Assembly (NCBI GenBank): GCA_014360805.1
Contig: JACIWU010000012.1
Span: 1 to 57,634, forward strand
Reading direction: 5' to 3'
Length of the DNA stretch: 57,634 nt
DNA from: Chloroflexota bacterium
GTDB taxonomy: Bacteria > Chloroflexota > Anaerolineae > DTLA01
In this document: positions 1 to 57,634 of the stretch, piece by piece
Numbering within the stretch: position 1 is the first letter of the stretch
Layout of the letters: each line of letters begins with the position of its first letter
Notes under the pieces: generated by a model
The model's input: only the letters and a program-made list of their open reading frames with translations
Told to the model about the DNA's origin: nothing
The model's database searches: none
Made by a program: the position numbers and the translations under genes

Positions 1-278
1 GTCGCAGGTCTGGCAGGTATGGAAACTTGCCCCACGCAAAGCAAACTCGCGTTCCCTATTCGCGTGGATTGGCGTGATTCGCGGTTACAGGGGCAGGGGG
101 CCGGTATGGAGACCCGCCCTGCGCCCTTGCCCCGGAACCGAATTGCGTCTCCGCGCCGCGCATGCTTGACCCGCCTGCTTGTTATGCTATAATGCGTGGG
201 CGGGGGAACGTCCCTCCGCGCAAACGGCGGCTGCGAGCAATCACGCGACTCTGGCGTCGCTTTCGGGGAGGTTTGCGG
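1..278. other. Non-coding leader region upstream of the Asp-box protein
   Basis: I see no gene in this stretch. It holds low-complexity repeat-like sequence: a GGCAGGT/ACTTGCC-type segment near 10-32 that resembles the interspersed element at 23668-23717 and 49972-50020, and an ATTCGCGTGGATTGGCGTG-type segment near 58-85 of a kind also seen near 14185-14208. The promoter of the first gene lies at 166-193. Confidence 0.6.
166..193 (+). promoter_or_regulatory. Sigma70-like promoter of the Asp-box protein gene
   Basis: TTGACC (166-171), a 16-bp spacer and TATAAT (188-193). It lies downstream of the first possible ATG at 162, which argues that translation starts at 279. Confidence 0.8.
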
Positions 279-2357
279 ATGGCAAAGATACGTCTCCTGG
301 GGACGGCGGCCCTTCTGGTGGCGCTTCTGGGCGTCGGTTCGTCGGGCACGGCTGCGCTGAGCGGTGTGGGGGTGTGGACGACCACAGGCCCCTTCGGCGC
401 GCAGGTGCAGGCCCTGTGGGTCGCCCCGACCTTTGCGTCGGACGCGATTGTGCTGGCCGGAACGTGGGAGGCCGGCGTGTTCCGCTCCACCAACCGGGGC
501 CAGACGTGGGAACCCGGTAGCCTCACCGACCACTCCATCGTCGCGCTGGCCGCGCCGCCTAACTTCGCCGTGAGTTCCCTGGTCTTCGCCGGCGCCACGG
601 ACGGGTTCTTCATCTCCGCCAACAAGGGCCGCACGTGGAGCGCGGCCAACGCGGGCCTTGGCGCGGCCCCCCGAATCCAAGCCATTGCCGCGACGCCCAC
701 CTTCGCCGCCGACAACACCGTGTTCGTGGGAACCTTTGCCGCTGGCGTGTTCAAGTCCGTGAACGGCGGCATGGCCTGGGATCCATCCGGCGTCGGCCTG
801 ACCAGCCTCAGCGTCCAGGCGCTGGCCGTCTCCCCCGACTACGCCCAGGACCGCACGGTCTTCGCGGGCACCTTCTCGGGCGGTGTGTTCGTGTCGCGCG
901 ACGGTGGGGATTCGTGGGTCGCCGCCAACGTCGGCCTGGCGTTGGGCGAGGATGTGCGCGCGCTGGCCGTGTCCCCTGCCTTTGCGGACGACAGAACCCT
1001 CTTCGCCGGTACGTTCAACCATGGCGTCTTCCGCTCCACCGATGGCGGCGCCACGTGGCATGAGCGCAACGGCAATCTCCCCGCCGCCGGTCTTCAGGTG
1101 TTGGCCCTTGCCCTCTCGCCGAATTTCGCGGCAGACCAGACCCTGTTCCTCGGCTCTCCGGGCGGCGTGTTCAAGTCCACCGACGGCGGCGCCACCTGGG
1201 AGGACGCGAACCAGGGCCTCATCCCCTTCGTGCCCGTGCGCGCCATCGCGCTGTCGCCCAACTTCGCTGCCGATGGCCGCCTGTACGTCGGCACCGACAA
1301 AGGCGGCGTCTGGATGTCCACCGACGCAGGCGCAACTTGGCAGCCTGTGAACGAGTTACTCACCGGCCTGGGCACCGCAAACTTCGTGCAAGCCTCGCCC
1401 GAGTTCGCCACCGACCGACTGGTGTTCGTGGGAACCGCTGGTGGCGGCATCTACAAGTCCACGGACAGAGGCGTTACGTGGGAGCGGCTCATCAACACAC
1501 CCCCGACCCCCGCTGCCATGGCCATCTCGCCCGAATTCCGCGAGGACCGCGTAATCTATGCGGGGTCGCTCGGCAGCGGCGTGTACAAATCAACGGATGC
1601 GGGTCGCACGTGGGCACGCGTGAACTCGGGCCTCGGCTCGCTGCGGGTAAGCGCGCTCGCCATCTCGCCCTACTTCGGCGTGGACCGCACGCTTTACGCC
1701 GGCACCGATGGGGGCGGCGTGTACAAGACCACCGACGGCGGCAACCAGTGGAAGGCCGTGAATACCGGCCTGGAAAGCACCCGCATCATGGACCTCGCCA
1801 TATCGCCGTTCTACTTCAGCGACAGCACGGTATTTGCCGCCACGTATGACAACGGCGTGTTTGTTACGACGAACGCCGGCGGCTCGTGGAGCCCCGCCAA
1901 TCGGGGGCTTATCAGCCTGCGGGTGAACGCGCTCGCCATCTCGCCCCAGTTCAACACCGACAAGACGATGTACGCGGGCAGCAGTTGGGGCGGCATATTC
2001 CGCTCCACCGACGGTGGGCAGACCTGGGCGCAGTTCAACAACGGCCTCCCTGGAACCTACGTGGTAACCGTCTGCGCGCTGGAGATGTCCCCGACGTTCC
2101 TCACCGACCAGACCCTGTTTGCGGGCACGTGTTCCGACGGCGTGTACATGTCGCGCGACGCGGGCCAGTCGTGGACGGCCCTCAACGACGGCCTGTGGAA
2201 CGAGCGGGTGCGCTCGCTGTCCTTTGGCGCCACGGCGGAGGGATTCCTCTTCGCCGGCACCACGGGCGGCATGGCCTGGGCGCGGGAGTTGGGCGGCGCG
2301 GCGGAACGCACCCACTTCCTGTATCTGCCGCTCGCCTTCCGGGACTACGCGCCATAG
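279..2357 (+). CDS. Secreted Asp-box (BNR/YCF48-like) repeat protein, predicted beta-propeller
   Basis: A 692-residue exported protein. The start at 279 is chosen because GGGGAGG sits at a good distance upstream and the residues that follow form a typical signal peptide (about 1-27, KIR then a Leu/Ala-rich core). The body is about 13 full repeats of roughly 50 residues plus a partial one. Each has the pattern SPxFxxDxTLFAGT, then GGVFxSTDGGxTW, then NxGL, and the S-x-D-x-G-x-T-W part is the Asp-box seen in sialidases and VPS10 or YCF48-type propellers. No sialidase catalytic residues (RIP Arg, Tyr/Glu pair) are visible, so a binding or structural surface role is more likely than an enzyme. 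The C-terminus ends HFLYLPLAFRDYAP, a tail I associate with secreted Chloroflexota proteins. It is transcribed alone. Confidence 0.85.
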   Translation: MAKIRLLGTAALLVALLGVGSSGTAALSGVGVWTTTGPFGAQVQALWVAPTFASDAIVLAGTWEAGVFRSTNRGQTWEPGSLTDHSIVALAAPPNFAVSSLVFAGATDGFFISANKGRTWSAANAGLGAAPRIQAIAATPTFAADNTVFVGTFAAGVFKSVNGGMAWDPSGVGLTSLSVQALAVSPDYAQDRTVFAGTFSGGVFVSRDGGDSWVAANVGLALGEDVRALAVSPAFADDRTLFAGTFNHGVFRSTDGGATWHERNGNLPAAGLQVLALALSPNFAADQTLFLGSPGGVFKSTDGGATWEDANQGLIPFVPVRAIALSPNFAADGRLYVGTDKGGVWMSTDAGATWQPVNELLTGLGTANFVQASPEFATDRLVFVGTAGGGIYKSTDRGVTWERLINTPPTPAAMAISPEFREDRVIYAGSLGSGVYKSTDAGRTWARVNSGLGSLRVSALAISPYFGVDRTLYAGTDGGGVYKTTDGGNQWKAVNTGLESTRIMDLAISPFYFSDSTVFAATYDNGVFVTTNAGGSWSPANRGLISLRVNALAISPQFNTDKTMYAGSSWGGIFRSTDGGQTWAQFNNGLPGTYVVTVCALEMSPTFLTDQTLFAGTCSDGVYMSRDAGQSWTALNDGLWNERVRSLSFGATAEGFLFAGTTGGMAWARELGGAAERTHFLYLPLAFRDYAP

Positions 2358-2416
2358 CGACGGGTGCCTCCTCATCCCGCGCGCTCTTCCCGCCCGCCTG
2401 CGGTGTGAAACATGAT

Positions 2417-2530
2417 TCTCACACAAAGACACCAAGGCACAAAGGGTTTTCTTTGTGTCTCCGTGCCTTTGTGTGAGATAGTTTCTCTCACACAAAGGTT
2501 TTCTTTGCGCCTTCGCGTTTTTGTGTGAGA
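2417..2530. repeat. Palindromic CACAAAG-type interspersed repeat, two units
   Basis: The first unit (2417-2479) is an imperfect palindrome running from TCTCACACAAAG to CTTTGTGTGAGA, with an inner hairpin CACAAAG-GGTTTT-CTTTGTG. A second, shorter unit (about 2483-2530) follows. The same element occurs three times in tandem at 10195-10367. Confidence 0.85.
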
Positions 2531-2541
2531 AAACCCTCGCC

Positions 2542-2570
2542 TTGTACAACCGCAGCGGCGTGGCTATAAT
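2542..2570 (+). promoter_or_regulatory. Promoter of the membrane protein-selA unit
   Basis: TTGTAC (2542-2547), a 17-bp spacer and TATAAT (2565-2570), 28 bases before the GTG start of the small membrane protein. Confidence 0.8.
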
Positions 2571-2597
2571 ACTCCCAACTCGGCGAGGAGGGTTGCC

Positions 2598-2969
2598 GTG
2601 GACGGGAGACAATTCGCGGTGGGCGCCATCGTGTTCGCCCTCATCTGCTGGCTGACGTTGGCGGCGCTGGTTACGGGGTTCTCGCCCGAAGAGCCGCTCA
2701 TCTACCTTTTCTACGGCCTTCTGGCGCTCGGCGTGAGCAGCACCCTGATGCCCCTCGTGTACTTCCTGCACCTCCGCTTCGGCGATGCCAGGGAGAACCC
2801 CCGCTGGTTTCGCTACATCCGTCAGAGCCTGTGGATCGGCGTGCTGGCAGCCTTCTACCTGTGGCTCAACAGCCTGCGCGCGCTGAGTGCGCCCGCGCTC
2901 CTGCTGGGCGTTTGCATCGTCGCGCTGGTGGAACTGGTCATTCTGCGCCCATCCAGGACGGAGGGATAA
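2598..2969 (+). CDS. Small four-helix membrane protein of unknown function
   Basis: 123 residues beginning with GTG after a GAGGAGG ribosome binding site. Hydrophobic segments at about 7-28, 33-58, 78-95 and 97-115 suggest four membrane helices, with a short polar loop (GDARENPRW) in the middle. I do not recognise the family. Its TAA ends one base before the ATG of selA, so the two genes share the promoter at 2542-2570 and are probably co-translated. A role in selenium handling is possible from this position but nothing in the sequence shows it. Confidence 0.75.
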   Translation: MDGRQFAVGAIVFALICWLTLAALVTGFSPEEPLIYLFYGLLALGVSSTLMPLVYFLHLRFGDARENPRWFRYIRQSLWIGVLAAFYLWLNSLRALSAPALLLGVCIVALVELVILRPSRTEG

Positions 2970-2970
2970 C

Positions 2971-4359
2971 ATGGCCGACAAGAGCGCACCGGAAGAACGT
3001 TTGCGCCGACTTCCCAGCGTGGACCGCCTGCTCCAGACGCCGGAAGGACAGGAGTGGGCCGCGGCGTTCGGCCACGACCTGGCCGCCGAAGCCATACGCG
3101 AGGCCGTGGGCGAAGCGCGCAGCCGCGTGCTGGCGGGGGAGGATGTGCCCTCCCTGGCCGATGTCCTGACGTTGGCGCAGGCGCGGCTAGAAGCCCTGGT
3201 TACGCCGACGCTGCGGCGCGCCATCAATGCCACGGGCGTCATCATCCACACGAACCTGGGCCGCGCACCGTTGAGCCAGGCCGCGCGCGAGGCGATGGAA
3301 CTGGCGGCGCGAGGGTACACGAACCTGGAGTTTGACCTGGAGGCCGGCGTGCGCGGCTCTCGGTACGTCCATGCCGTCAACCTGCTCAAACGGCTGACCG
3401 GAGCCGAAGACGCGCTGGTGGTCAACAATAACGCCGGCGCAGTGCTGCTGGCGCTGAGCACGCTGGCCGCGGGGCGGGAGGTGGTCATCTCGCGCGGCCA
3501 ACTGGTGGAAATCGGCGGGGGCTTCCGCATCCCCGACGTGATGCGGCAGAGCGGCGCGCGCCTGATGGAGGTCGGCACCACCAACCGCACCGCGCTGAAG
3601 GACTACGCGGCAGCCATCTCGGCGGAGACGGTCTTGCTCCTTCGCGTCCACACCAGCAACTTCCGCATCATCGGGTTCACGCACCAGCCCGGCCTGGACG
3701 AACTGGTGGAATTGGCGCGCAGCCGCGGCTTGCTCGTCATGGATGACCTGGGCAGCGGCACATTGCTGGACACAGCCCAATTCGGCCTGGCGCACGAGCC
3801 GATGGTGCAGGAGAGCCTCGCGGCGGGGGCGGATGTGGTAACCTTTAGCGGCGACAAACTGCTGGGAGGGCCGCAGGCGGGCTACATCGTCGGCAGGAGA
3901 GAACTCGTCGCCCGTATGCGGACGCACCCCCTCACCCGCGCCTTGCGCGTGGACAAGGTGGCCATCGCCGGCATTGAGGCCACCCTGCGGCACTACCTGC
4001 TGGGCGAGGCCACCCGCGAGATTCCCGTCTGGCGCATGATCTCAACGCCTGCCGACGCGCTCCGCAAACGGGCGCGCGCCTGGGCGCGGCGACTGGCAAC
4101 CGCCGGCGTGGAGGCTGCCGTAATCCCCGGACAGTCCACCGTCGGGGGCGGCTCCCTCCCCGGCGAGACGCTCCCCACGTGGCTGCTGGCCCTGACGGTG
4201 CCCTCGCCCGATGCGTTCGCGCGCGCGCTCCGCATGGGCAGGCCTGCCATCGTGCCGCGCATTGAGGAAGACCGCCTGCTGTTTGACCCGCGCACCGTGC
4301 TGCCCGACGAGGATGCGGCACTGCTGAAGGGCATTCTCGCGGCGGCTGGCGTCGCTTAG
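2971..4359 (+). CDS. selA: L-seryl-tRNA(Sec) selenium transferase (selenocysteine synthase)
   Basis: A 462-residue cytoplasmic PLP enzyme that converts seryl-tRNA(Sec) to selenocysteyl-tRNA(Sec) using selenophosphate. It has the SelA N-terminal helical domain (LRRLPSVDRLL), the INATGVIIHTNLGRAPLS segment, the glycine-rich EIGGGFRIPDV segment, and SGDKLLGGPQAG with the PLP-binding lysine at about residue 295. The C-terminal VGGGSLPGETLPTW block is also characteristic. Length matches E. coli SelA (463). The ATG at 2971 follows a GGACGGAGGG site. No selB, selD or tRNA(Sec) gene lies in the window. Its presence implies UGA recoding in this organism, which fits the two UGA-interrupted genes at 4370-5326 and 38212-39612. 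Confidence 0.95.
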   Translation: MADKSAPEERLRRLPSVDRLLQTPEGQEWAAAFGHDLAAEAIREAVGEARSRVLAGEDVPSLADVLTLAQARLEALVTPTLRRAINATGVIIHTNLGRAPLSQAAREAMELAARGYTNLEFDLEAGVRGSRYVHAVNLLKRLTGAEDALVVNNNAGAVLLALSTLAAGREVVISRGQLVEIGGGFRIPDVMRQSGARLMEVGTTNRTALKDYAAAISAETVLLLRVHTSNFRIIGFTHQPGLDELVELARSRGLLVMDDLGSGTLLDTAQFGLAHEPMVQESLAAGADVVTFSGDKLLGGPQAGYIVGRRELVARMRTHPLTRALRVDKVAIAGIEATLRHYLLGEATREIPVWRMISTPADALRKRARAWARRLATAGVEAAVIPGQSTVGGGSLPGETLPTWLLALTVPSPDAFARALRMGRPAIVPRIEEDRLLFDPRTVLPDEDAALLKGILAAAGVA

Positions 4360-4369
4360 CGCGGCGGGG

Positions 4370-5326
4370 CTAGCGCTTTGCCAACCCGTCCAGCCACGCG
4401 CGGATGTCGGGGGCGTCGGCGAAATCGGCGCCCAGCGTGATCGTCTTGCCGCTGTGGGACACGACTTCGCCCGCCTCGTTGATACGGAGAATCAACTGGC
4501 CGATCCACTCGCCCTGATACCCCGCCTGGACGATCACCGTGCCGTGGGTGGCGTCGCGGAACGGTTCGGGCATCAGGACGCCCGGATTGCCCCCCACAAT
4601 GGCGGCGATGCCAGGCACACTCGCGGCCAGTTCCCGGTCCTGTTGGAAGCCCAGGTTGGAGCAGACGATGAAGATGTCGGCCTGGCCCTGCAATTCCGAC
4701 ATCACCCGCCGCACGGCCTCTACCGGGTCGGCGACGAACACCGCCCCTCTGCCTTCGGGCGGGAGGAACGCCAGCACGTTCTTGCTGGTAACCCCGATGA
4801 CGGCGACGCGGTGCCCCGCCATCTCCTTGATGACGTAGGGGCGCGCGAACAATGTGCTGGCGCTGCCCACGTACACGTTGGCCGACAGCACGGCGAAAGC
4901 CGCCTCGCCCATGCGCGCCTTGAGCACCTCAAGCCCCCAGCGGAAGTCCTGGTCTCCCAGGGTCATGGCGTCGTACCCCAGGCGGTTCATGGCCTCAATC
5001 ATCACCGCGCCTTTGGTGGAGGATGTCAGCCACTGATCCGTGGTGAGCGCGTTGCCGGCGTCCAGCAGCAGGACGTGCGGGTACTGCTCCCGCATCTGAC
5101 GGATGAAGGTGGCCCGACGGGCCAACCCGCCCTTTGGCGGCCTTCAGCCGCACGGCTCGGTGAAGCCGCGAACGTCGTTGGTGTGCAGGATGACGAGGTC
5201 AAACGCCTGGGGCGAAGGGGCCGACGTGGGCGTGGGGGTGGGCGGCGTGGACTCGCCCCCGCAGCCCGACAGCACCAGGACTGCAACAGCAAAGAGCGCA
5301 AGGATGCGAAGTGGTGTTCTATGCAA
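4370..5326 (-). CDS. Predicted selenocysteine-containing lipoprotein with a degenerate metallophosphatase (5'-nucleotidase-like) fold; in-frame UGA at 5144-5146
   Basis: 318 residues if the UGA is read as selenocysteine (residue 61). The start is TTG at 5326, after AGGGGG with a 9-base spacing. A lipoprotein signal ends at LSGC (Cys22), followed by a Thr/Pro linker and then DLVILHTNDVRG, the first metallophosphatase motif. Next comes EPCG-Sec, then GGLARRATFIRQ in the same frame, so the two halves read as one protein. Compared with UshA-type enzymes, metal-ligand motifs are altered: TNDxHG is TNDVRG, the GD motif is AGN, GNHE is GDQD, the SHxG His is Asn, and GHxH is GGNPG. Hydrolase activity is therefore doubtful and a redox role for Cys-Gly-Sec is more likely (inference). 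The C-terminal 5'-nucleotidase domain is absent. Ordinary gene calling would give two fragments, 4370-5125 and an ORF ending at 5144. Confidence 0.8.
5107..5127 (-). promoter_or_regulatory. Candidate bSECIS hairpin for UGA at 5144-5146
   Basis: On the coding strand TGGCCC (5124-5119), loop GTC (5118-5116) and GGGCCA (5115-5110) form a perfect 6-bp stem, extended after one mismatch by pairs that include G-U. There are 25 bases between the UGA and the loop, and the loop starts with GU. Both fit the bacterial SECIS pattern as I know it (loop 16-37 bases from UGA, G in the first two loop positions). Confidence 0.7.
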
Positions 5327-5362
5327 GTTGGCTTTCCCCCTCGCCAGGATTTTGTGCGTCCA

Positions 5363-5391
5363 ACTATACGCCAGCGGGGCGCGGATGTCAA
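5363..5391 (-). promoter_or_regulatory. Promoter of the predicted selenoprotein lipoprotein
   Basis: On the minus strand TTGACA (5391-5386), a 17-bp spacer and TATAGT (5368-5363). It is divergent from the regulator promoter at 5397-5425, so the two may share control. Confidence 0.85.
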
Positions 5392-5396
5392 CCTTG

Positions 5397-5425
5397 TTGA
5401 ATTCGCGCAACGATTGTGTTATAAT
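5397..5425 (+). promoter_or_regulatory. Promoter of the tandem-HTH regulator gene
   Basis: TTGAAT (5397-5402), a 17-bp spacer and TATAAT (5420-5425). Confidence 0.8.
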
Positions 5426-5480
5426 GGGGCGGGCTGCAGGGTAGGCAGAGTGAAACAATCTTGCGAAAAGGGAGGGGGCC

Positions 5481-6155
5481 ATGCAAGCCGCTCCGGCACT
5501 CGCTATTCGGAACAAGATACTGGGGGCGCTCCTGAAGCACGCGCGCCTTCGCGCCGGCAGGCTTCCCGATGAATACGCGCAGGTGTTCGGCTGCACCGAG
5601 GCTGACATCCTCCGCTGGGAGAGCGGCGAGACGCCCATCACGCTGTCCCAACTGGAGGTCTGGGCTCACTTGAGCGGCGTGCCCCTCTCGTTCTTCTGGA
5701 ACGACCACGCGCTGCCCCAACGACGAGAGGTTGAGGAGCCGGTGCAGCCCATCATGCAGATTCGCCGCAAGATGGTGGGTGTCCTGCTGCGCCAGTCCCG
5801 CCTGATTGCGGCGCGCTCGCTGGAAGACCTGGCGCAGGAAATCGGCGTAACGCCGGAGTATCTGGAGGCGTGCGAGGCGGGCACGAAGGAACTGTCGGTG
5901 GCCCAATTGGAACTCGCCGCCGAGGCGTGTGGCGTGCCCATCGCCCAGTTCTTTGACGAGGACCTGTTCGCGCCCAGCGAGGAGGAACGCCGAATGCGCG
6001 ACCTGCACCGCCTGGACGAACTTCCGCCCGACCTGCGCGAGTTCGTGCTCAAGCCGTCCAACGCGCTGTACCTGAAGATCGCCAAGCAGATCAGCGCCCT
6101 TTCCGCCGACACCCTGCGCGAAATCGCCGAGACGCTGTTGGACATCACGCTGTGA
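5481..6155 (+). CDS. Transcriptional regulator with two tandem HTH (XRE/Cro-CI-like) domains
   Basis: 224 residues with two related helix-turn-helix units: about 9-75 (LKHARLRAGRLPDEYAQVFG, then ADILRWESGE and PITLSQLEVWA) and about 93-160 (RQSRLIAARSLEDLAQEIGV, then YLEACEAGTKELS and VAQLELAAEACGV). Each unit has the XRE layout in which the second helix is followed by a W/C-E-x-G turn. The C-terminal 60 residues (LHRLDELPPDLREFVLKPSN) are helical and probably mediate oligomerisation. The ATG at 5481 follows an AAAAGGGAGGGGG site. It is divergent from the selenoprotein lipoprotein gene and 22 bases upstream of the kinase-like gene, so it may regulate either. The target is unknown. Confidence 0.8.
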   Translation: MQAAPALAIRNKILGALLKHARLRAGRLPDEYAQVFGCTEADILRWESGETPITLSQLEVWAHLSGVPLSFFWNDHALPQRREVEEPVQPIMQIRRKMVGVLLRQSRLIAARSLEDLAQEIGVTPEYLEACEAGTKELSVAQLELAAEACGVPIAQFFDEDLFAPSEEERRMRDLHRLDELPPDLREFVLKPSNALYLKIAKQISALSADTLREIAETLLDITL

Positions 6156-6177
6156 ACGCCTCGTCTGCGGCCCATCC

Positions 6178-7848
6178 ATGCGCTCCCAGGAGACATTGTT
6201 CGTGAAGCAGGGGACGAATCCAGCCCACGCAAAGCCGTCTGGCCCGCCGGTGGCCGAGGTAGTCGCGCACCTGGTTGCGAAGGACTTCCGCGCGGCTCTC
6301 GGCGCGGTGGCGCAACAGGTGGTCGCATACACCGAGGCGCGGGCGGTCTCGCTGGCCTGCGTGGGGGAAGGGGAGGCGCGGGCGCGCGCGGGAACCTGGC
6401 CCGACGACGCCACGCCCAAGGTGGATTCGTGGGAGCGGGCGCTGGCCGCGCAGGCGAGGCGGGGCGCGACAACGCTGCCGGAAGGCCCGCTGCCCATCAG
6501 CATGGCGCGGGGCGCGGACTGGGTCCTATGCGCGGCGCCGCTCGTCGCGGGCCAACAGGTCGCGGGCCTACTGTCGTTGTGCGTCGCGCCGGGCGACGAG
6601 GTGCGGGCGGCCCAACGCTTGCGCGACATGGCCCCGTGGCTGGGCGGCGTGCTGCACCTGGCCCAGGCGCGGGAGACCGCACACCTGCAGGTGGCCGCGC
6701 TCGGCACCATCCTCCGCCAGGCCCAGGCGTGGACGGCGGAACCCGACACCCGTGCGGCCCTGCGCGCGGCGCTTCAAGTCCTGGCGACGCTCTTCGGCGC
6801 GCAGGGTGGCCTGATCGCGGCCCTGGACGACGAGGCGGGCGTGCTGCATTGTCTGGGGGCGTACATCCCCAACGAAGCGTTGGACTGGACGGGCGCGCGC
6901 CTCAGGCCCGCTGGCATGTTGCACCACGCCTGCGTTTCGGGGGAGACCGTCGTCTGCAACGAGCCGGACAAAGACCCGCGCTACGCGCCGGATGTGGAAG
7001 GCGCGCTGGTGGCGTCGCTTCGGTCGCTGGTGGCCGTGCCGATACGCACGCCAGGAGGGCGGCGCGGCGTGCTCGCCATCTTCAACCGCATGGGCACGTC
7101 GGGGTTCCGCCCCGCCGACGCCAGCCTGATCGCGGGCGTGGCCGCCCTTGTGTCGGCGATTCTGGAGACCGCGTGGCTGCGCCAGGCGGTGGACGAGACG
7201 CGGGAGCAATGGGGGGCGCTCCCCCGCTCCATCCGCACGGAGATTGCAGGGACGCTGCACCAGGGCCCGATCCAGGTGCTGGCCGCGGTCGCCATGGGGC
7301 TGGACCACGTGGAGCATCTCCTGGCGGCCCAGCCCGACGCCGCCAGCGAGGAGATCAAGTCGCTCAAGGCGTTGACCCGCGAGGCCACCCGCGAGGCGCG
7401 CCTCCTCCTGTTTGAACTGCACCCCACGCTGCTGGAGACCGAGGGACTGGCCGGCACCCTGTCCGCGTACATCCAGCAGTTGCCCGAGGAAAGCGTCCGC
7501 ATCCGCCTTGATGCTAGCGGCCTCGCCGGCGAGATTCCGTTGCCGGTGTCCGAGGCGGCATTCCACGCGGCCGCGCAGGGCATCCGTCACGCCCGACTGC
7601 ATGGCCAGGCCACGGAGATTGGGTTGACGCTGGCCGCCGATGACGAGGCGCTCACGCTCACGCTTGAGGACAACGGCAAGCCCCATGGCGAACGCCGCTG
7701 CACGCGAGGCGAAGTGGGAATCGGATGCGTGGCCGCCATCGGCGAGCAACTCACGCCGCTGGGGGGCACCCTGGACCTGCGGGAAGCCTCCGCCGGACAA
7801 GGGCCGACGGTGCAGATTCGCATCCCGCTAGGGGCGCGGCAGGCGTAA
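6178..7848 (+). CDS. GAF-domain protein with a NarX/LiaS-type histidine-kinase core, probably degenerate
   Basis: Up to 556 residues, soluble. No SD precedes ATG 6178. A GTG at 6202 has CAGGAG 9 bases upstream and may be the true start. Domains in order: an N-terminal GAF-like region (about 20-160), a second clearer GAF domain (about 180-335, with SLRSLVAVPIRTPGG and RRGVLAIFN), a DHp-like helix pair (IAGTLHQGPIQVLAAVAMGL, with the candidate phospho-His in LHQGP), and a C-terminal HATPase-like domain (LEDNGKPHGE, GEVGIGCVAAIGEQL). The HATPase N-box, usually EALxNxxKHA, reads QGIRHARLHG and lacks the Asn and Glu that bind ATP-Mg, so catalysis is questionable. It probably forms a unit with the HTH gene. 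It is convergent with the EF-G paralogue. Confidence 0.75.
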   Translation: MRSQETLFVKQGTNPAHAKPSGPPVAEVVAHLVAKDFRAALGAVAQQVVAYTEARAVSLACVGEGEARARAGTWPDDATPKVDSWERALAAQARRGATTLPEGPLPISMARGADWVLCAAPLVAGQQVAGLLSLCVAPGDEVRAAQRLRDMAPWLGGVLHLAQARETAHLQVAALGTILRQAQAWTAEPDTRAALRAALQVLATLFGAQGGLIAALDDEAGVLHCLGAYIPNEALDWTGARLRPAGMLHHACVSGETVVCNEPDKDPRYAPDVEGALVASLRSLVAVPIRTPGGRRGVLAIFNRMGTSGFRPADASLIAGVAALVSAILETAWLRQAVDETREQWGALPRSIRTEIAGTLHQGPIQVLAAVAMGLDHVEHLLAAQPDAASEEIKSLKALTREATREARLLLFELHPTLLETEGLAGTLSAYIQQLPEESVRIRLDASGLAGEIPLPVSEAAFHAAAQGIRHARLHGQATEIGLTLAADDEALTLTLEDNGKPHGERRCTRGEVGIGCVAAIGEQLTPLGGTLDLREASAGQGPTVQIRIPLGARQA

Positions 7849-7854
7849 AACAAA

Positions 7855-7882
7855 GAGCGGGCCTGCTCTCGCAAGCCCGCTC
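7855..7882 (-). terminator. Hairpin between convergent genes; terminator for the EF-G paralogue
   Basis: GAGCGGGC (7855-7862) pairs with GCCCGCTC (7875-7882). On the minus strand the stem is followed by TTTGTTTT, as in a Rho-independent terminator. The plus-strand side has no T tract. Confidence 0.75.
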
Positions 7883-7902
7883 GCAACTCCCCACACGTGG
7901 CG

Positions 7903-9972
7903 CTACTTGGACTCTGCTGCCTTCGCCGCCTGGATGATCTGCTGCGCGATGTGCGAGGGGACTTCCTCGTAGTGCGAGAACTCCATGGTGTACACGCCGC
8001 GCCCCTGGGTGATGGAGCGCAGGGTGGTGGCATAGTGGAGCATCTCGGCCAGTGGGACCTGCGCCGTTACGACGCTGCGCCCGTGGGACTGTTCCATGCC
8101 CTGCACGCGCGCCCGTCGGGTGTTCAGGTCGCCCAGCACGTCGCCCATGTACTGCTCGGGAATGGTGATGACCACCTGCATGATGGGTTCCAGCAGCACC
8201 GGGCCGGCTTCCTCCATCGCCTTCTTGAACCCCAGGTTCGCGGCGATCTTGAACGCCATTTCCGACGAGTCCACCGGATGGTACGAGCCGTCGTAGAGCG
8301 CGACGCGCACGTCCACCACCGGATAGCCTGCCAGGATGCCCTTGGTCATTGTCTCGCGCACGCCCTTTTCCACCGCCGGGATGTACTGGCGCGGCACGGC
8401 CCCGCCGAACACCTCATCCACGAACTCAAATCCAGCGCCGCGCGGTAGGGGCTCCAGCCGCAGCCACACATCGCCAAACTGCCCGTGGCCGCCCGTCTGC
8501 TTCTTGTGGCGTCCCTGGGCGCTGGCCGTCCGGGTGATCGTTTCGCGGTAGGGAACCTTGGGCGTGCCCACGGTGATCTCCACGCCGAACTTCTGCTGGA
8601 GTTTGCGGGCCGCGATGTCCACATGGGACTCGCCCATGCCCGACAGAATCGTCTCGTTGGTTTCGGCGTCGCGGGTAACTTCCAGGGTGGGATCTTCTTC
8701 CACCAACCGCGTCAGAGCCGTGCTCATCTTGTCCAGGTCGGCCTTGGTCTTGGGCGAGATGGCCGCCGAGAAGATGGGCTTCGGGTAGGTTACCGGATCC
8801 AGCACCAGGGGCCGGCCCTTGTCGCACAGGGTGTCCCCGGTGATGGTGCTGCTCAACTTGGCCACGCCGCCGATTTCGCCCGCGCGCAACTGCTTGACGG
8901 GGGTCTGCTCCTTGCCGCGGATAAGGAACAACTGGCCGATGCGCTCCTCGCTCTGGGAGCGGGAGTTGAACGCGCGGGAGTCCGACTCCAGAATGCCTGA
9001 GTACACGCGCAGGTAGGTGAGTCGCCCCACGAAGGGGTCTGCCGTCGTTTTGAACGCCAGCGCGGCCAGAGGCCCGTTGTCGGTGGCTGCCAGGGTTTCG
9101 GTCTCGCCGGTGGCAGAGTTCTTGGCGAGAATCTCGCCCCCTTCGGCTGGCGAGGGCAGCAGGGCGACGATGGCGCTGAGCAGCGGCTGGATGCCGATGT
9201 TGGCCAGGGACGCGCCGCACAGGACGGGGACGATCTTGCCGCCCTTGACGCCCAACCGTAGCCCTCGGTAGATTTCGTCCTCGGTGAGTTCTTCGCCGTC
9301 CAGGTATTTCATGATGAGTTCGTCATCGCCCTCGGCGGCGACTTCTATCAGTTGCGTCCGCGCCTCTTCCACCTGGCTCGCCATGTCGGCGGGGATGGGG
9401 CTTTTTTCGGCCTTGGGGCCCAGATACGCCGTGCGCGACACCAGGTCCACCACGCCCTTGAAGGTGGCCTGGCTGCCGATGGGCAACTGCATGATGGCAG
9501 GCCGCACGCCGAAAATCTCGGCCAGGCTGGCGACCGCCTTCTGGAAGTCGGCGTTTTCGCGGTCCATCTTGTTGACGAAGACGAGGCGGGGCAACTTGTA
9601 GTCATTGGCGTGCTGCCAGACCAGTTCCGTGCCGACCTCCACGCCGGCGACGGCATCCAGCAGCACGACAGCCCCCTCCACGACCCGCACGGCGCTGCGC
9701 ACTTCGCCCACGAAGTCCGTGTACCCCGGGGTGTCCAGAATCGTGATGCGGCAATCCCCCCACTCCAGTGGAAGGATAGAGGTGTTGACCGAGATCTTCC
9801 TCCGCTGCTCTTCGGGGTCAAAGTCCGATGTGGTGTTCCCGTCGTCCACCTTACCGAGGCGCGAGATGGCACCTGCGTCAAAGAGCATGACCTCGGACAG
9901 TGTGGTCTTCCCGCTGTTGCCATGTCCCAGCAAGGCAACATTGCGCAACTTGCTGATGTCGTAACCGGCCAT
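7903..9972 (-). CDS. Elongation factor G paralogue (EF-G2/FusA2-like translational GTPase)
   Basis: 689 residues. The G domain shows GHGNSGKT (P-loop), DTPGYTDFVGEV (G3) and NKMD (G4) within the first 150 residues. It is followed by the EF-G domain II barrel, then domains III to V, including GETHVD-like GMGESHVD and, near the end, GDLNTRRARVQGME. Switch I (DGNTTSDFDPEEQRRKISV) and overall features resemble the second EF-G of Thermus and actinobacteria rather than the main FusA that sits with rpsL/rpsG/tuf, and no such genes are near. Its precise role (ribosome rescue, recycling or stress) is not settled. The start ATG has GAGGAGG upstream. It is not SelB: there is no SelB-type winged-helix tail, and EF-G domains IV and V are present. 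Confidence 0.88.
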   Translation of the reverse strand: MAGYDISKLRNVALLGHGNSGKTTLSEVMLFDAGAISRLGKVDDGNTTSDFDPEEQRRKISVNTSILPLEWGDCRITILDTPGYTDFVGEVRSAVRVVEGAVVLLDAVAGVEVGTELVWQHANDYKLPRLVFVNKMDRENADFQKAVASLAEIFGVRPAIMQLPIGSQATFKGVVDLVSRTAYLGPKAEKSPIPADMASQVEEARTQLIEVAAEGDDELIMKYLDGEELTEDEIYRGLRLGVKGGKIVPVLCGASLANIGIQPLLSAIVALLPSPAEGGEILAKNSATGETETLAATDNGPLAALAFKTTADPFVGRLTYLRVYSGILESDSRAFNSRSQSEERIGQLFLIRGKEQTPVKQLRAGEIGGVAKLSSTITGDTLCDKGRPLVLDPVTYPKPIFSAAISPKTKADLDKMSTALTRLVEEDPTLEVTRDAETNETILSGMGESHVDIAARKLQQKFGVEITVGTPKVPYRETITRTASAQGRHKKQTGGHGQFGDVWLRLEPLPRGAGFEFVDEVFGGAVPRQYIPAVEKGVRETMTKGILAGYPVVDVRVALYDGSYHPVDSSEMAFKIAANLGFKKAMEEAGPVLLEPIMQVVITIPEQYMGDVLGDLNTRRARVQGMEQSHGRSVVTAQVPLAEMLHYATTLRSITQGRGVYTMEFSHYEEVPSHIAQQIIQAAKAAESK

Positions 9973-10072
9973 GAATCCTCCTCGTCTAGGACGTTCCGTC
10001 CAGGTGTATTCGCTTCATCAAACATGAATGGCGGGCCTGGGGATTCCTCCACGCAGGCCCACATGTACGGTT

Positions 10073-10101
10073 ATTCTATCTGAATCAGGCGGTTGTGTCA
10101 A
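10073..10101 (-). promoter_or_regulatory. Promoter of the EF-G paralogue
   Basis: Minus strand TTGACA (10101-10096), a 17-bp spacer and TAGAAT (10078-10073). Confidence 0.8.
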
Positions 10102-10194
10102 AGCCGCCCCGCCCGCGTAAGCGCCATGTCAAAACCTGCCCCTGCCCCCGCCGGCTACGGCAAGCCGCCCTACCAACCTTGCGCGAGAATCATG

Positions 10195-10367
10195 TTTCAC
10201 ACAGAGGCACAAAGGGTTTTCTTTGTGTCCTTCGTGTCTTTGTGTGAGAATAATCTTTCACACGGAGGCACAAAGGGTTTTCTTTGTGTCCTTCGTGTCT
10301 TTGTGTGAGAATAATCTTTCACACGGAGGCATAAAGACACAAAGGGTTTTCTTTGTGCCTCTGTGCG
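10195..10367. repeat. Three tandem copies (61-bp period) of the CACAAAG palindromic repeat
   Basis: Copies start with TTTCACAC at about 10195, 10256 and 10317. Each has the inner hairpin CACAAAG-GGTTTT-CTTTGTG and outer arms TTCACAC and GTGTGAGAA. The first two copies are nearly identical and the third has an extra ATAAAGA segment. It is the same family as 2417-2530. Confidence 0.9.
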
Positions 10368-10404
10368 ATGCTCCTTTCCCACGAAGGCGCGCATCGCGGG
10401 GGCA

Positions 10405-10433
10405 TTGACGCCGCGCGCAGGTGGCGCTATAAT
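10405..10433 (+). promoter_or_regulatory. Promoter of the flavin oxidoreductase gene
   Basis: TTGACG (10405-10410), a 17-bp spacer and TATAAT (10428-10433), followed by AGGAGGG at 10441-10447. Confidence 0.85.
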
Positions 10434-10452
10434 AGATGTAAGGAGGGACGCG

Positions 10453-11451
10453 ATGGCGAACCTGTTTGACTCCCTAGAGGTGCGAGGCGTCCGGCTGCGG
10501 AACCGCATCGTCATGCCGCCCATCGCCACGGAACGCGCCACCCCGCGGGGCGAGGTTACCGACTGGCATTTGGCGCACTACGAAGCCATCGCCACCGACG
10601 GGCCGGGGCTGCTCATCGTGGAGCACACGTACATCCGCCGCGACGGTCGCGTGTCGGACCGCCAGTTGGGCATCCATGACGACGCGCTGATTCCGGGCCT
10701 GGCTCGGCTGGCGCAAACCATCAAGGCGGCGGGCGCAGCGGCCTGCTTGCAGATCACCCACGCCGGCGCGCGCACGACCCGCGACCTCATCGGCGCGCAG
10801 CCTATCAGCGCCTGGACTCTCCCCGTCCCCGGAGATCCAGAGGCGCCAAGGGCGCTTCGGCGGGAGGAGATTCAGCAACTGGCCCGCGACTACGCCGAAG
10901 CCGCGCGGCGCGCCCAGGCGGCCGGGTTTGACGCCGTGGAGATTCACGGCGCTCATGGCTACTTGCTGGGGCAGTTCGTCTCGCCCGTTACCAACCGCCG
11001 CACCGATGACTACGGCGGGCCGCTGGAAAACCGCTTGCGCTTCCCCTGCGAGGTCATCCGCGCCGTGCGGGAAGCCGTCGGGCGCGACCTGCTGGTGCTG
11101 TACCGATTCGGGGCCGACGACCTCACCCCGGGCGGCATCACCGCCGATGACGCCGAACGCATCGCGCCGATCCTGGCCGGGGCCGGGGTGGACATCCTGG
11201 ACGTTTCGGGCGGGCTTGGGGGATCGGGCCGCGACCGATTCACCGAGCAGGGCTACTTCGTGCTTCTGGCGGCGAGGGTGCGGCGCGCCGCCGGAATTCC
11301 AACCATTGGCGTGGGCAACGTGCGCGATCCGGAGTACGCCGACCGGGTGATACGGGATGGCTTGGTGGACCTCATCGCCGTGGGACGGGCGCAACTGGCC
11401 GATCCCGACTGGGTGGCGAAGGCTCGGCGGCTGCTGGCGTCGCGCGAGTAA
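10453..11451 (+). CDS. Old Yellow Enzyme family NADH:flavin oxidoreductase
   Basis: 332 residues forming one FMN-binding TIM barrel. Family blocks in order: LFDSLEVRGVRLRNRIVMPP at the N-terminus, LQITHAGART, FDAVEIHGAHGYLLGQF with the substrate/FMN histidine region, SPVTNRRTDDYGG, and the phosphate-binding end GVGNVRDPEYADRVI and VDLIAVGRAQLADP. The absence of the C-terminal iron-sulfur/FAD half separates it from 2,4-dienoyl-CoA reductase (FadH), so it is closer to YqjM/NamA-type ene-reductases that reduce activated C=C bonds. The physiological substrate is unknown. The ATG at 10453 has AGGAGGG just upstream. It is 17 bases before the next gene, so the two are likely cotranscribed. Confidence 0.9.
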   Translation: MANLFDSLEVRGVRLRNRIVMPPIATERATPRGEVTDWHLAHYEAIATDGPGLLIVEHTYIRRDGRVSDRQLGIHDDALIPGLARLAQTIKAAGAAACLQITHAGARTTRDLIGAQPISAWTLPVPGDPEAPRALRREEIQQLARDYAEAARRAQAAGFDAVEIHGAHGYLLGQFVSPVTNRRTDDYGGPLENRLRFPCEVIRAVREAVGRDLLVLYRFGADDLTPGGITADDAERIAPILAGAGVDILDVSGGLGGSGRDRFTEQGYFVLLAARVRRAAGIPTIGVGNVRDPEYADRVIRDGLVDLIAVGRAQLADPDWVAKARRLLASRE

Positions 11452-11468
11452 GGCATCGGAGGCGCTAG

Positions 11469-12350
11469 ATGGCACAGGCGGAGCGGCGAATCTCCTACGC
11501 CCGGGCGGTGTGCGAAACCCTGCGCCGGGCCGATGGCCCGCTGCCCTTCGCCGATGTCCTCGCCGCCGTCGCGCAGATGCCCGTGCGCCCCGTTCGGGAC
11601 ACCGCCCGCACCGTGCGCAACACGCTCCGCAACAGTCCGCTCGTGGTTCCCGTGGACGACAACCGCTACGCCTGGGCCCTGTGGTTCATCAAGGGCGCGA
11701 CGGTTCGCCATGTCCTGTCGCAAAAGGAGTTGGACGAAGGCTCCCTGCGGCTCGGGCCGGATGCCTGTTTCGTGCTGTTCCCGTTCCTGTACGCGCCACG
11801 CCACGCCGCCTCGCGCCCCTGCCATCTGTACTTAGAGCAGGGGCCGCTCTTCTCGCAGCCCATCCTGTGGTTTGACGAGGGCGCGGCGGGGATTGCCCCG
11901 TCCCATGCGCTGGCGGATTGGTTCAGCGCGATGGGCTGCCGCCCTGGCGATAGTTTGCTCTTTGAGGTAACCGACGGCGAGGAAGGCATCTACCACGTGT
12001 TCCTGGAGCCGGCTGAAAGCCGAGATGTGGAGCGGACGGCGAAGCGAAACGCGCAGGTGGCCCAGGCGGTGCAGCAGGCCCTGGCGCGCAAGCGCAGGCC
12101 CTGCCCCCTGTTCCGGCTCATGCCCGCTCTCGTGGCGAGGGGAATCTACCACGACCCGTACCCCCCGATGCCGCTGGAGCACATCGTGCGAGATACGCCC
12201 GCGTGCGCGCTGGAATCCGGGAAGGTGCGCCTGATTCCCAACGCGCCTGCGGCCGATTATCTCCCCGGCCTGTCGCCGCCGGAGCGGGAACCGACGCGCC
12301 GTGCCGCGCCGAGGGGGTTCTGGCAGCGCCTCTTCGGCCGGCGTCGGTAG
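11469..12350 (+). CDS. Unknown protein with an N-terminal winged-helix-like domain
   Basis: 293 residues, soluble, not recognised. The first 75 residues (ISYARAVCETLRRADGPLPF, then ADVLAAVAQMPV and TVRNTLRNSPLVVPVDDNRYA) look like a HARE-HTH or similar winged helix, as found in some chromatin and restriction-related proteins. The middle (about 95-190) is a beta-rich domain with FVLFPFLYAPRH and PGDSLLFEVTDGEEGIYHVF. The tail is basic, ending RGFWQRLFGRRR. It is probably in one transcript with the oxidoreductase upstream, but no functional link is evident. Confidence 0.65.
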   Translation: MAQAERRISYARAVCETLRRADGPLPFADVLAAVAQMPVRPVRDTARTVRNTLRNSPLVVPVDDNRYAWALWFIKGATVRHVLSQKELDEGSLRLGPDACFVLFPFLYAPRHAASRPCHLYLEQGPLFSQPILWFDEGAAGIAPSHALADWFSAMGCRPGDSLLFEVTDGEEGIYHVFLEPAESRDVERTAKRNAQVAQAVQQALARKRRPCPLFRLMPALVARGIYHDPYPPMPLEHIVRDTPACALESGKVRLIPNAPAADYLPGLSPPEREPTRRAAPRGFWQRLFGRRR

Positions 12351-12370
12351 GGAATGCATGGTCCGTTCAG

Positions 12371-12421
12371 TCGCACGCTGGGGTGCGAGCAGGATACAAC
12401 AAGGCGACCCCACAAGGTCGC
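12371..12421 (+). promoter_or_regulatory. Two leader hairpins before adenine deaminase
   Basis: TCGCAC (12371-12376) pairs with GTGCGA (12383-12388). GCGACC (12404-12409) pairs with GGTCGC (12416-12421) and is followed by TTTGTG. A competing CACAA/TTTGTG pairing overlaps the second hairpin. It may be an attenuator or intercistronic terminator. It does not match the purine riboswitch consensus. Confidence 0.45.
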
Positions 12422-12445
12422 TTTGTGCTAATCAGGAGGGTTGGA

Positions 12446-14158
12446 ATGGCCATCACGCTTGAGGATTTGATACGCATTGCGCGGGGGGAAGATGAGGCCG
12501 ACCTGGTGCTGAAGAACGCCCGCGTGGTCAACGTCTTCTCGGGCGACATTCACGTTACCAGTGTGGCCATCGCCAGCACGCGCATCGCCGGCCTGGGCGA
12601 CTATCGCGGCAAGGTGGAGATAGACCTGGACGGAGCCTACGTCTGCCCTGGGTTCATTGACGGCCATGTGCACATTGAGAGTTCCATGCTGCGGGTGCCC
12701 GAGTTCGCGCGGGCCGTGTTGCCCCACGGGACTACGTCGGTGGTCATTGACCCCCACGAGATCGCCAACGTGCTGGGGTTTGACGGCATTCGGTACATGC
12801 TGGAATCCAGCAAGCGCAACCCCTTCAGCGTCTATGTCATGGTGCCGTCGTGCGTGCCCGCGACGGACATGGAGACTTCGGGCGCGCGCATCCTGCCGTC
12901 GGACCTGGCGCTGCTGCTGAAGGAGAACTGGGTGCAGGGCGTGGGCGAGATGATGAACTACCCGGGCGTCCTGTTCCGCGAGCCGTCGGTGATGGCCAAG
13001 GTGCGGGCGGCCGCGGGCAAACGGATTGACGGCCACGCGCCCGGCCTTTCGGGCCGCGACCTCATGGCCTACATCGCCGCCGGCGTCGGCTCGGACCACG
13101 AGTGCACGCGGGTGGAGGAGGCCAAAGAGAAACTGCGCATGGGCATGTACATCATGATTCGCGAGGGTTCCACCGCCCGCAACCTGCGCGACCTGCTGCC
13201 GCTGGTTACGCCCGCCACGGCGCGCCGCTGCATGTTCGTTACCGACGACCGCCACCCGCTGGAGTTGCTGGAGGAGGGACACCTGGACAGCATCATCCGC
13301 ACGGCCATCGCCAGCGGGCTGGACCCCATCACCGCCATCCAGATGGCGACGCTGAACCCCGCGGAGTACTTCGGCCTTCTGGACCGGGGCGGCATCCGCC
13401 CAGGGTGGCGGGCCGATCTGGTGGTTTTTGACAACTTCATGGACTTCCGCATTCTCAAGGTGCTGCGCGGCGGGCAGATTGTCGCCGAGCGGGGGCGGTT
13501 CGTCGGCTCCCTGTCGCCCCACAACCCCGCCATCGTGCGCAGTTCCATGAACGTGCACCCGCCCAGCATCTCCTTCGCGGTCCCCGCGCGCGGCAACCGC
13601 GTCCGCGTCATCGGCCTGGTCCCCGGACAGATCGTTACGCAGCAACTCATCATGGAGCCGAAAACGGACGGGGAGTTCGTCGTCTCGGATACCGAGCGCG
13701 ACGTTCTGAAGATTGCGGTGGTAGAGCGACACCAGGCCACGGGCAACGTGGGGCTGGGCTTCGTGCACGGCTTCGGGCTGAGGCGCGGCGCGCTGGCCTC
13801 GTCGGTGGCGCACGATTCCCACAACATCATCCTGGTCGGCACCAGCGACGACGACATGAAGGTGGCGCTGGGGCGGATGGTGGAGATGCGCGGTGGGTTG
13901 GTGGCCGTGCAGGACGGTCAAGTGCGGGCGGAGTTGCCGCTGCCCATCGCGGGCCTCATGTCGGACCGACCGCTGGAGGAAGTGGGCGCGGCGTTTCGGG
14001 AGTTGCTGCAGGCCGCCGCCGACATGGGTTCCGCCCTGCGCGATCCGTTCACGGCGCTGAGTTTCCTGGCCCTGCCCGTCATCCCGACACTGAAACTCAC
14101 GGACCGCGGCCTGGTGGACGTTACGCAATTCCGCTTCGTGCCCCTGTTTGTCCAGTAG
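12446..14158 (+). CDS. ade: Adenine deaminase
   Basis: 570 residues, an amidohydrolase-superfamily enzyme that deaminates adenine to hypoxanthine in purine salvage, using a metal centre. The N-terminal composite domain (LVLKNARVVNVFSGDI) is followed by the metal motif PGFIDGHVHIESSML. Further blocks are TTSVVIDPHEIANVLG, GVGSDHECTRVEEA, VTDDRHPLELLEEGHLD and ATLNPAEYFGL, and then the C-terminal adenine deaminase domain (about 400-570, with VGTSDDDMKVAL and DRPLEEV). Length agrees with the family. ATG 12446 is preceded by AGGAGGG. The 95-base gap from the previous gene contains two hairpins. Confidence 0.93.
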   Translation: MAITLEDLIRIARGEDEADLVLKNARVVNVFSGDIHVTSVAIASTRIAGLGDYRGKVEIDLDGAYVCPGFIDGHVHIESSMLRVPEFARAVLPHGTTSVVIDPHEIANVLGFDGIRYMLESSKRNPFSVYVMVPSCVPATDMETSGARILPSDLALLLKENWVQGVGEMMNYPGVLFREPSVMAKVRAAAGKRIDGHAPGLSGRDLMAYIAAGVGSDHECTRVEEAKEKLRMGMYIMIREGSTARNLRDLLPLVTPATARRCMFVTDDRHPLELLEEGHLDSIIRTAIASGLDPITAIQMATLNPAEYFGLLDRGGIRPGWRADLVVFDNFMDFRILKVLRGGQIVAERGRFVGSLSPHNPAIVRSSMNVHPPSISFAVPARGNRVRVIGLVPGQIVTQQLIMEPKTDGEFVVSDTERDVLKIAVVERHQATGNVGLGFVHGFGLRRGALASSVAHDSHNIILVGTSDDDMKVALGRMVEMRGGLVAVQDGQVRAELPLPIAGLMSDRPLEEVGAAFRELLQAAADMGSALRDPFTALSFLALPVIPTLKLTDRGLVDVTQFRFVPLFVQ

Positions 14159-14235
14159 GCCCCACGGAGGCGGAGTGTCATCCACGAATCGCGCGGATGC
14201 ACGCGAATAGACCCCAAGGGTCTGGCGCCGGAGGT

Positions 14236-14261
14236 GCGACGCACTTTCAGAAGTGCGTCGC
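14236..14261. repeat. GTGCGACGCAC-family hairpin, copy 1
   Basis: GCGACGCACTT (14236-14246), loop TCAG, AAGTGCGTCGC (14251-14261). Related copies are at 39712-39750 and 47346-47374. It could also terminate the ade transcript. Confidence 0.85.
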
Positions 14262-14320
14262 TCCTATGCCCATGGCGTGATCGCCAGACTTTGGAGCCGA
14301 GACGCCCGCGGCGCGCCGTT

Positions 14321-14349
14321 TTGGTATGTCCCCCGTGCGGTGGTATAAT
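14321..14349 (+). promoter_or_regulatory. Promoter of the DUF151-dnaB operon
   Basis: TTGGTA (14321-14326), a 17-bp spacer and TATAAT (14344-14349). Confidence 0.8.
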
Positions 14350-14396
14350 TCCATTGCCGCGGCCTGGTTTCGGCCCACGGAAAGGAGCGGAGCGTT

Positions 14397-14912
14397 ATGA
14401 TTGAGGTGAGAGTGGACAGCATTCGGGTAAGTTTGGTATCGGCGCATCGGGTGGTGGTCCTGCGGGACATTGCATCGCCACGCTACCTTCCCATCTGGAT
14501 CGGCCCGTTTGAGGCCGAGGCCATCGCCGCCGAGTTGCAAGGCGTGCGCGCTCCGCGGCCCATGACCCACGACCTGCTCAAGAACGTGTTGGCCCACCTG
14601 GGAGCGCATGTTACCCACGTAATCATTACCAGTCTGCGAGGGGATACGTTCTACGCCCGCATCTTCCTGGACGTCGGGGGCCAGATCACCGACATTGACT
14701 CGCGCCCCAGCGACGCCATCGCCCTCGCGGTGCGCACCCAGTCGCCCATCTACGTTGCCGAAGAGGTGCTGGCCCAGGCGGGCCTGGAGCCTGACCCAGG
14801 CATCAGCCTGGATGAAGAGGACAAACTCGCCCCTTATCGCGACTTCGTGGAGAGCCTGGACCTGCATCTCCCTGGCGACGAGGACGCCGAGAAGGATGAG
14901 GACGAGGAATGA
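14397..14912 (+). CDS. Bifunctional nuclease-family (DUF151) protein
   Basis: 171 residues. The DUF151 core spans about 1-135: [25 protein letters not shown] at the N-terminus, [18 protein letters not shown], and the conserved [15 protein letters not shown] block. The last 35 residues are strongly acidic ([12 protein letters not shown]). Family members are reported as nucleases or DNA-binding proteins in bacteria and plants. The exact role here is unknown. Its TGA overlaps the dnaB start (ATGA), giving translational coupling with replication genes. Confidence 0.88.
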
Positions 14913-16285
14913 GCACGGACCGCCTTCCCCCTCAGAACATAGAGGCCGAGCAGTCGCTTCTGGGCAGCATCCTGATTGACCCCGAGGCCATCATTCGGGT
15001 CTCGCCCATCGTGCGGCCCGAGGACTTCTACCGTGAGACCCATGCCATCATCTACGCCGCTGCTCTGGAACTGCACGAGCGCCACCAGCCCGCCGACTTC
15101 GTAACCCTGCGCGACGCCCTCCAGCAGCGCAATCAGTTGGAGTTGGTGGGCGGGACGGCTTACTTGAGCACCCTGGTCAACGCCGTGCCCACCTCGGCTC
15201 ACGCGGAGTACTACGCGCAAATCGTGCAGCGCACGGCTATCCTGCGCCGCCTCATTGACGCCGCCACCCAGATTACCGGCATCGCCCACGAGCCGGTGGA
15301 CGACGCCGAAGAGGCTATTGACCGCGCCGAGCAGATTCTGTTCGCCGTGGCCGAGCGCAGGCACGCCCGCGACCTCACGCCCATCTCGCAGGTGATCGCC
15401 CGCTACTACGACCGCATCCAGATGCTGGCCGAGCACAAGGGGGAACCCCTCGGCGTGCCCACGGGGTTCACCATGCTGGACAAACTCCTGGGCGGGCTTC
15501 AGCCGTCGGATCTCATCATCCTGGCGGCGCGCCCCAGCATGGGCAAGACCGCCCTGGCGCTGACCATCGCCACCCACGCCGCCAAGCGCCATCGCGCGCG
15601 CGTCGCCATCTTCAGCCTGGAGATGTCGGCCGAGCAGTTGGTACAGCGCCTGCTGGCAGCCGAGACCGGCATTGATGCCCAGCGCCTGCGCATCGGCGAC
15701 GTGCGCGAAGACGAGTGGCCGCTCATCGTCCAGGCCGCCAGCACGCTGTCAGAAACCAACATCTTCATAGACGACTCGCCGTCGCTCACGGTGCTCTCCA
15801 TGCGCTCCAAGGCACGGCGAATCCATGCCCAATATGGCCTTGACCTCATCATCGTGGACTACCTGCAACTGATGGAGGGCGACCGCCGCTCCGAAAACCG
15901 CGTGCAGGAGATTTCCAACATCTCCCGCGGCCTCAAGGGCCTGGCCCGCGAACTCAACGTGCCCGTGCTGGCCCTGTCGCAACTGTCGCGTGCGGTGGAG
16001 GCACGGCAGGACAAGCGGCCGCAACTGTCGGACCTGCGCGAGTCGGGCTCCATTGAGCAGGACGCCGACGTGGTGCTGTTCATCTACCGCGACTCCATGT
16101 ACTACAAAACCGAAGAGGAGTGGGCGCGCGCCTTTCCGGACAAGCCCTACTATCCCGGCCTGTCGGAAATCTGGGTCAGCAAGCAGCGCAACGGACCCGC
16201 GGGCAAGAAGGTTGACCTGTACTTTGAGGAGCATCTGGCCGTCTTCCGCGACCTGAAGCGCGAGAGCGTGCAGTTGAATCAATGA
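14909..16285 (+). CDS. dnaB: Replicative DNA helicase DnaB
   Basis: 458 residues, the hexameric fork helicase. The N-terminal primase-interacting domain ([20 protein letters not shown], through about 105) is followed by a linker helix and the RecA-like ATPase. Motifs: [22 protein letters not shown] (Walker A, about 196-216), SLEMSAEQL, Walker [13 protein letters not shown], and [20 protein letters not shown] with the Arg finger region. The last segment FISKQRNGP-like [18 protein letters not shown] completes the fold. No intein is seen. It overlaps its neighbours by ATGA on both sides. Confidence 0.97.
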
Positions 16286-16956
16286 GCGGTTCCGAGCGTG
16301 AGGAGAAGCGCATACGCCCGTTCGCAGGGCTGCCCGATGGCCGTATCGCCACGACGGCCCTGCCCAACGTGCTTTTCTCCGAACTCCTGGCGGATTGCGA
16401 CGACCTGGCAGAACTGAAGGTTACCTTTCACATCTTCTGGACGCTGGCGCGGCGGCCGCGCCGATTCCCAGGGATGCGGCTGGACGAACTCAGGCGCGAC
16501 CCGCTGCTGCGCCATAGCCTCAGCATCCTGGGCGGCGACCCGGCCGACATGTTAGAGCGCGCGCTCCAAAGGGCCGTGGCGCGGGGTTCGCTGCTGCGCG
16601 TGCGAGGGCGCCGCGCGGGCCAGGAAGAAACCTGGTTTTTCGCCAATAGCCCCAAGGGGCGCCATGCCGTGGAGCAACTCACGCGCGGCGAGCAGGGGTT
16701 TGAGCCTTCGGTCGGCGAGACGTTTGAGGGCACGCCCCCTTCTCGCCCCAGCATCTTCGCCCTGTACGAGCAGAACGTGGGGCTGGTGCAGCCCATCATC
16801 GCGCAGGAGTTGATAGAGGCCGAGGAGACGTATCCCGCCGCCTGGATTGAGGACGCCTTCCGCATCGCCGCCGAGCGCAACGTTCGCAACTGGCGGTACG
16901 TGCGGGCGATTCTGGAACGGTGGGCCAGCGAGGGCAAAGACGATGAGGCGAATTGA
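16282..16956 (+). CDS. DnaD-domain replication protein
   Basis: 224 residues. The N-terminal half (about 20-130) is a winged-helix-like replication-initiation domain (LPNVLFSELLADCDDLAELK, WTLARRPRR). The C-terminal part (about 148-215) is a DnaD/DnaB_2-type domain: FALYEQNVGLVQPIIAQEL, then AWIEDAFRIAAERNVRNWRY and VRAILERW. In Firmicutes DnaD helps load the helicase with DnaI. Here it lies between dnaB and a DnaC-like ATPase in overlapping reading frames, so helicase loading is the likely role. Confidence 0.88.
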   Translation: MSGSEREEKRIRPFAGLPDGRIATTALPNVLFSELLADCDDLAELKVTFHIFWTLARRPRRFPGMRLDELRRDPLLRHSLSILGGDPADMLERALQRAVARGSLLRVRGRRAGQEETWFFANSPKGRHAVEQLTRGEQGFEPSVGETFEGTPPSRPSIFALYEQNVGLVQPIIAQELIEAEETYPAAWIEDAFRIAAERNVRNWRYVRAILERWASEGKDDEAN

Positions 16957-18346
16957 CGAGATTCTCAAAGGGATGACCCCAGACTCCGCGCCCCGAGGCA
17001 CGGGCGACACTCGGCCGACGGAGCGCTCCGACGAGGACGTGTGCCCCATCTGCGGCGGCACGGGCCTGCTCCTGCCCGACCTGCCCGTGGATCACCCCGA
17101 TTTCGGCCACGCGGTCCCGTGCCAGTGCGCGCTCCGCAAACTGGAAGAGCGCAGGCAGGAACACCTCCGCAAGTGGAGCGACCTGGGCGCCCTGTCCCAC
17201 ATGACCTTTGAGAACTTCACACCAGGCGGCCGCCAGCACACGCCGGCCCAGCAGCGCAACTTGCAGATGGCCTACGAGCGGGCGCGCGCCTTCGCCGAGA
17301 ACCCCCAGGGCTGGCTGGTGTTCCGCGGCGGGTTCGGGTCGGGCAAGACCCATCTGGCCGCCGCCATCGCCAACTACCGCCTGGCGCTTGGGGAAGCGGT
17401 CGTCTTCGCCGTGGTGCCCGACCTGCTGGACTACCTGCGCGCCAGTTTCAGCCCCACCAGCGAGGCGCCGTTTGACGAGCGCTTCCAGAGCATCCTGGAC
17501 ACGCCGCTCCTGGTGCTGGACGACCTGGGCACCCAGAGTTCCACGCCCTGGGCGCAGGAAAAACTCTTCCAGATTCTCAACCACCGCTATAATCGGCGAC
17601 AGCCCACGGTCATCACCATGAACTGCGAACTGGACGAGATAGACCTGCGCCTGCGCTCGCGCCTGCTGGACCTGGACCTGGTGGAGCATGTGGTGCTGCA
17701 GGTGCCCGACTACCGCGGCGCGGAACCCGGCGGAATAGCCGAACTAGACGCGCTGGCCCTCTACACAGAGATGACCTTTGAGCGATTTGACCTGCGCCAG
17801 AACGAGCAGGGCCTCACGGCCGAGCAGCGGGAGAATCTGCGAGAGGCCTTCGCCTTCGCCAAGCAATACGCGCAAAGCCCCGACGGCTGGGTGGTGTTTC
17901 AGGGCGTGTACGGGTGCGGCAAGACCCACCTGGCCGCGGCCATCGCCAACTATCGCCACGCCCAGGGCGAGCCGGTGGTGTTCGTCGTCGTGCCCGACCT
18001 GCTGGACCACCTGCGGGCCACGTTCAGCCCGTTGAGTCCCGTGTCCTACGACCGCCGCCTGGAAGAGGTGAAGATGGCCAAGTTCCTGGTGCTGGACGAC
18101 CTGGGGACCGAGAGCGCGACGCCCTGGGCCCGCGAGAAACTGTACCAAATCTGCAACTACCGCTATCTGGCGCGCCTGCCTACCGTCTTCACCACCAGCC
18201 AAGACATGGACAAACTGGACCCGCGCCTGCGCATTCGCATGCTGGACAAGACCCGCTGCACGGTGGTGCAGATCAAGGCGCCCGCCTACCGGGGGCAGGC
18301 CAGGAGCGACAGCCCCGGCCGACCGCGCTCGCGCACCCGACCCTAG
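16943..18346 (+). CDS. Tandem-duplicated DnaC/DnaI-like helicase-loader ATPase
   Basis: 467 residues. A zinc-binding motif lies near the N-terminus (CPICGGTG at 34-41 and PCQC at 59-62). Two complete DnaC/IstB-type AAA+ domains follow. Domain 1 has Walker A GGFGSGKTHLAAA (about 129-141), Walker B LLVLDDLGTQ and a RSRLLD arginine region. Domain 2 repeats the layout with GVYGCGKTHLAAA (about 322-334), FLVLDDLGTE and IRMLD. Each domain is preceded by an MTFE-F box (MTFENFTPGG, MTFERFDLRQ). Usual DnaI/DnaC proteins of about 250-310 residues have a single ATPase. Both Walker motifs look intact. ATG 16943 overlaps the DnaD gene by 14 bases. It would load DnaB from the same operon. Confidence 0.88.
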   Translation: MRRIDEILKGMTPDSAPRGTGDTRPTERSDEDVCPICGGTGLLLPDLPVDHPDFGHAVPCQCALRKLEERRQEHLRKWSDLGALSHMTFENFTPGGRQHTPAQQRNLQMAYERARAFAENPQGWLVFRGGFGSGKTHLAAAIANYRLALGEAVVFAVVPDLLDYLRASFSPTSEAPFDERFQSILDTPLLVLDDLGTQSSTPWAQEKLFQILNHRYNRRQPTVITMNCELDEIDLRLRSRLLDLDLVEHVVLQVPDYRGAEPGGIAELDALALYTEMTFERFDLRQNEQGLTAEQRENLREAFAFAKQYAQSPDGWVVFQGVYGCGKTHLAAAIANYRHAQGEPVVFVVVPDLLDHLRATFSPLSPVSYDRRLEEVKMAKFLVLDDLGTESATPWAREKLYQICNYRYLARLPTVFTTSQDMDKLDPRLRIRMLDKTRCTVVQIKAPAYRGQARSDSPGRPRSRTRP

Positions 18347-18440
18347 CAGAGGCGGCACGAACCGCCCTCTCCGCCGCCCCAGATACGGGACTCGGCCCCA
18401 GGGTTTGCTGGCGCAGAGCGTATCGCATCGGGGCATACGT

Positions 18441-18469
18441 TTGGCAGGGGCCCGCCCCCAACGTATAAT
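18441..18469 (+). promoter_or_regulatory. Promoter of the glycoside hydrolase-glycosyltransferase operon
   Basis: TTGGCA (18441-18446), a 17-bp spacer and TATAAT (18464-18469). It makes the TTG at 18498 the plausible first start. Confidence 0.85.
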
Positions 18470-18497
18470 CTGCAAAACGCTGCTGTGGAGGGAACCC

Positions 18498-20222
18498 TTG
18501 CGGAGACGCCCCAAACGGCGAGTCGCCTGGTTCATCGTGCTCGGCGCGCTCATCGCACTTGCGGTCGTTGGGACATTCCTGTGCCGCGACGCGCTGCGCG
18601 CGGGCATGTACGGCGTTACCGGCGAAGAGGACCTGCGCGAGCAGATCAAGGGCACGGTCGCCTGGGCGCTCATCCAACTCACCCGTCCCCCTCTCCAGAC
18701 CTCGCCCATGACCCCTATCGCCCACGCGGGGGTGAACCCTTACGGCGTGAACGTCTTCCTGGAGCAGGAGGTGGAACCTGCCAAGGTGGAGCAGGCGATT
18801 CGCATGATTCGCGACGCGGGCTTCCACTGGATTCGGCAGGAGTTCCCGTGGGAGGACATTGAAATTCACGGGCGCGGCGATTTCACCGACCGCCGCAACG
18901 AGCCGCCCCGTTCGGCGTGGGAGAAGTACGACCGCATCGTGGACCTGGCGGAACGGTACGGGCTGGAGATCATCGCGCGGCTGGACAACCCGCCCGCCTG
19001 GTCCCGCGCCGACGGCGACGCGCGCGGCACGCTGGCCCCTCCCGACGACCTGAACGATTTCGGCAACTTCGTGGAAGCCGTGGTGCGCCGCTACAAGGGC
19101 CGCATCCGCTACTATCAGATTTGGAACGAGCCGAACATCTACCCCGAATGGGGCGAGCAGCCGGTCAGCCCCGAAGGCTACGTGGCGCTGCTGAAGGTGG
19201 CCTACACGCGCGCCAAGGCCGCCGACCCCGACTGCGTCATCCTGTGCGCGGGGCTGGCCCAGACGCTGGAGCCCGGCGGGCGGAACATGAACGACCTGGT
19301 CTTCTTGCAGCGCATGTATGACGCCGGCGTGCGGGGCTACTTTGACATCATGAGCGTCATGGCCTACGGCCTGTGGACCGGCCCGACGGACCGGCGCGCC
19401 ACACCCGACCGCACCAACTTCGCGCGCCCTCAACTCATCCGCGAGATTATGGTGCGCAACGCCGACGCCGACAAGCCCATCTGGGCCACCGAGGTGGGCT
19501 GGAACGCCGTGCCGCCCGACTTCCCCAAGCCCGCCATCTATGGCCGCGTTACGCCCGAACAGCAGGCGCGCTACGCCGTGGAAGCCTATCGCCGTGCCCA
19601 AGCCGAATGGCCCTGGATGGGCGTCATGAACTACTGGTTCTTCAAGCGCGCCACCGACACCGAGACCGGCGAGGTCTTCTACTACTTCCGCATGGTGGAG
19701 CCCGATTTCACCCCCATGCCGGTGTACGAGGCCATGCGGCAACTCACCGCCGAGGTGCCGACGGTGTACACTGGCTGGCACCAGGAGGACCACTGGGCGC
19801 TCTCCTATGTCGGCCGGTGGGTGGACGTGGCCGACTCCCGCGCCGTCCTGGGCGGCTACCGCCGAAGCCAGGGGGAGGGCCAGGTGCATTTTCGGTTCGC
19901 GGGCACCGACCTGGATTTGGTGCTCGTGAGAGGGCCGGAGGGCGGCGCGATGGAGGTCTTCGTGGACGGCCGCGCCGCCGCGACGCTGAATCTCCGCGCG
20001 GATGCCGCCATGCCGGGAGTTGTTGTCCCTGTGGCGCACGGCCTGCGCGCGGGCCTGCACGATGTGGCCGTGTACGCGACCGACGGCGCGGCGCTGGACG
20101 GGCTCATCGTGCGGAATCGGCCGGGCGCGTTCGCCGCGCGCAAGGCGCTGGGGCTGCTGGCGCTGGCCGCAGGCGCGCTGGGGCTGCTGGCGGTGCCCTT
20201 CCAGGCCAGGAGGCGCGCATGA
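18498..20222 (+). CDS. Membrane-anchored glycoside hydrolase-like protein (clan GH-A fold)
   Basis: 574 residues from a TTG start with GGAGGG upstream. The basic N-terminus RRRPKRR precedes a membrane helix (about 9-29), so the catalytic part lies outside. The TIM-barrel region (about 75-420) resembles GH39/GH5-type enzymes: GFHWIRQEFPWEDIE, then IWNEPNIYPEW with the candidate acid/base Glu211, and PIWATEVGWN with the candidate nucleophile Glu332. A beta-sandwich-like module follows (about 430-540), and a last hydrophobic helix (LGLLALAAGALGLLAVPF) comes before a basic end. Its TGA overlaps the ATG of the glycosyltransferase, so it probably acts in the same cell-surface polysaccharide pathway. 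Substrate unknown. Confidence 0.82.
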   Translation: MRRRPKRRVAWFIVLGALIALAVVGTFLCRDALRAGMYGVTGEEDLREQIKGTVAWALIQLTRPPLQTSPMTPIAHAGVNPYGVNVFLEQEVEPAKVEQAIRMIRDAGFHWIRQEFPWEDIEIHGRGDFTDRRNEPPRSAWEKYDRIVDLAERYGLEIIARLDNPPAWSRADGDARGTLAPPDDLNDFGNFVEAVVRRYKGRIRYYQIWNEPNIYPEWGEQPVSPEGYVALLKVAYTRAKAADPDCVILCAGLAQTLEPGGRNMNDLVFLQRMYDAGVRGYFDIMSVMAYGLWTGPTDRRATPDRTNFARPQLIREIMVRNADADKPIWATEVGWNAVPPDFPKPAIYGRVTPEQQARYAVEAYRRAQAEWPWMGVMNYWFFKRATDTETGEVFYYFRMVEPDFTPMPVYEAMRQLTAEVPTVYTGWHQEDHWALSYVGRWVDVADSRAVLGGYRRSQGEGQVHFRFAGTDLDLVLVRGPEGGAMEVFVDGRAAATLNLRADAAMPGVVVPVAHGLRAGLHDVAVYATDGAALDGLIVRNRPGAFAARKALGLLALAAGALGLLAVPFQARRRA

Positions 20223-22609
20223 CGCGACGGCGTTCGGTGTGGCTGCTCCTGGCGCTTGTGCTGGCGCTGGCGGCGTTCCTGCGCTTCTACCGCATCGGCG
20301 CGCAAAGCCTGTGGAACGACGAGGGCACCAGCGCGGCGCTGGCCCTGCGCGACCTGGCCACCATCACGCGCGACGCGGCGCATGACATCCACCCGCCGCT
20401 GTACTACTGGCTGCTGCACTTTTGGGTGCGCCTGTGGGGCACGGGCGAACTGGCCCTGCGGTCGCTGTCGGCATTGTTGGGCGTCGCGACCGTGGCCCTC
20501 GTCTTCCTCATCGGCGACAGCCTGTTCGGCGCGGGCGTGGGGCTTCTGGCTGCGTTCCTGGCGGCGATTTCGCCGTTCCAGGTGTACTACTCCCAGGAGA
20601 CGCGCATGTACATGCTCCTGGCTGCCGTCGTCTGCCTGGGCACCTACGCCCTCGTGCGCTACGTGAGGGCTGAAGCCTCTCACCGTGGAGCGCACGGAGA
20701 CCTCTCCGCCGTCTCTGGGGTGAAGGGGTTCTCCGTCCTCTACGCCCTGGCGGTGGTCATGGGGCTGTACACCCACTACTCGTTCCCCATGCTGTGGGGC
20801 GTGTGGAACCTGGCGTATCTCGCGTTTTGGCTGTGGCACCGCGGCGGGACAGGCCGCCTGCTCCGATGGGCCGCGATTCAAGCGGCGGCGTTCGCCCTGT
20901 ACATCCCGTGGCTGCCCACGGGCTTGCGCCAGATGACGCAGTGGCCCGCCATCAGCGAACCTCATTCGCTGGCGTTCTTCGTCAAGGATGCGTTCGTCCT
21001 GCTGGTGGGCGGGCACTCGCTGACCCTGAGCCGCTCCGATCTCCTTGTCCTGGCGGCGGCGCTGGGCGTGGTCGCGCTGGTGGGCCTCCTACCGCTGCGC
21101 CGCGCGGCGAACGGGCGAGCCGACCTGCCCTGGTGGTGGCGAACAGGGCTAGTCGGCACGTGGCTGGCGGTGCCCGTCCTGGCGCAGTGGGCGCTGTCGC
21201 TGCTGAAGCCGGCCTACAGGCCCAAGTTCTTCCTGATCTGCGCGCCCGCGTTTGCGCTCCTGGTGGCGCGCGGTGCGCTGTGGCCCGCACAGCGCCGGCC
21301 GCGGGGGTTGGGCAAGGTCTGGGCGCAGGCGTGGCTGCTGCTGGCGGTTGTCGCGCTGGCGAGCACCGGCGCCCAGGCGCTGCAAAACTACTACTTTGAC
21401 CCCGCATACGCCCGCGATGACTACCGCGCCATCGCCCGCTATGTGGAAGCCTTCGGCGGGCCGGACGACGCGGTGCTCATCAACGCGCCAAGCCAGGTGG
21501 AAACGTTCACCCTGTACTACAAGGGCGCCAGCCCGGTCTATCCACTGCCCCGTCAACGCCCGCTGGACAGGGCCGCGACCGAGGGCGACCTCCAGCAGAT
21601 GATTGCCGGCAGGGAGCGCGTCTTCGCCATCTTCTGGGCCACCGACGAGAGCGACCCGGAATGGTTCGTTGAGTCCTGGATGGACAGTCATGCGTTCAAG
21701 GCGTCGGACGACTGGTTCGGCAACGTGCGGTTCGTCGTGTACGCCGTGCCCACGAAGCCGATGGCCCAGATTGCCCACCCGCTGGACGCCCGCCTGGGGG
21801 ATAGCATCCGCCTGCGCGGCTACAGCCTGCTGAGCGAGGACGTGCCCTCGGGCGGCATCGTGCAGATCACGCTGTTCTGGGAGGCGCTGGACGCCATATC
21901 CGAGCGGTACAAGGTCTTCGTGCATCTGCTGGACGCGGGCGGCCACGTGGTGGGCCAGCGCGACGCCGAACCCGTGGGCGGGGCCGCCATGACGACGACG
22001 TGGAAGGTTGGCGACCAAATCGCCGACAACTATGGCGTGCCCGTGCCGCCCGGGGCCCCGCCCGGCGAATACCGGCTGGAAATCGGGATGTATCGGATGA
22101 GCGATGGGGCGCGCCTGCCCATCTCCCTGAACGGGGCCGACGCAGGCGACCACCTGCTTCTTGACCCGATTCGCGTGTCCAGAGCGCCGCGCCAACCGCC
22201 GCTGTCGGCCATCCCGATGCAGAAGCGCCTCTCGGCCCGCTTCGGCCCGCTGGAACTGGGCGGCGTGGACGTGCACAAGTTGGGGTTTGAGGGCCAGCGG
22301 GTGGACATTCGGCCAGGCGACGTGGTGCACCTCACGCTATTCTGGCGGGCGGCCACCGCCCCTGGCGCGGACTACGAGATGACCATCGGCGACCGAGGCG
22401 CGGCGCTTTCCAGCACGGGCCAGCCCGCCGAGGGCCGCTATCCCACGTCGCTCTGGGCCGAGGGCGAGGTGGTGCGCGACGACCGCTTTATGTTGATCCC
22501 TGCGGACCTGCCGGCGGGGCGCTACGACCTGTACCTGTCGGCGCGCGCGCTCCCCGACGGCAAATGGAGCGAGGCGATGTTCCTGTGTACGCTCAAGGTG
22601 GTGCGATAA
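20219..22609 (+). CDS. GT39-type membrane glycosyltransferase with two C-terminal beta-domains
   Basis: 796 residues. The N-terminal membrane part (about 1-400, roughly ten helices) has the dolichyl-phosphate mannosyltransferase/ArnT-like signature: WNDEGTSAALALRDL with the acidic pair in the first loop, HDIHPPLYYWLLHFW, and YYSQETRMYMLLA. Polyprenyl-phosphate sugars are the expected donors. The extracytoplasmic part ends in two related modules (about 520-650 and 670-790) with ITLFWEA and LTLFWRA cores, common in such Chloroflexota proteins. The loop at 20678-20736 (SHRGAHGDLSAVSGVKGF) matches a palindromic intergenic repeat and looks like an in-frame insertion. It overlaps the preceding gene (ATGA) and is one base before the next. 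Confidence 0.88.
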   Translation: MTRRRSVWLLLALVLALAAFLRFYRIGAQSLWNDEGTSAALALRDLATITRDAAHDIHPPLYYWLLHFWVRLWGTGELALRSLSALLGVATVALVFLIGDSLFGAGVGLLAAFLAAISPFQVYYSQETRMYMLLAAVVCLGTYALVRYVRAEASHRGAHGDLSAVSGVKGFSVLYALAVVMGLYTHYSFPMLWGVWNLAYLAFWLWHRGGTGRLLRWAAIQAAAFALYIPWLPTGLRQMTQWPAISEPHSLAFFVKDAFVLLVGGHSLTLSRSDLLVLAAALGVVALVGLLPLRRAANGRADLPWWWRTGLVGTWLAVPVLAQWALSLLKPAYRPKFFLICAPAFALLVARGALWPAQRRPRGLGKVWAQAWLLLAVVALASTGAQALQNYYFDPAYARDDYRAIARYVEAFGGPDDAVLINAPSQVETFTLYYKGASPVYPLPRQRPLDRAATEGDLQQMIAGRERVFAIFWATDESDPEWFVESWMDSHAFKASDDWFGNVRFVVYAVPTKPMAQIAHPLDARLGDSIRLRGYSLLSEDVPSGGIVQITLFWEALDAISERYKVFVHLLDAGGHVVGQRDAEPVGGAAMTTTWKVGDQIADNYGVPVPPGAPPGEYRLEIGMYRMSDGARLPISLNGADAGDHLLLDPIRVSRAPRQPPLSAIPMQKRLSARFGPLELGGVDVHKLGFEGQRVDIRPGDVVHLTLFWRAATAPGADYEMTIGDRGAALSSTGQPAEGRYPTSLWAEGEVVRDDRFMLIPADLPAGRYDLYLSARALPDGKWSEAMFLCTLKVVR
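20678..20736. repeat. TCACCG-type palindromic repeat inside the glycosyltransferase gene
   Basis: TCACCGTGGAGCGCACGGAG at the left and GTCTCTGGGGTGAAGGGGTT at the right. The right part matches 39676-39695 (GTCTCTGTGATGAAGGGGTT) in 18 of 20 positions. The reading frame is kept through the element. Confidence 0.7.
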
Positions 22610-22610
22610 G

Positions 22611-23591
22611 ATGAAAGTGTCGGTGATCGCCACGGTCTTGAACGAGCGCGAAAGCATCGGCGCGCTGCTGGATTCCCTCGCGGCTCAGACGCGCCCGCCG
22701 GATGAGATCGTCATCGTGGATGGCGGCTCCACCGACGGCACGCTGGACATTCTCGGCCGCTATCTGGAGCGGCTGCCGCTGCGGTTGCTGTTTCAGCCGG
22801 GGGCCAACATCTCGCAGGGGCGCAACTACGCCATTCGCAACGCCACCGGCGAGATTATCGCTTCCACCGACGCGGGCACGCGGCTGGTTCCCGAGTGGCT
22901 CGCCGAGATTGTCGCGCCCATTGAGCGCGGCGAGGCGCCTGTCAGCGCAGGGTTCTTCGTGTCGGATCCGCGGACGGTCTTTGAACTCGCGCTCGGGGCC
23001 ACGACGCTCCCCGACCTGCGGGACATCCGCCCGGACCGATTTCTGCCATCCAGCCGCTCGGTGGCGTTCCTCAAGCGCGCATGGGAAGAAGTGGGCGGCT
23101 ACCCCGAATGGCTGGACTATTGCGAGGACTTGATCTTTGACTTTGCGCTCCGCCGGCGCTACGGGGCCTTCGCCTTCGCGCCCAGGGCCATCGCCCACTT
23201 TCGCCCCAGGCCGAACCTGCGCGCCTTCGCGCGGCAGTACTATCGCTACGCTCGCGGCGATGGCAAGGCCGACCTGTGGCGGGAGCGCCAGGCGGCCCGC
23301 TATGGGACCTATTTCGTCGCCGTGCCGTTGATTGCGGTGGCGGGGCTGGCGCTTCATCCTGCCGTCTGGCTCCTGTACCTGCTGGGGGCGGCGGCCATGC
23401 TGCGCACGCCGTACCGGCGGCTTCTCCCGCGCCTGGCGGGACTCTCCGCCGCCGACAAGGCCAGGGCCATCCTGTGGGTGCCCGTCATCCGCGTTACCGG
23501 CGACTGGGCCAAGATGGTGGGGTATCCCGTGGGCGCGCTGTGGCGCTTGCGGCACCGCAAGGAGATTCCGCCCCACCCCCACCGCCCCTGA
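22611..23591 (+). CDS. Family 2 glycosyltransferase
   Basis: 326 residues. The GT-A domain starts at once: KVSVIATVLNERESIGALLDSL, DEIVIVDGGSTDGT (nucleotide-sugar site) and IIASTDAGTRLVPEWL, where DAG replaces the usual DxD. An acceptor-region acidic residue occurs in PEWLDYCEDLIFDF. The C-terminal third has hydrophobic stretches (VAVPLIAVAGLALHPAVWLL, then LYLLGAAAM) that probably attach it to the inner face of the membrane. It follows the GT39 gene by one base and completes a three-gene surface-glycan operon. Confidence 0.88.
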   Translation: MKVSVIATVLNERESIGALLDSLAAQTRPPDEIVIVDGGSTDGTLDILGRYLERLPLRLLFQPGANISQGRNYAIRNATGEIIASTDAGTRLVPEWLAEIVAPIERGEAPVSAGFFVSDPRTVFELALGATTLPDLRDIRPDRFLPSSRSVAFLKRAWEEVGGYPEWLDYCEDLIFDFALRRRYGAFAFAPRAIAHFRPRPNLRAFARQYYRYARGDGKADLWRERQAARYGTYFVAVPLIAVAGLALHPAVWLLYLLGAAAMLRTPYRRLLPRLAGLSAADKARAILWVPVIRVTGDWAKMVGYPVGALWRLRHRKEIPPHPHRP

Positions 23592-23617
23592 TGGTGGGGG
23601 AGAATCTCTTACAAGGA

Positions 23618-23648
23618 GACCCCAAAGGTCTGCGAGACCCTTGGGGTC
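23618..23648 (+). terminator. Hairpin after the glycosyltransferase operon
   Basis: GACCCCAAAGGTCT (23618-23631), loop GCG, AGACCCTTGGGGTC (23635-23648), one mismatch. There is no clear T tract, so it may act as an mRNA-stabilising 3' end rather than an intrinsic terminator. Confidence 0.55.
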
Positions 23649-23667
23649 TTCGCGGGCAGCGAGCAGG

Positions 23668-23717
23668 GCGGCTTTCCATAGCCGTCGGAGGCAGGGGGCA
23701 GGTCTGGAAGCCTGCCC
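23668..23717. repeat. Interspersed element, copy 1 (inverse orientation to 49972-50020)
   Basis: It contains GGCGGCTTTCCATAGCC, GGAGGCAGGGGGCAGG and TCTGGAAGCCTGCCC. Its reverse complement aligns with 49972-50020 over about 48 bases with few differences. Confidence 0.75.
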
Positions 23718-23800
23718 TATGTTCTGTACGTTTCGTGCTGCCGCTCATCGGTCTGACAGGTTTCCACCGAAGTGTATCCACTACTCACGGGCGACCCCGA

Positions 23801-23829
23801 TTGACCCTCAACGCGCGGCTGGGTATACT
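23801..23829 (+). promoter_or_regulatory. Promoter of the PII-like/exchanger operon
   Basis: TTGACC (23801-23806), a 17-bp spacer and TATACT (23824-23829). Confidence 0.8.
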
Positions 23830-23882
23830 GGCAGTACGCCCGAGTAGTTCAAGGGCTACCCACAGGATAAGGAGAGCCTGCC

Positions 23883-24245
23883 ATGTACATGATCTTTTAC
23901 GTGCTGAATGAGCCGAACAAACTGGATGCGCTGCTGGATGCGTGGGATGCCATCGGCATCAGCGGCGCGACCATCGTGGAGAGCACGGGGCGGCAACGCC
24001 GCAAGGCCAAAGCCCACATCCCCATGCGTTTCAGTTTCGGCCTCGGGGCCAGCGAATGCGTGGACTGCTACCACTACACCCTGTTCGCCATCGTGGAGGA
24101 CGAGCGCCTGGTGCAGCGGTGCATTGAGGCCACGGAGAGCGTCGTGGGGGATCTGGGCCAGCCGGACACGGGGATTCTGGCGGCCTGGCCCCTGGCCACG
24201 GTGAGGGGGTTGCCCAAGCAGCCACGGAGCGCGGAGGGACGTTGA
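23883..24245 (+). CDS. PII-like (GlnB-superfamily fold) regulatory protein
   Basis: 120 residues. The N-terminus YMIFYVLNEPNKLDALLDAW, followed by GISGATIVESTGRQ, has the beta-alpha-beta arrangement of PII-like trimeric regulators, in which a KLDxLLxAW helix leads into a GAT-x2-ES strand. The central HIPMRFSFGLGA would correspond to the variable loop, and the second half (YTLFAIVEDERLVQRCIEAT) repeats the ferredoxin-like fold. The uridylylated Tyr of true GlnB is not identifiable. Its TGA overlaps the ATG of the ion exchanger by one base, which suggests that it controls this transporter. ATG 23883 follows AAGGAGAG. Confidence 0.72.
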   Translation: MYMIFYVLNEPNKLDALLDAWDAIGISGATIVESTGRQRRKAKAHIPMRFSFGLGASECVDCYHYTLFAIVEDERLVQRCIEATESVVGDLGQPDTGILAAWPLATVRGLPKQPRSAEGR

Positions 24246-25228
24246 TGGTCTGGATACAGTTCATCGTCAGCGCCGCCGTCGTCGTGGTCGCGGCCATCAA
24301 ACTCGCCGAGTACGGCGATGCCATCTCCGTTCGCACGCGGCTGGGCGGCATGTTCATCGGAACTTTGCTGATGGCGGGGGCCACATCGCTCCCCGAACTG
24401 CTCACCACGATCAACTCGCTGGACCAGAACGTGCCCAGTCTGGCGGTGGGCAATGTGTTCGGCAGCAACATGTTCAACATGTTTCTGCTGGCCGCGCTGG
24501 ACGCCGTCTTCTGGCAGGCCCGCATCCTGCGGCGGGTGGCCACGAAGCACGCGCTCACGGCCAGCCTGGCCGTCTTCATCGCGGCGCTGTCCATCTTTTT
24601 CATCCTGGCCGACATTGACGTGCGCATAGGCTGGGTGGGGCTGGACAGCCTTCTGATCATCGTTACCTACGTCGTCGCCGTGCGGCTGCTTCAAGGCGAC
24701 GCGCCCAGAGCCGCCACCGGCGCCGCAGAGGCCGACGTTACGGGCGTGCCCACCCTGCCGTGGGCGCTCGTGGGGTTCGCCGCGGCCAGCGGCGTGCTGG
24801 TGCTCACCACGCCACACCTGGTGCGTAGCAGCGTAGGCATCGCCGAGATCACGGGCTTGAGCACGGGGTTCGTCGGGGCCCTCCTCGTGGCGATCGTTAC
24901 GTCGCTGCCAGAGTTGACCGCCATCATCGCGGCGGCGCGCCTGGGCGCCTATGACCTGGCCGTGGGCAACTTGTTCGGCAGCAACCTGTTCAACGTCTTC
25001 ATCCTCGGCATGACGGACGTCTTCTACCTGCCCGGTCGGTTTCTGGGCACGGTGGACTCGGCTTTCGCCATCGCGGGGCTGTTGGGGCTTCTGCTGACCG
25101 CGCTGGGCCTCATCAACAACCTGGCTCGAGCCGAACGCCGCATCCTGTTCGTGGAGGTGGACGCGCTTCTGCTAATGATGGGATACGTTGGGGGGATGTG
25201 GTACTTGTACGCGCGCGGCATCGGGTAG
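24245..25228 (+). CDS. Sodium/calcium exchanger-family (CaCA) membrane antiporter
   Basis: 327 residues, about ten membrane helices in two inverted repeats. The alpha-repeat signatures are visible twice: GTLLMAGATSLPELLTTI with AVGNVFGSNMFN in the first half, and AIVTSLPELTAIIAAA with AVGNLFGSNLFN in the second. The acidic residues in the two SLPEL motifs are the expected cation ligands. The substrate (Ca2+ or another divalent ion against H+ or Na+) cannot be told. The start could be ATG 24245 or TTG 24242. It is translationally coupled to the PII-like gene. Confidence 0.88.
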   Translation: MVWIQFIVSAAVVVVAAIKLAEYGDAISVRTRLGGMFIGTLLMAGATSLPELLTTINSLDQNVPSLAVGNVFGSNMFNMFLLAALDAVFWQARILRRVATKHALTASLAVFIAALSIFFILADIDVRIGWVGLDSLLIIVTYVVAVRLLQGDAPRAATGAAEADVTGVPTLPWALVGFAAASGVLVLTTPHLVRSSVGIAEITGLSTGFVGALLVAIVTSLPELTAIIAAARLGAYDLAVGNLFGSNLFNVFILGMTDVFYLPGRFLGTVDSAFAIAGLLGLLLTALGLINNLARAERRILFVEVDALLLMMGYVGGMWYLYARGIG

Positions 25229-25238
25229 GTGGCCCGAC

Positions 25239-26039
25239 TTACGGGGCGACGGCCGAATCTCGCACGCGCACGTCGCCCGCGATGATGCGGCGCAGGCCAT
25301 CATCCGCCTGCACCAGGAGCGCGCCGTCGGCGTCCACGCCCACGGCCACACCTGTGATGCGCTCGCCGGGAAGTTCCACCGCCACCGCGCGGCCGATGGT
25401 ATCCAGCGCGGATTCCCATTCGCGCACCGGCGACCGGCCCGCGCGCAGCGCCGCATAGCGTTCGGCGATTCGCTCCACGATGACGCGCAAGAGGTCTGCG
25501 CGCGCCACGGGGTGGCCGACGGCGTTGCGGATACTCGTGGCGGGGGAGTCAAACTCGGCGGCGGATGGATCCCAGTTCACGTTGAGGCCGATGCCCACGA
25601 CGACATAGCCCCCGCCCCGGGCGTCCGTGCTGATTTCGGTGAGGATGCCGCCCAGTTTGCGCCCAGCGTGCACCAGGTCGTTGGGCCACTTGATGCCGAT
25701 GGAGACCCCCAGGGTCTCGGCGACAGCGTCGCGCACGGCCAGCGAGCAGAGCATCGTGTAGGTCAAGGGCGAATGGGCCTGCGCCGACGCGGGGGGGCGA
25801 AACAGGACGGAGAACAACAGACTGCTGCCGGCGGGCGCAACCCATCGGCGGTTCAGCCGCCCGCGCCCGGCGGTCTGCTCGTCGGCCAGGATGAGCGTCC
25901 CCTCCGGCGCCCCCTCGGACGCCAGGCGCTTGAGCACGTCGTTGGTGGAGGTTGTGGATGGAAGATAAAGCGCGCGCGATACGAAGGGCACGTCCGCCAA
26001 CGAGTTCTCCACAACCTCTTGGGACAGTTCGGCTTCCAC
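25239..26039 (-). CDS. birA: Biotin-[acetyl-CoA carboxylase] ligase
   Basis: About 266 residues. It transfers biotin to the carrier lysine of biotin-dependent carboxylases through biotinyl-AMP. Seen: LPSTTSTNDVLKRLA, the adenylate-binding loop QTAGRGRLNRRW, IKWPNDLVHAGRKLGGIL and VVGIGLNVNW, then the C-terminal SH3-like domain (about 220-265). The N-terminal DNA-binding domain of E. coli BirA is missing, so it is the group I enzyme without repressor activity. GTG 26039 is preferred because GGGAGGG lies 6 bases upstream. ATGs at 26045 and 26054 lack a suitable site. Confidence 0.92.
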   Translation of the reverse strand: MEAELSQEVVENSLADVPFVSRALYLPSTTSTNDVLKRLASEGAPEGTLILADEQTAGRGRLNRRWVAPAGSSLLFSVLFRPPASAQAHSPLTYTMLCSLAVRDAVAETLGVSIGIKWPNDLVHAGRKLGGILTEISTDARGGGYVVVGIGLNVNWDPSAAEFDSPATSIRNAVGHPVARADLLRVIVERIAERYAALRAGRSPVREWESALDTIGRAVAVELPGERITGVAVGVDADGALLVQADDGLRRIIAGDVRVRDSAVAP

Positions 26040-26075
26040 GAGCATCCCTCCCATCGCTTGCGCGCCGCAACAGAA

Positions 26076-26110
26076 CCAGCCCCTCGGCGGGGTTGCCGCG
26101 TCGGGGCTGG
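26076..26110 (-). terminator. Terminator-like hairpin after rpsT
   Basis: CCAGCCCC (26076-26083) pairs with GGGGCTGG (26103-26110), with a smaller stem inside the loop. On the minus strand TTCTGTT follows. Confidence 0.55.
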
Positions 26111-26154
26111 CTTGGGCTCTGAGTTCTCGGCTTTGGCAGCCGACAGCGCAGCGG

Positions 26155-26436
26155 CTAGGCCTGCGCCTCCTGCTGGGCCTTGTTGTACAGTTTCATCAGC
26201 CTGGACTTGCGACGGGCAGCGTTGTTCTTGTGCAGGACGCCGCGCTCCGCAGCCACATCCAGCGCGCGAATGGCCTGGCGCAGCGCCTCCATCTGCTGTT
26301 CCGGGGTGTCCCCCTCCAGGATGGCTGTCCGAGCCTTCTTCACGTAGGTGCGGGCGCTGGACCGATACACGCGGTTGCGCAGTGCGCGCTTGCGCGAGAT
26401 GCGAATTCGCTTGATTGCAGACTTCGTGTTCGCCAA
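26155..26436 (-). CDS. rpsT: 30S ribosomal protein S20
   Basis: 93 residues, a small-subunit protein that binds 16S rRNA near the 5' domain and helix 44. The basic N-terminus ANTKSAIKRIRISRKRALRN and the helical body with the LHKNNAARRKSRLMKLYNKA block are diagnostic. The start codon is TTG at 26436 (GGGAGGAG 5-6 bases upstream). A TTG or other rare start in rpsT is known in other bacteria, where it takes part in autoregulation. A weak promoter candidate (TTGGAG, 18 bp, TATAGT on the minus strand near 26470-26500) overlaps the short leader. Confidence 0.96.
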   Translation of the reverse strand: MANTKSAIKRIRISRKRALRNRVYRSSARTYVKKARTAILEGDTPEQQMEALRQAIRALDVAAERGVLHKNNAARRKSRLMKLYNKAQQEAQA

Positions 26437-26499
26437 AGATACTCCTCCCTTGTTACAATAGCACCATACTATATATCAACTATGGGGTTTTCTCCAAAT

Positions 26500-27093
26500 T
26501 CAGGCTTCTCGCTTGAGGCCCGGCAGCGGAAGCCCTGCCTTCGCGAACCGCGCCTCTATCTCCTTGCGGGCCTCCGCCAGCCCCTCGTCTATGAGCGGAT
26601 ACACAAGCCACACCAGCGCAAACCCGAATAGCGCGCCCGTGATGACCCGCGACCACCACGTGCTCACCCACAAGCCGAAGAACTGGCCTGCGCCGTCCAC
26701 CGCCATCGGCAGGACGAGCAGCGCGGCAGCCTTGAGCGACAGCCCCTTCACCCGCGGCCGCAGCAGGGCGTAGGCGATACCCGCCAGCACCACGGTGGTG
26801 TACGTGGCCGTGTCCCGCTGGCAGTAGGCCATCTGGTGGCCGAAGACGAAGAACGACCGCTCGGGCCGCTGGTGGCAGGCCACGCGATACGCCGCGAAGA
26901 TGAGTTGCCCTGCAAACTCTAGCCCCCTGGACTTCAGGTACGGTGACAGGAGCGGAAGCCCCGCGTAGATGGCGGCGAGAAGATTCGCCACCAGCAACCA
27001 GTGCCGCGACAGCACATAGATGGCCTGATCGGCGGCGATCACGAGATCTCTTGCCAGGCCCGACACCTTGGGGCGTTGCGCGTCGCCGTGCAT
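26500..27093 (-). CDS. DUF2085 integral membrane protein
   Basis: 197 residues with about four to five membrane helices. The family hallmark is the RVACHQRPERSFFVFGHQMAYC region followed by QRDTATY in the first periplasmic or loop segment, with Cys and His residues that could bind a metal or take part in redox reactions. The C-terminus ends in an amphipathic tail. The function of DUF2085 is unknown. It lies 12 bases downstream of the tlpA-like gene and so ends the cytochrome c maturation operon. Confidence 0.82.
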   Translation of the reverse strand: MHGDAQRPKVSGLARDLVIAADQAIYVLSRHWLLVANLLAAIYAGLPLLSPYLKSRGLEFAGQLIFAAYRVACHQRPERSFFVFGHQMAYCQRDTATYTTVVLAGIAYALLRPRVKGLSLKAAALLVLPMAVDGAGQFFGLWVSTWWSRVITGALFGFALVWLVYPLIDEGLAEARKEIEARFAKAGLPLPGLKREA

Positions 27094-27105
27094 GGCTGCT
27101 CCCTG

Positions 27106-27684
27106 CTACTTGATGAGATCGTATAGCCGATCCAGGTCGGCGGCGGTCAACGACCCCACGAAAATCTCGCGCACGATCCCCGCCCTGTCCACGAAGAAAC
27201 TGGCGGGGATGCCGCTGACCCGATAGAGCCTGCCCACCGCGCCCGAGGAGTCAATGGCTACGGTGAAGGTCATCCCGTACTTCTCCATAAATCCGGCCAC
27301 GTCCTTGCTGGACTCTTGGACGTTCACGGCGACGACGACGAAGCCATTCGCCTTGTACCGCTCGTAGGCCTTCTGGATCTCCGGCACCTCGGCGCGGCAC
27401 GGCGGGCACCACGTGGCCCAGAAGTTCACCAGCACGGGCTTGCCCTTCAGGTCGCTCAGGCGGGTCTTCTTGCCGTTGGGGTACGAAATCTCAAAGTCCG
27501 GCGCGGGCGAGCCTTTTTGCAGCGTCGGCTGGGTCGTGCCTGGGATGAGCGCCGCCTTGCCGATGTCCGGCGCATCGCTTCCCCCCGACGCCCCGCCCTT
27601 GAGCAGCCACAGCCCCGCAATCAGGCAAACGATGCCGGCCAGTACCAGAACCAGTACAATGCGATTCCGCACGGTTGTCCTCAC
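27106..27684 (-). CDS. TlpA/ResA-like thiol-disulfide oxidoreductase
   Basis: 192 residues. An N-terminal membrane anchor (IVLVLVLAGIVCLIAGLWLL) holds a thioredoxin-fold domain outside the membrane. The active site is WATWCPPCRAEVPEIQ (CPPC), and GIPASFFVDRAGIV supplies the cis-Pro region. It would reduce the CxxCH cysteines of apocytochrome c before heme attachment, with electrons from CcdA encoded just upstream. The GTG start overlaps the ccdA stop (GTGA). Confidence 0.9.
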   Translation of the reverse strand: MRTTVRNRIVLVLVLAGIVCLIAGLWLLKGGASGGSDAPDIGKAALIPGTTQPTLQKGSPAPDFEISYPNGKKTRLSDLKGKPVLVNFWATWCPPCRAEVPEIQKAYERYKANGFVVVAVNVQESSKDVAGFMEKYGMTFTVAIDSSGAVGRLYRVSGIPASFFVDRAGIVREIFVGSLTAADLDRLYDLIK

Positions 27685-28397
27685 TCAATGCCAAGGTTGA
27701 AGAAACTGCCGTAGGCCGATAGGAGCTGCAGCGAATCCGTGAATATCGCCGCGCCGATGAGGATGAGCAAGACGCCGCTGATCCACGACACCCACTGCAT
27801 GTACCGGCCCATGCGCCGAATCCAGGCGGTCAGGCTCCCGACGGCCAGCCCCGCCAACACGAACGGGAACCCCAGCCCCAGCGCGTACACAAAGAGCAGG
27901 AACGCACCCTGGCCCGCCGTCTGGGTGTTGCTGGCCAGCAGGAGGATGGCCGTCAGGATAGGGCCCACGCACGGCGCCCACCCCGCCGAGAAGAAAACTC
28001 CCATCAGGAACGACGACAGGTACCCGACTCCCCTGTGCTGCACCTGCGCGCGCGTGTCGTAGTACAGAAACGGAATCTTGAGCAGGCCCAGCGTGTGCAG
28101 GCCGAACACGATGAGCGCGATGCCGCCGATGCGCTGCACCCACACCAGGTAGCGGCTCAACAGGCTGCTGATGACCCCGACCGACGCGCCGAGCGCCACG
28201 AACACCAGGCTGAACCCCGCGACGAACGCCAGCGAATGGAGGACGCCCGCCTTCCTGTCGCTGACGACGCCCGCGACGGTGCCGCCCCCCAGGTAGCCCA
28301 GGTACGCGGGCACCAGCGGCAGCACGCACGGCGACGCAAACGACAGCAGCCCCCCGATAAAGGCCAGGGCCAGGCTCACGTTCTGTCCTTCCATCAT
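27681..28397 (-). CDS. ccdA: Cytochrome c biogenesis protein CcdA (thiol-electron transporter)
   Basis: 238 residues, six predicted helices. It moves reducing equivalents from cytoplasmic thioredoxin across the membrane to TlpA-like proteins. The first conserved cysteine is in LLSFASPCVLPLVPAYLGYL and the second in FFSAGWAPCVGPILTAILLL, the two halves of the CcdA/DsbD-beta fold. Its ATG overlaps the ccmD stop (TAATG). A second ATG three bases on is possible. Confidence 0.94.
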   Translation of the reverse strand: MMEGQNVSLALAFIGGLLSFASPCVLPLVPAYLGYLGGGTVAGVVSDRKAGVLHSLAFVAGFSLVFVALGASVGVISSLLSRYLVWVQRIGGIALIVFGLHTLGLLKIPFLYYDTRAQVQHRGVGYLSSFLMGVFFSAGWAPCVGPILTAILLLASNTQTAGQGAFLLFVYALGLGFPFVLAGLAVGSLTAWIRRMGRYMQWVSWISGVLLILIGAAIFTDSLQLLSAYGSFFNLGIE

Positions 28398-28534
28398 TAT
28401 CCCCTGCGGCGCTCCATCTCCTCGCGCAGCGCCTCAATTTCGCGCTGCAGGCTCTTCTGCTTGCGGTACACGCCGAACACCAGCGCAAAGGTCAGCACCC
28501 AGAACACGAAATAGGCAGCGATCAGATAGGTCAT
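28397..28534 (-). CDS. ccmD: CcmD-like small membrane protein
   Basis: 45 residues: one membrane helix (MTYLIAAYFVFWVLTFALVF) followed by a charged coiled-coil-like tail (RKQKSLQREIEALREEMERR). This is the layout of CcmD, which helps release holo-CcmE from the CcmABC complex. It has a GGGAGAG ribosome binding site before the ATG. Position between ccmC and ccdA supports the call. It is short enough to be missed by automatic annotation. Confidence 0.8.
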   Translation of the reverse strand: MTYLIAAYFVFWVLTFALVFGVYRKQKSLQREIEALREEMERRRG

Positions 28535-28565
28535 GTTTCTCTCCCTCGCGTGATTCTCTTGTTTG

Positions 28566-28700
28566 GGCCGTTGGCCGATAGCCTTTGACCAATAGCCTCT
28601 ACCTTTAGCCTACAGCCTTTAGCCTATAGCCTTTGGCCGCTCGCCCGTGTGCTGATGGCCGACGGCTGATCGCTGACGGCTAATGGCTAATCCCCAACGG
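28566..28700. repeat. Degenerate short tandem repeat between ccmD and ccmC
   Basis: Repeated TAGCCTTTGACC, TAGCCTCTACC, TAGCCTACAGCC and TAGCCTATAGCC units (about 7-14 bp) run from 28566 to 28640, followed by CGGCTGATCGCTGACGGCTA-type units to 28700. It splits ccmC from ccmD by 166 bases inside an otherwise tight operon. Confidence 0.75.
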
Positions 28701-29399
28701 CTACTCCTGCGCCTTGAGCGCGTCCAATTCGTCGGCCAGGCGCTCGGCCCGCACCCGCAGCGTTAGGATGACCACGTACATGATCGTGAACACGGCCAGG
28801 CTGAACATCAGGGCGGTAAGCATCTTCGGCGCCACGTCAAACCCGCCGCCGCTCACCACGATGGGGTGCGCCACGCTCTGCCCCCACCACCGCGCCGCGC
28901 CGAACACGATGGGCACATCCACGAACCCGATGATGCCCAGCACCGCCGAGAACCTGGCACGGCGCGCGTCGTCCTCCACCATCCGCCGCAGCATGATGTA
29001 GCCGAAGTAGATGAGCCAAAGGATGGCGGCGGTAACCAACTTGGGGTCGGACCAGGTCCACCAGACGCCCCATGTCGGCTTGGCCCAGATGGGGCCGGTA
29101 ACGACCACCATCGTCGTGAACACCAGGCCGATTTCCGCCGAGCACGCCGCGACGATGTCCCACTTCCTGCCGCCCTTCCACAAGTAGGCGATGCTGGCCA
29201 CGAAAGTTACGAAAAAGGCCAGGAAGCCCGTCCAGGCGGCGGGCACGTGAAAGTAGAAAATCCGCTGGGCCGGTTCCGCCTGCCCGACGAACCCCTCGGC
29301 CGGCGGCGCGTAGACGAGCGCCAGATAGCCCGCAACCAGAATGCCCACGAAGGCCAGAATGCCCAAAACCCACAGCCAGGCGTCCTTATGTAGCGCCAT
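28701..29399 (-). CDS. ccmC: Heme handling protein CcmC
   Basis: 232 residues, six membrane helices. It presents heme to CcmE. The tryptophan-rich WWD-type segment WGVWWTWSDPKLVTAAILWL is present although the usual WDxRLT reads WSDPKL. Flanking heme-ligand histidines are in RIFYFHVPAAW and in the SVAHP loop (GQSVAHPIVVSGG). It lies three bases downstream of ccmB. Confidence 0.93.
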   Translation of the reverse strand: MALHKDAWLWVLGILAFVGILVAGYLALVYAPPAEGFVGQAEPAQRIFYFHVPAAWTGFLAFFVTFVASIAYLWKGGRKWDIVAACSAEIGLVFTTMVVVTGPIWAKPTWGVWWTWSDPKLVTAAILWLIYFGYIMLRRMVEDDARRARFSAVLGIIGFVDVPIVFGAARWWGQSVAHPIVVSGGGFDVAPKMLTALMFSLAVFTIMYVVILTLRVRAERLADELDALKAQE

Positions 29400-29402
29400 C
29401 GT

Positions 29403-30077
29403 TCACTCCTCTATCACATAGTCAAACGTCATAAACGACAGGGTGAAGAAAATCGCGTCAAACCCCACGAGCAATTGCCACCATCGCGCCAGTTCGGCCC
29501 CTGGCACGCCGTCCATGATGCCCGCCGTGAGTTTCACCGCCGCGATGATGAGCGGCACGGCCACCGGAAACAGCAGCAGCGGCAGCATGACCTCCCTGGC
29601 CCGCGTGTTCACCGCCATGGCCGAGAACAGCGTCCCCACGCCCGCGAACCCCACCGTGCCCAGCGCCGTTACCACCACGATCATCGGCAGCGCCCCGAAG
29701 GACAGGTTGAACAGCACGAACGACACCGGCAGGATGAACACCGCCACCAGCGCCATCAGCGCCGAGTTGGCCAGCATCTTGCCCAAGTATATCGCGCTGC
29801 GGTCCACCGGGCAAAGGAGCAGCCCCTCCAGCGAACCCCTGTCCTTCTCCTGGATGAACGAGCGGTTGAGGCCCAGCATGCCCGAAAACGTGAAGGCCAC
29901 CCACAGAATCCCCGGAACCAGCACGCGCGCGTTTTCGGCCCGCAGTTCCAGCGCGAAGTTGAAGATGATGATAATGAGCAGGGCGAAGACGAACATGGCG
30001 CTGAAGACCTCGCGGGTGCGCCACTCGGCCCGCAAGTCCTTCCAGGCAACCGCCGCCACCTTCCGCAAAAAGCCCAT
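29403..30077 (-). CDS. ccmB: Heme exporter ABC permease CcmB
   Basis: 224 residues with six membrane helices; usual family length is about 220. Family blocks: WKDLRAEWRTREVFSAMFVF near the N-terminus, LGLNRSFIQEKDRGSLEGLL in the first cytoplasmic loop, and REVMLPLLLFPVAVPLIIAA. With CcmA it powers release of holo-CcmE. It sits between ccmA and ccmC with gaps of three bases. Confidence 0.94.
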   Translation of the reverse strand: MGFLRKVAAVAWKDLRAEWRTREVFSAMFVFALLIIIIFNFALELRAENARVLVPGILWVAFTFSGMLGLNRSFIQEKDRGSLEGLLLCPVDRSAIYLGKMLANSALMALVAVFILPVSFVLFNLSFGALPMIVVVTALGTVGFAGVGTLFSAMAVNTRAREVMLPLLLFPVAVPLIIAAVKLTAGIMDGVPGAELARWWQLLVGFDAIFFTLSFMTFDYVIEE

Positions 30078-30080
30078 GTT

Positions 30081-30779
30081 CTACCCCGCCGTCTGTTCGG
30101 CGTACACGCGCCGAAACTCGTGAATGCTGATGTCTCGGGCCGCCGCCTGGAACCCGATCTTCCCGCCCGACAGGATGGCCACCCGATCGGCCACGTCCAG
30201 CCCCAGTTCCAGATCGTGGGTCGTCATCACCACGGTACGCCCGCTGGCCGCCAGACTCTGCAACACCGTTCGCAGCATCGCTGTGGCCTGCACGTCCAGG
30301 CCCGTGTACGGCTCGTCCATGAGCATCACCGGCGGGTCGTGCAGGATGGCCCTGGCGATGGACAGGCGCTGCTGCATCCCGCGCGAGTAGGTGCGCACCG
30401 GATCGTGCCTGCGGAAGTACAGGTCCACCTGGCGCAGGACCTCCTCAATGCGCGCCTCCAGATGAGGCACGTCGTACATGCGCCCGTAGAACTGCAAGTT
30501 CTCCACCGCCGTCAGGTCGTCGTAGAGCAGGGTGCGGTGGGACACAAGCCCGATGTTGCGCCGCACCTGGGCGGGGTGCTCGGCCACGGACACGCCACCG
30601 ATGAGGGCGTCGCCGCCGGTGGCGCGGCTCAAGGTGGCCAGGATGCGCAGGAAAGTCGTCTTGCCCGCGCCGTTGGGGCCGACCAACGTCAGGAACTCGC
30701 CGGGGGGCACGTCCAGGTCAATCCCCCGCAGCACCTTTTTCGGCCCGAAGGCCTTGGTCAACCCGCGCACTTGGATCAT
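30081..30779 (-). CDS. ccmA: Heme exporter ABC ATPase CcmA
   Basis: 232 residues. Walker A is LVGPNGAGKTTFLRIL. The signature motif reads YSRGMQQRLSIARAIL, with SRGMQQ in place of LSGGQ as is usual in CcmA-like ATPases. Walker B is VMLMDEPYTGLD, and the switch His is in VVMTTHDLELG. It is the energy subunit for CcmB. Seven bases separate it from the SHOCT-containing gene upstream. Confidence 0.93.
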   Translation of the reverse strand: MIQVRGLTKAFGPKKVLRGIDLDVPPGEFLTLVGPNGAGKTTFLRILATLSRATGGDALIGGVSVAEHPAQVRRNIGLVSHRTLLYDDLTAVENLQFYGRMYDVPHLEARIEEVLRQVDLYFRRHDPVRTYSRGMQQRLSIARAILHDPPVMLMDEPYTGLDVQATAMLRTVLQSLAASGRTVVMTTHDLELGLDVADRVAILSGGKIGFQAAARDISIHEFRRVYAEQTAG

Positions 30780-30786
30780 GCCTGCG

Positions 30787-31995
30787 CTACTCCTGCGCCC
30801 TCTCTTGAATCTCCAGCAGGCGCGCCTTCAGGGCCTGGCGGCGCCGACGATACGTCTCCTCGTCCAGTTCGCCGGCCTCAAACAGGTCGTCCAGGTCGGC
30901 GATGGCGGCCAGGAGTTCTTCGCACTCGTCGTCGCACGGAGCGGCGGACTCGCCCGCCGGGGCCGCTTGGGGCTGCCCGCGCCGTAGCGCCGGATAGGCC
31001 AGCGCCAACGCCACCAGAATCAGCAACAGCCCGCCGATAATCAGCGCGTACCCTGTGGTGGAGAGCCCTCCGGCGGGTGTGGTCGTGGAGGGCGCCCCGG
31101 CCTGAACCGCGCCCTTGAACTCCAGGGTCAGCGTGTCCCCTTTGGCGAAATTCTGGCCCACGTACCCGACGTAAGCCTGGGGTCCGGTCCCCATCCTGCC
31201 CATGAGCATCATCTGCTCGCTGGACATCTCCACGCCCGAATCCGACAGGAAGACGTTCACCGCCTTCGTCGGGTATAGGAACGTAGTGGACAGCGTCGTG
31301 GACGCGGGGTCGTAGGGGATGACATACGACAGGATGACCTGGAGGGTGCTCTGTCCTGGGACGACCGGCAGCGTATCTGCGAACCCGTCGGCGGTCTGCA
31401 CAAAGCGGCCGGGCGTGGCCCCCTCATCCACCTGCACGTCCTGCGCCTGGGGCGGCGGCGCGAAACGCACCGTGGTCCGCTGCGCTCCGGCTGTCGGCTC
31501 CGCGCCGATGTACGTGCGGTCGCCGCTGTTGGAGAATGACTGCACCTCGTCCACCGCCAGCGCGCCGGCGGAAGCGGTGATGATGAAGTGAATCCGCGAG
31601 ATGGAGATGGCGTCGTCGGCGGTGGTGGTCTCGTAGATGAAGAGCGTCGTCTCCATCTCCGTCTGGCCGCTTTCAAACGCCAGCGCGTCGGTGCCATACT
31701 GAATGCCCAGGTACTCCGTATAGACCACGTAGGTATAGTCGCTCCCCGTCTCCAGCCCCGTGAAGCGGAAGCGGCCTTCCGCGTCCGCGACGGTCGCCTG
31801 CGGGGCTAGGGGATCGGTCCCCTTGAACCCTTGCAGCGTAACCGTCAGCGCGGGCGGAAGAGCAGCGTCGGCCGTGCCGTTGACGACCTGGCCGGAAATC
31901 ACGCCCTGGGGCAGGGGGGTCTGCGCGGCCCCGCCCGAGGCCAGGCTCACCAGAAACAACGTTGCCAGCGCGAGGCTGGCGAGAATTCGCTTCAT
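30787..31995 (-). CDS. Secreted/anchored protein with carboxypeptidase-regulatory-like domain and SHOCT tail
   Basis: 402 residues from ATG 31995 (GGAAGG upstream). A signal peptide (about 1-24) precedes a Cna-B/transthyretin-like domain (GVISGQVVNGTADAALPPAL, then FRFTGLETGSDYTYVVYTEY). A second beta-rich region (about 100-300) follows, then a membrane helix (GYALIIGGLLLILVALALAY) and a cytoplasmic tail. The tail contains a short SHOCT-like helix pair (LDDLFEAGELDEETYRRRRQ). It is not a known Ccm component. It shares its general plan with the protein at 35475-36422 and lies in the ccm operon, so a role in cytochrome c assembly or quality control is inferred only from position. Confidence 0.7.
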   Translation of the reverse strand: MKRILASLALATLFLVSLASGGAAQTPLPQGVISGQVVNGTADAALPPALTVTLQGFKGTDPLAPQATVADAEGRFRFTGLETGSDYTYVVYTEYLGIQYGTDALAFESGQTEMETTLFIYETTTADDAISISRIHFIITASAGALAVDEVQSFSNSGDRTYIGAEPTAGAQRTTVRFAPPPQAQDVQVDEGATPGRFVQTADGFADTLPVVPGQSTLQVILSYVIPYDPASTTLSTTFLYPTKAVNVFLSDSGVEMSSEQMMLMGRMGTGPQAYVGYVGQNFAKGDTLTLEFKGAVQAGAPSTTTPAGGLSTTGYALIIGGLLLILVALALAYPALRRGQPQAAPAGESAAPCDDECEELLAAIADLDDLFEAGELDEETYRRRRQALKARLLEIQERAQE

Positions 31996-32409
31996 GTCAT
32001 GCCTTCCAGAAAGTATGAAGATTGCAAGACGCACACGGGTGCGCTCCTACATGGTGTACCCTTTGCAGCACGCCCCTCACCCCGCCCGTTGCCTGCGGGC
32101 GCGGGGGCCCGGCCCGACGGTGAACCGTCGGGCTGAAGGGGCGAAGCCCTGCGGGCTATCCTCAGCCCCCGAAGGGGGCTTCGCTCCTTGAGCGCGGGGG
32201 CTTTAGCCCCGCGGCATACGCGGCCCCGCTTTCGTGGCTTTCGCGCCCTTTCGTGCCCTTCGCGATCCAGCCGCCCCTCACCCCAACCCTCACCCGGCGG
32301 GCGAGGGAGCGTGGGCCGATGTTAGCCCCGAAGGGGCTTGGTTCCTTCAGCGCGGGGGTTCAGCCCCGCGCCACGCGCGCCCCTCACCCAACCCTCACCC
32401 GGCGGGCCC
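31996..32409. other. Non-coding gap inside the ccm operon filled with palindromic repeats
   Basis: 414 bases without a gene. It holds hairpin-rich repeats: CCCCCGAAGGGGGCTTCG and GCGCGGGGGCTTTAGCCCCG near 32165-32215, and a second set AGCCCCGAAGGGGCTTGG and GCGCGGGGGTTCAGCCCCGC near 32323-32372. Two CACCCGGCGGGC segments also occur. The same units recur at 42940-43000. Confidence 0.75.
32165..32372. repeat. GCCCCGAAGGGGC / GCGGGGCTTTAGCCCCGC palindromic repeats, two sets
   Basis: Each set is a hairpin GCCCCGAAGGGGC-type followed about 10-15 bases later by CGCGGGG-CTTTA-CCCCGCG-type. One set is at 32165-32215 and one at 32323-32372. Another copy is at 42943-42992. Confidence 0.75.
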
Positions 32410-32859
32410 TCACAGCGGCTTGCCGCACTTGACGCAGAAGCGGTCGCCCGCGTCGTAGGGCGTGCCGCAGTTGGGGCACACGCGCGCCGAAACCAGGCTG
32501 GCCCCGCACTTGGCGCAGAAGCGGTCGCCCGCATCGTAGGGCGCGCCACACCGCGGGCACTTGCCGCCCGCTGCGGGCTTCGCCATCCGCTTGCGGGCCT
32601 TCCGCAGCGCCTGGATACGCCGCTCCAGTTCGTCGTCGGCGGCAGCCGTCGCCTTCTGGGTGAGCGACTGGTATTCGGCCTCATCCAGTTTCCCCGTGCG
32701 GAAGTCCAGTTCAATCTCCTCGGCGTCGGCGTAGGCCGCCTGGGTCTCCAGGTCGGGTATCGGCGGGATCTGCTTGCGACGCATCCCACCCAGCAGTGGA
32801 TAGGCGACGAAGGCAACCGCCGCCAGCGTGATCAGCACAACCAGCGCGATCCCCATCAT
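32410..32859 (-). CDS. Membrane-anchored double zinc-ribbon protein of the ccm operon (CcmI/CcmH-position)
   Basis: 149 residues. One N-terminal helix (VVLITLAAVAFVAYPLLGG) is followed by an acidic helical segment with the ELDFRTGKLDEAEYQSL motif common in CcmI-like proteins. At the end are two nearly identical zinc ribbons, CPRCGAPYDAGDRFCAKC and CPNCGTPYDAGDRFCVKC. It overlaps ccmF by 4 bases. Classical CcmH (LRCxxC) is not present anywhere in the operon, and this protein occupies its place. The function is inferred from context. The zinc ribbons face the cytoplasm if the helix is an ordinary anchor. Confidence 0.75.
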   Translation of the reverse strand: MMGIALVVLITLAAVAFVAYPLLGGMRRKQIPPIPDLETQAAYADAEEIELDFRTGKLDEAEYQSLTQKATAAADDELERRIQALRKARKRMAKPAAGGKCPRCGAPYDAGDRFCAKCGASLVSARVCPNCGTPYDAGDRFCVKCGKPL

Positions 32860-34823
32860 TCAGCCCTCCCCGCGGCGCGCTTCTTTTCGGAGCGCGGCCA
32901 CATGGCCCACAGCGTGCCCAGCAACACCAGGCCGCCGCCGATCCAGAGCCAGGTTACCATCGGATGCGTCTGGACGGCAAGTGTCGCCAGGCCGCTTTGT
33001 TCCAGCCCGGAGAGGATCACGTACAAATCCTCCACCAGCCCCGGCCGAATGGCGACCTCTGTAACCCACTGCTCCACGTTCCAGTGGAAGTTCTTCTCTG
33101 CCGTCATGCGGCCCAGCGAACGGTCGCCCTTGCTCACGTCCAGTGTTACGGCGAAGCGCTGCTTGGCTTCGGTGGGCTGGATGGTGTACTCGGCGTACTT
33201 CAGGGTATAGCCCTGCACCTGCATGGACTCGCCTGGGCGCAGCGAAATGGTCGTATCGGTCTTGTACACCGACGAGCCGATGACCCCTGCGGCCAGGATG
33301 ACGACGCCCAGGTGCACCAGGTAGCCGCCGTACCGACGGTGGTTCTTGTTCACCAGCCGCAGGAAGGCCACGGGGTACGATTCGCCTGTCATGCGCTTGC
33401 GGGCGAGCCACCCGCGCCCAAATTCCACCAGGACGGATGTGAACACGAACACGCACAGCGCGAAGCCGAGCACGGCGTAAAGCGGGCGAATCCCGGCCAA
33501 AGCCAGGGCGACGCCGAAGACGGCCGCCATGACGCCCGGCCACAGCATGGCCCGCAGCACCCGCTGGGGCGACGACTTCCCCCACGCCAGCAGCGGGCAG
33601 ATGGCGATGATGACGATGACCACCGCGCCCAGGGGGGTGAACACGCGGCTGTAGAACGACGGGCCTACCGACAGTTGTCGCCCGCTCAGGCTCTCGGCGA
33701 TGGTGGGATAAAGCGTGCCCAGGAGCACGGCCAGGCCGATGCCCACCATGCCGAGAACCGTAACGAGCAAACTAAACTCGCGAGACAGGAAGGATTCCAT
33801 CTCGCGCTTGGATTTCAGTTCTTCCCTGCGCCAGATGACCAGGGCCGTTGTAACAGCCACGACGACCGCCAGGAAGGCCAGGAAGTAGTAGCCCAGCGGC
33901 GAGCGTCCGAAGGCATGCACCGACTCAATCAGCCCGCTGCGCGTTACGAATGTGGCGAACACGCACAGCGCGAAGGTCAACGTGGCCAGCGCGATGTTCC
34001 AGCGCTTGAACATCCCGCGCCGCTCCTGCATCATCACCGAGTGCAGGAAGGCCGTCCCCACAAGCCACGGGATGAGCGACGAGTTCTCCACCGGATCCCA
34101 GGCCCAGTAGCCGCCCCAGCCCAGTTCCACGTAGGCCCACTGCGCGCCCAGCAGAATGCCGACGCCCAGGAACAGCCACGCGAACAGGCTCCACAGGCGG
34201 ATGCCCCGCACCCAGCCGGAGCCAACGCGCCCCGTCGCCAGCGCGGCAATGGCGTAGGCGAAGGGGATGGTGTACACCGCGTAGCCGATGAACAGCGTCG
34301 GCGGGTGGTAAATCATCCCAGGGTTCTCCAGCAGCGGGTTGAGGCCGATCCCCTGCCCCGGGTTGGCGGGCAGGAGTTTGAACGGATTGGAGAGCGTCGT
34401 GAGGAGCAACAAGAAAAAGGCCGCCACCCCGGCCACCACCGCGCCCACATACGGCAGCAGGTCCTCGTTCCAATCCTGCCTTCGCAAGACGGCGATGGCC
34501 CCTGCCACCGTCAGCAGGAGAAGCCACAACAGGAGCGAGCCTTCCTGCCCGGCGTAGAACGCCGAGATTACATAGGGCACAGCCAGGTACGTGCTCACGT
34601 GCTGGTACACATAGGCCACCTGGAAGTTGCGGGTCAGCAGGAGGTACAGCAGGCAAGCGGAGGAAATCACGGCGAGCGCGCCGAGGGCAATAACCGCGTT
34701 GCGCCCGCTTTCCACCAGTTCGGGCACCCGCTGGCGCGCTCCAAGAATAGAGGCGATCATCCCGTACAGGGCAATCGCCAGGGCGATCCAAAGAGTCCAC
34801 TGGCCAACCGTAACTGCGGTCAA
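32856..34823 (-). CDS. ccmF: Cytochrome c heme lyase subunit CcmF
   Basis: 655 residues, about 14-15 membrane helices. The WWD domain WGGYWAWDPVENSSLIPWL is intact, with conserved histidines nearby in MIYHPPTLFIGY and FLHSVMM. A large C-terminal extracytoplasmic loop (about 500-610, from VYKTDTTISLRPGESMQVQG) matches other CcmF proteins. It joins heme from CcmE to the apocytochrome. It is the central enzyme of the operon and would mature the 11-heme cytochrome encoded 3.4 kb away on the other strand. Confidence 0.95.
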   Translation of the reverse strand: MTAVTVGQWTLWIALAIALYGMIASILGARQRVPELVESGRNAVIALGALAVISSACLLYLLLTRNFQVAYVYQHVSTYLAVPYVISAFYAGQEGSLLLWLLLLTVAGAIAVLRRQDWNEDLLPYVGAVVAGVAAFFLLLLTTLSNPFKLLPANPGQGIGLNPLLENPGMIYHPPTLFIGYAVYTIPFAYAIAALATGRVGSGWVRGIRLWSLFAWLFLGVGILLGAQWAYVELGWGGYWAWDPVENSSLIPWLVGTAFLHSVMMQERRGMFKRWNIALATLTFALCVFATFVTRSGLIESVHAFGRSPLGYYFLAFLAVVVAVTTALVIWRREELKSKREMESFLSREFSLLVTVLGMVGIGLAVLLGTLYPTIAESLSGRQLSVGPSFYSRVFTPLGAVVIVIIAICPLLAWGKSSPQRVLRAMLWPGVMAAVFGVALALAGIRPLYAVLGFALCVFVFTSVLVEFGRGWLARKRMTGESYPVAFLRLVNKNHRRYGGYLVHLGVVILAAGVIGSSVYKTDTTISLRPGESMQVQGYTLKYAEYTIQPTEAKQRFAVTLDVSKGDRSLGRMTAEKNFHWNVEQWVTEVAIRPGLVEDLYVILSGLEQSGLATLAVQTHPMVTWLWIGGGLVLLGTLWAMWPRSEKKRAAGRAE

Positions 34824-34901
34824 TGAGATATCTCCCTTGCTATAGAGTGGCGTATCCTCAGTGTATCAAAGGGGAATCGCAAATCCTTTCGGATGCTTGC
34901 G

Positions 34902-35348
34902 TCATCGGGACGCGGCCTGCTCGGTTGCCTTTTCCTCGTACTTGGACGGGCACTTCAGGAGAATCTGGGTCGCCTGAAAGGTGCCATCAGGCCCCATCTT
35001 CCCCTCGGCCGTGGCCGTGGCCCCATCGCGGAGCATGTCGGGGCGCACGCCCTTGTACACGACGAGGAGCCGCCCCGTGTCGTCGGCCAGTTCAAACCGC
35101 AGCACCACGTTGTGCGCGTCCCAGTCAATGGTATCGCCCACGACGGTACCGCTCACCCGCACCAGGCGGTCGGATGGGGCAGCCGCCTTGACCTCTCGCA
35201 CCGTCAGGTAGGCCGCCGTCGCGCCCTGCATGCTGGAAAAGATGAGGTAGGCGATGATCAACACCACCACCGCCCCGCCTGCCAAAAACTTCACCTGCTT
35301 GGCCGAACGCCTCGGCTTCGCTGAAATGTCCGTTCGGTTCTCTGTCAT
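34902..35348 (-). CDS. ccmE: Heme chaperone CcmE, CxxxY variant
   Basis: 148 residues. The N-terminal anchor (FLAGGAVVVLIIAYLIFSSM) is followed by an OB-fold domain with VRVSGTVVGDTIDW and LLVVYKGVRPDMLRDG. The covalent heme site is CPSKY (Cys133, Tyr137) in place of the usual HxxxY. This is the variant type described for archaea and some bacteria that also lack CcmH. ATG 35348 has GGTGGG upstream. A GTG at 35360 is an alternative. Confidence 0.92.
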   Translation of the reverse strand: MTENRTDISAKPRRSAKQVKFLAGGAVVVLIIAYLIFSSMQGATAAYLTVREVKAAAPSDRLVRVSGTVVGDTIDWDAHNVVLRFELADDTGRLLVVYKGVRPDMLRDGATATAEGKMGPDGTFQATQILLKCPSKYEEKATEQAASR

Positions 35349-35474
35349 TCTGCTACCCACCCATAGTGTCGGTCAATGCGCTTATCGTTCACTGTGGCAG
35401 TTGCGGAGGAACGGCACACTCCGTCTCCGCGGCCCTACTTTACCATTTCGGACAAAGACTGTCAACTTTCTTGC

Positions 35475-36422
35475 CTATCTGCGTTTCACCTTTGCGCCGC
35501 AGTTGGCACAGAACAGGGCGCCGGGCTTGAGTTTGGCCCCGCACTGATGGCAGAAACCCGCCGCGGTTGCTCCGGCCCTGGGCGGGGCAGCGCGGCGCGG
35601 CTTCGGCTTCCCCTGCGCGGGACGAACGGCCGCGGGCTTCGGCCGCTTGCGGCTCTGCGCGATGGCGTACACCGCCGCGCCCAGCAGGAGCGTGCCGGCA
35701 GCGCCCAGCAGGATGTAGGCCACCACGTTCTGCGAGCCGCTTGGCTGCGCCACGTCCTCAAATTGCGCGGTGCCGGGCGGCGCCAGGCCCAGAATCTCGG
35801 ATGTCAGGCGCGGGTCGGTCTTCTCGTAGGCCGCTGTGAACTGGAAGACCTGCCCCGCCGCGAATGCCCCCAGCGCGTACTTCTGGAGCGGCAGGTTGTC
35901 AAAGTCTGTCCCCGTGCCGGTGGCCACCGGCGTGAGGCGCAGGCTCTGAGCGCCCGCAGGCTCCTTGACCTCAACGGTCAGGTCGTCCACCGCGTAGTCA
36001 GCCTGGAACTGGTAGGCGAAAGACCGCTGCGTGTCCGTCATCACCAGCGGGTTGTAGTAGTACTCCATCTGGAACTCGCGGTACGGGTTCGTATAGATTA
36101 CCTCAAGGAACTCCCCCGCATCCGCGAGTTGGTAACTGCGGTAGCGGAACTCGCCGGTGGCGTCCACGCCCGCGGTGGCCGCGGGCTTGCCCGCCTCCTT
36201 GGGAATCTGAAAGCGCAGCGTAACGGGCAATGCCACGTCGTCGGCGATGACGCCGCGGTAGATGACCAGGACGCCCTCCTGATCGTATTCGGGCCATAGC
36301 GAGACCGTCAGGCTCTTCAGGCGAACATCGCCCTGCGCCGAGGCGGGCCACACGCCGAGCGCCAGGGTAAGCACGGCCAGGATGACCGCCGCGAGACAGC
36401 GCTTCTGGATATAACCTCCCAT
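35475..36422 (-). CDS. Exported beta-domain protein with membrane helix and C-terminal zinc ribbon
   Basis: 315 residues, the first gene of the ccm operon. A signal peptide (about 1-29, AVILAVLTLALGVWPASA) precedes a beta-rich region (about 35-220) with VRLKSLTVSLWPEYDQEGVL. A membrane helix (VAYILLGAAGTLLLGAAVYA), a basic Pro-rich stretch and a zinc ribbon (FCHQCGAKLKPGALFCANCG) follow. It resembles in plan the protein at 30787-31995 and in its end the zinc-ribbon protein at 32410-32859. No known function. It is possibly an operon-specific assembly factor. Confidence 0.7.
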   Translation of the reverse strand: MGGYIQKRCLAAVILAVLTLALGVWPASAQGDVRLKSLTVSLWPEYDQEGVLVIYRGVIADDVALPVTLRFQIPKEAGKPAATAGVDATGEFRYRSYQLADAGEFLEVIYTNPYREFQMEYYYNPLVMTDTQRSFAYQFQADYAVDDLTVEVKEPAGAQSLRLTPVATGTGTDFDNLPLQKYALGAFAAGQVFQFTAAYEKTDPRLTSEILGLAPPGTAQFEDVAQPSGSQNVVAYILLGAAGTLLLGAAVYAIAQSRKRPKPAAVRPAQGKPKPRRAAPPRAGATAAGFCHQCGAKLKPGALFCANCGAKVKRR

Positions 36423-36451
36423 ACATCCCCCAGGTATCAGTCTAGGCGCGA

Positions 36452-36479
36452 ATTATACCCGAACCCACCTATTTGACAA
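36452..36479 (-). promoter_or_regulatory. Promoter of the ccm operon
   Basis: Minus strand TTGTCA (36479-36474), a 16-bp spacer and TATAAT (36457-36452), 30 bases before the first start codon. Confidence 0.8.
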
Positions 36480-36799
36480 ACTGGCCCCACGCCGTGTCTC
36501 GGTTCCGAAGTTTGTTGGCCGCGCCATGGGCGCAGGCGCGACGCGCCTCCGGAAATGTGTTGCACCTCGGTTGCCAACGCAAGACGGAACTGACACCGCG
36601 TGGAGGGCGCATTTCGGTTCTGGGGCGCGAATCACCGGGCGTTGGCGGTCGCCAAGCAAGGTTCACATCATCCCATTCCCACCCCGGCCGGTTAGGTGAG
36701 ATTAAGCGCCCCGTCGTGCCAGGGATTATTGCCATGGATTAGAACATAGATAAATCCAACTTATTGCCAGAATTTAGACAGCCCAGCGTCGCTATAGAT

Positions 36800-36828
36800 T
36801 TGACAGATAAGTATCACCTCGTTACAAT
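36800..36828 (+). promoter_or_regulatory. Promoter of the tandem rhodanese gene
   Basis: TTGACA (36800-36805), a 17-bp spacer and TACAAT (36823-36828). The leader to ATG 36934 is about 100 bases. Confidence 0.8.
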
Positions 36829-36933
36829 AGGCACAAGCCGCTTGTGCGGACTGCGCCCATCAGGCGTTACCGGAGGCCAGCACTTTGAGAGTCTGCTTTA
36901 CCCAAACTGCATGCAAGGAGGAATGAAGGTTCT

Positions 36934-38043
36934 ATGCGGAACAAGATTCTGTCTCTACTGATCGCAGTGTCCCTCTTGGCCATCGCCGTATCTCCCGTCT
37001 TCGCCGAAGGCCCCAGCGGCGACTTTGAAGTCATCCGCGCGGCCGCAGAGAAGTACCTCACCACCGTCAAGTCGCCCGTCATCACCGCCGACGCGCTGTT
37101 CACGCTGCTCAACGACGGCGACGCCAGCAACGACCCGTTCATCGTCAGCGTGCGCTCTCCCGAGCATTACGCGCTTGGCCACATTCCCGGCGCTATCAAC
37201 ATCCCCTACAAGACTATCGCCAAGCCCGAGAACCTGGCCAAACTGCCCAAGGACAAGCAGATCGTGGTGTACTGCTACACCGGCCACACCGGGCAGATCG
37301 CGACCACCATCCTGAACCTGCTGGGCTACAACGCTGTCAACCTCAAGTTCGGGATCATGGGCTGGACGAAGAACGACACCGTCTTGGCACTCAAGCGCTT
37401 TGGCCCCGACACCGACCAGCGCGACTATTCGCTGGAGACCACGGTCAATGAAGCGACGGCCACCTATCCGTATCCGACCGTGTCCACGGGCGCGACCGGC
37501 GACTTTGAGATCATTCGCACCGCCGCCGACGAGTGGCTGAACACCGCCAAGGCTCCCATCGTAAGCGCCGACTCCATCTTTGAGAACCTGAACGACGGCG
37601 ACGCGAGCAACGACCCGGTCATCGTGTCCGTGCGGACGGCGGAGCACTACGCCCTGGGCCACGTCCCCGGTGCCATCAACATCCCGTGGAAGGAAATCGC
37701 CAAGCCCGAGAACCTGGCCAAGTTGCCCCCCGACAAGCGCATTGTGGCCTACTGCTACACCGGCCACACTGGCATGGTCGCGGCGACGATCCTGGGTCTC
37801 CTGGGCTACGACGCGGGCAACATCAAGTACGGCATGATGGGCTGGACCAAGGACGACAAGGTCCTCGCGCAGCCAAGGTACGATGTCAACACCGCGCCCG
37901 ATTACCCGGTTGAAGGCACCGCCGCTCCCACCACACTGCCCGTTACCGGTGGGGAGACTGACCTCACCTGGGTCGTGCTGGTGGCCGGCATCGCCGCCCT
38001 GTTCGCGGGCAGCGCCCTGTACGCAAGGCGAGCGACCCGCTAG
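36934..38043 (+). CDS. Exported tandem rhodanese-domain protein with LPVTG tail
   Basis: 369 residues. A signal peptide (1-24, ends VFAEG) precedes two highly similar rhodanese domains (about 45-150 and 205-310). Each has an intact active-site cysteine loop CYTGHTG (Cys114 and Cys274), unlike many tandem rhodaneses in which one domain is dead. The shared LNDGDASNDP and AEHYALGHVPGAINIP segments show a recent duplication. The C-terminus has LPVTG (335-339), a hydrophobic helix and RRATR, a sortase-type cell-wall sorting signal. No sortase is in the window. Sulfur transfer or polysulfide binding outside the cell is suggested. It precedes the multiheme cytochrome. Confidence 0.88.
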   Translation: MRNKILSLLIAVSLLAIAVSPVFAEGPSGDFEVIRAAAEKYLTTVKSPVITADALFTLLNDGDASNDPFIVSVRSPEHYALGHIPGAINIPYKTIAKPENLAKLPKDKQIVVYCYTGHTGQIATTILNLLGYNAVNLKFGIMGWTKNDTVLALKRFGPDTDQRDYSLETTVNEATATYPYPTVSTGATGDFEIIRTAADEWLNTAKAPIVSADSIFENLNDGDASNDPVIVSVRTAEHYALGHVPGAINIPWKEIAKPENLAKLPPDKRIVAYCYTGHTGMVAATILGLLGYDAGNIKYGMMGWTKDDKVLAQPRYDVNTAPDYPVEGTAAPTTLPVTGGETDLTWVVLVAGIAALFAGSALYARRATR

Positions 38044-38098
38044 CACCCTTTGCCGCTGAGACGTCGGTTGGCCTCCGGGCATCTTGATGCGGCAGGGG

Positions 38099-38138
38099 AG
38101 GGCTTCGGGAGTCCGCTCCGAACGACTCCCGAAGCCCT
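38099..38138 (+). terminator. Terminator-like hairpin between rhodanese and cytochrome genes
   Basis: AGGGCTTCGGGAGT (38099-38112) pairs perfectly with ACTCCCGAAGCCCT (38125-38138), with a 12-base loop. TGTAGTGCTTTTC follows, with only a short T run. It may give partial read-through to the cytochrome gene, for which I see no strong own promoter. Confidence 0.7.
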
Positions 38139-38211
38139 TGTAGTGCTTTTCGGAACGGAGAGTGGTTTTTCGGACCGAACAACCGACTCACAAAGACGAT
38201 GGAGGTGGCCC

Positions 38212-39612
38212 ATGAGAACCCGGACCATTGCCTGGGTGGTGGGTCTGATCGGGATCACGGTGCTGATCCTGGCGGCCTGTGGAGCCGCGGCGACGCCTAC
38301 GCCGACCACAGCGCCCACAAAAGCACCGCCGACCAACACGCCGGTCCCACCACCTACCAACACGCCGGCGCCCACAGATACCCCGGTCCCCCCGACACCC
38401 ACGCCCATCCCGAGCGCCGATAACTGCGTGGCGTGTCATACCAGCGCCGAGACCCTCCAGAAACTCGCCGAAACCAAGAAGACCGGCTCCGCCGAAACCG
38501 AAGGGGAAGGCTGAGCGGGCGAGTTGCCTCCGTTGGAGGCATGGGAGAAGGTCTTCATCGGCAGCGACACCTTCCTCAAAGACGTCCATAACACGCCCAA
38601 CTGCATCGGCTGCCACGGCGGCCAGCCCGACACCGATGACAAGGCGTCGGCCCACCAGGGCGTCGTGCGCGACCCGTCCGCCGACAAGGGCGGCGTCTGC
38701 GCCAACTGCCACGGCGAAATCGCCAAGACCTCGGCGACTTCGCTGCACTACACCATCAACGGCTACTACACGATCCTGGGCCAGCGCGGGTTTGACTTCA
38801 ATGACCCGAAGAAGGCCGAAATCTTTGACCGGCACTGCACCAGTTGCCACGCTACCTGCGGCCAGTGCCACATCTCCCGGCCCACTTCAGCCGACGGCGG
38901 GCTCGTCAAGGAGCACCAGGTCAAGAGCATCGTCTCGCTCAGCGACACGTGCCTGGGCTGCCACGGCGGGCGCGTCGGCCCTGAATTCATGGGCAAGAAC
39001 CCAGGCATCCCTGGCGATGTCCACTGGACCAAGGGCGTCAACTGCTTCAAGTGCCACAACATGACCCAGTTCCACGGCGACGGCACCCAGTACGCCCATC
39101 GGTACGATGGCAAGCCGGCGCCCTCGTGCCTGGATTGCCACCCGGACGCGGCCCCCGGCAAGGGCCAGGTCATGCAGCACAACATCCACGGCGACAAACT
39201 GGACTGCCGCGTGTGCCACTCGGCAGGCGCGTACAAGTCCTGTTGGAACTGCCACGTGGGGCTGGACAAAGAAGGGCTGCCCTACCGCAAACTGGATCCG
39301 TCGGTTTTGACGTTCAAGATCGGCAAGAACCCGAACCCGACGCCCGACCGCCCATGGGAGTATGTCCTGGTGCGGCACATCCCGGTGCCCGCCGACATCT
39401 TCGGATACTACGGCGACAACATGCTCCCGAACTGGGCCTCGGTACCCACCTGGAAGTACGCCACCGTGCACAACATCCAGAAGATCACGCCGCAGAACAA
39501 GGATTGCAAGAACTGCCACGGCCATCCGGAACTGTTCCTGACGGAAAAGGACGTGGACCCGGCCGAACTGGAAGCCAACCGCGCCGTGATCGTTACGGAG
39601 ATCCCGAAGTAG
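38212..39612 (+). CDS. Predicted selenocysteine-containing 11-heme c-type cytochrome lipoprotein; in-frame UGA at 38512-38514
   Basis: 466 residues if UGA is read as selenocysteine (residue 101). ATG 38212 follows GGAGGTGG. The lipobox is ILAAC (Cys23), then a long Thr/Pro linker. Eleven CxxCH heme motifs occur: CVACH before the UGA and CIGCH, CANCH, CTSCH, CGQCH, CLGCH, CFKCH, CLDCH, CRVCH, CWNCH and CKNCH after it. Frame is kept across the UGA, GEG-Sec-AGELPPLEAWEKV, and no ribosome binding site or ATG lies just after it, so the two parts need each other: the first has the export signal, the second most hemes. A hairpin typical of bSECIS follows at once. An extracytoplasmic electron-transfer or reductase role is inferred, in line with the adjacent rhodanese and the divergent ccm operon. 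Gene callers would report two genes. Confidence 0.85.
38525..38541 (+). promoter_or_regulatory. Candidate bSECIS hairpin for UGA at 38512-38514
   Basis: TGCCTCC (38525-38531), loop GTT (38532-38534), GGAGGCA (38535-38541): a perfect 7-bp stem. Seventeen bases separate the UGA from the loop, and the loop starts with GU, the same as in the hairpin at 5107-5127. Confidence 0.75.
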
Positions 39613-39698
39613 CCTGGTTCACCGCAGAGGACACAGAGACCACAGAGGGAAACGAGATTCCGGACTCCTCTGTGGTCTCTGTGATGAAGGGGTTTTCC
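39608..39698. repeat. TTCACCGCAGAG-type palindromic repeat
   Basis: The left arm TTCACCGCAGAGGACACAG and CAGAGACCACAGAGG, a central GAGATTCC, and the right arm CCTCTGTGGTCTCTGTG then ATGAAGGGG. It is related to 20678-20736, 42186-42270, 42872-42906 and 43067-43108. Confidence 0.8.
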
Positions 39699-39711
39699 AC
39701 TACTTCACCAG

Positions 39712-39750
39712 ACAAAGTGCGACGCACCTCCGAGGTGCGTCGCACTTTGT
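39712..39750. terminator. Perfect 19-bp inverted repeat between convergent cytochrome and copA genes (GTGCGACGCAC family, copy 2)
   Basis: ACAAAGTGCGACGCACCTC (39712-39730) and GAGGTGCGTCGCACTTTGT (39732-39750) flank a single central base. It is symmetrical, so it could stop transcription from both sides. Confidence 0.8.
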
Positions 39751-39768
39751 GCCGAATCCGCGCGTGGG

Positions 39769-42165
39769 TTACGTCTCCCGCACCTTGAACCCCCGCAGGC
39801 GCAGCGAGTTCGTTACCACGAAAACAGAACTCATCGCCATAGCGCCTGCCGCCAGCATGGGGTTCAGGAACCCGGCGGCTGCCGCCGGAATCAGAATCGT
39901 GTTGTAGAAGAACGCCCAGAACAGGTTCTGCTTGATGGTGCGCATGGTGCCTCTGGACAGCGCCACCGCCCGCGCCACGCCCCGCAGGTCCCCGCTCATC
40001 AGCGTGATGTCGGCGGCCTCCATGGCGATGTCGGTGCCGGTGCCGATGGCGATGCCCACATCGGCCTGGGCCAGCGCAGGCGCGTCGTTGATACCGTCGC
40101 CCACCATGGCCACCACGCGCCCCTCGTCTTGCAGGCGCTTCACCTCCAGCGCCTTGTCCTGGGGCAGCACCTCGGCCAGCACGCGGTCTATGCCCACGAG
40201 CGCCGCAATGGCTTGCGCCGTGCGCCGATTGTCGCCGGTGATCATCGCCACTTCCAGGCCCAGGTCGTGCAACATGCGCACGCCTTCGGCCGAGCCTGGC
40301 TTGACCGTGTCGGCCACGGCCACGACGCCGACAGCCGAATCCCCGACGGCCACCGCCAGCGTCGTCTTGGCCTCCCCTTGCAACCGCTCCACTTCCCGGT
40401 GCAGCCCGTTCAGCCGCACGCCGTTCTCCTCCATGAGTTTCAGCGTGCCGAGCAGGACGCGCTTCCCGTCCACCCGTCCGACCACGCCCTTGCCGCCGAT
40501 GGCCTGGAAATCCGAAACCGCCGCAAGGGGCAATTGCCGCTCGCGCGCCGCCTGCACAATGGCCTCGCCGATGGGATGCTCGGACCCCTGCTCCACCGAC
40601 GCCGCCAGTCGTAGTACTTCGGCCTCCTCGCCATCCAGGGCCACTACATCCGTAACCGACGGCTTCCCTTCGGTGATGGTGCCGGTCTTGTCCAGCACGA
40701 CCACATCCACGTCGCCGGTGCGTTCCAGACTCTCGCTGCTCTTGATGAGGATGCCGTTCTCGGCGCCCTTGCCGGTGCCCACCATGATGGCCGTGGGCGT
40801 GGCAAGGCCCAAGGCGCACGGGCACGCGATCACCAGCACCGCTACCATGTTCAGCAGCGAGCGGGTGAACCCCGCGTCGCCGATGAAGTACCAGCCCAGG
40901 AATGTGAGCACGGCGATGCCGATCACCACCGGCACGAAGACCGCTGACACGCGGTCCGCCAGCCGCTGGATGGGCGCCTTGGAACCCTGCGCCTGCTCCA
41001 CCAGGCGGACGATTTGCGCCAGGACCGTCCCCTTGCCCACCTGCGTCGCCTGGAACTTGAGCAGGCCCTGCTTGTTGACCGTGGCGCCCACCACGGGCGA
41101 CCCCGGCCCCTTCTCCACGGGCAGGCTCTCGCCCGTGAGCATGGACTCGTCCACGGCCGACTGCCCCTCCACCACGACGCCGTCCACGGGGATGCGTTCG
41201 CCCGGCCGCACGACGACCAGGTCGCCCACGCGCACCTCGCCGACCGGCACTTCTACCTCGGCGCCATCGCGGATGACCCGCGCCGTCTTCGGCGCCAGGC
41301 CCATGAGCCGCTTGATGGCCTCGGACGTGCGGCCCTTGGCCCGCGCCTCCAGGTACTTGCCCAGGATGATGAGCGTGATGATCACCGCAGCGGTGTCGTA
41401 GTACAAGGGGCCCTTGATGAAGAACGTGCTGGCCACGCTGTACAGGAACGCCGCCGACGACCCCATGGCGATGAGCACATCCATGTTGGCCGAGCCTGCG
41501 CGCAGGGCCTTGTACCCCCCGCGGTAGAACTGCCACCCGATGACGAACTGCACCGGGACGGTCAGCGCCAGCAATAGGTAGGGCCGCCAAGCGAAGTCGG
41601 GGATCAGCCCGCCGTCCACGCCCATGCTAAAGATGGAGATGATGAGGCTCAGCGCCACGCCCGCGATGAGTTTGCGCCGCTGGGAGCGAATTTCCCGCTC
41701 GCGCGCGGCACGCTCGGCGTCCTCCACCTCTTCGCCCGCGCCCGCCTCCACGACTTCGTAGCCCACGTCCACGATGGCCCGCTTGATGTCGGCCAGGGTT
41801 AACGCCGTGGGGATGTATTCCACCGTGGCGCGCTCGTTGGCCAGGTTCACGTTGGCCTCCACCACGCCGTCCAGTTTGCGCAGCGCCCGCTCTATGGTCA
41901 GCGCGCAGTTGGCGCACGTCATGCCGCGGATGGGCAGTTCCGCCTTCGCCGTCGTCGCGTGATAGCCCAGGACGTCAATGGTCGCGACGACCCGCTTCTC
42001 GTCCACCACAGACGGATCGTATTCCAGCGTTACGCGTTCGGCCGCGAAGTTCACGGTGGCGCTGTGGACGCCCTCCATCTTCTTCAGCCCGCGCTCTATG
42101 GTCAGCGCGCAGTTGGCGCACGTCATCCCTGTTACGGGGATGGTCAGTTGCTTCTTCTCGGGCAT
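39769..42165 (-). CDS. copA: Copper-exporting P1B-type ATPase CopA
   Basis: 798 residues. Two N-terminal heavy-metal-binding domains (GMTCANC at 13-19 and 81-87) precede eight membrane helices. The transport site is CPC in [13 protein letters not shown], the phosphorylation motif is [11 protein letters not shown], the ATP-binding His-Pro is in EHPIGEAIV, and the hinge is [16 protein letters not shown]. These features specify the Cu+ subgroup. It exports Cu+ from the cytoplasm. It is preceded by copZ and csoR on the same strand, with a palindromic repeat in the 116-base gap before it. Confidence 0.96.
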
Positions 42166-42185
42166 GGATACCTTCCTTATCTTCC

Positions 42186-42270
42186 ATCTTCACCGCGGAG
42201 AACGCGGAGCACGCAGAGGTCAAGGAGATTCCAGTTGTCCCTGCGCGCTCTGGGGTCTCTGCGGTGAACC
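42186..42270. repeat. TTCACCGCGGAG-type palindromic repeat between copZ and copA
   Basis: It starts TTCACCGCGGAGAACGCGGAG and ends CTCTGGGGTCTCTGCGGTGAA, with a GAGATTCC centre as in 39608-39698. Confidence 0.8.
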
Positions 42271-42281
42271 TTGCCCTATCG

Positions 42282-42488
42282 CTACTCCTCGGCGGGATAG
42301 CCGATCTCCTGAAGCGTCTTCAAGACGGCATCCAGGGTCTCGGGCGTGTCCACCTTCACGGACACGCGCTTGGTCTGCACGTCGGCCTGCACCTCGGCCA
42401 CGCCCTTCACCTGGCCCAGTTCGCGCTGGATGGTGTGGGCGCAGTGGGGACAGGAGATGTTCGGAACATTCAGCACCTTGGCAATCAT
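42282..42488 (-). CDS. copZ: CopZ-like copper chaperone
   Basis: 68 residues, a single HMA domain. The metal-binding motif is ISCPHCAHTI (CPHC), where CopA has CANC. AAGGAG sits 8 bases before ATG 42488. A GTG nine bases earlier overlaps this site and is less likely. It would bind Cu+ and pass it to CopA. Confidence 0.92.
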   Translation of the reverse strand: MIAKVLNVPNISCPHCAHTIQRELGQVKGVAEVQADVQTKRVSVKVDTPETLDAVLKTLQEIGYPAEE

Positions 42489-42503
42489 GGTATACACTCC
42501 TTG

Positions 42504-42782
42504 CTAGAGTTTTCGGGACAACTCAAAGATGTCCATAAGTTCGCCGATGACGCGCTCGCGCTCGTCGGGGTTCTCGCCGCGGATGGCGGTGGTAACGCAC
42601 GTGTGCAGGTGGCCGTTGAGCACCATGGCGCTGACCCGGTCCAGGGCGCGCTGCACGGCGAGAATCTGCTTGATGATGTCCACGCAGTAGGCATCCTCGC
42701 CCACCATCCGTGCGATGCCTCGGATGTGGCCCTCGGCGGTGGCGAGCCTGGCCTTGACCTCGGTCTTGAGTTGAGTGTCCAT
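42504..42782 (-). CDS. csoR: CsoR-family copper-sensing repressor
   Basis: 92 residues, an all-helical DUF156 protein. The Cu+ ligands of CsoR are present with the right spacing: Cys33, His58 and Cys62 (YCVDII and GHLHTCV), equal to C36/H61/C65 of the Mycobacterium protein. It would repress its own operon until Cu+ binds. A G/C-tract palindrome lies directly upstream of its start at 42794-42814. Confidence 0.94.
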   Translation of the reverse strand: MDTQLKTEVKARLATAEGHIRGIARMVGEDAYCVDIIKQILAVQRALDRVSAMVLNGHLHTCVTTAIRGENPDERERVIGELMDIFELSRKL

Positions 42783-42793
42783 AGCGCCTCCTA

Positions 42794-42814
42794 CCCCTCC
42801 CCTATGGGGTGGGG
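42794..42814 (-). promoter_or_regulatory. Candidate CsoR operator before csoR
   Basis: CCCCTCCCCTATGGGGTGGGG is symmetric about 42804 except at one pair. Half-sites of GGGGTGGG type are like the Mycobacterium csoR operator. It lies just downstream of the -10 box, so bound CsoR would block initiation. Confidence 0.7.
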
Positions 42815-42825
42815 GTCTTGCCTAT

Positions 42826-42854
42826 AATATACCCGATTTTGTCCGATTTGTCAA
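42826..42854 (-). promoter_or_regulatory. Promoter of the csoR-copZ-copA operon
   Basis: Minus strand TTGACA (42854-42849), a 17-bp spacer and TATATT (42831-42826). Confidence 0.85.
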
Positions 42855-43144
42855 GTGGACGGGCGACGGATTTCACCGCCGAGGGCACCGAGGGCGCAGA
42901 GGATACGGGTTCGCCCGACGCTCAAGCATCGGGCTGAACGAACGAAGCCCCGAAGGGGCTTCGTTCGTTCAGCGCGGGGGTTTAGCCCCGCGCGGCACGC
43001 GCATGTGCGGTCGTGCCTTTCGCGCCCTTTCGCGTCCTTCGCGCTCCAGACGCCCCTACGCGCGGTTCCACCGCCGAGCGCGCCGAGACCGCGGAGAACA
43101 ACGGGTTTGCGCGCAAGGGCGACTCACAACTCGCTTCTGGCCTG
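42855..43144. repeat. Repeat-rich intergenic segment (TTCACCGCCGAGG- and GCCCCGAAGGGGC-type elements)
   Basis: No gene is seen. From left: a TTTCACCGCCGAGGGCACCG element (42872-42906), the GCCCCGAAGGGGC plus CGCGGGG-TTTA-CCCCGCG pair (42943-42992), a CCTTTCGCGCCCTTTCGCG segment (43015-43050), and a TTCCACCGCCGAGCGCGCCG element (43067-43108). It marks the left edge of the accessory block at 43.1-47.9 kb. Confidence 0.75.
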
Positions 43145-43864
43145 CTACCGGCATGTTACCACCAGTTCATGCGAGCGGCGGTCGCCGAGGTTCGCGCGCA
43201 TCTTCTGCCCCAGAATCTCCTGCCCGTCCAGGCGGATGCTGACGATGTCTCCGCCGAGCGTGTAGGGTACCGCGATGCCCAGCACGCGCACCGACACCCG
43301 GCCCGGCTGGCTGGCGTCCACTTCCACCGCGAGGCGCGGAAGCGACACGGTGGCCGATCCGCCCGGCGGGATGGGCGCCGAAGGCAGGCTGACCCCCGGC
43401 ACCGGGAAGGGCAGGCTGGCGGGCAGGCGGATGGGATCGCACCCCTGGTTGAGGATGGCGATGTCCACGGCGGTCGCCTCGGCGTAGATGACCGCTGCGC
43501 CCACGAGGACTGCCGCTGCGATGAGCCCGCCGCCTAGAATCTTGCCCAGGGAGCGGCCCGTTGGCAGGCAGCGGATCAGGTTCTCAATCTCCACGTCCAG
43601 CACCTTGCAGGCCTGCTTCAGGCCCTTGCGGGTCGTGTCCACGGGACGCATGGCGTTCTGAATCCGCTCGTAGCAGTCGGGGGGAATCACCGGCGCGTAC
43701 TCCTGTAGCAGGTCAGCCAGGTCTCGCATGAGGCCATACCATTCGTCGGCCGAACCCAGGGCCTTGCAGGCGGCGCGGAGACGCTTGAGGAAGAGGAGGA
43801 AAGCCCCGCGGGCCTTTTTCTTCTTTTCCTTCTCCTCCTTGCGGGTCAAGGTGCGGTTGGGCAT
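43145..43864 (-). CDS. Unknown protein with charged N-terminus and one membrane helix
   Basis: 239 residues from ATG 43864 with AAGGAGGG upstream. The N-terminus is highly basic (RKEEKEKKKKARGAFLLFLK). A helical region (about 20-100) is followed by a membrane helix (ILGGGLIAAAVLVGAAVIYA) and a beta-rich C-terminal domain (about 135-239, DIAILNQGCDPIRLPASLPF and VSIRLDGQEILGQKM). Not recognised. It lies 100 bases downstream of the portal-like gene on the same strand. Confidence 0.65.
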   Translation of the reverse strand: MPNRTLTRKEEKEKKKKARGAFLLFLKRLRAACKALGSADEWYGLMRDLADLLQEYAPVIPPDCYERIQNAMRPVDTTRKGLKQACKVLDVEIENLIRCLPTGRSLGKILGGGLIAAAVLVGAAVIYAEATAVDIAILNQGCDPIRLPASLPFPVPGVSLPSAPIPPGGSATVSLPRLAVEVDASQPGRVSVRVLGIAVPYTLGGDIVSIRLDGQEILGQKMRANLGDRRSHELVVTCR

Positions 43865-43964
43865 GGGATGCCCTCCTTTCCCGGCGGGGCGTTGGCCGCC
43901 TGCGCCGAATGCGCGCAGTGTACCACCCTCAGCCGTGGTGTCAAAACCCAGCCCAGCGTGGGCG

Positions 43965-45128
43965 TTACGCTTCTTTCTCCCCCGCGAACTGGAACAGCCA
44001 GGCGCGCGCCGTGGCATCGTCTAGCCACCCGCGATCCACCGCCGTCCCCAGGGCAGGCACCAGCGCCGCCAGCGCCTGCGCCTGTTCGCGGTTGTCCGAC
44101 GGCGTCAGGTCGGGGAACGAGAGGGTGTAGGGCGCCACGTGCCCCAGCCGTCGCACCAGGGCCCGATTGAGCACATCGCGCACGAGCGCGGCGACCTCCT
44201 CGCGCATGGCCTCAAAGGTGCGGAGCGACGGCCCGCCCATCTCGGCGGCGACGGCCCGCGTGCCGCTTTCCACCTCGCTGAGCCAGTGGATGGGGATGCC
44301 CGCGCCCGCCGCGATCATCAGTTTGATGGCGTGGCCGTCCCAGCGGGCGTCATCGGCCTGCAGGTTGGGCGCCGCGGCCCGCCATTCCTCGTCGTCGGCG
44401 TGGAACAGCACCGAGCCCGGTTCGGGCGCATGGGCGTACTGATTGGCCTTGGCCCGAAGTTTCTGCGGCGTGGCGCTGCGCACGGCCACCGTCCACATCC
44501 ACGACGACCGCCCCCGGTTGAGCATCACGCGGTCGGCCAGCCACTGGCGGTATCGGCGAAGCCAGGGGAGCAGAACCCACAGCGTAGAGCGGCCCCGCAG
44601 CGCATTGGACACCTTGTGGATGGCGAAGTGCTGCACCTCATCGGGGACGGCGTACCAGACGCCAGGCCCGCCTTCGTGGCCCATCTGATGGACGCGCACC
44701 ACCACCTGCGCATTGGCGGGGTCGGTCTGGAGTTCGTCAATGGTGGACGGGTCCATCTGCCAGATGGTGTCGTCGGGCAGCCAGCGGATGAACTGCTCGC
44801 CGTAGAGGTGGAGTTCGCGGACAATGGCGCGACCCCTGCGAGTCATATCGTTGGCGGCCCAGAACTCGTCCAGCACGGCCTGCACGGCGGGATCCGACGC
44901 CGTTACGGTTGGCCCACGTCCCCACAGGTACGCCGTGAGAATCTCAATGATGCGAAAGGCCAGAGGGTTGCCGGTGTAGGCTTCGTAGGCGGCGGCGTGG
45001 AGTTCCTGGTACGTGGCGGGCGTCAGGTCCTTGTCCGACGGCCACGGGCCGATGGCGCGGAACAGCAGGTCGTCGTCCTCTTCGGCCTCGGCTTCCCTGA
45101 CGCGGACGATGCGGAACGGCAAACGCAT
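43965..45128 (-). CDS. Orphan phage portal-like protein
   Basis: 387 residues, soluble. The N-terminal half has the portal layout: NPLAFRIIEILTAYLWGRGP, RAIVRELHLYGEQFIRWLPD, and a long helical segment around WLRRYRQWLADRVMLNRGRS. The second half includes IKLMIAAGAGIPIHWLSEVE and LRTFEAMREEVAALVRDVLN, which resemble the stem and crown helices of SPP1 gp6/DUF935-type portals. The usual neighbours (terminase, protease, capsid) are missing. It may be a remnant of a prophage or part of a domesticated phage-derived device. ATG 45128 is near the divergent PLD-family gene. Confidence 0.6.
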   Translation of the reverse strand: MRLPFRIVRVREAEAEEDDDLLFRAIGPWPSDKDLTPATYQELHAAAYEAYTGNPLAFRIIEILTAYLWGRGPTVTASDPAVQAVLDEFWAANDMTRRGRAIVRELHLYGEQFIRWLPDDTIWQMDPSTIDELQTDPANAQVVVRVHQMGHEGGPGVWYAVPDEVQHFAIHKVSNALRGRSTLWVLLPWLRRYRQWLADRVMLNRGRSSWMWTVAVRSATPQKLRAKANQYAHAPEPGSVLFHADDEEWRAAAPNLQADDARWDGHAIKLMIAAGAGIPIHWLSEVESGTRAVAAEMGGPSLRTFEAMREEVAALVRDVLNRALVRRLGHVAPYTLSFPDLTPSDNREQAQALAALVPALGTAVDRGWLDDATARAWLFQFAGEKEA

Positions 45129-45222
45129 GGCACACCTCCTGCGCGAGTTGTCGGAGGCTGCATATCACGGCGACGGGGGGTTGATAAGGGAGAGGCGCGT
45201 GGGATGGTGCCTGCGGCGACCC

Positions 45223-45251
45223 TTGCGCCCGCCTGCCACCGGTGCTATACT
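45223..45251 (+). promoter_or_regulatory. Promoter of the PLD-family gene
   Basis: TTGCGC (45223-45228), a 17-bp spacer and TATACT (45246-45251). The leader to ATG 45354 is about 95 bases. Confidence 0.65.
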
Positions 45252-45353
45252 GGGCGCACGGGCTGCGCCGGCGCACATGCCGCCGCGCCGAGCGCCGCAT
45301 CCTGCCTTCGCCTTCCCGCTGTTGTGCTTTCGCGGCAAGAAAGGGGGTGCACG

Positions 45354-47291
45354 ATGTCCACCGACGCCCAGAGGTTGGAGTTCTACCGGCAGCACCGCCT
45401 CCAGATGCACGCCACGCCCGGCCTAGAAGCCGTCGTGCTGCACTGGACCATCGGCGAAGCGTTTCTCGCTGGCCTGGAAGGGTTCACCATCTTCCGCACC
45501 GACCCCAATGGCACACGAGCGCCCCTCCGCAGTTTTGACTGGAAAACGGACTCGGAGTCGGACCCCATCCGTCGCTTCTCGTGGATAGACTTCGCGTGCG
45601 CCCAGGGCCAGACGTACACGTATGAGATTCTCGCCCGCTACAAGAGGGGCAAGCGGTTCAAGCCCGGCGAGTACGCCAAGTTCGCCGACGCCGCGCCGTT
45701 TCTCCGAGCGCAGGCACAGGTAACCACCCACTCCAACGCCAATCGCACCATCTCCGTCCACTTCACCAAGGCCATTGACACCGGCATCCCCAACTGGGAC
45801 ACCACCAACGGCATAGACCGCCACTTTGTGGAGTTCATTGACTCGGCGCCGGCGGGCGGTTCCATCAGCACCCACTTCTATCAGTGCAACCGCGCCAACA
45901 TCCGCGACGCCTTCTTGCGGGCTGCGGACCGCGGCGTGAAAATCCGCTTCCTCACCGACAGCGAGTACTACAGCAAGAAGGTCTCCTGGGTGCCCAAGCC
46001 GCGCAAGTTGAAGGGCAAAGCCCGCCCCGAACTGTGGGAGGACTTCGCCGACCACATGCAACTCCCCGCCCTGCCCCTGCCCGCCGACCTGCCCGTAACG
46101 CATCTGGAACTCCAGCAACTGGTGGACTCGCTCAGCGCGCAAGGGCTGGAAGCCGTTGCCAACGCCGTGCTCCTGCCGGCGTACCAGGCCGACGCCGAGG
46201 CGCTGGAGCAACTGCGCTCCTACCGTGCTGCCCTGCTGGCCTTTCTCATCAACCGCGCCAAGTACTACGATGTCTTCTACAAGCCATTGGAGGAGCATCC
46301 CAACATCCGTCTGGAATCGGACCGCTCGGCGGGGTTCGGGGGCAACTGGCAGTCGCACAACAAATTCGCCGTCATCTCCGACGCGGCGGGCAACCCACTG
46401 GCCGTCGCCACCGGCTCCTACAACCTCACCGACAACGCTACCGAGCGCCAGAACAACACGCTGCTCATCATCCGCGCGCCGGAGGTGGCCCAGGTGTACC
46501 TGGAGCAGTTCAACCAACTGTGGGGGAGCGATGGGTTTGAGTTTGACCGCACCCGGTCGCAATTGCGGTCGCGCGGCGGCGCGAAGTTCTGGGCGAACTA
46601 CACCGATCTGTCGCGCGTGGTGCTGGTGCCGGCCCGCTTCCCGGGCGAATCGCCGATGGTGGTGGAGATTCTGTTCTCGCCGTCGCCGCTAGAGCCGGCC
46701 ATCAACAACCCGACGCGCCAGGTTACCCACGACACCAACCGCGTGGTGGACTTCGTGCAGCGGGCGCGCAACAGCATCCACTTCGCGGCCTTCTACTTCA
46801 CCGACGACGCGGTGGGCGAGGCGGTGCGGGCGCGGATGGCCGAGGGTGTGGTGGTGAGCGGCATCAGCGACAACGAGGGCGCAGGCAGCCAGTACAGCGA
46901 ATACCACTTCACCATGTGGCACAAAGGGGAGATTGTTGAGGGAAGTCTGAATCCGGGCCTGGTTCCTTTCCACATCACTGATGTCCGCGTCAACGCCGAC
47001 TACGTGGTGCATCACAAGTTCTTCGTGTTGGACGTGGGCGCGGTGGGTGCGACGGTGATCACCGGCTCGCGTAACTTCACCGATGCCGCGGGACGCGAGA
47101 ACGACGAGAACATGTTGATCCTCCAAGATCCGCGCCTGGCGGATATCTTCTTCGTGGAGTTCTATCAACTGTTCTCGTTCTACAAGACCCGCTACGAGAA
47201 GGCCAAGATGTGGTATCTGAAGTATCTCAGCGGGCCGGACAAAACGTTCCGCGAGATGTTCTTCAACCCGAATTTCCAGGCCCAGGGGTAG
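45354..47291 (+). CDS. Phospholipase D-superfamily protein with two HxK-type motifs
   Basis: 645 residues, no signal peptide. ATG 45354 follows AAAGGGGGTG. The N-terminal 110 residues are beta-rich (LEAVVLHWTIGEAFLAGLEG), perhaps a fibronectin-like domain. PLD half 1 spans about 125-400 with SHNKFAVISDAAGNPLAVAT followed by GSYNLTDN. Half 2 spans about 440-610 with VHHKFFVLDVG followed by ITGSRNFTDAAGRENDEN. Each has the HxK...N/S pattern of the HKD family, although the Asp of HxKxxxxD is clear only at VHHKFFVLD and SHNKFAVISD. PLD-type enzymes cleave phosphodiesters in lipids or DNA. The substrate is unknown. It stands alone, divergent from the portal-like gene. Confidence 0.8.
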   Translation: MSTDAQRLEFYRQHRLQMHATPGLEAVVLHWTIGEAFLAGLEGFTIFRTDPNGTRAPLRSFDWKTDSESDPIRRFSWIDFACAQGQTYTYEILARYKRGKRFKPGEYAKFADAAPFLRAQAQVTTHSNANRTISVHFTKAIDTGIPNWDTTNGIDRHFVEFIDSAPAGGSISTHFYQCNRANIRDAFLRAADRGVKIRFLTDSEYYSKKVSWVPKPRKLKGKARPELWEDFADHMQLPALPLPADLPVTHLELQQLVDSLSAQGLEAVANAVLLPAYQADAEALEQLRSYRAALLAFLINRAKYYDVFYKPLEEHPNIRLESDRSAGFGGNWQSHNKFAVISDAAGNPLAVATGSYNLTDNATERQNNTLLIIRAPEVAQVYLEQFNQLWGSDGFEFDRTRSQLRSRGGAKFWANYTDLSRVVLVPARFPGESPMVVEILFSPSPLEPAINNPTRQVTHDTNRVVDFVQRARNSIHFAAFYFTDDAVGEAVRARMAEGVVVSGISDNEGAGSQYSEYHFTMWHKGEIVEGSLNPGLVPFHITDVRVNADYVVHHKFFVLDVGAVGATVITGSRNFTDAAGRENDENMLILQDPRLADIFFVEFYQLFSFYKTRYEKAKMWYLKYLSGPDKTFREMFFNPNFQAQG

Positions 47292-47345
47292 GCATGAGAG
47301 ACTGTCCCCTCGCGCTCTAGAAGAGGGCCAGGGTAAGGCGCACAT

Positions 47346-47374
47346 GTGCGACGCACCTTGGGGGTGCGTCGCAC
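47346..47374. repeat. GTGCGACGCAC-family hairpin, copy 3
   Basis: GTGCGACGCACC (47346-47357), loop TTGGG, GGTGCGTCGCAC (47363-47374). It sits 54 bases after the PLD-family gene and may serve as its terminator. Confidence 0.85.
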
Positions 47375-47489
47375 TTGCAATCTATTCCCCCGCAAACGCC
47401 AGACCGCAGGGCTTCGCCCCTTCAGCCCGATGCATCAGCATCGGGCGAGGTGCTCCGCGCGCATGCGCCAACAGGCGATGGCCCGTCCC

Positions 47490-47855
47490 TCACGCCACGG
47501 CGTCGGCGATCTCTATGTCCAACTCGCCCACTTCCTTCGTGTTGGGCACGATGAGGATTCTGTGCTGCCCCGCCGCCAGGGGTCCCCCCTTGACCCGCAC
47601 CGTTACCACCAGGTTTACGGCGAAGTCCAGCGGGTTCTGAACCGAGATCTGATCCAGCGTCCAGGTCTTGCCGCCGAAGGCCACTTCCACCCGCGAGCCG
47701 TCCACCTTCTCGCCGTCCACGACGAGGGTGCGGATGCCCACGATGGCGCCCGGGGCCAGGGTATTCTTGAGCGCGAACTCAAACCCGCTCTCGGTGTTCT
47801 TCAGGCTGCCTTTGACGTATAGTTTCTTCAGCAGCGTGCCGGGTATGGTCGGCAT
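47490..47855 (-). CDS. Small beta-rich protein, unknown (possible DUF6379/C-deglycosidase beta-subunit-like fold)
   Basis: 121 residues. The order of short strands, KGSLKNTESGFEFALKNTLA, then TLVVDGEKVDGSRVEVAFGG and KTWTLDQIS, ending LAAGQHRILIV, reminds me of the DUF6379 family that includes the small subunit of C-glycoside deglycosidases. No large subunit is nearby, so the match may be structural only. ATG 47855 is preceded by GGGAGGG. It is convergent with the PLD-family gene. Confidence 0.55.
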   Translation of the reverse strand: MPTIPGTLLKKLYVKGSLKNTESGFEFALKNTLAPGAIVGIRTLVVDGEKVDGSRVEVAFGGKTWTLDQISVQNPLDFAVNLVVTVRVKGGPLAAGQHRILIVPNTKEVGELDIEIADAVA

Positions 47856-47995
47856 TGTATCCCTCCCGAAAGGAATCGTGCGCGCCCAGTGTAGCAGAAG
47901 TGCGCGCGCATGGCAAACGCCGCCTTGTCGCCCCGCGCTGGCGCGTCAAGGCGCATGTGCGCACGCGTATTGACCCGCGCCCAGCGCATCACAAC

Positions 47996-48024
47996 TTGAC
48001 ATGACGCCCTCAATGCGCTATAAT
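47996..48024 (+). promoter_or_regulatory. Promoter of the ferredoxin gene
   Basis: TTGACA (47996-48001), a 17-bp spacer and TATAAT (48019-48024), a consensus-quality promoter. Confidence 0.9.
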
Positions 48025-48039
48025 ACCCTATAGGGGTAT
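48023..48039 (+). promoter_or_regulatory. Candidate CsoR/CstR-type operator overlapping the ferredoxin promoter
   Basis: ATACCC-TATAG-GGGTAT, perfect 6-base half-sites on a 5-base centre, overlapping the end of the -10 box and the start point. It resembles TACCC-n-GGGTA sites used by CsoR and the persulfide sensor CstR in Firmicutes. Confidence 0.6.
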
Positions 48040-48054
48040 ATACAGGAGCAGACT

Positions 48055-48288
48055 ATGGGCATCGTGGAGTACACCAAAGCGCAGGTAACGGCCGTCCCAC
48101 GCATTGACGAGGCGGCCTGCCACGCCTGCCGTAAGTGCGCGGCGCGGGCTGTCTGCCGATCCAAGGCCATCGTGCAGATTGACCCGGGCGAGCCGCCCGT
48201 CATTGACCCGAGCAAGTGCTACGGATGCGCGGCGTGCTTGACGGCCTGCCCGTTTGGTGCTATTGTGCGACGAGAGTCTGCATTGTAG
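48055..48288 (+). CDS. Small di-cluster ferredoxin
   Basis: 77 residues. Two cysteine sets: Cys22, 25, 28 and 34 (CHACRKCAARAVC) and Cys55, 58, 61 and 65 (CYGCAACLTACPFGAI). The second is a normal 4Fe-4S motif. The first has five residues before its last Cys rather than three and lacks the following Pro, which may alter its cluster potential. AGGAG precedes ATG 48055. It is 80 bases before trxB and likely on the same transcript. Confidence 0.85.
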   Translation: MGIVEYTKAQVTAVPRIDEAACHACRKCAARAVCRSKAIVQIDPGEPPVIDPSKCYGCAACLTACPFGAIVRRESAL

Positions 48289-48367
48289 GGATAGCGTCGC
48301 ACTTTCCCCAACGCGGCCGGGCTTTGGGCGCGGCCGCGTCAACACCGATTGCCTGGGAGGGATTCGC

Positions 48368-49312
48368 ATGGAGAATGTGGTCATCATTGGTTCGGGGCCT
48401 GCGGGGCTGACCGCGGCCATCTACGCCGGCAGGTCGCTGCTCAACCCGCTCGTCATCGCGGGGCATGCCATGGGAGGACAGGCGGCCCTTACCGCCGAGA
48501 TTGAGAACTACCCGGGCTTCCCCGACGGCATCGGCGGCCCCGAATTGGCCCAGTTGTTCCAGCGCCAGGCCGAGAAGTTCGGCGCGCGGATTGAGTACGA
48601 CATCGTTACAGCCGTGGATTTCAGCCGCCACCCGTTCAAAATCACCACCTACGGCGGCGAGATTGAGGCGAAGACGGTTATCATCTGCACGGGCGTCTCC
48701 CCGCGGAAACTGGACGTCCCGGGCGAAAAGGAGTTCACGGGCCGGGGCGTGTCCTACTGCGCCACCTGCGACGGGTTCTTCTACCGCGACAAGGTCGTGG
48801 CAGTCATCGGCGGCGGCGACGCAGCCGTAGAGGAGGGGCTATACCTAACCCGCTTCGCGAAAAAGGTTTACCTCATCCACCGCCGCAATCGCCTGCGGGC
48901 CAACCCCAGCGCCCAGAAGCGCGCCGAGCAGAACGAGAAGATGGCGTTCATCTGGAACTCGGTCGTTACCGAGGTGGTCGGCGACGACAAGGTAACCGGT
49001 CTCAAGATTCGCAACGTGGAGACGGGCGAGGAGTCGCTCCTGCCCGTGGACGGGGTCTTCGTGTACATCGGCCAGGTGCCCAAGACCGACCTGTTCGTGG
49101 GGCAGGTGGAGATGGACGAGGCAGGGTTCATCATTACGGACCGGCGCATGCGCACGAACGTCCCCGGCGTGTTCGCGGCGGGCGACGTGCAGGATCGCGT
49201 ACTGGCGCAGGTGGTTACCGCGGCTGGCAGCGGGGCCATCGCCGCCATGGAAGCCGAACGCTTCCTGGCGCAACTGGAAGGCGAGCCATACCCCGAACGC
49301 AAGCACGGATAG
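48368..49312 (+). CDS. trxB: Thioredoxin reductase (NADPH type)
   Basis: 314 residues. FAD site IIGSGPAGLTAAIYAGR (6-22), redox pair Cys131-Cys134 in SYCATCDGFFYRDK, NADPH site IGGGDAAVEEGLYLTRF with the following HRRNRLRA (the 2'-phosphate-binding HRRxxxRA), and the C-terminal FAD block TNVPGVFAAGDVQD. The intact NADPH motif argues against a ferredoxin-dependent reductase despite the ferredoxin gene upstream. ATG 48368 has GGGAGGG upstream. It would feed thioredoxin, and through CcdA the TlpA-like protein. Confidence 0.96.
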   Translation: MENVVIIGSGPAGLTAAIYAGRSLLNPLVIAGHAMGGQAALTAEIENYPGFPDGIGGPELAQLFQRQAEKFGARIEYDIVTAVDFSRHPFKITTYGGEIEAKTVIICTGVSPRKLDVPGEKEFTGRGVSYCATCDGFFYRDKVVAVIGGGDAAVEEGLYLTRFAKKVYLIHRRNRLRANPSAQKRAEQNEKMAFIWNSVVTEVVGDDKVTGLKIRNVETGEESLLPVDGVFVYIGQVPKTDLFVGQVEMDEAGFIITDRRMRTNVPGVFAAGDVQDRVLAQVVTAAGSGAIAAMEAERFLAQLEGEPYPERKHG

Positions 49313-49327
49313 CGTCTGCGCGCAACA

Positions 49328-49386
49328 ACGGGCGAGGCATCGGTCCCTGGGGAAAACCCGGGGCCCCACGCCTCGCCCGTTTTTTG
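49328..49386 (+). terminator. Rho-independent terminator after trxB
   Basis: ACGGGCGAGGC (49328-49338) pairs with GCCTCGCCCGT (49370-49380), followed directly by a run of T (49380-49385). A smaller GGGG/CCCC stem lies inside the loop. Confidence 0.9.
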
Positions 49387-49407
49387 TTGGCCTGTTCGCC
49401 GACGGCA

Positions 49408-49800
49408 TCAGGCGAGGGCGATCTCCTGCGCGTTCTCCCAAATGCCGTGGATGTTGCAGTAGGACATGGCGATGAGCGTCCCGGGCTGGGAAATCTTCAT
49501 CCCGAACGTGGCCTTGTGGTGCGTGTACACGGGGCCCTGGTTGGGGCCATCGGTGGACTCGCCGTGGGCCGTGAACTCAAAGGTGCCCACGTGGAACGGG
49601 AACTTGGCGCCCTGGGGCATGAAGTACACGCTGATCCACCGGATGTGATGCTCGGTGGTGTTGGGGTGGGCGATCTCCTTGCCGATGGTAACGGTTACGT
49701 CAAAGAACTCGCCCGCTTTGACTGCGGCCGGCGCCTCAATGACCGGCACATGCTTCTCGGTCTTCCAGTCTGCCTGCTTTACAATGTCCGCCAGTTTCAT
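49408..49800 (-). CDS. Superoxide reductase (desulfoferrodoxin/neelaredoxin type, class II)
   Basis: 130 residues. Iron ligands are visible: His17 in EKHVPVIE (with the Glu15/Lys16 pair near the site), His45 in IAHPNTTEHH, His51, and Cys115/His118 in SYCNIHGIWE. The rubredoxin-like N-terminal iron domain of class I desulfoferrodoxin is missing. It reduces superoxide to hydrogen peroxide without making oxygen, typical for anaerobic or microaerobic life. AGGAGG precedes the ATG. Confidence 0.93.
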   Translation of the reverse strand: MKLADIVKQADWKTEKHVPVIEAPAAVKAGEFFDVTVTIGKEIAHPNTTEHHIRWISVYFMPQGAKFPFHVGTFEFTAHGESTDGPNQGPVYTHHKATFGMKISQPGTLIAMSYCNIHGIWENAQEIALA

Positions 49801-50149
49801 CCTGCACCTCCTTGCTTTGTGTGAAATACGCCTTTTGAGAGTAGGTTTGTTTTGTTTTCCGTAAGCCTATCATAGCACAAGAGGCGTTTTGGCGCAAGTG
49901 GCGCAGAGGACTTGACACGCGCGTGCCCGGTGTGTTGTCGTCTGCGACCGGGGGAGCGCGGAGAGCGTAGAGCAGGTTTCCATGCCTGACCTCTGCCTTG
50001 GGCGGCTATGGAAAGCCGCTCTGCGTGTCTTGGCATTACACCACCTACGCCGCCGTCCGGCACGCAGGCGGTCGGGGCGCATCTGTCGGGCAGGGGCGGC
50101 GGGTAGGGGAATCCGCCCCACGGGTCTGGGATGTGCGGGCAAGCAGCCA
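49801..50149. other. Divergent intergenic region with a minus-strand promoter and an interspersed element
   Basis: No gene is seen. A minus-strand promoter for the superoxide reductase is near 49872-49900 (TTGCGC, 17 bp, TATGAT). The element at 49972-50020 follows, then GC-rich sequence with no recognised structure up to the MFS promoter at 50150. Confidence 0.6.
49972..50020. repeat. Interspersed element, copy 2
   Basis: It contains GCAGGTTTCCATGCCTGACC, CTCTGCCTTGGG and CGGCTATGGAAAGCCGC. It aligns with the reverse complement of 23668-23717. A fragment may be at 10-32. Confidence 0.75.
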
Positions 50150-50178
50150 TTGACAACGTGTGCAGCGCCGTGTATACT
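50150..50178 (+). promoter_or_regulatory. Promoter of the MFS transporter gene, giving a near-leaderless mRNA
   Basis: TTGACA (50150-50155), a 17-bp spacer and TATACT (50173-50178). The ATG is at 50186, where transcription should begin, and there is no Shine-Dalgarno sequence. Confidence 0.8.
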
Positions 50179-50185
50179 TGCGACC

Positions 50186-51427
50186 ATGAGGGTGCGCGGA
50201 ACGATCACGGCGAACTGGAAGTGGAACCTGGCTGCCGCCTGGGTGGCGCAATTCCTGTGCATTGTTGGGTTTAACGCGGCCTTCCCGTTTATGCCCTTTT
50301 ACATCCGCGACCTGGGCGTGTCGGACCCTGATCAGGTGAAACTGTGGACAGGGATGATTGCGTCGGCCGGGCCGATCTCCATGGCGCTGGTGTCGCCCAT
50401 CTGGGGTGTGCTGGCTGACCGCCGCGGCCGGAAACTCATGGTGGAGCGGGCCACCTTTGGCGGGGCGGTTATCCTCGCGCTTATGGCCTTCGCGGGCAAC
50501 GTGCAGCAACTGTTCCTGCTCCGCCTCATTCAAGGCACGCTGACCGGCACGATACCGGCGTTCATCACGCTGGTGGCCTCGTTTGCGCCCGCGTCCGAGG
50601 CGGGGTTTGCCCTGGGGATGATGCAAATGGCAGTGTTCAGCGGGGCGTCGGTGGGGCCGCTCATCGGCGGGCTGGTTGCCGACCGGTTCGGGTACCGCTG
50701 GGCGTTCATGGTTACCGGCGCGGTGCTGCTGATTGCGGGGTTTCTCGTGTACCTCTTCGTGCGCGAGGGGTACACGCCACCCAAGGAGCGCCCGGCTAAC
50801 TCGGGGCTGGTAGCAGGTGCGCGAACGGTGCTCCACTCCGCGCCGGTGCTGGCGGCGGTGGTTGCGCTCGGCGGGGTGTACATGGCCAATCAGGCGTCGC
50901 GTCCTCTCCTGCCGTTGCTGGTGGAGATGCTCCAGCCCGATCCCACCACGGTGAACACTGTAGTGGGCTTCACCTACGGGGCCAACGCCGTTGCCGGCGC
51001 CATCTCCGCTGCGGTGATTGGGCGCATCTCCGACAAGGTGGGCCATCGGGCCATGCTGGCGGTGTGCGCGCTGGCGGCGGCACTGGCCTATGTGGGCCAA
51101 GCGTTGGCGCCCAGCGCGAGCGCGCTCATCGGCATCGCCTTTGCCACCGGCCTGTTCGCTGGCGGGCTGACGCCCGTGGCCAACGCCATCCTTGCCGGCA
51201 CGGTACCCCGAGAACAACAGGGCGCGGTCTATGGCCTCAGCACTTCCGTGAATGCCGCCGGCAGGGCGCTCGGCCCGATGATCGGCGCTGCGGTGGCGAC
51301 CAGCCTTGGGCTGCGGGCATCCTTTGCCACGACGGGGGGACTGCTGGCGCTGGTGGCGGTGTGGGTCATCGCGGCCAGCACAAAGGGCCAGAACAGCGCG
51401 GCCCCGTCGGGCAAGACAGAGGGATGA
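50186..51427 (+). CDS. Major facilitator superfamily transporter
   Basis: 413 residues, twelve helices. The MFS loop motif GxLADRxGRK is present in the first half as GVLADRRGRKLM, and a weaker equivalent in the second half as GRISDKVGHR. The drug-efflux-like motif C region reads GASVGPLIGGLVADRFGYRW, which suggests a proton-driven multidrug or metabolite exporter of the DHA1 type. The substrate is unknown. The ATG at 50186 is the only sensible start given the promoter at 50150-50178. It is convergent with the ABC operon. Confidence 0.88.
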   Translation: MRVRGTITANWKWNLAAAWVAQFLCIVGFNAAFPFMPFYIRDLGVSDPDQVKLWTGMIASAGPISMALVSPIWGVLADRRGRKLMVERATFGGAVILALMAFAGNVQQLFLLRLIQGTLTGTIPAFITLVASFAPASEAGFALGMMQMAVFSGASVGPLIGGLVADRFGYRWAFMVTGAVLLIAGFLVYLFVREGYTPPKERPANSGLVAGARTVLHSAPVLAAVVALGGVYMANQASRPLLPLLVEMLQPDPTTVNTVVGFTYGANAVAGAISAAVIGRISDKVGHRAMLAVCALAAALAYVGQALAPSASALIGIAFATGLFAGGLTPVANAILAGTVPREQQGAVYGLSTSVNAAGRALGPMIGAAVATSLGLRASFATTGGLLALVAVWVIAASTKGQNSAAPSGKTEG

Positions 51428-51428
51428 A

Positions 51429-51462
51429 TCCGCAGGGGCAACGCGATGGTCGCCCCTGCGGA
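51429..51462. terminator. Bidirectional hairpin between MFS and ABC operons
   Basis: TCCGCAGGGGC (51429-51439) pairs perfectly with GCCCCTGCGGA (51452-51462). No T tract on either side. Confidence 0.65.
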
Positions 51463-51492
51463 GCAGGTCCATGCCGAATGCAGAATCTTGGC

Positions 51493-52227
51493 CTAGTGCA
51501 GAATCTTGCTCAGGAACAGTTTCGTTCGCTCGTGCTTTGGCGCGGTGAACAGGAGTTCGGGCGTGGTCTCCTCCACGATGACGCCCTCGTCCATGAAGAT
51601 GATGCGGTCGGCGGCGGCGCGCGCAAACCCCATCTCGTGCGACACCACCACCATCGTCATCCCCTCTTTCGCCAGCGCCAGCATCACATCCAGCACTTCT
51701 TTGATCATCTCCGGGTCCAGCGCCGACGTCGGCTCGTCAAACAGCATGATCTTGGGCTGCATGGCCAGGGCGCGGGCAATGGCCACCCGCTGCTGCTGCC
51801 CGCCGGACAGTTGGGCCGGGTAGGCGTGGGCTTTCTCGGGAATGCCCACTTTCTTCAGGAGTTCCATCCCGATGCGCTCCGACTCCTCGCGTGTGCGCTT
51901 GCGCACTACGCGCTGGGCCAGCGTGATGTTCTCCAGCGCCGTGAGGTGCGGGAACAGGTTGAACTGCTGGAACACGATGCCCACCTCGGCGCGCACCCGG
52001 TTGATGTTCTCGGCCTGGGTCAGCGGGATGCCGTCCACGATGATGCACCCTTCGTCCAGGCTTTCCAGGTGGTTGATGCAGCGCAGGAGTGTGGACTTGC
52101 CCGAACCGCTGGGGCCGATGATGACGACCACCTCGCCTCGGCGCACGGTGAGGTCCACCCCGCGCAGGGCTTCCACACGCCCAAATCGTTTTACGGCTCC
52201 CTGAATGACGATAATCTCACTTTGCAA
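51493..52227 (-). CDS. Polar amino acid ABC transporter ATPase (GlnQ/HisP-like)
   Basis: 244 residues starting with TTG 52227, overlapping the permease by 11 bases. Walker A is [20 protein letters not shown], the signature is [17 protein letters not shown], Walker B is [15 protein letters not shown], and the switch is [15 protein letters not shown]. All fit the amino-acid (PAAT) subfamily. It is the only ATPase in an operon that also has two peptide-type permeases. Confidence 0.93.
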
Positions 52228-53068
52228 AGGCTGTCTTCCTTTCTATGTACGCCACCACCCGCGACGCGAACAGCGTCATGACCAGGTAGAGCAAGGCTAC
52301 CATCGTCCAGGTTTCCAGCGACATGAACGAACTGGACATGAATTCGCGCCCCCGGCGGGTCATGTCGGACACGGCCACCACCGACACCAGCGACGAGTCC
52401 TTGAGCAGCGCGACGAACTCGTTGCCCACGGGAGGCAGGATGACCCGCACCGCCTGGGGCAGGATGACGTAGCGCATGGCCTGGAAGTAGGACATGCCCA
52501 GCGAGCGGGCCGCTTCCATCTGGCCTTTGGAGATGCTCTGGATGCCGGCGCGGTAGATTTCCGACATGTAGGCCCCATAGCAAATGGTGAGGCCCGCCAC
52601 CGCCATCACGAATGGATCCGGCTTCACGTCCACCAGGTACTGGCCGGCCCCGTGCAGCGACGGCGATAGTTTCATCAGCCACAGGCCCACCGTATCCAGC
52701 ACCTGCGGGAACGCGAAGTACAGGAACAGCAGTTGCACCAGCAGAGGAATCCCGCGGATGATCTCCACGTACAGCGACGCGATGCCGTGAATGAGCCAGT
52801 TCTTCGCCAGCCTCCCCAACCCGCCGATGAGGCCGACGATGAGGATGAAGACGAACGAAATCGCGGTGATGCGGATGGTTACCCAGATGCCATCGCGCAG
52901 GAACAGAACGATACGCTGAAACGGATCGGGCTTCAGGAACACGAGCAGAGCGACGACGAGCACAACCGCCAGGACCAGAAACCACCAGGTATCAAAGCGC
53001 TCCCGCTCGGCCGGCGCGACGGCTGCCTTCTTCTCTATCACCTTTTCTAGCCGTTCTACATCTGGCAC
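52217..53068 (-). CDS. Polar amino acid ABC transporter permease (HisM/GlnP-like)
   Basis: About 283 residues, five or more helices. The EAA loop is [20 protein letters not shown] followed by [20 protein letters not shown], typical of amino-acid permeases. A long N-terminal cytoplasmic stretch with one extra helix ([18 protein letters not shown]) precedes the core. GTG 53068 is preferred since AGGAGG is 7 bases upstream. ATG 53074 is too close to it. Confidence 0.92.
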
Positions 53069-53089
53069 GCGCATTCCTCCTCAACTAGA

Positions 53090-53998
53090 CTATATGCGCA
53101 GTCGGGGATCCAGGGCGTCGCGGAGGCCGTCGCCCAGCAGGTTGAATCCGAGGACGGTCATCATGATGGCCAGACCCGGGAAGATGACGATGTGCGGCGC
53201 GGTGAAGACGGACCCGCGCCCCTGTCCCAGCATGGCGCCCCATTCGGGCGTCGGGGGCCTCGCGCCCAGCCCCAGGAAACTCAACCCCGCGGCGTCCAGA
53301 ATCGCCGTGGCGATGCCCAGCGTGCCCTGCACGATGAGGGGCGTCAGGCAATTGGGCAGGACGTTGCGGAACAGGATGCGCGTTGGCGGGACGCCGATGG
53401 CCCTCGCCGCCAGCACGTAGTCCTGCTCCTTCACCGACAGCACCGACGCGCGCACGATGCGGGCGTACACCGGAATGGACACAAACGCGATGGCGTACAG
53501 CATGTTCATCAAGCCCGGCCCCAGGATGGCCACCACCGCGATGGCCAACAGCAGGCTCGGGAAGGCCAGCAGGATGTCCATCAGGCGCATGATGAAGTCG
53601 TCCACCCAGCCGCCCTTGTAGCCGGCCACGGCCCCCAGCAGCGCCCCCACGATGATGGCCAGCGACACCGACACGACGCCGATCTGCAGCGAGATGCGAG
53701 CACCGAAGATGATGCGACTCAGGATGTCGCGGCCCACCTCGTCCATGCCCATCCAGTGCTGGGCCGAAGGGGGCTGGCGGCGCAGCAGAAGTTCTTGCTC
53801 AATCGGATCGTACGGGGCCAGTTGCTCGGCGAAGATGGCGCAGAGGAGCAGGATGCCCAGGATGACCATGCCGGCGATGGCCAGCCGGTTGCGCACCAGG
53901 CGGCGCAGCGCATCCAGGTACAGGGTCGTCTGCGGTGGCAGTTGCAATTCCGCGGCGCGGGGTTTTGCGGTTGCGATGGGTTCGGACCGGTCAGCCAT
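53090..53998 (-). CDS. Dipeptide/oligopeptide ABC transporter permease (DppC-like)
   Basis: 302 residues. The N-terminal OppC domain (RRLVRNRLAIAGMVILGILL) is followed by AEQLAPYDPIEQ and HWMGMDEVGRDILSRIIFGA, which are hallmarks of DppC/OppC, and by the EAA loop YVLAARAIGVPPTRILFRNV. The end GDGLRDALDPRLRI is also diagnostic. It follows the DppB-like gene by 3 bases. Confidence 0.94.
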   Translation of the reverse strand: MADRSEPIATAKPRAAELQLPPQTTLYLDALRRLVRNRLAIAGMVILGILLLCAIFAEQLAPYDPIEQELLLRRQPPSAQHWMGMDEVGRDILSRIIFGARISLQIGVVSVSLAIIVGALLGAVAGYKGGWVDDFIMRLMDILLAFPSLLLAIAVVAILGPGLMNMLYAIAFVSIPVYARIVRASVLSVKEQDYVLAARAIGVPPTRILFRNVLPNCLTPLIVQGTLGIATAILDAAGLSFLGLGARPPTPEWGAMLGQGRGSVFTAPHIVIFPGLAIMMTVLGFNLLGDGLRDALDPRLRI

Positions 53999-54001
53999 GG
54001 C

Positions 54002-55081
54002 CTAACTCCCGTACCGGATGCGCGGATCCAGGTATGCATACGAAATATCCACCAGCAGGTTCACGAAGACGAAGATGAGGGCAATCACCAGGACGGCCCC
54101 TTGCACGACGGGGTAATCCCGCGCCAAGATGCGGTCCACTACCAGCCGCCCCATCCCCGGCCACGAGAAGATGGTCTCGGTGAGGATCGCGCCGCCCAGC
54201 AGCGACCCGAATTGAAGTCCGACGACGGTGATAATGGGCAAGAAGGCGTTCTTCATGGCGTGGCCGAAGAGGACGACGCGCTCGCTGAGGCCCTTGGCCC
54301 GCGCGGTGCGGATGTAGTCCTCGCCCAGGACTTCCAGCAGGCTGGAGCGTGTCATGCGCGCGATGATGGCCGCCGGGATGCTCCCCAGCGCCAGCGACGG
54401 GAGAATCAGGTGCTTCAGCGCATCCCACAGCGCCTTGCCGTTGCCGGTAAGGACGGCGGTCAGGATGTAGAAGTTGGACAGGAAATCCGTAAGCGGCTTG
54501 AGTTTGAAGAGCCAGGTGCCCTCGGCCGCGCCTGCCAGGAAAAAGTCCGTCAGGCTCTGGAGTTCCACGCCCACCGTGAGGCGGCCCGACGGCGGCAGCC
54601 ACTTGAGTTTGAATCCGAAGATGTACATCAAGATGAGGCCCAGCCAGAACACCGGCATGGACACCCCCACGAGCGCCCCCACCATGGTGCCCAAATCAAT
54701 GGCGGTGTTGTGGTAGTAGGCCGAGATGATGCCGGCGATGATGCCGATGAGGCACGCCAGGAACATGGCCCCGAAGGTCAGTTCTATGGTGGCAGGCAGC
54801 CGCTGCATCAGTTCCACCGTTACCTTCTCGTTGGTGCGGATGGCCCGGCCCAGGTCGCCGTGGAGGATGTTCGTGAGGTACCGCCAGAACTGCACGTGGA
54901 TGGGGTCGTTCAGGCCCATTGCCTCACGGAACCGCGCGATGGACTCCTCGGTGGCGTGTTCGCCCAGCATGATCCGCGCGGGGTCCCCCGGAATGAGGCG
55001 CAGCATGGAGAACGTAATCACGAGGATGCCCAGCAGGACGGGAATGAGAAGCACCAGGCGCTGCGCAATATACCGTGTCAC
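54002..55081 (-). CDS. Dipeptide/oligopeptide ABC transporter permease (DppB-like)
   Basis: 359 residues from GTG 55081 (GGAGG 6 bases upstream). The start RYIAQRLVLLIPVLLGILVI and the LIPGDPARIMLGEHATEESI region are typical for DppB. The EAA loop is DYIRTARAKGLSERVVLFGH, followed by GGAILTETIFSWPGMG. It is somewhat longer than usual because of an extended periplasmic segment at about 165-215. It pairs with the DppC-like protein. No DppD/DppF ATPase is present. Confidence 0.94.
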   Translation of the reverse strand: MTRYIAQRLVLLIPVLLGILVITFSMLRLIPGDPARIMLGEHATEESIARFREAMGLNDPIHVQFWRYLTNILHGDLGRAIRTNEKVTVELMQRLPATIELTFGAMFLACLIGIIAGIISAYYHNTAIDLGTMVGALVGVSMPVFWLGLILMYIFGFKLKWLPPSGRLTVGVELQSLTDFFLAGAAEGTWLFKLKPLTDFLSNFYILTAVLTGNGKALWDALKHLILPSLALGSIPAAIIARMTRSSLLEVLGEDYIRTARAKGLSERVVLFGHAMKNAFLPIITVVGLQFGSLLGGAILTETIFSWPGMGRLVVDRILARDYPVVQGAVLVIALIFVFVNLLVDISYAYLDPRIRYGS

Positions 55082-55105
55082 TCATGCCTCCAGGTTCCGA
55101 TAGTG

Positions 55106-55138
55106 GACCTCCGAGGCTCGCGGGGAGCCTCGGAGGTC
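55106..55138. other. Strong intercistronic hairpin between the binding-protein and permease genes
   Basis: GACCTCCGAGGCTC (55106-55119), loop GCGGG, GAGCCTCGGAGGTC (55125-55138): a perfect 14-bp stem. Such hairpins after the first gene of ABC operons stabilise the binding-protein mRNA and lower permease expression. Confidence 0.75.
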
Positions 55139-55155
55139 GGGTCTACAGGGCAGGG

Positions 55156-57546
55156 TTATTCTCCCTTGAAGCCACCGAAGAAGTAGCCCCAGTAGAAGAA
55201 GTCGCCCGTGTGGCCCTTGTGATACGGGTTGGCCTTGTCCCACCAGCGCTCAAAGTTGAAGATGACGGCGTCGGCGTTGAAGTCGGTGCCATCGGTGAAC
55301 TTCACACCCTTGCGCAGGTGGAAGGTCCACTCCAGGCCGTCCGCCGAGACTTCGTACTTTTCGGCGAGGACGGGCACGACTTCCACGGTGCCGGGCTTGA
55401 AGCCAAGCAGCCCCTGGAGAATCTGCTGGCAGACCATGAAGGACTCGCCATCGGTCTCGTCGGCGGGATCAAGCCCGACGGAGTCGCCGCTGCGGGCGAA
55501 GATGAGCGTGTCCTTGCCGGCCACCTCGGCAGTGGAGAAGTCTTCCAGGGACAGCGGGCTGGGGAGCACGCCCTTGACGGCCTTGCTGAACACCAGGCCG
55601 CTGCTGTTGTGCACCACCGGCACCGCGGGCACCAGATCGTGGATCAGTTGATTGGCCTGATCGTAGATCTTCTGGCGCTCGGCGGGATCCATGGTGCTGG
55701 CGCCCTTGTTCAGAATCTCCACGACCTCCGGGAACGTGGGGCCAAAGGACATGTCCGCGCCCTTGCCGAAGAAGACGTCCAGGAAGTTGGTCGCGTCGGC
55801 GTAGTCGGCCATCCAGCCCAGCATGAACAGGTCGGCCTCGCCGGCGGCCACCTTGTCCAGATAGACGCCCCAGTCGTAGGTTACGATCTCGGTCTCAATG
55901 CCGACTTTCTTCAGGTCGGCCTGGATCGCCTCGCCCACCTTGCTGGGGGTTGGGTAGTAGCCGCGGGACACGGGCATGACCCACAGCGTGGTCTTGAAGC
56001 CGTTGGGGAGGCCCGCCTTTGCCAGCAGTTCTTTGGCCTTGTCCGGATCATACGGGTAATCCTGGAGGTTCGGCGAGTGCCCGAAGACCGGAGGCGGCAC
56101 GAACTGCGTGGCGACCATCGCCGTCGGCGGATACAGGGCCTTCACGATGGCTTCCTTGTTGATGGCGTGGGCGATGGCCTGGCGCACTTCCAGTTTGTCA
56201 AACGGCGGACGTGCGCGGTTGATGCCCAGGTAGCCGATGTTGAACGGCGGGCGTGCGAACACCTGGAGGTTCGGGTCGGCCTGGGCGGTCGGGAAATCGT
56301 CCGGCGCCAGGTTGTCCAGCCCATCCACGGTGCCCGCCTGGAGTTCCAGGAGGCGAGCCGGCGCTTCCTTCACCACGCGGAAGACCAGGTTCTTGAGTTT
56401 CGGCGCGCCGCCCCAGTAGTTGGGGTTGGCCACCAGGGTGATCTTGTCGTCGGGCAGCCACTCCTTGAGCATGAACGGGCCGGTGCCGACGGGGTTCTTG
56501 AACAGGTCTCCGCCGCCCTCGTACTTCTTGATGACCTCGGGGCTGAGGAACGAGAAGGCGTTGAAGGCCAGTTTCTGGGTGAAGGCCACATCCGGCTGGT
56601 TCAGGTAGATCTTGACCGTGTAGTCGTCTACCTTCTCAATGTACCGGACCAGGCTCTTCTTCGTGGGATCAGGCGCGGGGATTTCCGCTGCGGGAGCCGC
56701 AGCCAGCCACTTCTGCTCCAACTGGGCGATGATCCCCTTGTCCATGACGGCCTTCAGCCCTTTGTTGATAGCCTCCAGGATTTCCGGAGCGCCCTTCCGC
56801 ACGGCGATGCCGTAGTACTCGTCGGTGAAGGGCTTGCCCACGGACTTGATCTTGCCCGCATACTTGGCCACGTAGCCGGTTACCAGCGGGTTGTCGGCCA
56901 CGACGGCATCAATCTGACCATTGATGAGGTCCAGGAAGGCCAGGTCCACGGTGTCGTAGTTCTTCAGCGTGGCGCCCTGAATCTTCCCTACCTCAATGGC
57001 GCCAGTGGTGCCCAGTTGGGCGCCCACGACCTTGCCCGCCAAGTCGGCCGGGCCGTTGATGCGGGTCTCGTCCACGCGCACGGCGATGAGTTGGCCGGCG
57101 TTGTAGTACGGATCCGAGAAGTCAAACTGCTTCTTGCGCTCCTCGGTGATGGTCATCGCCGAGCAGGCCGCGTCGTACTGGCCTGTGGCCATGCCCGCCA
57201 GCAGCGAGTCCCACGCCACGTTGACGAACTCCACCTCAAACCCGGCCTCGGCGGCGATGGCCTTCATCAGGTCAATGTCAAACCCGACGAACTCTTTGGT
57301 CTGCTCGTCCACGAACTCAAACGGGGGCCAGGTTGCGTCGGTCGCCACGGTGATCTTCATGGGCGCTTTGGTTGGCTCTGGCGGCGTCGTCGGCTCGGGT
57401 GGCGTCGTCGGCTCTGGGGTCGGCGTGGGCTTGGCCTGGTACGGCGGGGGCGCCGTCGGCGTCGGCTTCGCGCCGCAGGCTCCGATCATGGTCGCGACCG
57501 TGGCGACGACAATCAGAATGGTTAGCCATTTGTGTTTGCCGAACAT
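55156..57546 (-). CDS. Chimeric solute-binding lipoprotein: amino-acid SBP fused to a circularly permuted peptide SBP
   Basis: 796 residues. The lipobox is MIGAC (Cys24), then a Pro/Thr linker to about 62. Domain 1 (63-283) is a family 3 amino-acid-binding domain: ITVATDATWPPFEFVDEQTK, GFDIDLMKAIAAEAGFEVEF and FSDPYYNAGQLIAV. Residues 296-672 are the second part of a family 5 peptide-binding protein, from IEKVDDYTVKIYLNQPDVAF through GTGPFMLKEW to the natural C-terminal LPSPLSLEDFST. Residues 676-796 are the first part of the same family, GKDTLIFARSGDSVGLDPAD through FTDGTDFNADAVIFNFERWW to the stop after GGFKGE. The order is thus swapped. The reading frame is open throughout. It heads the operon, and GGAGGAG precedes ATG 57546. 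Confidence 0.9.
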   Translation of the reverse strand: MFGKHKWLTILIVVATVATMIGACGAKPTPTAPPPYQAKPTPTPEPTTPPEPTTPPEPTKAPMKITVATDATWPPFEFVDEQTKEFVGFDIDLMKAIAAEAGFEVEFVNVAWDSLLAGMATGQYDAACSAMTITEERKKQFDFSDPYYNAGQLIAVRVDETRINGPADLAGKVVGAQLGTTGAIEVGKIQGATLKNYDTVDLAFLDLINGQIDAVVADNPLVTGYVAKYAGKIKSVGKPFTDEYYGIAVRKGAPEILEAINKGLKAVMDKGIIAQLEQKWLAAAPAAEIPAPDPTKKSLVRYIEKVDDYTVKIYLNQPDVAFTQKLAFNAFSFLSPEVIKKYEGGGDLFKNPVGTGPFMLKEWLPDDKITLVANPNYWGGAPKLKNLVFRVVKEAPARLLELQAGTVDGLDNLAPDDFPTAQADPNLQVFARPPFNIGYLGINRARPPFDKLEVRQAIAHAINKEAIVKALYPPTAMVATQFVPPPVFGHSPNLQDYPYDPDKAKELLAKAGLPNGFKTTLWVMPVSRGYYPTPSKVGEAIQADLKKVGIETEIVTYDWGVYLDKVAAGEADLFMLGWMADYADATNFLDVFFGKGADMSFGPTFPEVVEILNKGASTMDPAERQKIYDQANQLIHDLVPAVPVVHNSSGLVFSKAVKGVLPSPLSLEDFSTAEVAGKDTLIFARSGDSVGLDPADETDGESFMVCQQILQGLLGFKPGTVEVVPVLAEKYEVSADGLEWTFHLRKGVKFTDGTDFNADAVIFNFERWWDKANPYHKGHTGDFFYWGYFFGGFKGE

Positions 57547-57561
57547 GCTGTCTCTCCTCCT

Positions 57562-57618
57562 CTACAATCTGAACGGGTGTACCTGTTGCGTTGAGACATC
57601 GCGGTAACTTCCGGGCAT
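57562..57618 (-). other. Possible 18-codon leader reading frame
   Basis: ATG at 57618 lies directly after AAGGAGGTG, a full anti-Shine-Dalgarno complement, and reads 18 codons to TAG. The spacing is very short and the window ends here, so this may instead be the site of a gene start outside or a chance match. Confidence 0.25.
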
Positions 57619-57634
57619 CACCTCCTTCCCACAA

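What the first reader, a model, noticed from the sequence alone, without database searches (positions are those of the whole stretch)
4370..5326. In-frame UGA in a Cys-Gly-X site: predicted new selenoprotein lipoprotein
Two reading frames, one ending at 5144 and one starting by 5125, are in the same frame and together form one lipoprotein, with the UGA at EPCG-UGA-RPPKGGLARRAT. I recall related metallophosphatase-fold proteins with Cys at this place (EPCGC...GGLARRAT). A hairpin with a GUC loop lies 25 bases after the UGA, and selA is the adjacent gene. The promoter and TTG start lie upstream of the first part only.
Basis: partly seen in the sequence, partly recalled or inferred. Interest (0 to 1): 0.9.

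Follow-up and report, generated by a model that had tools for sequence, protein, structure and literature searches.

The report
Selenocysteine lipoprotein with erased phosphatase site
The apparent stop codon in this bacterial gene almost certainly codes for the rare amino acid selenocysteine; the protein belongs to a known but uncharacterised selenoprotein group, and its branch has lost the metal-binding site of its phosphatase ancestors, which suggests it now does redox chemistry instead.

Summary
All the Sec-type homologues I read (about 50, one bacterial phylum) have TGA, never TAA or TAG, at this codon; one homologue has Cys. Purifying selection continues after the TGA. A SECIS hairpin follows (5124-5110). 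In relatives its stem covaries at synonymous third positions and its loop codon is CGG or CGT in 54 of 54, against about 41% of background Arg codons. The genome also has selA (adjacent), selB, selD (itself with an in-frame TGA) and tRNA-Sec. So UGA is selenocysteine.

It is not a wholly new family. It is the MPP-domain part of the 'UshA-like (seleno)protein' group (NF041198, CxU motif, reported 2008), but a short one-domain lipoprotein branch that scores 164 bits against a cut-off of 275.

What looks new: the Sec members have lost most ligands of the dinuclear metal site that canonical relatives keep, and some sit beside Trx-CcdA (DsbD-like) or VKOR-Trx genes. Best reading: a pseudo-metallophosphatase turned into an extracytoplasmic selenol/thiol redox protein. 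Sec decoding is near certain (about 0.97); the redox function is inferred (about 0.6).

The parts
5363..5391 (-). sigma-70-type promoter TTGACA-17-TATAGT
   Evidence: 11 of 12 matches; 2 sites found in the region against 0.2 expected; consensus match only
5324..5326 (-). TTG start codon, preceded by a GA-rich ribosome-binding-like stretch (GAGGGGGAAA)
   Evidence: GTG at the same codon in L009 and L010 (translated there as V)
5261..5326 (-). signal peptide with lipobox LSG-C (lipidated Cys codon 5263-5261)
   Evidence: read from the translation; LSGC also in the two genus relatives
4370..5326 (-). complete CDS of the selenoprotein, 318 aa with Sec61, TAG stop at 4372-4370
5144..5146 (-). in-frame UGA = selenocysteine, in motif P-C-G-U (Cys codon 5152-5150)
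5110..5124 (-). SECIS hairpin UGGCCC-GUC-GGGCCA
   Evidence: covariation at synonymous third positions, loop-codon constraint in Sec members and not in non-Sec homologues
4433..5203 (-). metallophosphatase-like domain; ligand-equivalent positions D53 kept, R55 (for His), N94 (for Asp), D127-Q128 (for Asn-His), N226 (for His), N249 and G251 (for His-x-His); numbering of P0002
2971..4359 (+). selA, L-seryl-tRNA(Sec) selenium transferase, convergent neighbour
   Evidence: TIGR00474, 577 bits; cut-off 268; adjacency conserved in G001 and G002

Best explanation
One gene on the minus strand (5326-4370) makes a 318-aa exported lipoprotein in which UGA 5146-5144 is read as selenocysteine by the SelA/SelB/SelD/tRNA-Sec system, directed by the hairpin at 5124-5110. 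The protein is a metallophosphatase-fold (UshA/CD73-type) domain that has lost most of the dinuclear metal ligands and the catalytic Asn-His, and carries a conserved Cys-Gly-Sec in the loop right after the first ligand strand. It most likely no longer hydrolyses phosphoesters but works as an extracytoplasmic selenol/thiol redox protein, reduced or oxidised by membrane Trx-CcdA (DsbD-like) or VKOR-Trx partners. Shown by sequence analysis: the open frame, conservation of the UGA, SECIS covariation, the machinery, and loss of ligands. Inferred: the redox function, the partners, and how the Cys-Sec pair works. Rough probabilities: Sec decoding 0.97, loss of the canonical dimetal site 0.9, redox role 0.6.
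For: Same TGA codon in about 50 homologues from many genera, with one Cys homologue. Purifying selection after the UGA: dN 0.095 and dS 0.57 against L009, 0.098 and 0.46 against L010. SECIS hairpin: 98.9% of cells paired, 21 cells with changes on both sides against 5.3 in shuffles, covariation score 0.267 against 0.126 +/- 0.013 (0 of 500), at most 0.12 in slid controls. Loop Arg codon CGG/CGT 54 of 54 against 317 of 781 background Arg codons; non-Sec homologues with the same kind of peptide use CGC 9 of 22. selB, selD and tRNA-Sec in the genome over the curated cut-offs; selD itself has an in-frame TGA. Metal ligands replaced in the Sec members and kept in canonical relatives from the same class. 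One clade of 53 Sec + 1 Cys, support 100/98. Trx-CcdA (DsbD-like), Trx or VKOR-Trx neighbours in three branches of the PCGU tree and in 0 of 20 canonical loci.
Against: No protein or selenium measurement exists. The thiol-redox linkage is seen in a minority of loci (about 9 of 47), is not phylogenetically independent (one-sided Fisher about 0.03-0.05 by hand), and is absent at the window locus itself. A few Sec members keep one or two ligand-like residues (for example His at the H217 position), so some other metal use is not excluded. In 4 of 41 Sec-bearing MAGs no selB passed the threshold used (probably incompleteness). Fold energy against synonymous recoding is only weakly low on average (mean z -0.76). 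The AlphaFold model is poor (pLDDT 55), so the Sec environment was not modelled.
Confidence: 0.78

Rival explanations
1. The UGA is a real stop: a short lipoprotein and a separate downstream frame, or a decaying pseudogene.
For: The standard code reads it as a stop, and the downstream ORF has a TTG that could serve as a start.
Against: Only TGA, never TAA or TAG, at this codon in about 50 homologues; strong purifying selection after it; the Cys homologue reads straight through (L048); synonymous-site covariation of the hairpin; the downstream piece alone would lack the first strand and the export signal.
Confidence: 0.02
2. Sequencing or assembly error.
For: The window is from a fragmented assembly (154 contigs).
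Against: The same TGA is in two independent MAGs of the same genus (L009, L010) and in dozens of other genomes.
Confidence: 0.01
3. Sec is real, but the Cys-Gly-Sec loop is a metal or selenium ligand site (a metal-binding, transport or storage role) rather than a redox centre.
For: Sec and Cys are good soft-metal ligands; the second paralogue of this genus lies next to yqeB (selenium-dependent Mo-cofactor gene) and one copy in G105 is near XdhC and a molybdenum hydroxylase, so a selenium- or metal-handling role is conceivable.
Against: The neighbours in other branches are thiol-disulphide enzymes; C-x-U motifs are typical of selenol/thiol redox sites.
Confidence: 0.2
4. Sec is real and the protein is still a hydrolase that uses the selenol as nucleophile or a remodelled single-metal site.
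For: The fold is retained, D53 is nearly invariant, and the D84-equivalent is still Asp in a large minority of members.
Against: The catalytic Asn-His and the His-x-His are gone in the Sec members, and the DxH His in nearly all.
Confidence: 0.12

Closest known systems
UshA-like (seleno)protein, NCBIfam NF041198 (COG0737, CxU motif; PMC2398784, PMC9312934, PMC13188914)
   Same: P-C-G-U/C motif followed by GG-ARRA, MPP-type domain; the window protein aligns over profile 14-274 with 164 bits.
   Different: The window protein stops where the profile's second half (275-519) begins, is a lipoprotein of 318 aa and is under the 275-bit cut-off. None of 400 genomes of the phylum reaches the cut-off. 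Part of the missing half (401-484) resembles a multihaem cytochrome of the same genome.
UshA-like (seleno)protein family 2, NF049981 (CxxU)
   Same: Similar length and the same superfamily.
   Different: 53 bits against a cut-off of 140; CxU here, not CxxU, though L073 (CGVU) and L104 (CNTU) inside the same clade have CxxU.
5'-nucleotidases of the UshA/CD73 type
   Same: Homologous fold domain: profile A1 hits venom and human 5'-nucleotidase structures at E 1e-52 to 1e-47 and UshA at 1e-35.
   Different: No C-terminal substrate domain; dinuclear metal ligands and catalytic Asn-His lost.
SoxB thiosulphohydrolase (TIGR04486)
   Same: Same superfamily, 97 bits.
   Different: Far below the 550-bit cut-off; metal ligands not kept.

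Membership tests
Bacterial selenoprotein | In-frame UGA conserved with Cys/Sec at the same site in homologues | tested here: met
   TGA throughout the Sec members, Cys in L048
Bacterial selenoprotein | SECIS hairpin downstream of the UGA with G at the start of the apical loop | tested here: met
   bSECISearch itself was not available
Bacterial selenoprotein | selA, selB, selD and tRNA-Sec in the genome | tested here: met
Bacterial selenoprotein | Selenium in the protein | not testable with these tools
   needs mass spectrometry or 75Se labelling
UshA-like (seleno)protein NF041198 | Curated score cut-off 275 bits | tested here: not met
   164.4 bits
UshA-like (seleno)protein NF041198 | CxU motif (P-C-G-U) | tested here: met
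   swapping both Cys/Sec positions to Ser costs 13.9 bits with this model, and costs nothing with the UshA, SoxB and Nt5e models
UshA-like (seleno)protein NF041198 | Second half of the profile (275-519) | tested here: not met
   alignment ends at profile 274
UshA-like family 2, NF049981 | Cut-off 140 bits and CxxU motif | tested here: not met
   53 bits; motif is CxU
UshA/CD73-type 5'-nucleotidase | MPP-type domain homology | tested here: met
UshA/CD73-type 5'-nucleotidase | Dinuclear metal ligands (DxH, GD, GNH, H, HxH) | tested here: not met
   only D53 kept in the window protein; Sec members lack the NH and HxH pairs
UshA/CD73-type 5'-nucleotidase | C-terminal substrate-binding domain | tested here: not met
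   protein ends at residue 318
Bacterial lipoprotein | Signal peptide with lipobox and Cys+1 | tested here: met
   LVLSGC read by eye in the translation and in the genus relatives; no predictor was run

The most novel reading that the evidence does not exclude
A whole clade of exported proteins turned a dinuclear-metal phosphatase fold into a selenium-based redox module: the metal ligands were lost while a Cys-Gly-Sec appeared beside the old active site, coupled to Trx-CcdA or VKOR-Trx membrane partners. It would be a selenol oxidoreductase on a fold not known for redox chemistry.
Probability: 0.5. Interest if true: 0.68.

Novelty: new variant of a known kind. Interest (0 to 1): 0.5.

Why it matters
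The UshA-like selenoproteins have been listed since 2008 with no function, and the 2008 paper itself set them apart as one of the few common selenoprotein families without a conserved Cys-based redox motif. Loss of the metal site plus linkage to thiol-disulphide genes gives a concrete, testable answer. It also shows that reading the UGA as a stop splits or truncates these genes, and that the NCBIfam model's cut-off misses the short lipoprotein branch found here across one phylum.

Tried and rejected
Stop/pseudogene and assembly-error readings: rejected on conservation, dN/dS and independent MAGs. selA adjacency as functional evidence: rejected as genus-only. Co-occurrence of Sec-PCGU with selB across relatives: not informative, since selB is in 124 of 150 genomes anyway. 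Viral-contig scan: one canonical nucleotidase fragment only. Plasmid collection: only matches under 60% identity annotated as ordinary nucleotidases. Rfam scan: no family in the window. AlphaFold with the four permitted rows: too poor to use, so no fold search was run. Label 'Sec' for L124 in the tree is an artefact of my script (TGA upstream of its start).

Full report
Observation. The feature lies on the minus strand. Reading window 5332-4370 with TGA as a residue gives one uninterrupted frame with a single TGA at 5146-5144, inside HTNDVRGFTEPCG-U-RPPKGGLARRATF. From the TTG at 5326 the protein has 318 residues, Sec61, a signal peptide and lipobox (LVLSGC). A promoter-like TTGACA-17-TATAGT lies at 5391-5363 (2 sites found in the region, 0.2 expected). 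selA (TIGR00474, 577 bits against a cut-off of 268) ends 10 bp away in convergent orientation.

Is the UGA selenocysteine? (a) A protein search of 150 relatives found 99 genomes with matches. The matches closest to the window protein nearly all carry exactly one in-frame TGA. Re-reading about 50 of them showed it at the same codon, with motif PCGU in nearly all; one homologue (L048, genome G003) has Cys there (EPCACDP). Two independent MAGs of the same genus have the same TGA. (b) Between the window and these two, the part after the UGA is under purifying selection (dN 0.095, dS 0.57; dN 0.098, dS 0.46). (c) The hairpin UGGCCC-GUC-GGGCCA, with its loop 26 nt after the UGA, is found in the relatives. 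On 47 distinct sequences 98.9% of cells pair, 21 cells show changes on both sides (5.3 in shuffles), and the covariation score is 0.267 (shuffles 0.126 +/- 0.013, 0 of 500; slid controls at most 0.119). The two covarying pairs join third codon positions (C:G 31, U:A 14, G:C 1, U:G 1; and G:C, G:U, A:U, U:A). The middle loop base is the third base of an Arg codon: CGG or CGT in 54 of 54 Sec genes, although CGG+CGT make up 317 of 781 Arg codons in the same reading frames. Homologues without Sec but with a similar GG-x-A/S-RR peptide use CGC in 9 of 22 at that codon. Sequences are related, so these counts are not independent events. (d) The window's genome (G000) has tRNA-Sec (69.9 bits, cut-off 47), selB (343 bits, cut-off 242) and selD (373 bits, cut-off 125), and its selD has an in-frame TGA of its own. 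Together these leave little room for a stop-codon reading.

What the protein is. NCBIfam's best match is NF041198 'UshA-like (seleno)protein' (164.4 bits, cut-off 275, profile 14-274 of 519); NF049981 (family 2) gives 53 bits (cut-off 140). The group is known: PMC2398784 (2008) lists 'COG0737, UshA-like' with motif CxU, 76 Sec and 92 Cys sequences in the GOS data, and PMC13188914 (2026) lists NF041198 (CxU) and NF049981 (CxxU). The window protein is therefore a short, one-domain lipoprotein variant of a known selenoprotein kind. No genome in a 400-genome sample of the phylum reaches the NF041198 cut-off, so this branch is not named by that model. The missing half of the profile (positions 401-484) resembles a multihaem c-type cytochrome of the same genome, which suggests, without proving, that full-length members are fused to haem domains.

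Metal site. A profile of the Sec proteins matches venom and human 5'-nucleotidases (E 1e-52 to 1e-47) and UshA (1e-35). Aligned with canonical relatives from the same class, the Sec proteins keep the first ligand Asp (one exception, L079) but lose the DxH His in all but one member (L073), and lose the Asn-His of GNHE and the His-x-His of GGHSH as pairs. The window has R55, D127-Q128, N226, N249 and G251 at these places and N94 for the Asp of LLDAGD. Canonical paralogues keep essentially the full set. The second copy of this genus keeps one His of the last pair. Sec members from other classes of the phylum show the same loss. A tree puts 53 Sec and 1 Cys protein on one side of a branch with support 100/98 and the canonical proteins on the other (L124 is mislabelled there). 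Residue swaps scored with NCBIfam models suggest that NF041198 as a whole also does not expect the DxH His or the Asn-His, while His-x-His is unclear. No paper found in the held library mentions this loss. Which residues are ligands rests on established knowledge of UshA and CD73, not on a structure solved or modelled here.

Neighbours. In the window's genus the second PCGU copy (G000:C20) lies between a membrane protein with three Trx-like CxxC domains followed by a CcdA/DsbD-like membrane part (L135:2616-4574; Pfam glutaredoxin/thioredoxin hits; the CcdA/DsbD assignment is by my reading of the sequence) and yqeB (TIGR03309, 384 bits, cut-off 220). Homologues of that Trx-CcdA protein are next to PCGU genes in G001, G002, G105, G081, G125 and G023; in G105, G081 and G125 a thioredoxin gene lies close upstream too. 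In G148 and G064 the neighbour is a Trx-VKOR fusion (PF07884, 86 bits). None of 20 canonical nucleotidase loci had such a neighbour. These loci fall on three branches of the PCGU tree, but most PCGU loci, the window included, lack such a neighbour within the DNA fetched, and the statistics are weak (one-sided p about 0.03-0.05 by hand, not corrected for relatedness).

How it most likely works. SelB with Sec-tRNA is recruited by the hairpin and inserts Sec61. The protein is exported and lipidated. The old metallophosphatase domain no longer holds its dinuclear centre, and the Cys59-Gly-Sec61 pair (numbering from the TTG start) sits in the loop that follows the first ligand strand, so the most economical function is a selenol/thiol redox site on a binding scaffold, exchanging electrons with membrane Trx-CcdA or VKOR-Trx proteins. 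Everything after 'exported' is inference.

Verdict. The Sec reading is near certain, the family is known, the branch and the erased metal site appear to be new, and the redox role is a good but unproven hypothesis.

Noticed in passing
L062 / L135 (G000:C20:about 38150-39040): A second PCGU selenoprotein in the same genome, on a distant branch of the tree, between a triple-Trx CcdA-like membrane protein and yqeB (selenium-dependent molybdenum cofactor gene).
   Followed up: partly
L089, L079, L059 (all from G125): Paralogues with unusual Sec sites: U-G-U (two TGA), tandem U-U, and A-T-U without the Cys. selB was not found over the threshold in this 88% complete MAG, so these could be extreme selenoproteins or copies decaying after loss of Sec decoding.
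   Followed up: no
L073 (CGVU) and L104 (CNTU): Members of the same clade with CxxU instead of CxU, possibly a bridge to NF049981 (UshA-like family 2).
   Followed up: no
L021 (G000:C22:24309-25241): selD of this genome is itself a Sec gene (CAGUAGK), so selenophosphate synthesis may itself need Sec.
   Followed up: partly
L136 (G105:C20:116000-128000): PCGU gene in a run with Trx-CcdA, thioredoxin, XdhC, a FeMo-co-binding-type protein and a molybdenum hydroxylase related to selenium-dependent xanthine dehydrogenase.
   Followed up: partly
window 5397-5425 +: Divergent promoter TTGAAT-17-TATAAT (with TG before the second hexamer) facing a double-HTH protein (5481-6155), back to back with the selenoprotein promoter.
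   Followed up: no
window 162-2357 +: 731-aa protein made of BNR/sortilin-like beta-propeller repeats.
   Followed up: no
window 7903-9972 -: EF-G-like protein of 689 aa; whether it is the main EF-G or an extra copy was not checked.
   Followed up: no
L026 (G000:C41): Multihaem c-type cytochrome matching the C-terminal part of the NF041198 profile, a hint that full-length UshA-like selenoproteins carry haem domains.
   Followed up: partly

Follow-up and report, generated by a model that had tools for sequence, protein, structure and literature searches.

An 11-heme c-type cytochrome of a Chloroflexota bacterium is encoded by a gene with an in-frame UGA codon, and this codon is almost certainly decoded as selenocysteine (Sec) by SelB under the guidance of a hairpin. 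The inference is drawn from sequences, and biochemical evidence is absent. Comparison of homologues shows that, in Sec-competent genomes, selection maintains the UGA as a coding codon along with its SECIS. The predicted cytochrome represents a new family of selenoproteins, although proteins of this kind had been known once or twice before. With a rhodanese encoded beside it, the protein probably acts as a Sec-dependent extracytoplasmic oxidoreductase on sulfane sulfur or another chalcogen; both the substrate and the interaction are inferred. The gene lies in a window of 57,634 nucleotides (contig JACIWU010000012.1, the whole stretch analysed here), whose relevant features are collected in Table 1.

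The cytochrome gene is a single frame whose sole in-frame stop is the UGA. The predicted product begins with a signal peptide and lipobox (LAAC), followed by a Pro/Thr-rich linker, the motif CVACH, the segment GEG-U-AGELPPLEAWEK and ten more CxxCH motifs, so that one heme motif precedes Sec-101 and ten follow it. This layout had been recognized in a preliminary description of the window, and the frame, the 11 motifs and the export signals are all present as described there. The protein matches c3/c7-type multiheme domains (Pfam), and eight public homologues could be aligned with it over most or all of its length. An AlphaFold model with nine homologues as input was unusable (pLDDT 38.5), and sequence searches against solved structures returned only weak heme-motif matches (best E 0.0013). 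Convergent with the cytochrome gene is a gene for a heavy-metal P-type ATPase with two HMA domains (39769-42165, minus strand); related ATPases are encoded close to the cytochrome gene in several relatives (cluster c5).

Table 1. Location of the features discussed in the text, with the basis for each assignment
Feature	Position	Strand	Basis
selA, L-seryl-tRNA(Sec) selenium transferase	3001..4329	+	TIGR00474, 577 bits, over cut-off
Exported double-rhodanese protein, directly upstream of the cytochrome	36934..38043	+	Pfam PF00581, two stretches; sequence; relatives
Inverted repeat of 13 bp separating the rhodanese and cytochrome genes; perhaps a terminator or attenuator (function inferred)	38100..38137	+	sequence
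11-heme c-type cytochrome lipoprotein, 466 aa, predicted Sec at residue 101	38212..39612	+	11 CxxCH motifs; homologues
First heme motif CVACH, 25 residues N-terminal of Sec	38425..38439	+	invariant C72, C75, H76 in alignment A1
In-frame UGA read as selenocysteine (predicted), motif GEG-U-[A/G]G	38512..38514	+	UGA at same column in 47/53 distinct homologues, no Cys
bSECIS hairpin TGCCTCC-GTT-GGAGGCA, 7 bp, loop GUU, -10.7 kcal/mol	38525..38541	+	published model, covariation, synonymous shuffles
18-bp palindrome 3′ of the cytochrome gene; perhaps a terminator that serves both of the convergent genes (function inferred)	39713..39749	.	sequence

The UGA is kept across a broad set of relatives. In a scan of one genome per species, eight relatives with 38-94% identity carried TGA at the identical place. 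A profile built from these eight found matches in 80 of the 396 genomes of the class, with an in-frame TGA in 68. Outside the class, two further genomes among 400 sampled from the phylum contributed three copies, each with one TGA; sampling of the family outside Chloroflexota was poor. Among 59 aligned copies (53 distinct), 53 (47 distinct) have the UGA codon, and in these 47 both the frame and the residues are conserved through the site. No homologue ends there; homologues that did so would have refuted the Sec reading. One criterion for a selenoprotein, an in-frame UGA with homology on both sides that is kept across relatives, is thus met. Cys homologues are a usual but not obligatory further criterion, and here the expectation that an alignment at residue 101 would yield both Sec and Cys was only half borne out: UGA is retained, and Cys occurs in none of the 53 distinct homologues. 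The six non-UGA copies instead carry TGG, TTG, GTG, GTG, CAC or TTT (W, L, V, V, H and F) and read continuously as single proteins. By the tree, UGA was lost in at least four separate events, to Trp, Leu, Val and His/Phe.

This distribution bears on two other accounts of the codon. The window comes from a fragmented assembly (154 contigs), which leaves room for a sequencing error or a strain-specific nonsense mutation. However, independent assemblies of the same genus (L009, L010, G001 and G040), including two public MAGs that other studies produced, have the identical TGA, which excludes a sequencing error, and an in-frame TGA recurs in 68 genomes of the class; the account is refuted for all practical purposes. 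Alternatively, the UGA could be read as another amino acid, by a near-cognate tRNA for Trp or similar, or through an altered genetic code, and the homologue with TGG at the site (G062) would be consistent with this. That copy still has the hairpin and its two congeners have TGA, so its loss of UGA was probably recent. The remaining replacements are Leu, Val, His and Phe, an MFS gene in the same window (49982-51427) terminates in TGA as a true stop, all parts of the Sec machinery are encoded in the genome, and the hairpin conforms to the bSECIS model. Decoding as anything other than Sec can hence be given very little credence.

One further copy, L012 (SHMX01000014.1), comes from a bin labelled Thorarchaeota, and its Sec cytochrome gene is accompanied by a bacterial SECIS. 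The idea of an archaeal selenoprotein was dismissed, because L012 clusters in the tree with a sequence from Chloroflexota (100/99) and its SECIS is bacterial; the contig was probably mis-binned, to judge from these affinities.

Directly after the UGA lies the hairpin that would steer SelB and Sec-tRNA(Sec) to decode it. The published bSECIS model calls for a loop of 3-9 nt with a G in its first two positions, a stem of 4-16 bp, a distance of 16-37 nt from the UGA and an energy of at most -7.5 (PMC13188914). The window hairpin, a perfect 7-bp stem (38525-38531/38535-38541) closed by the loop GUU (38532-38534), meets all four constraints; it begins 10 nt after the UGA, with 17 nt from the UGA to the loop, exactly as first described. 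The model also fits 46 of the 47 UGA copies, as against 212 of 4987 control positions (4.3%) in the same genes. When codons were shuffled synonymously, with the protein kept, the real UGA copies paired at 6.64 of 7 positions versus a null mean of 4.28 (highest of 200 null means, 4.64), and their hairpin energy was -10.6 versus -3.2 kcal/mol. In a set of 40 distinct sequences, 93.9% of cells are paired versus 42-55% in slid controls, and 15 cells are changed on both sides versus 3.0 in shuffles; the covariation score is 0.225 versus 0.072 in shuffles. Compensatory changes include TGCC/GGCA, TGGC/GCCA, TACC/GGTA and CTCC/GGAG to CTCA/TGAG, and the TGGC/GCCA change also alters the protein, from PPLEAW to APLEPW. 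As read from their sequences, L013 (CCCGCGCU-GGA-AGCGUGGG) and L016 have the hairpin displaced by three bases. The element is gone from five of the six non-UGA copies, the TGG copy being the exception. Folding of the single window sequence against dinucleotide shuffles was not significant (z -0.55); the hairpin alone is unremarkable by this measure, and the evidence for a SECIS is comparative. Neither this z-score nor the absence of an Rfam family covering the hairpin is surprising, as both are expected for a short coding hairpin.

The same comparisons weigh on the possibility that the UGA is a genuine stop, which would leave either a one-heme lipoprotein and a separate ten-heme protein end to end, or a pseudogene. 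A TTG codon at 38524 could serve as a start, and in 28 of the 47 copies some in-frame start no more than 40 codons from the UGA is accompanied by an SD-like stretch. The original argument that no start with a ribosome binding site follows the UGA is thus weak in general and has been dropped. Even so, no start is conserved at a fixed position: the TTG reads GTC, TTA, GTA, CTG, CCG or CTA in 12 of the 47 copies. Moreover, the protein is conserved right through the UGA, the ten-heme part would lack the signal peptide required for heme attachment, the non-UGA copies form one continuous protein, and the SECIS hairpin is kept with the UGA. Termination at this site is therefore highly improbable.

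A UGA followed by such a SECIS in a Sec-competent genome is decoded as Sec by SelB, and the genome is competent by all counts. The preliminary description had placed selA in the window, where it was recovered, and had taken a lack of Sec machinery in the complete genome as grounds for refutation. Instead, selA (577 bits), selB (343), selD (373) and a tRNA-Sec (69.9 bits, anticodon tca) were all found above cut-off, and selD itself has an in-frame UGA, in ASCAG-U-AGK. Together with the retention of UGA and SECIS in homologues, this complete set supports the selenocysteine reading. Class-wide, 315 of 396 genomes have a selA above the cut-off: 63 of the 68 with the UGA cytochrome versus 252 of the 328 others (p 0.003; presence counted by hand). 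In four of the five UGA genomes without selA, a tRNA-Sec was found. Genomes with non-UGA copies also keep the machinery: every one has tRNA-Sec, and selA is missing only from G107. Loss of the UGA is thus not merely loss of the Sec trait.

The main clue to function, of which the earlier reading made no mention, is the adjacent rhodanese gene. Both rhodanese domains have an intact-looking loop, CYTGHTG, and the C-terminus (LPVTG, a hydrophobic stretch and a basic tail, RRATR) forms a sortase-type anchor; two sortases are encoded in the genome. A wall-anchored, exposed sulfurtransferase would be unusual. The inverted repeats on either side of the cytochrome gene are both strong; the one between the two genes, if it is a terminator, would split their transcription. 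A profile of neighbouring rhodaneses found a same-strand rhodanese next to 43 distinct UGA copies, upstream or downstream and mostly within 500 nt; one at 1.3 kb from the UGA copy in G260 is a further case. In L012, rhodanese and Sec cytochrome are fused in one open frame. In several families (L102, L097, L098 and others), the exported rhodanese next to the cytochrome has roughly double the length (550-640 aa), that of L102 having four rhodanese domains and a Cys-rich N-terminal stretch.

A rhodanese gene adjoins 44 of 46 UGA copies versus none of five non-UGA copies, the latter inspected in stretches of 8-18 kb (Fisher p 9e-6). Copies cut by contig ends were left out of this test; the count was made by hand and is uncorrected for relatedness, with about four independent losses behind it. 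The UGA copies without a nearby rhodanese are L015, for which only a limited stretch was available, and one of the two copies in G405. In G260 a single cluster holds two copies (G260:C10, L067 / L126), whose codons at the site are UGA and TTT (Phe); the rhodanese is closer to the UGA copy, and the Phe copy is located a few kilobases upstream. Where the rhodanese is absent, the residue has changed to W, L, V, H or F but in no case to Cys. This suggests that Sec has a role linked to the rhodanese, and one that a thiol cannot simply take over.

From these observations a most likely mechanism can be inferred. The cytochrome would be exported as a lipoprotein, with Sec-101 in the GEGU(A/G)G segment between hemes 1 and 2, and would pair functionally with the exported rhodanese; their co-occurrence is observed, their interaction inferred. 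Thiosulfate or polysulfide would supply the rhodanese with sulfane sulfur, or with a selenium analogue, which it would present as a persulfide and which the Sec selenolate would take over. The heme chain would then carry electrons to or from the Sec-bound sulfur, in reduction to sulfide or in oxidation; the direction is not shown. In several relatives the nearby genes include those for a 4Fe-4S protein, an NrfD-type quinone protein, cytochrome b and additional multiheme proteins, and in some the heme chain is probably joined to the quinone pool through the 4Fe-4S/NrfD pair or cytochrome b. No such pair was seen next to the cytochrome gene in the window. Rhodanese folds also serve other roles. 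The proposal as a whole lacks proteomic, selenium-labelling or activity data, and the substrate and electron direction remain inferences.

The substrate is where the most serious alternative lies. The same Sec protein could act on a selenium or tellurium oxyanion, in detoxification or respiration, rather than on sulfur, as proposed for ExtKL of Geobacter. ExtKL, which also has an exported rhodanese in its cluster, has been connected with the reduction of selenite, and mutation of extI impairs reduction of both selenite and tellurite (PMC5877670, PMC6148476). However, the curated model places the window cytochrome outside the ExtKL family, the wide occurrence across the class is easier to reconcile with a common substrate than with a rare one, and the neighbourhoods contain general NrfD/4Fe-4S/cytochrome b electron-transfer genes. 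An oxyanion substrate is thus possible but unlikely.

Standard gene calling breaks each such gene at the UGA, leaving a stub with one heme and a ten-heme fragment that lacks a signal peptide, so the enzyme is easily overlooked despite its presence in roughly a sixth of the sampled class. Searches for Cys/Sec pairs would also miss the family, as no Cys form was found. If the link to the rhodanese is functional, Sec would have been recruited for electron transfer involving sulfur (or selenium) at the surface in a large group of mostly uncultured bacteria. The natural copies that lack both UGA and rhodanese are ready-made controls.

The novelty of the family rests on several searches. NCBIfam 20.0 has no model that covers it over cut-off, no paper describing it was found in the literature that was searched, and neither of the known Sec-containing multiheme models matches it. 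A 2026 inventory of 119 selenoprotein families includes both of these, ExtKL and a Sec form of the octaheme TIGR04315 (PMC13188914). The octaheme tetrathionate reductase family TIGR04315 likewise consists of multiheme c-type cytochromes, and at least one GenBank-annotated record includes Sec (PMC13188914). Membership was rejected because only one of nine members of the window family matches the model (E 0.031) and the window protein has 11 hemes, not eight. Weak profile similarity to DmsE/MtrA-type decaheme cytochromes (36 bits vs a cut-off of 192) and to ExtM/ExtN (35 vs 200) lies in the CxxCH-rich part and is far below those cut-offs. We know of no Sec proteins in either group. Pairs of 4Fe-4S and NrfD proteins serve other respiratory sulfur-compound reductases. 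The pairs near several relatives, though not beside the window gene, resemble these PsrBC/SirCD-type quinone modules, but their presumed catalytic partner is the Sec multiheme cytochrome instead of a molybdoenzyme.

The closest precedent is ExtKL (GSU2937-2936, NF040886, Geobacteraceae), which overturns the initial statement that no Sec-containing multiheme cytochrome had been described. It emerged in 2007 as a TGA-containing cytochrome candidate (PMC1914089), was later handled as a selenoprotein of Cytc-like type with a link to the reduction of selenite (PMC5877670) and was noted again in 2018 (PMC6148476); its cluster includes the exported rhodanese ExtH (PMC1914089, PMC5877670, PMC6148476). 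Membership of the window gene in this family was rejected. NF040886 does not match it, gives no match to nine members of the window family at E up to 1, and exceeds its curated 250-bit cut-off in none of 120 genomes. The genome that the window belongs to does contain an ExtKL-like match (G000:C11:41134-41856, 80 bits), but this is another cytochrome, without UGA, which we take to be c554-like. A scan of the immediate neighbours in the window, without a dedicated search, revealed no ExtI porin or cytochrome of the ExtM/N type.

Both systems combine a predicted Sec multiheme c-type cytochrome with an exported rhodanese. They differ in that ExtKL has five hemes before Sec and none described after, whereas the window family has one before and ten after, and in that ExtKL is described from Geobacter and related deltaproteobacteria while the window family is found mainly in Chloroflexota. 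The broadest proposal, for which we judge the chances to be even, is that these cytochromes constitute a new and widespread class of Sec-dependent respiratory multiheme enzymes, mainly in Chloroflexota (Anaerolineae-type). In this class a catalytic Sec would exchange sulfane sulfur with a surface rhodanese and be wired to eleven hemes, being needed only while the rhodanese is present and never replaced by Cys. ExtKL would then exemplify the same chemistry, either independently or as a very distant case. Should the rhodanese link prove functional, the parallel with ExtKL/ExtH makes a general rule testable, in which a Sec multiheme cytochrome goes together with an exported rhodanese.
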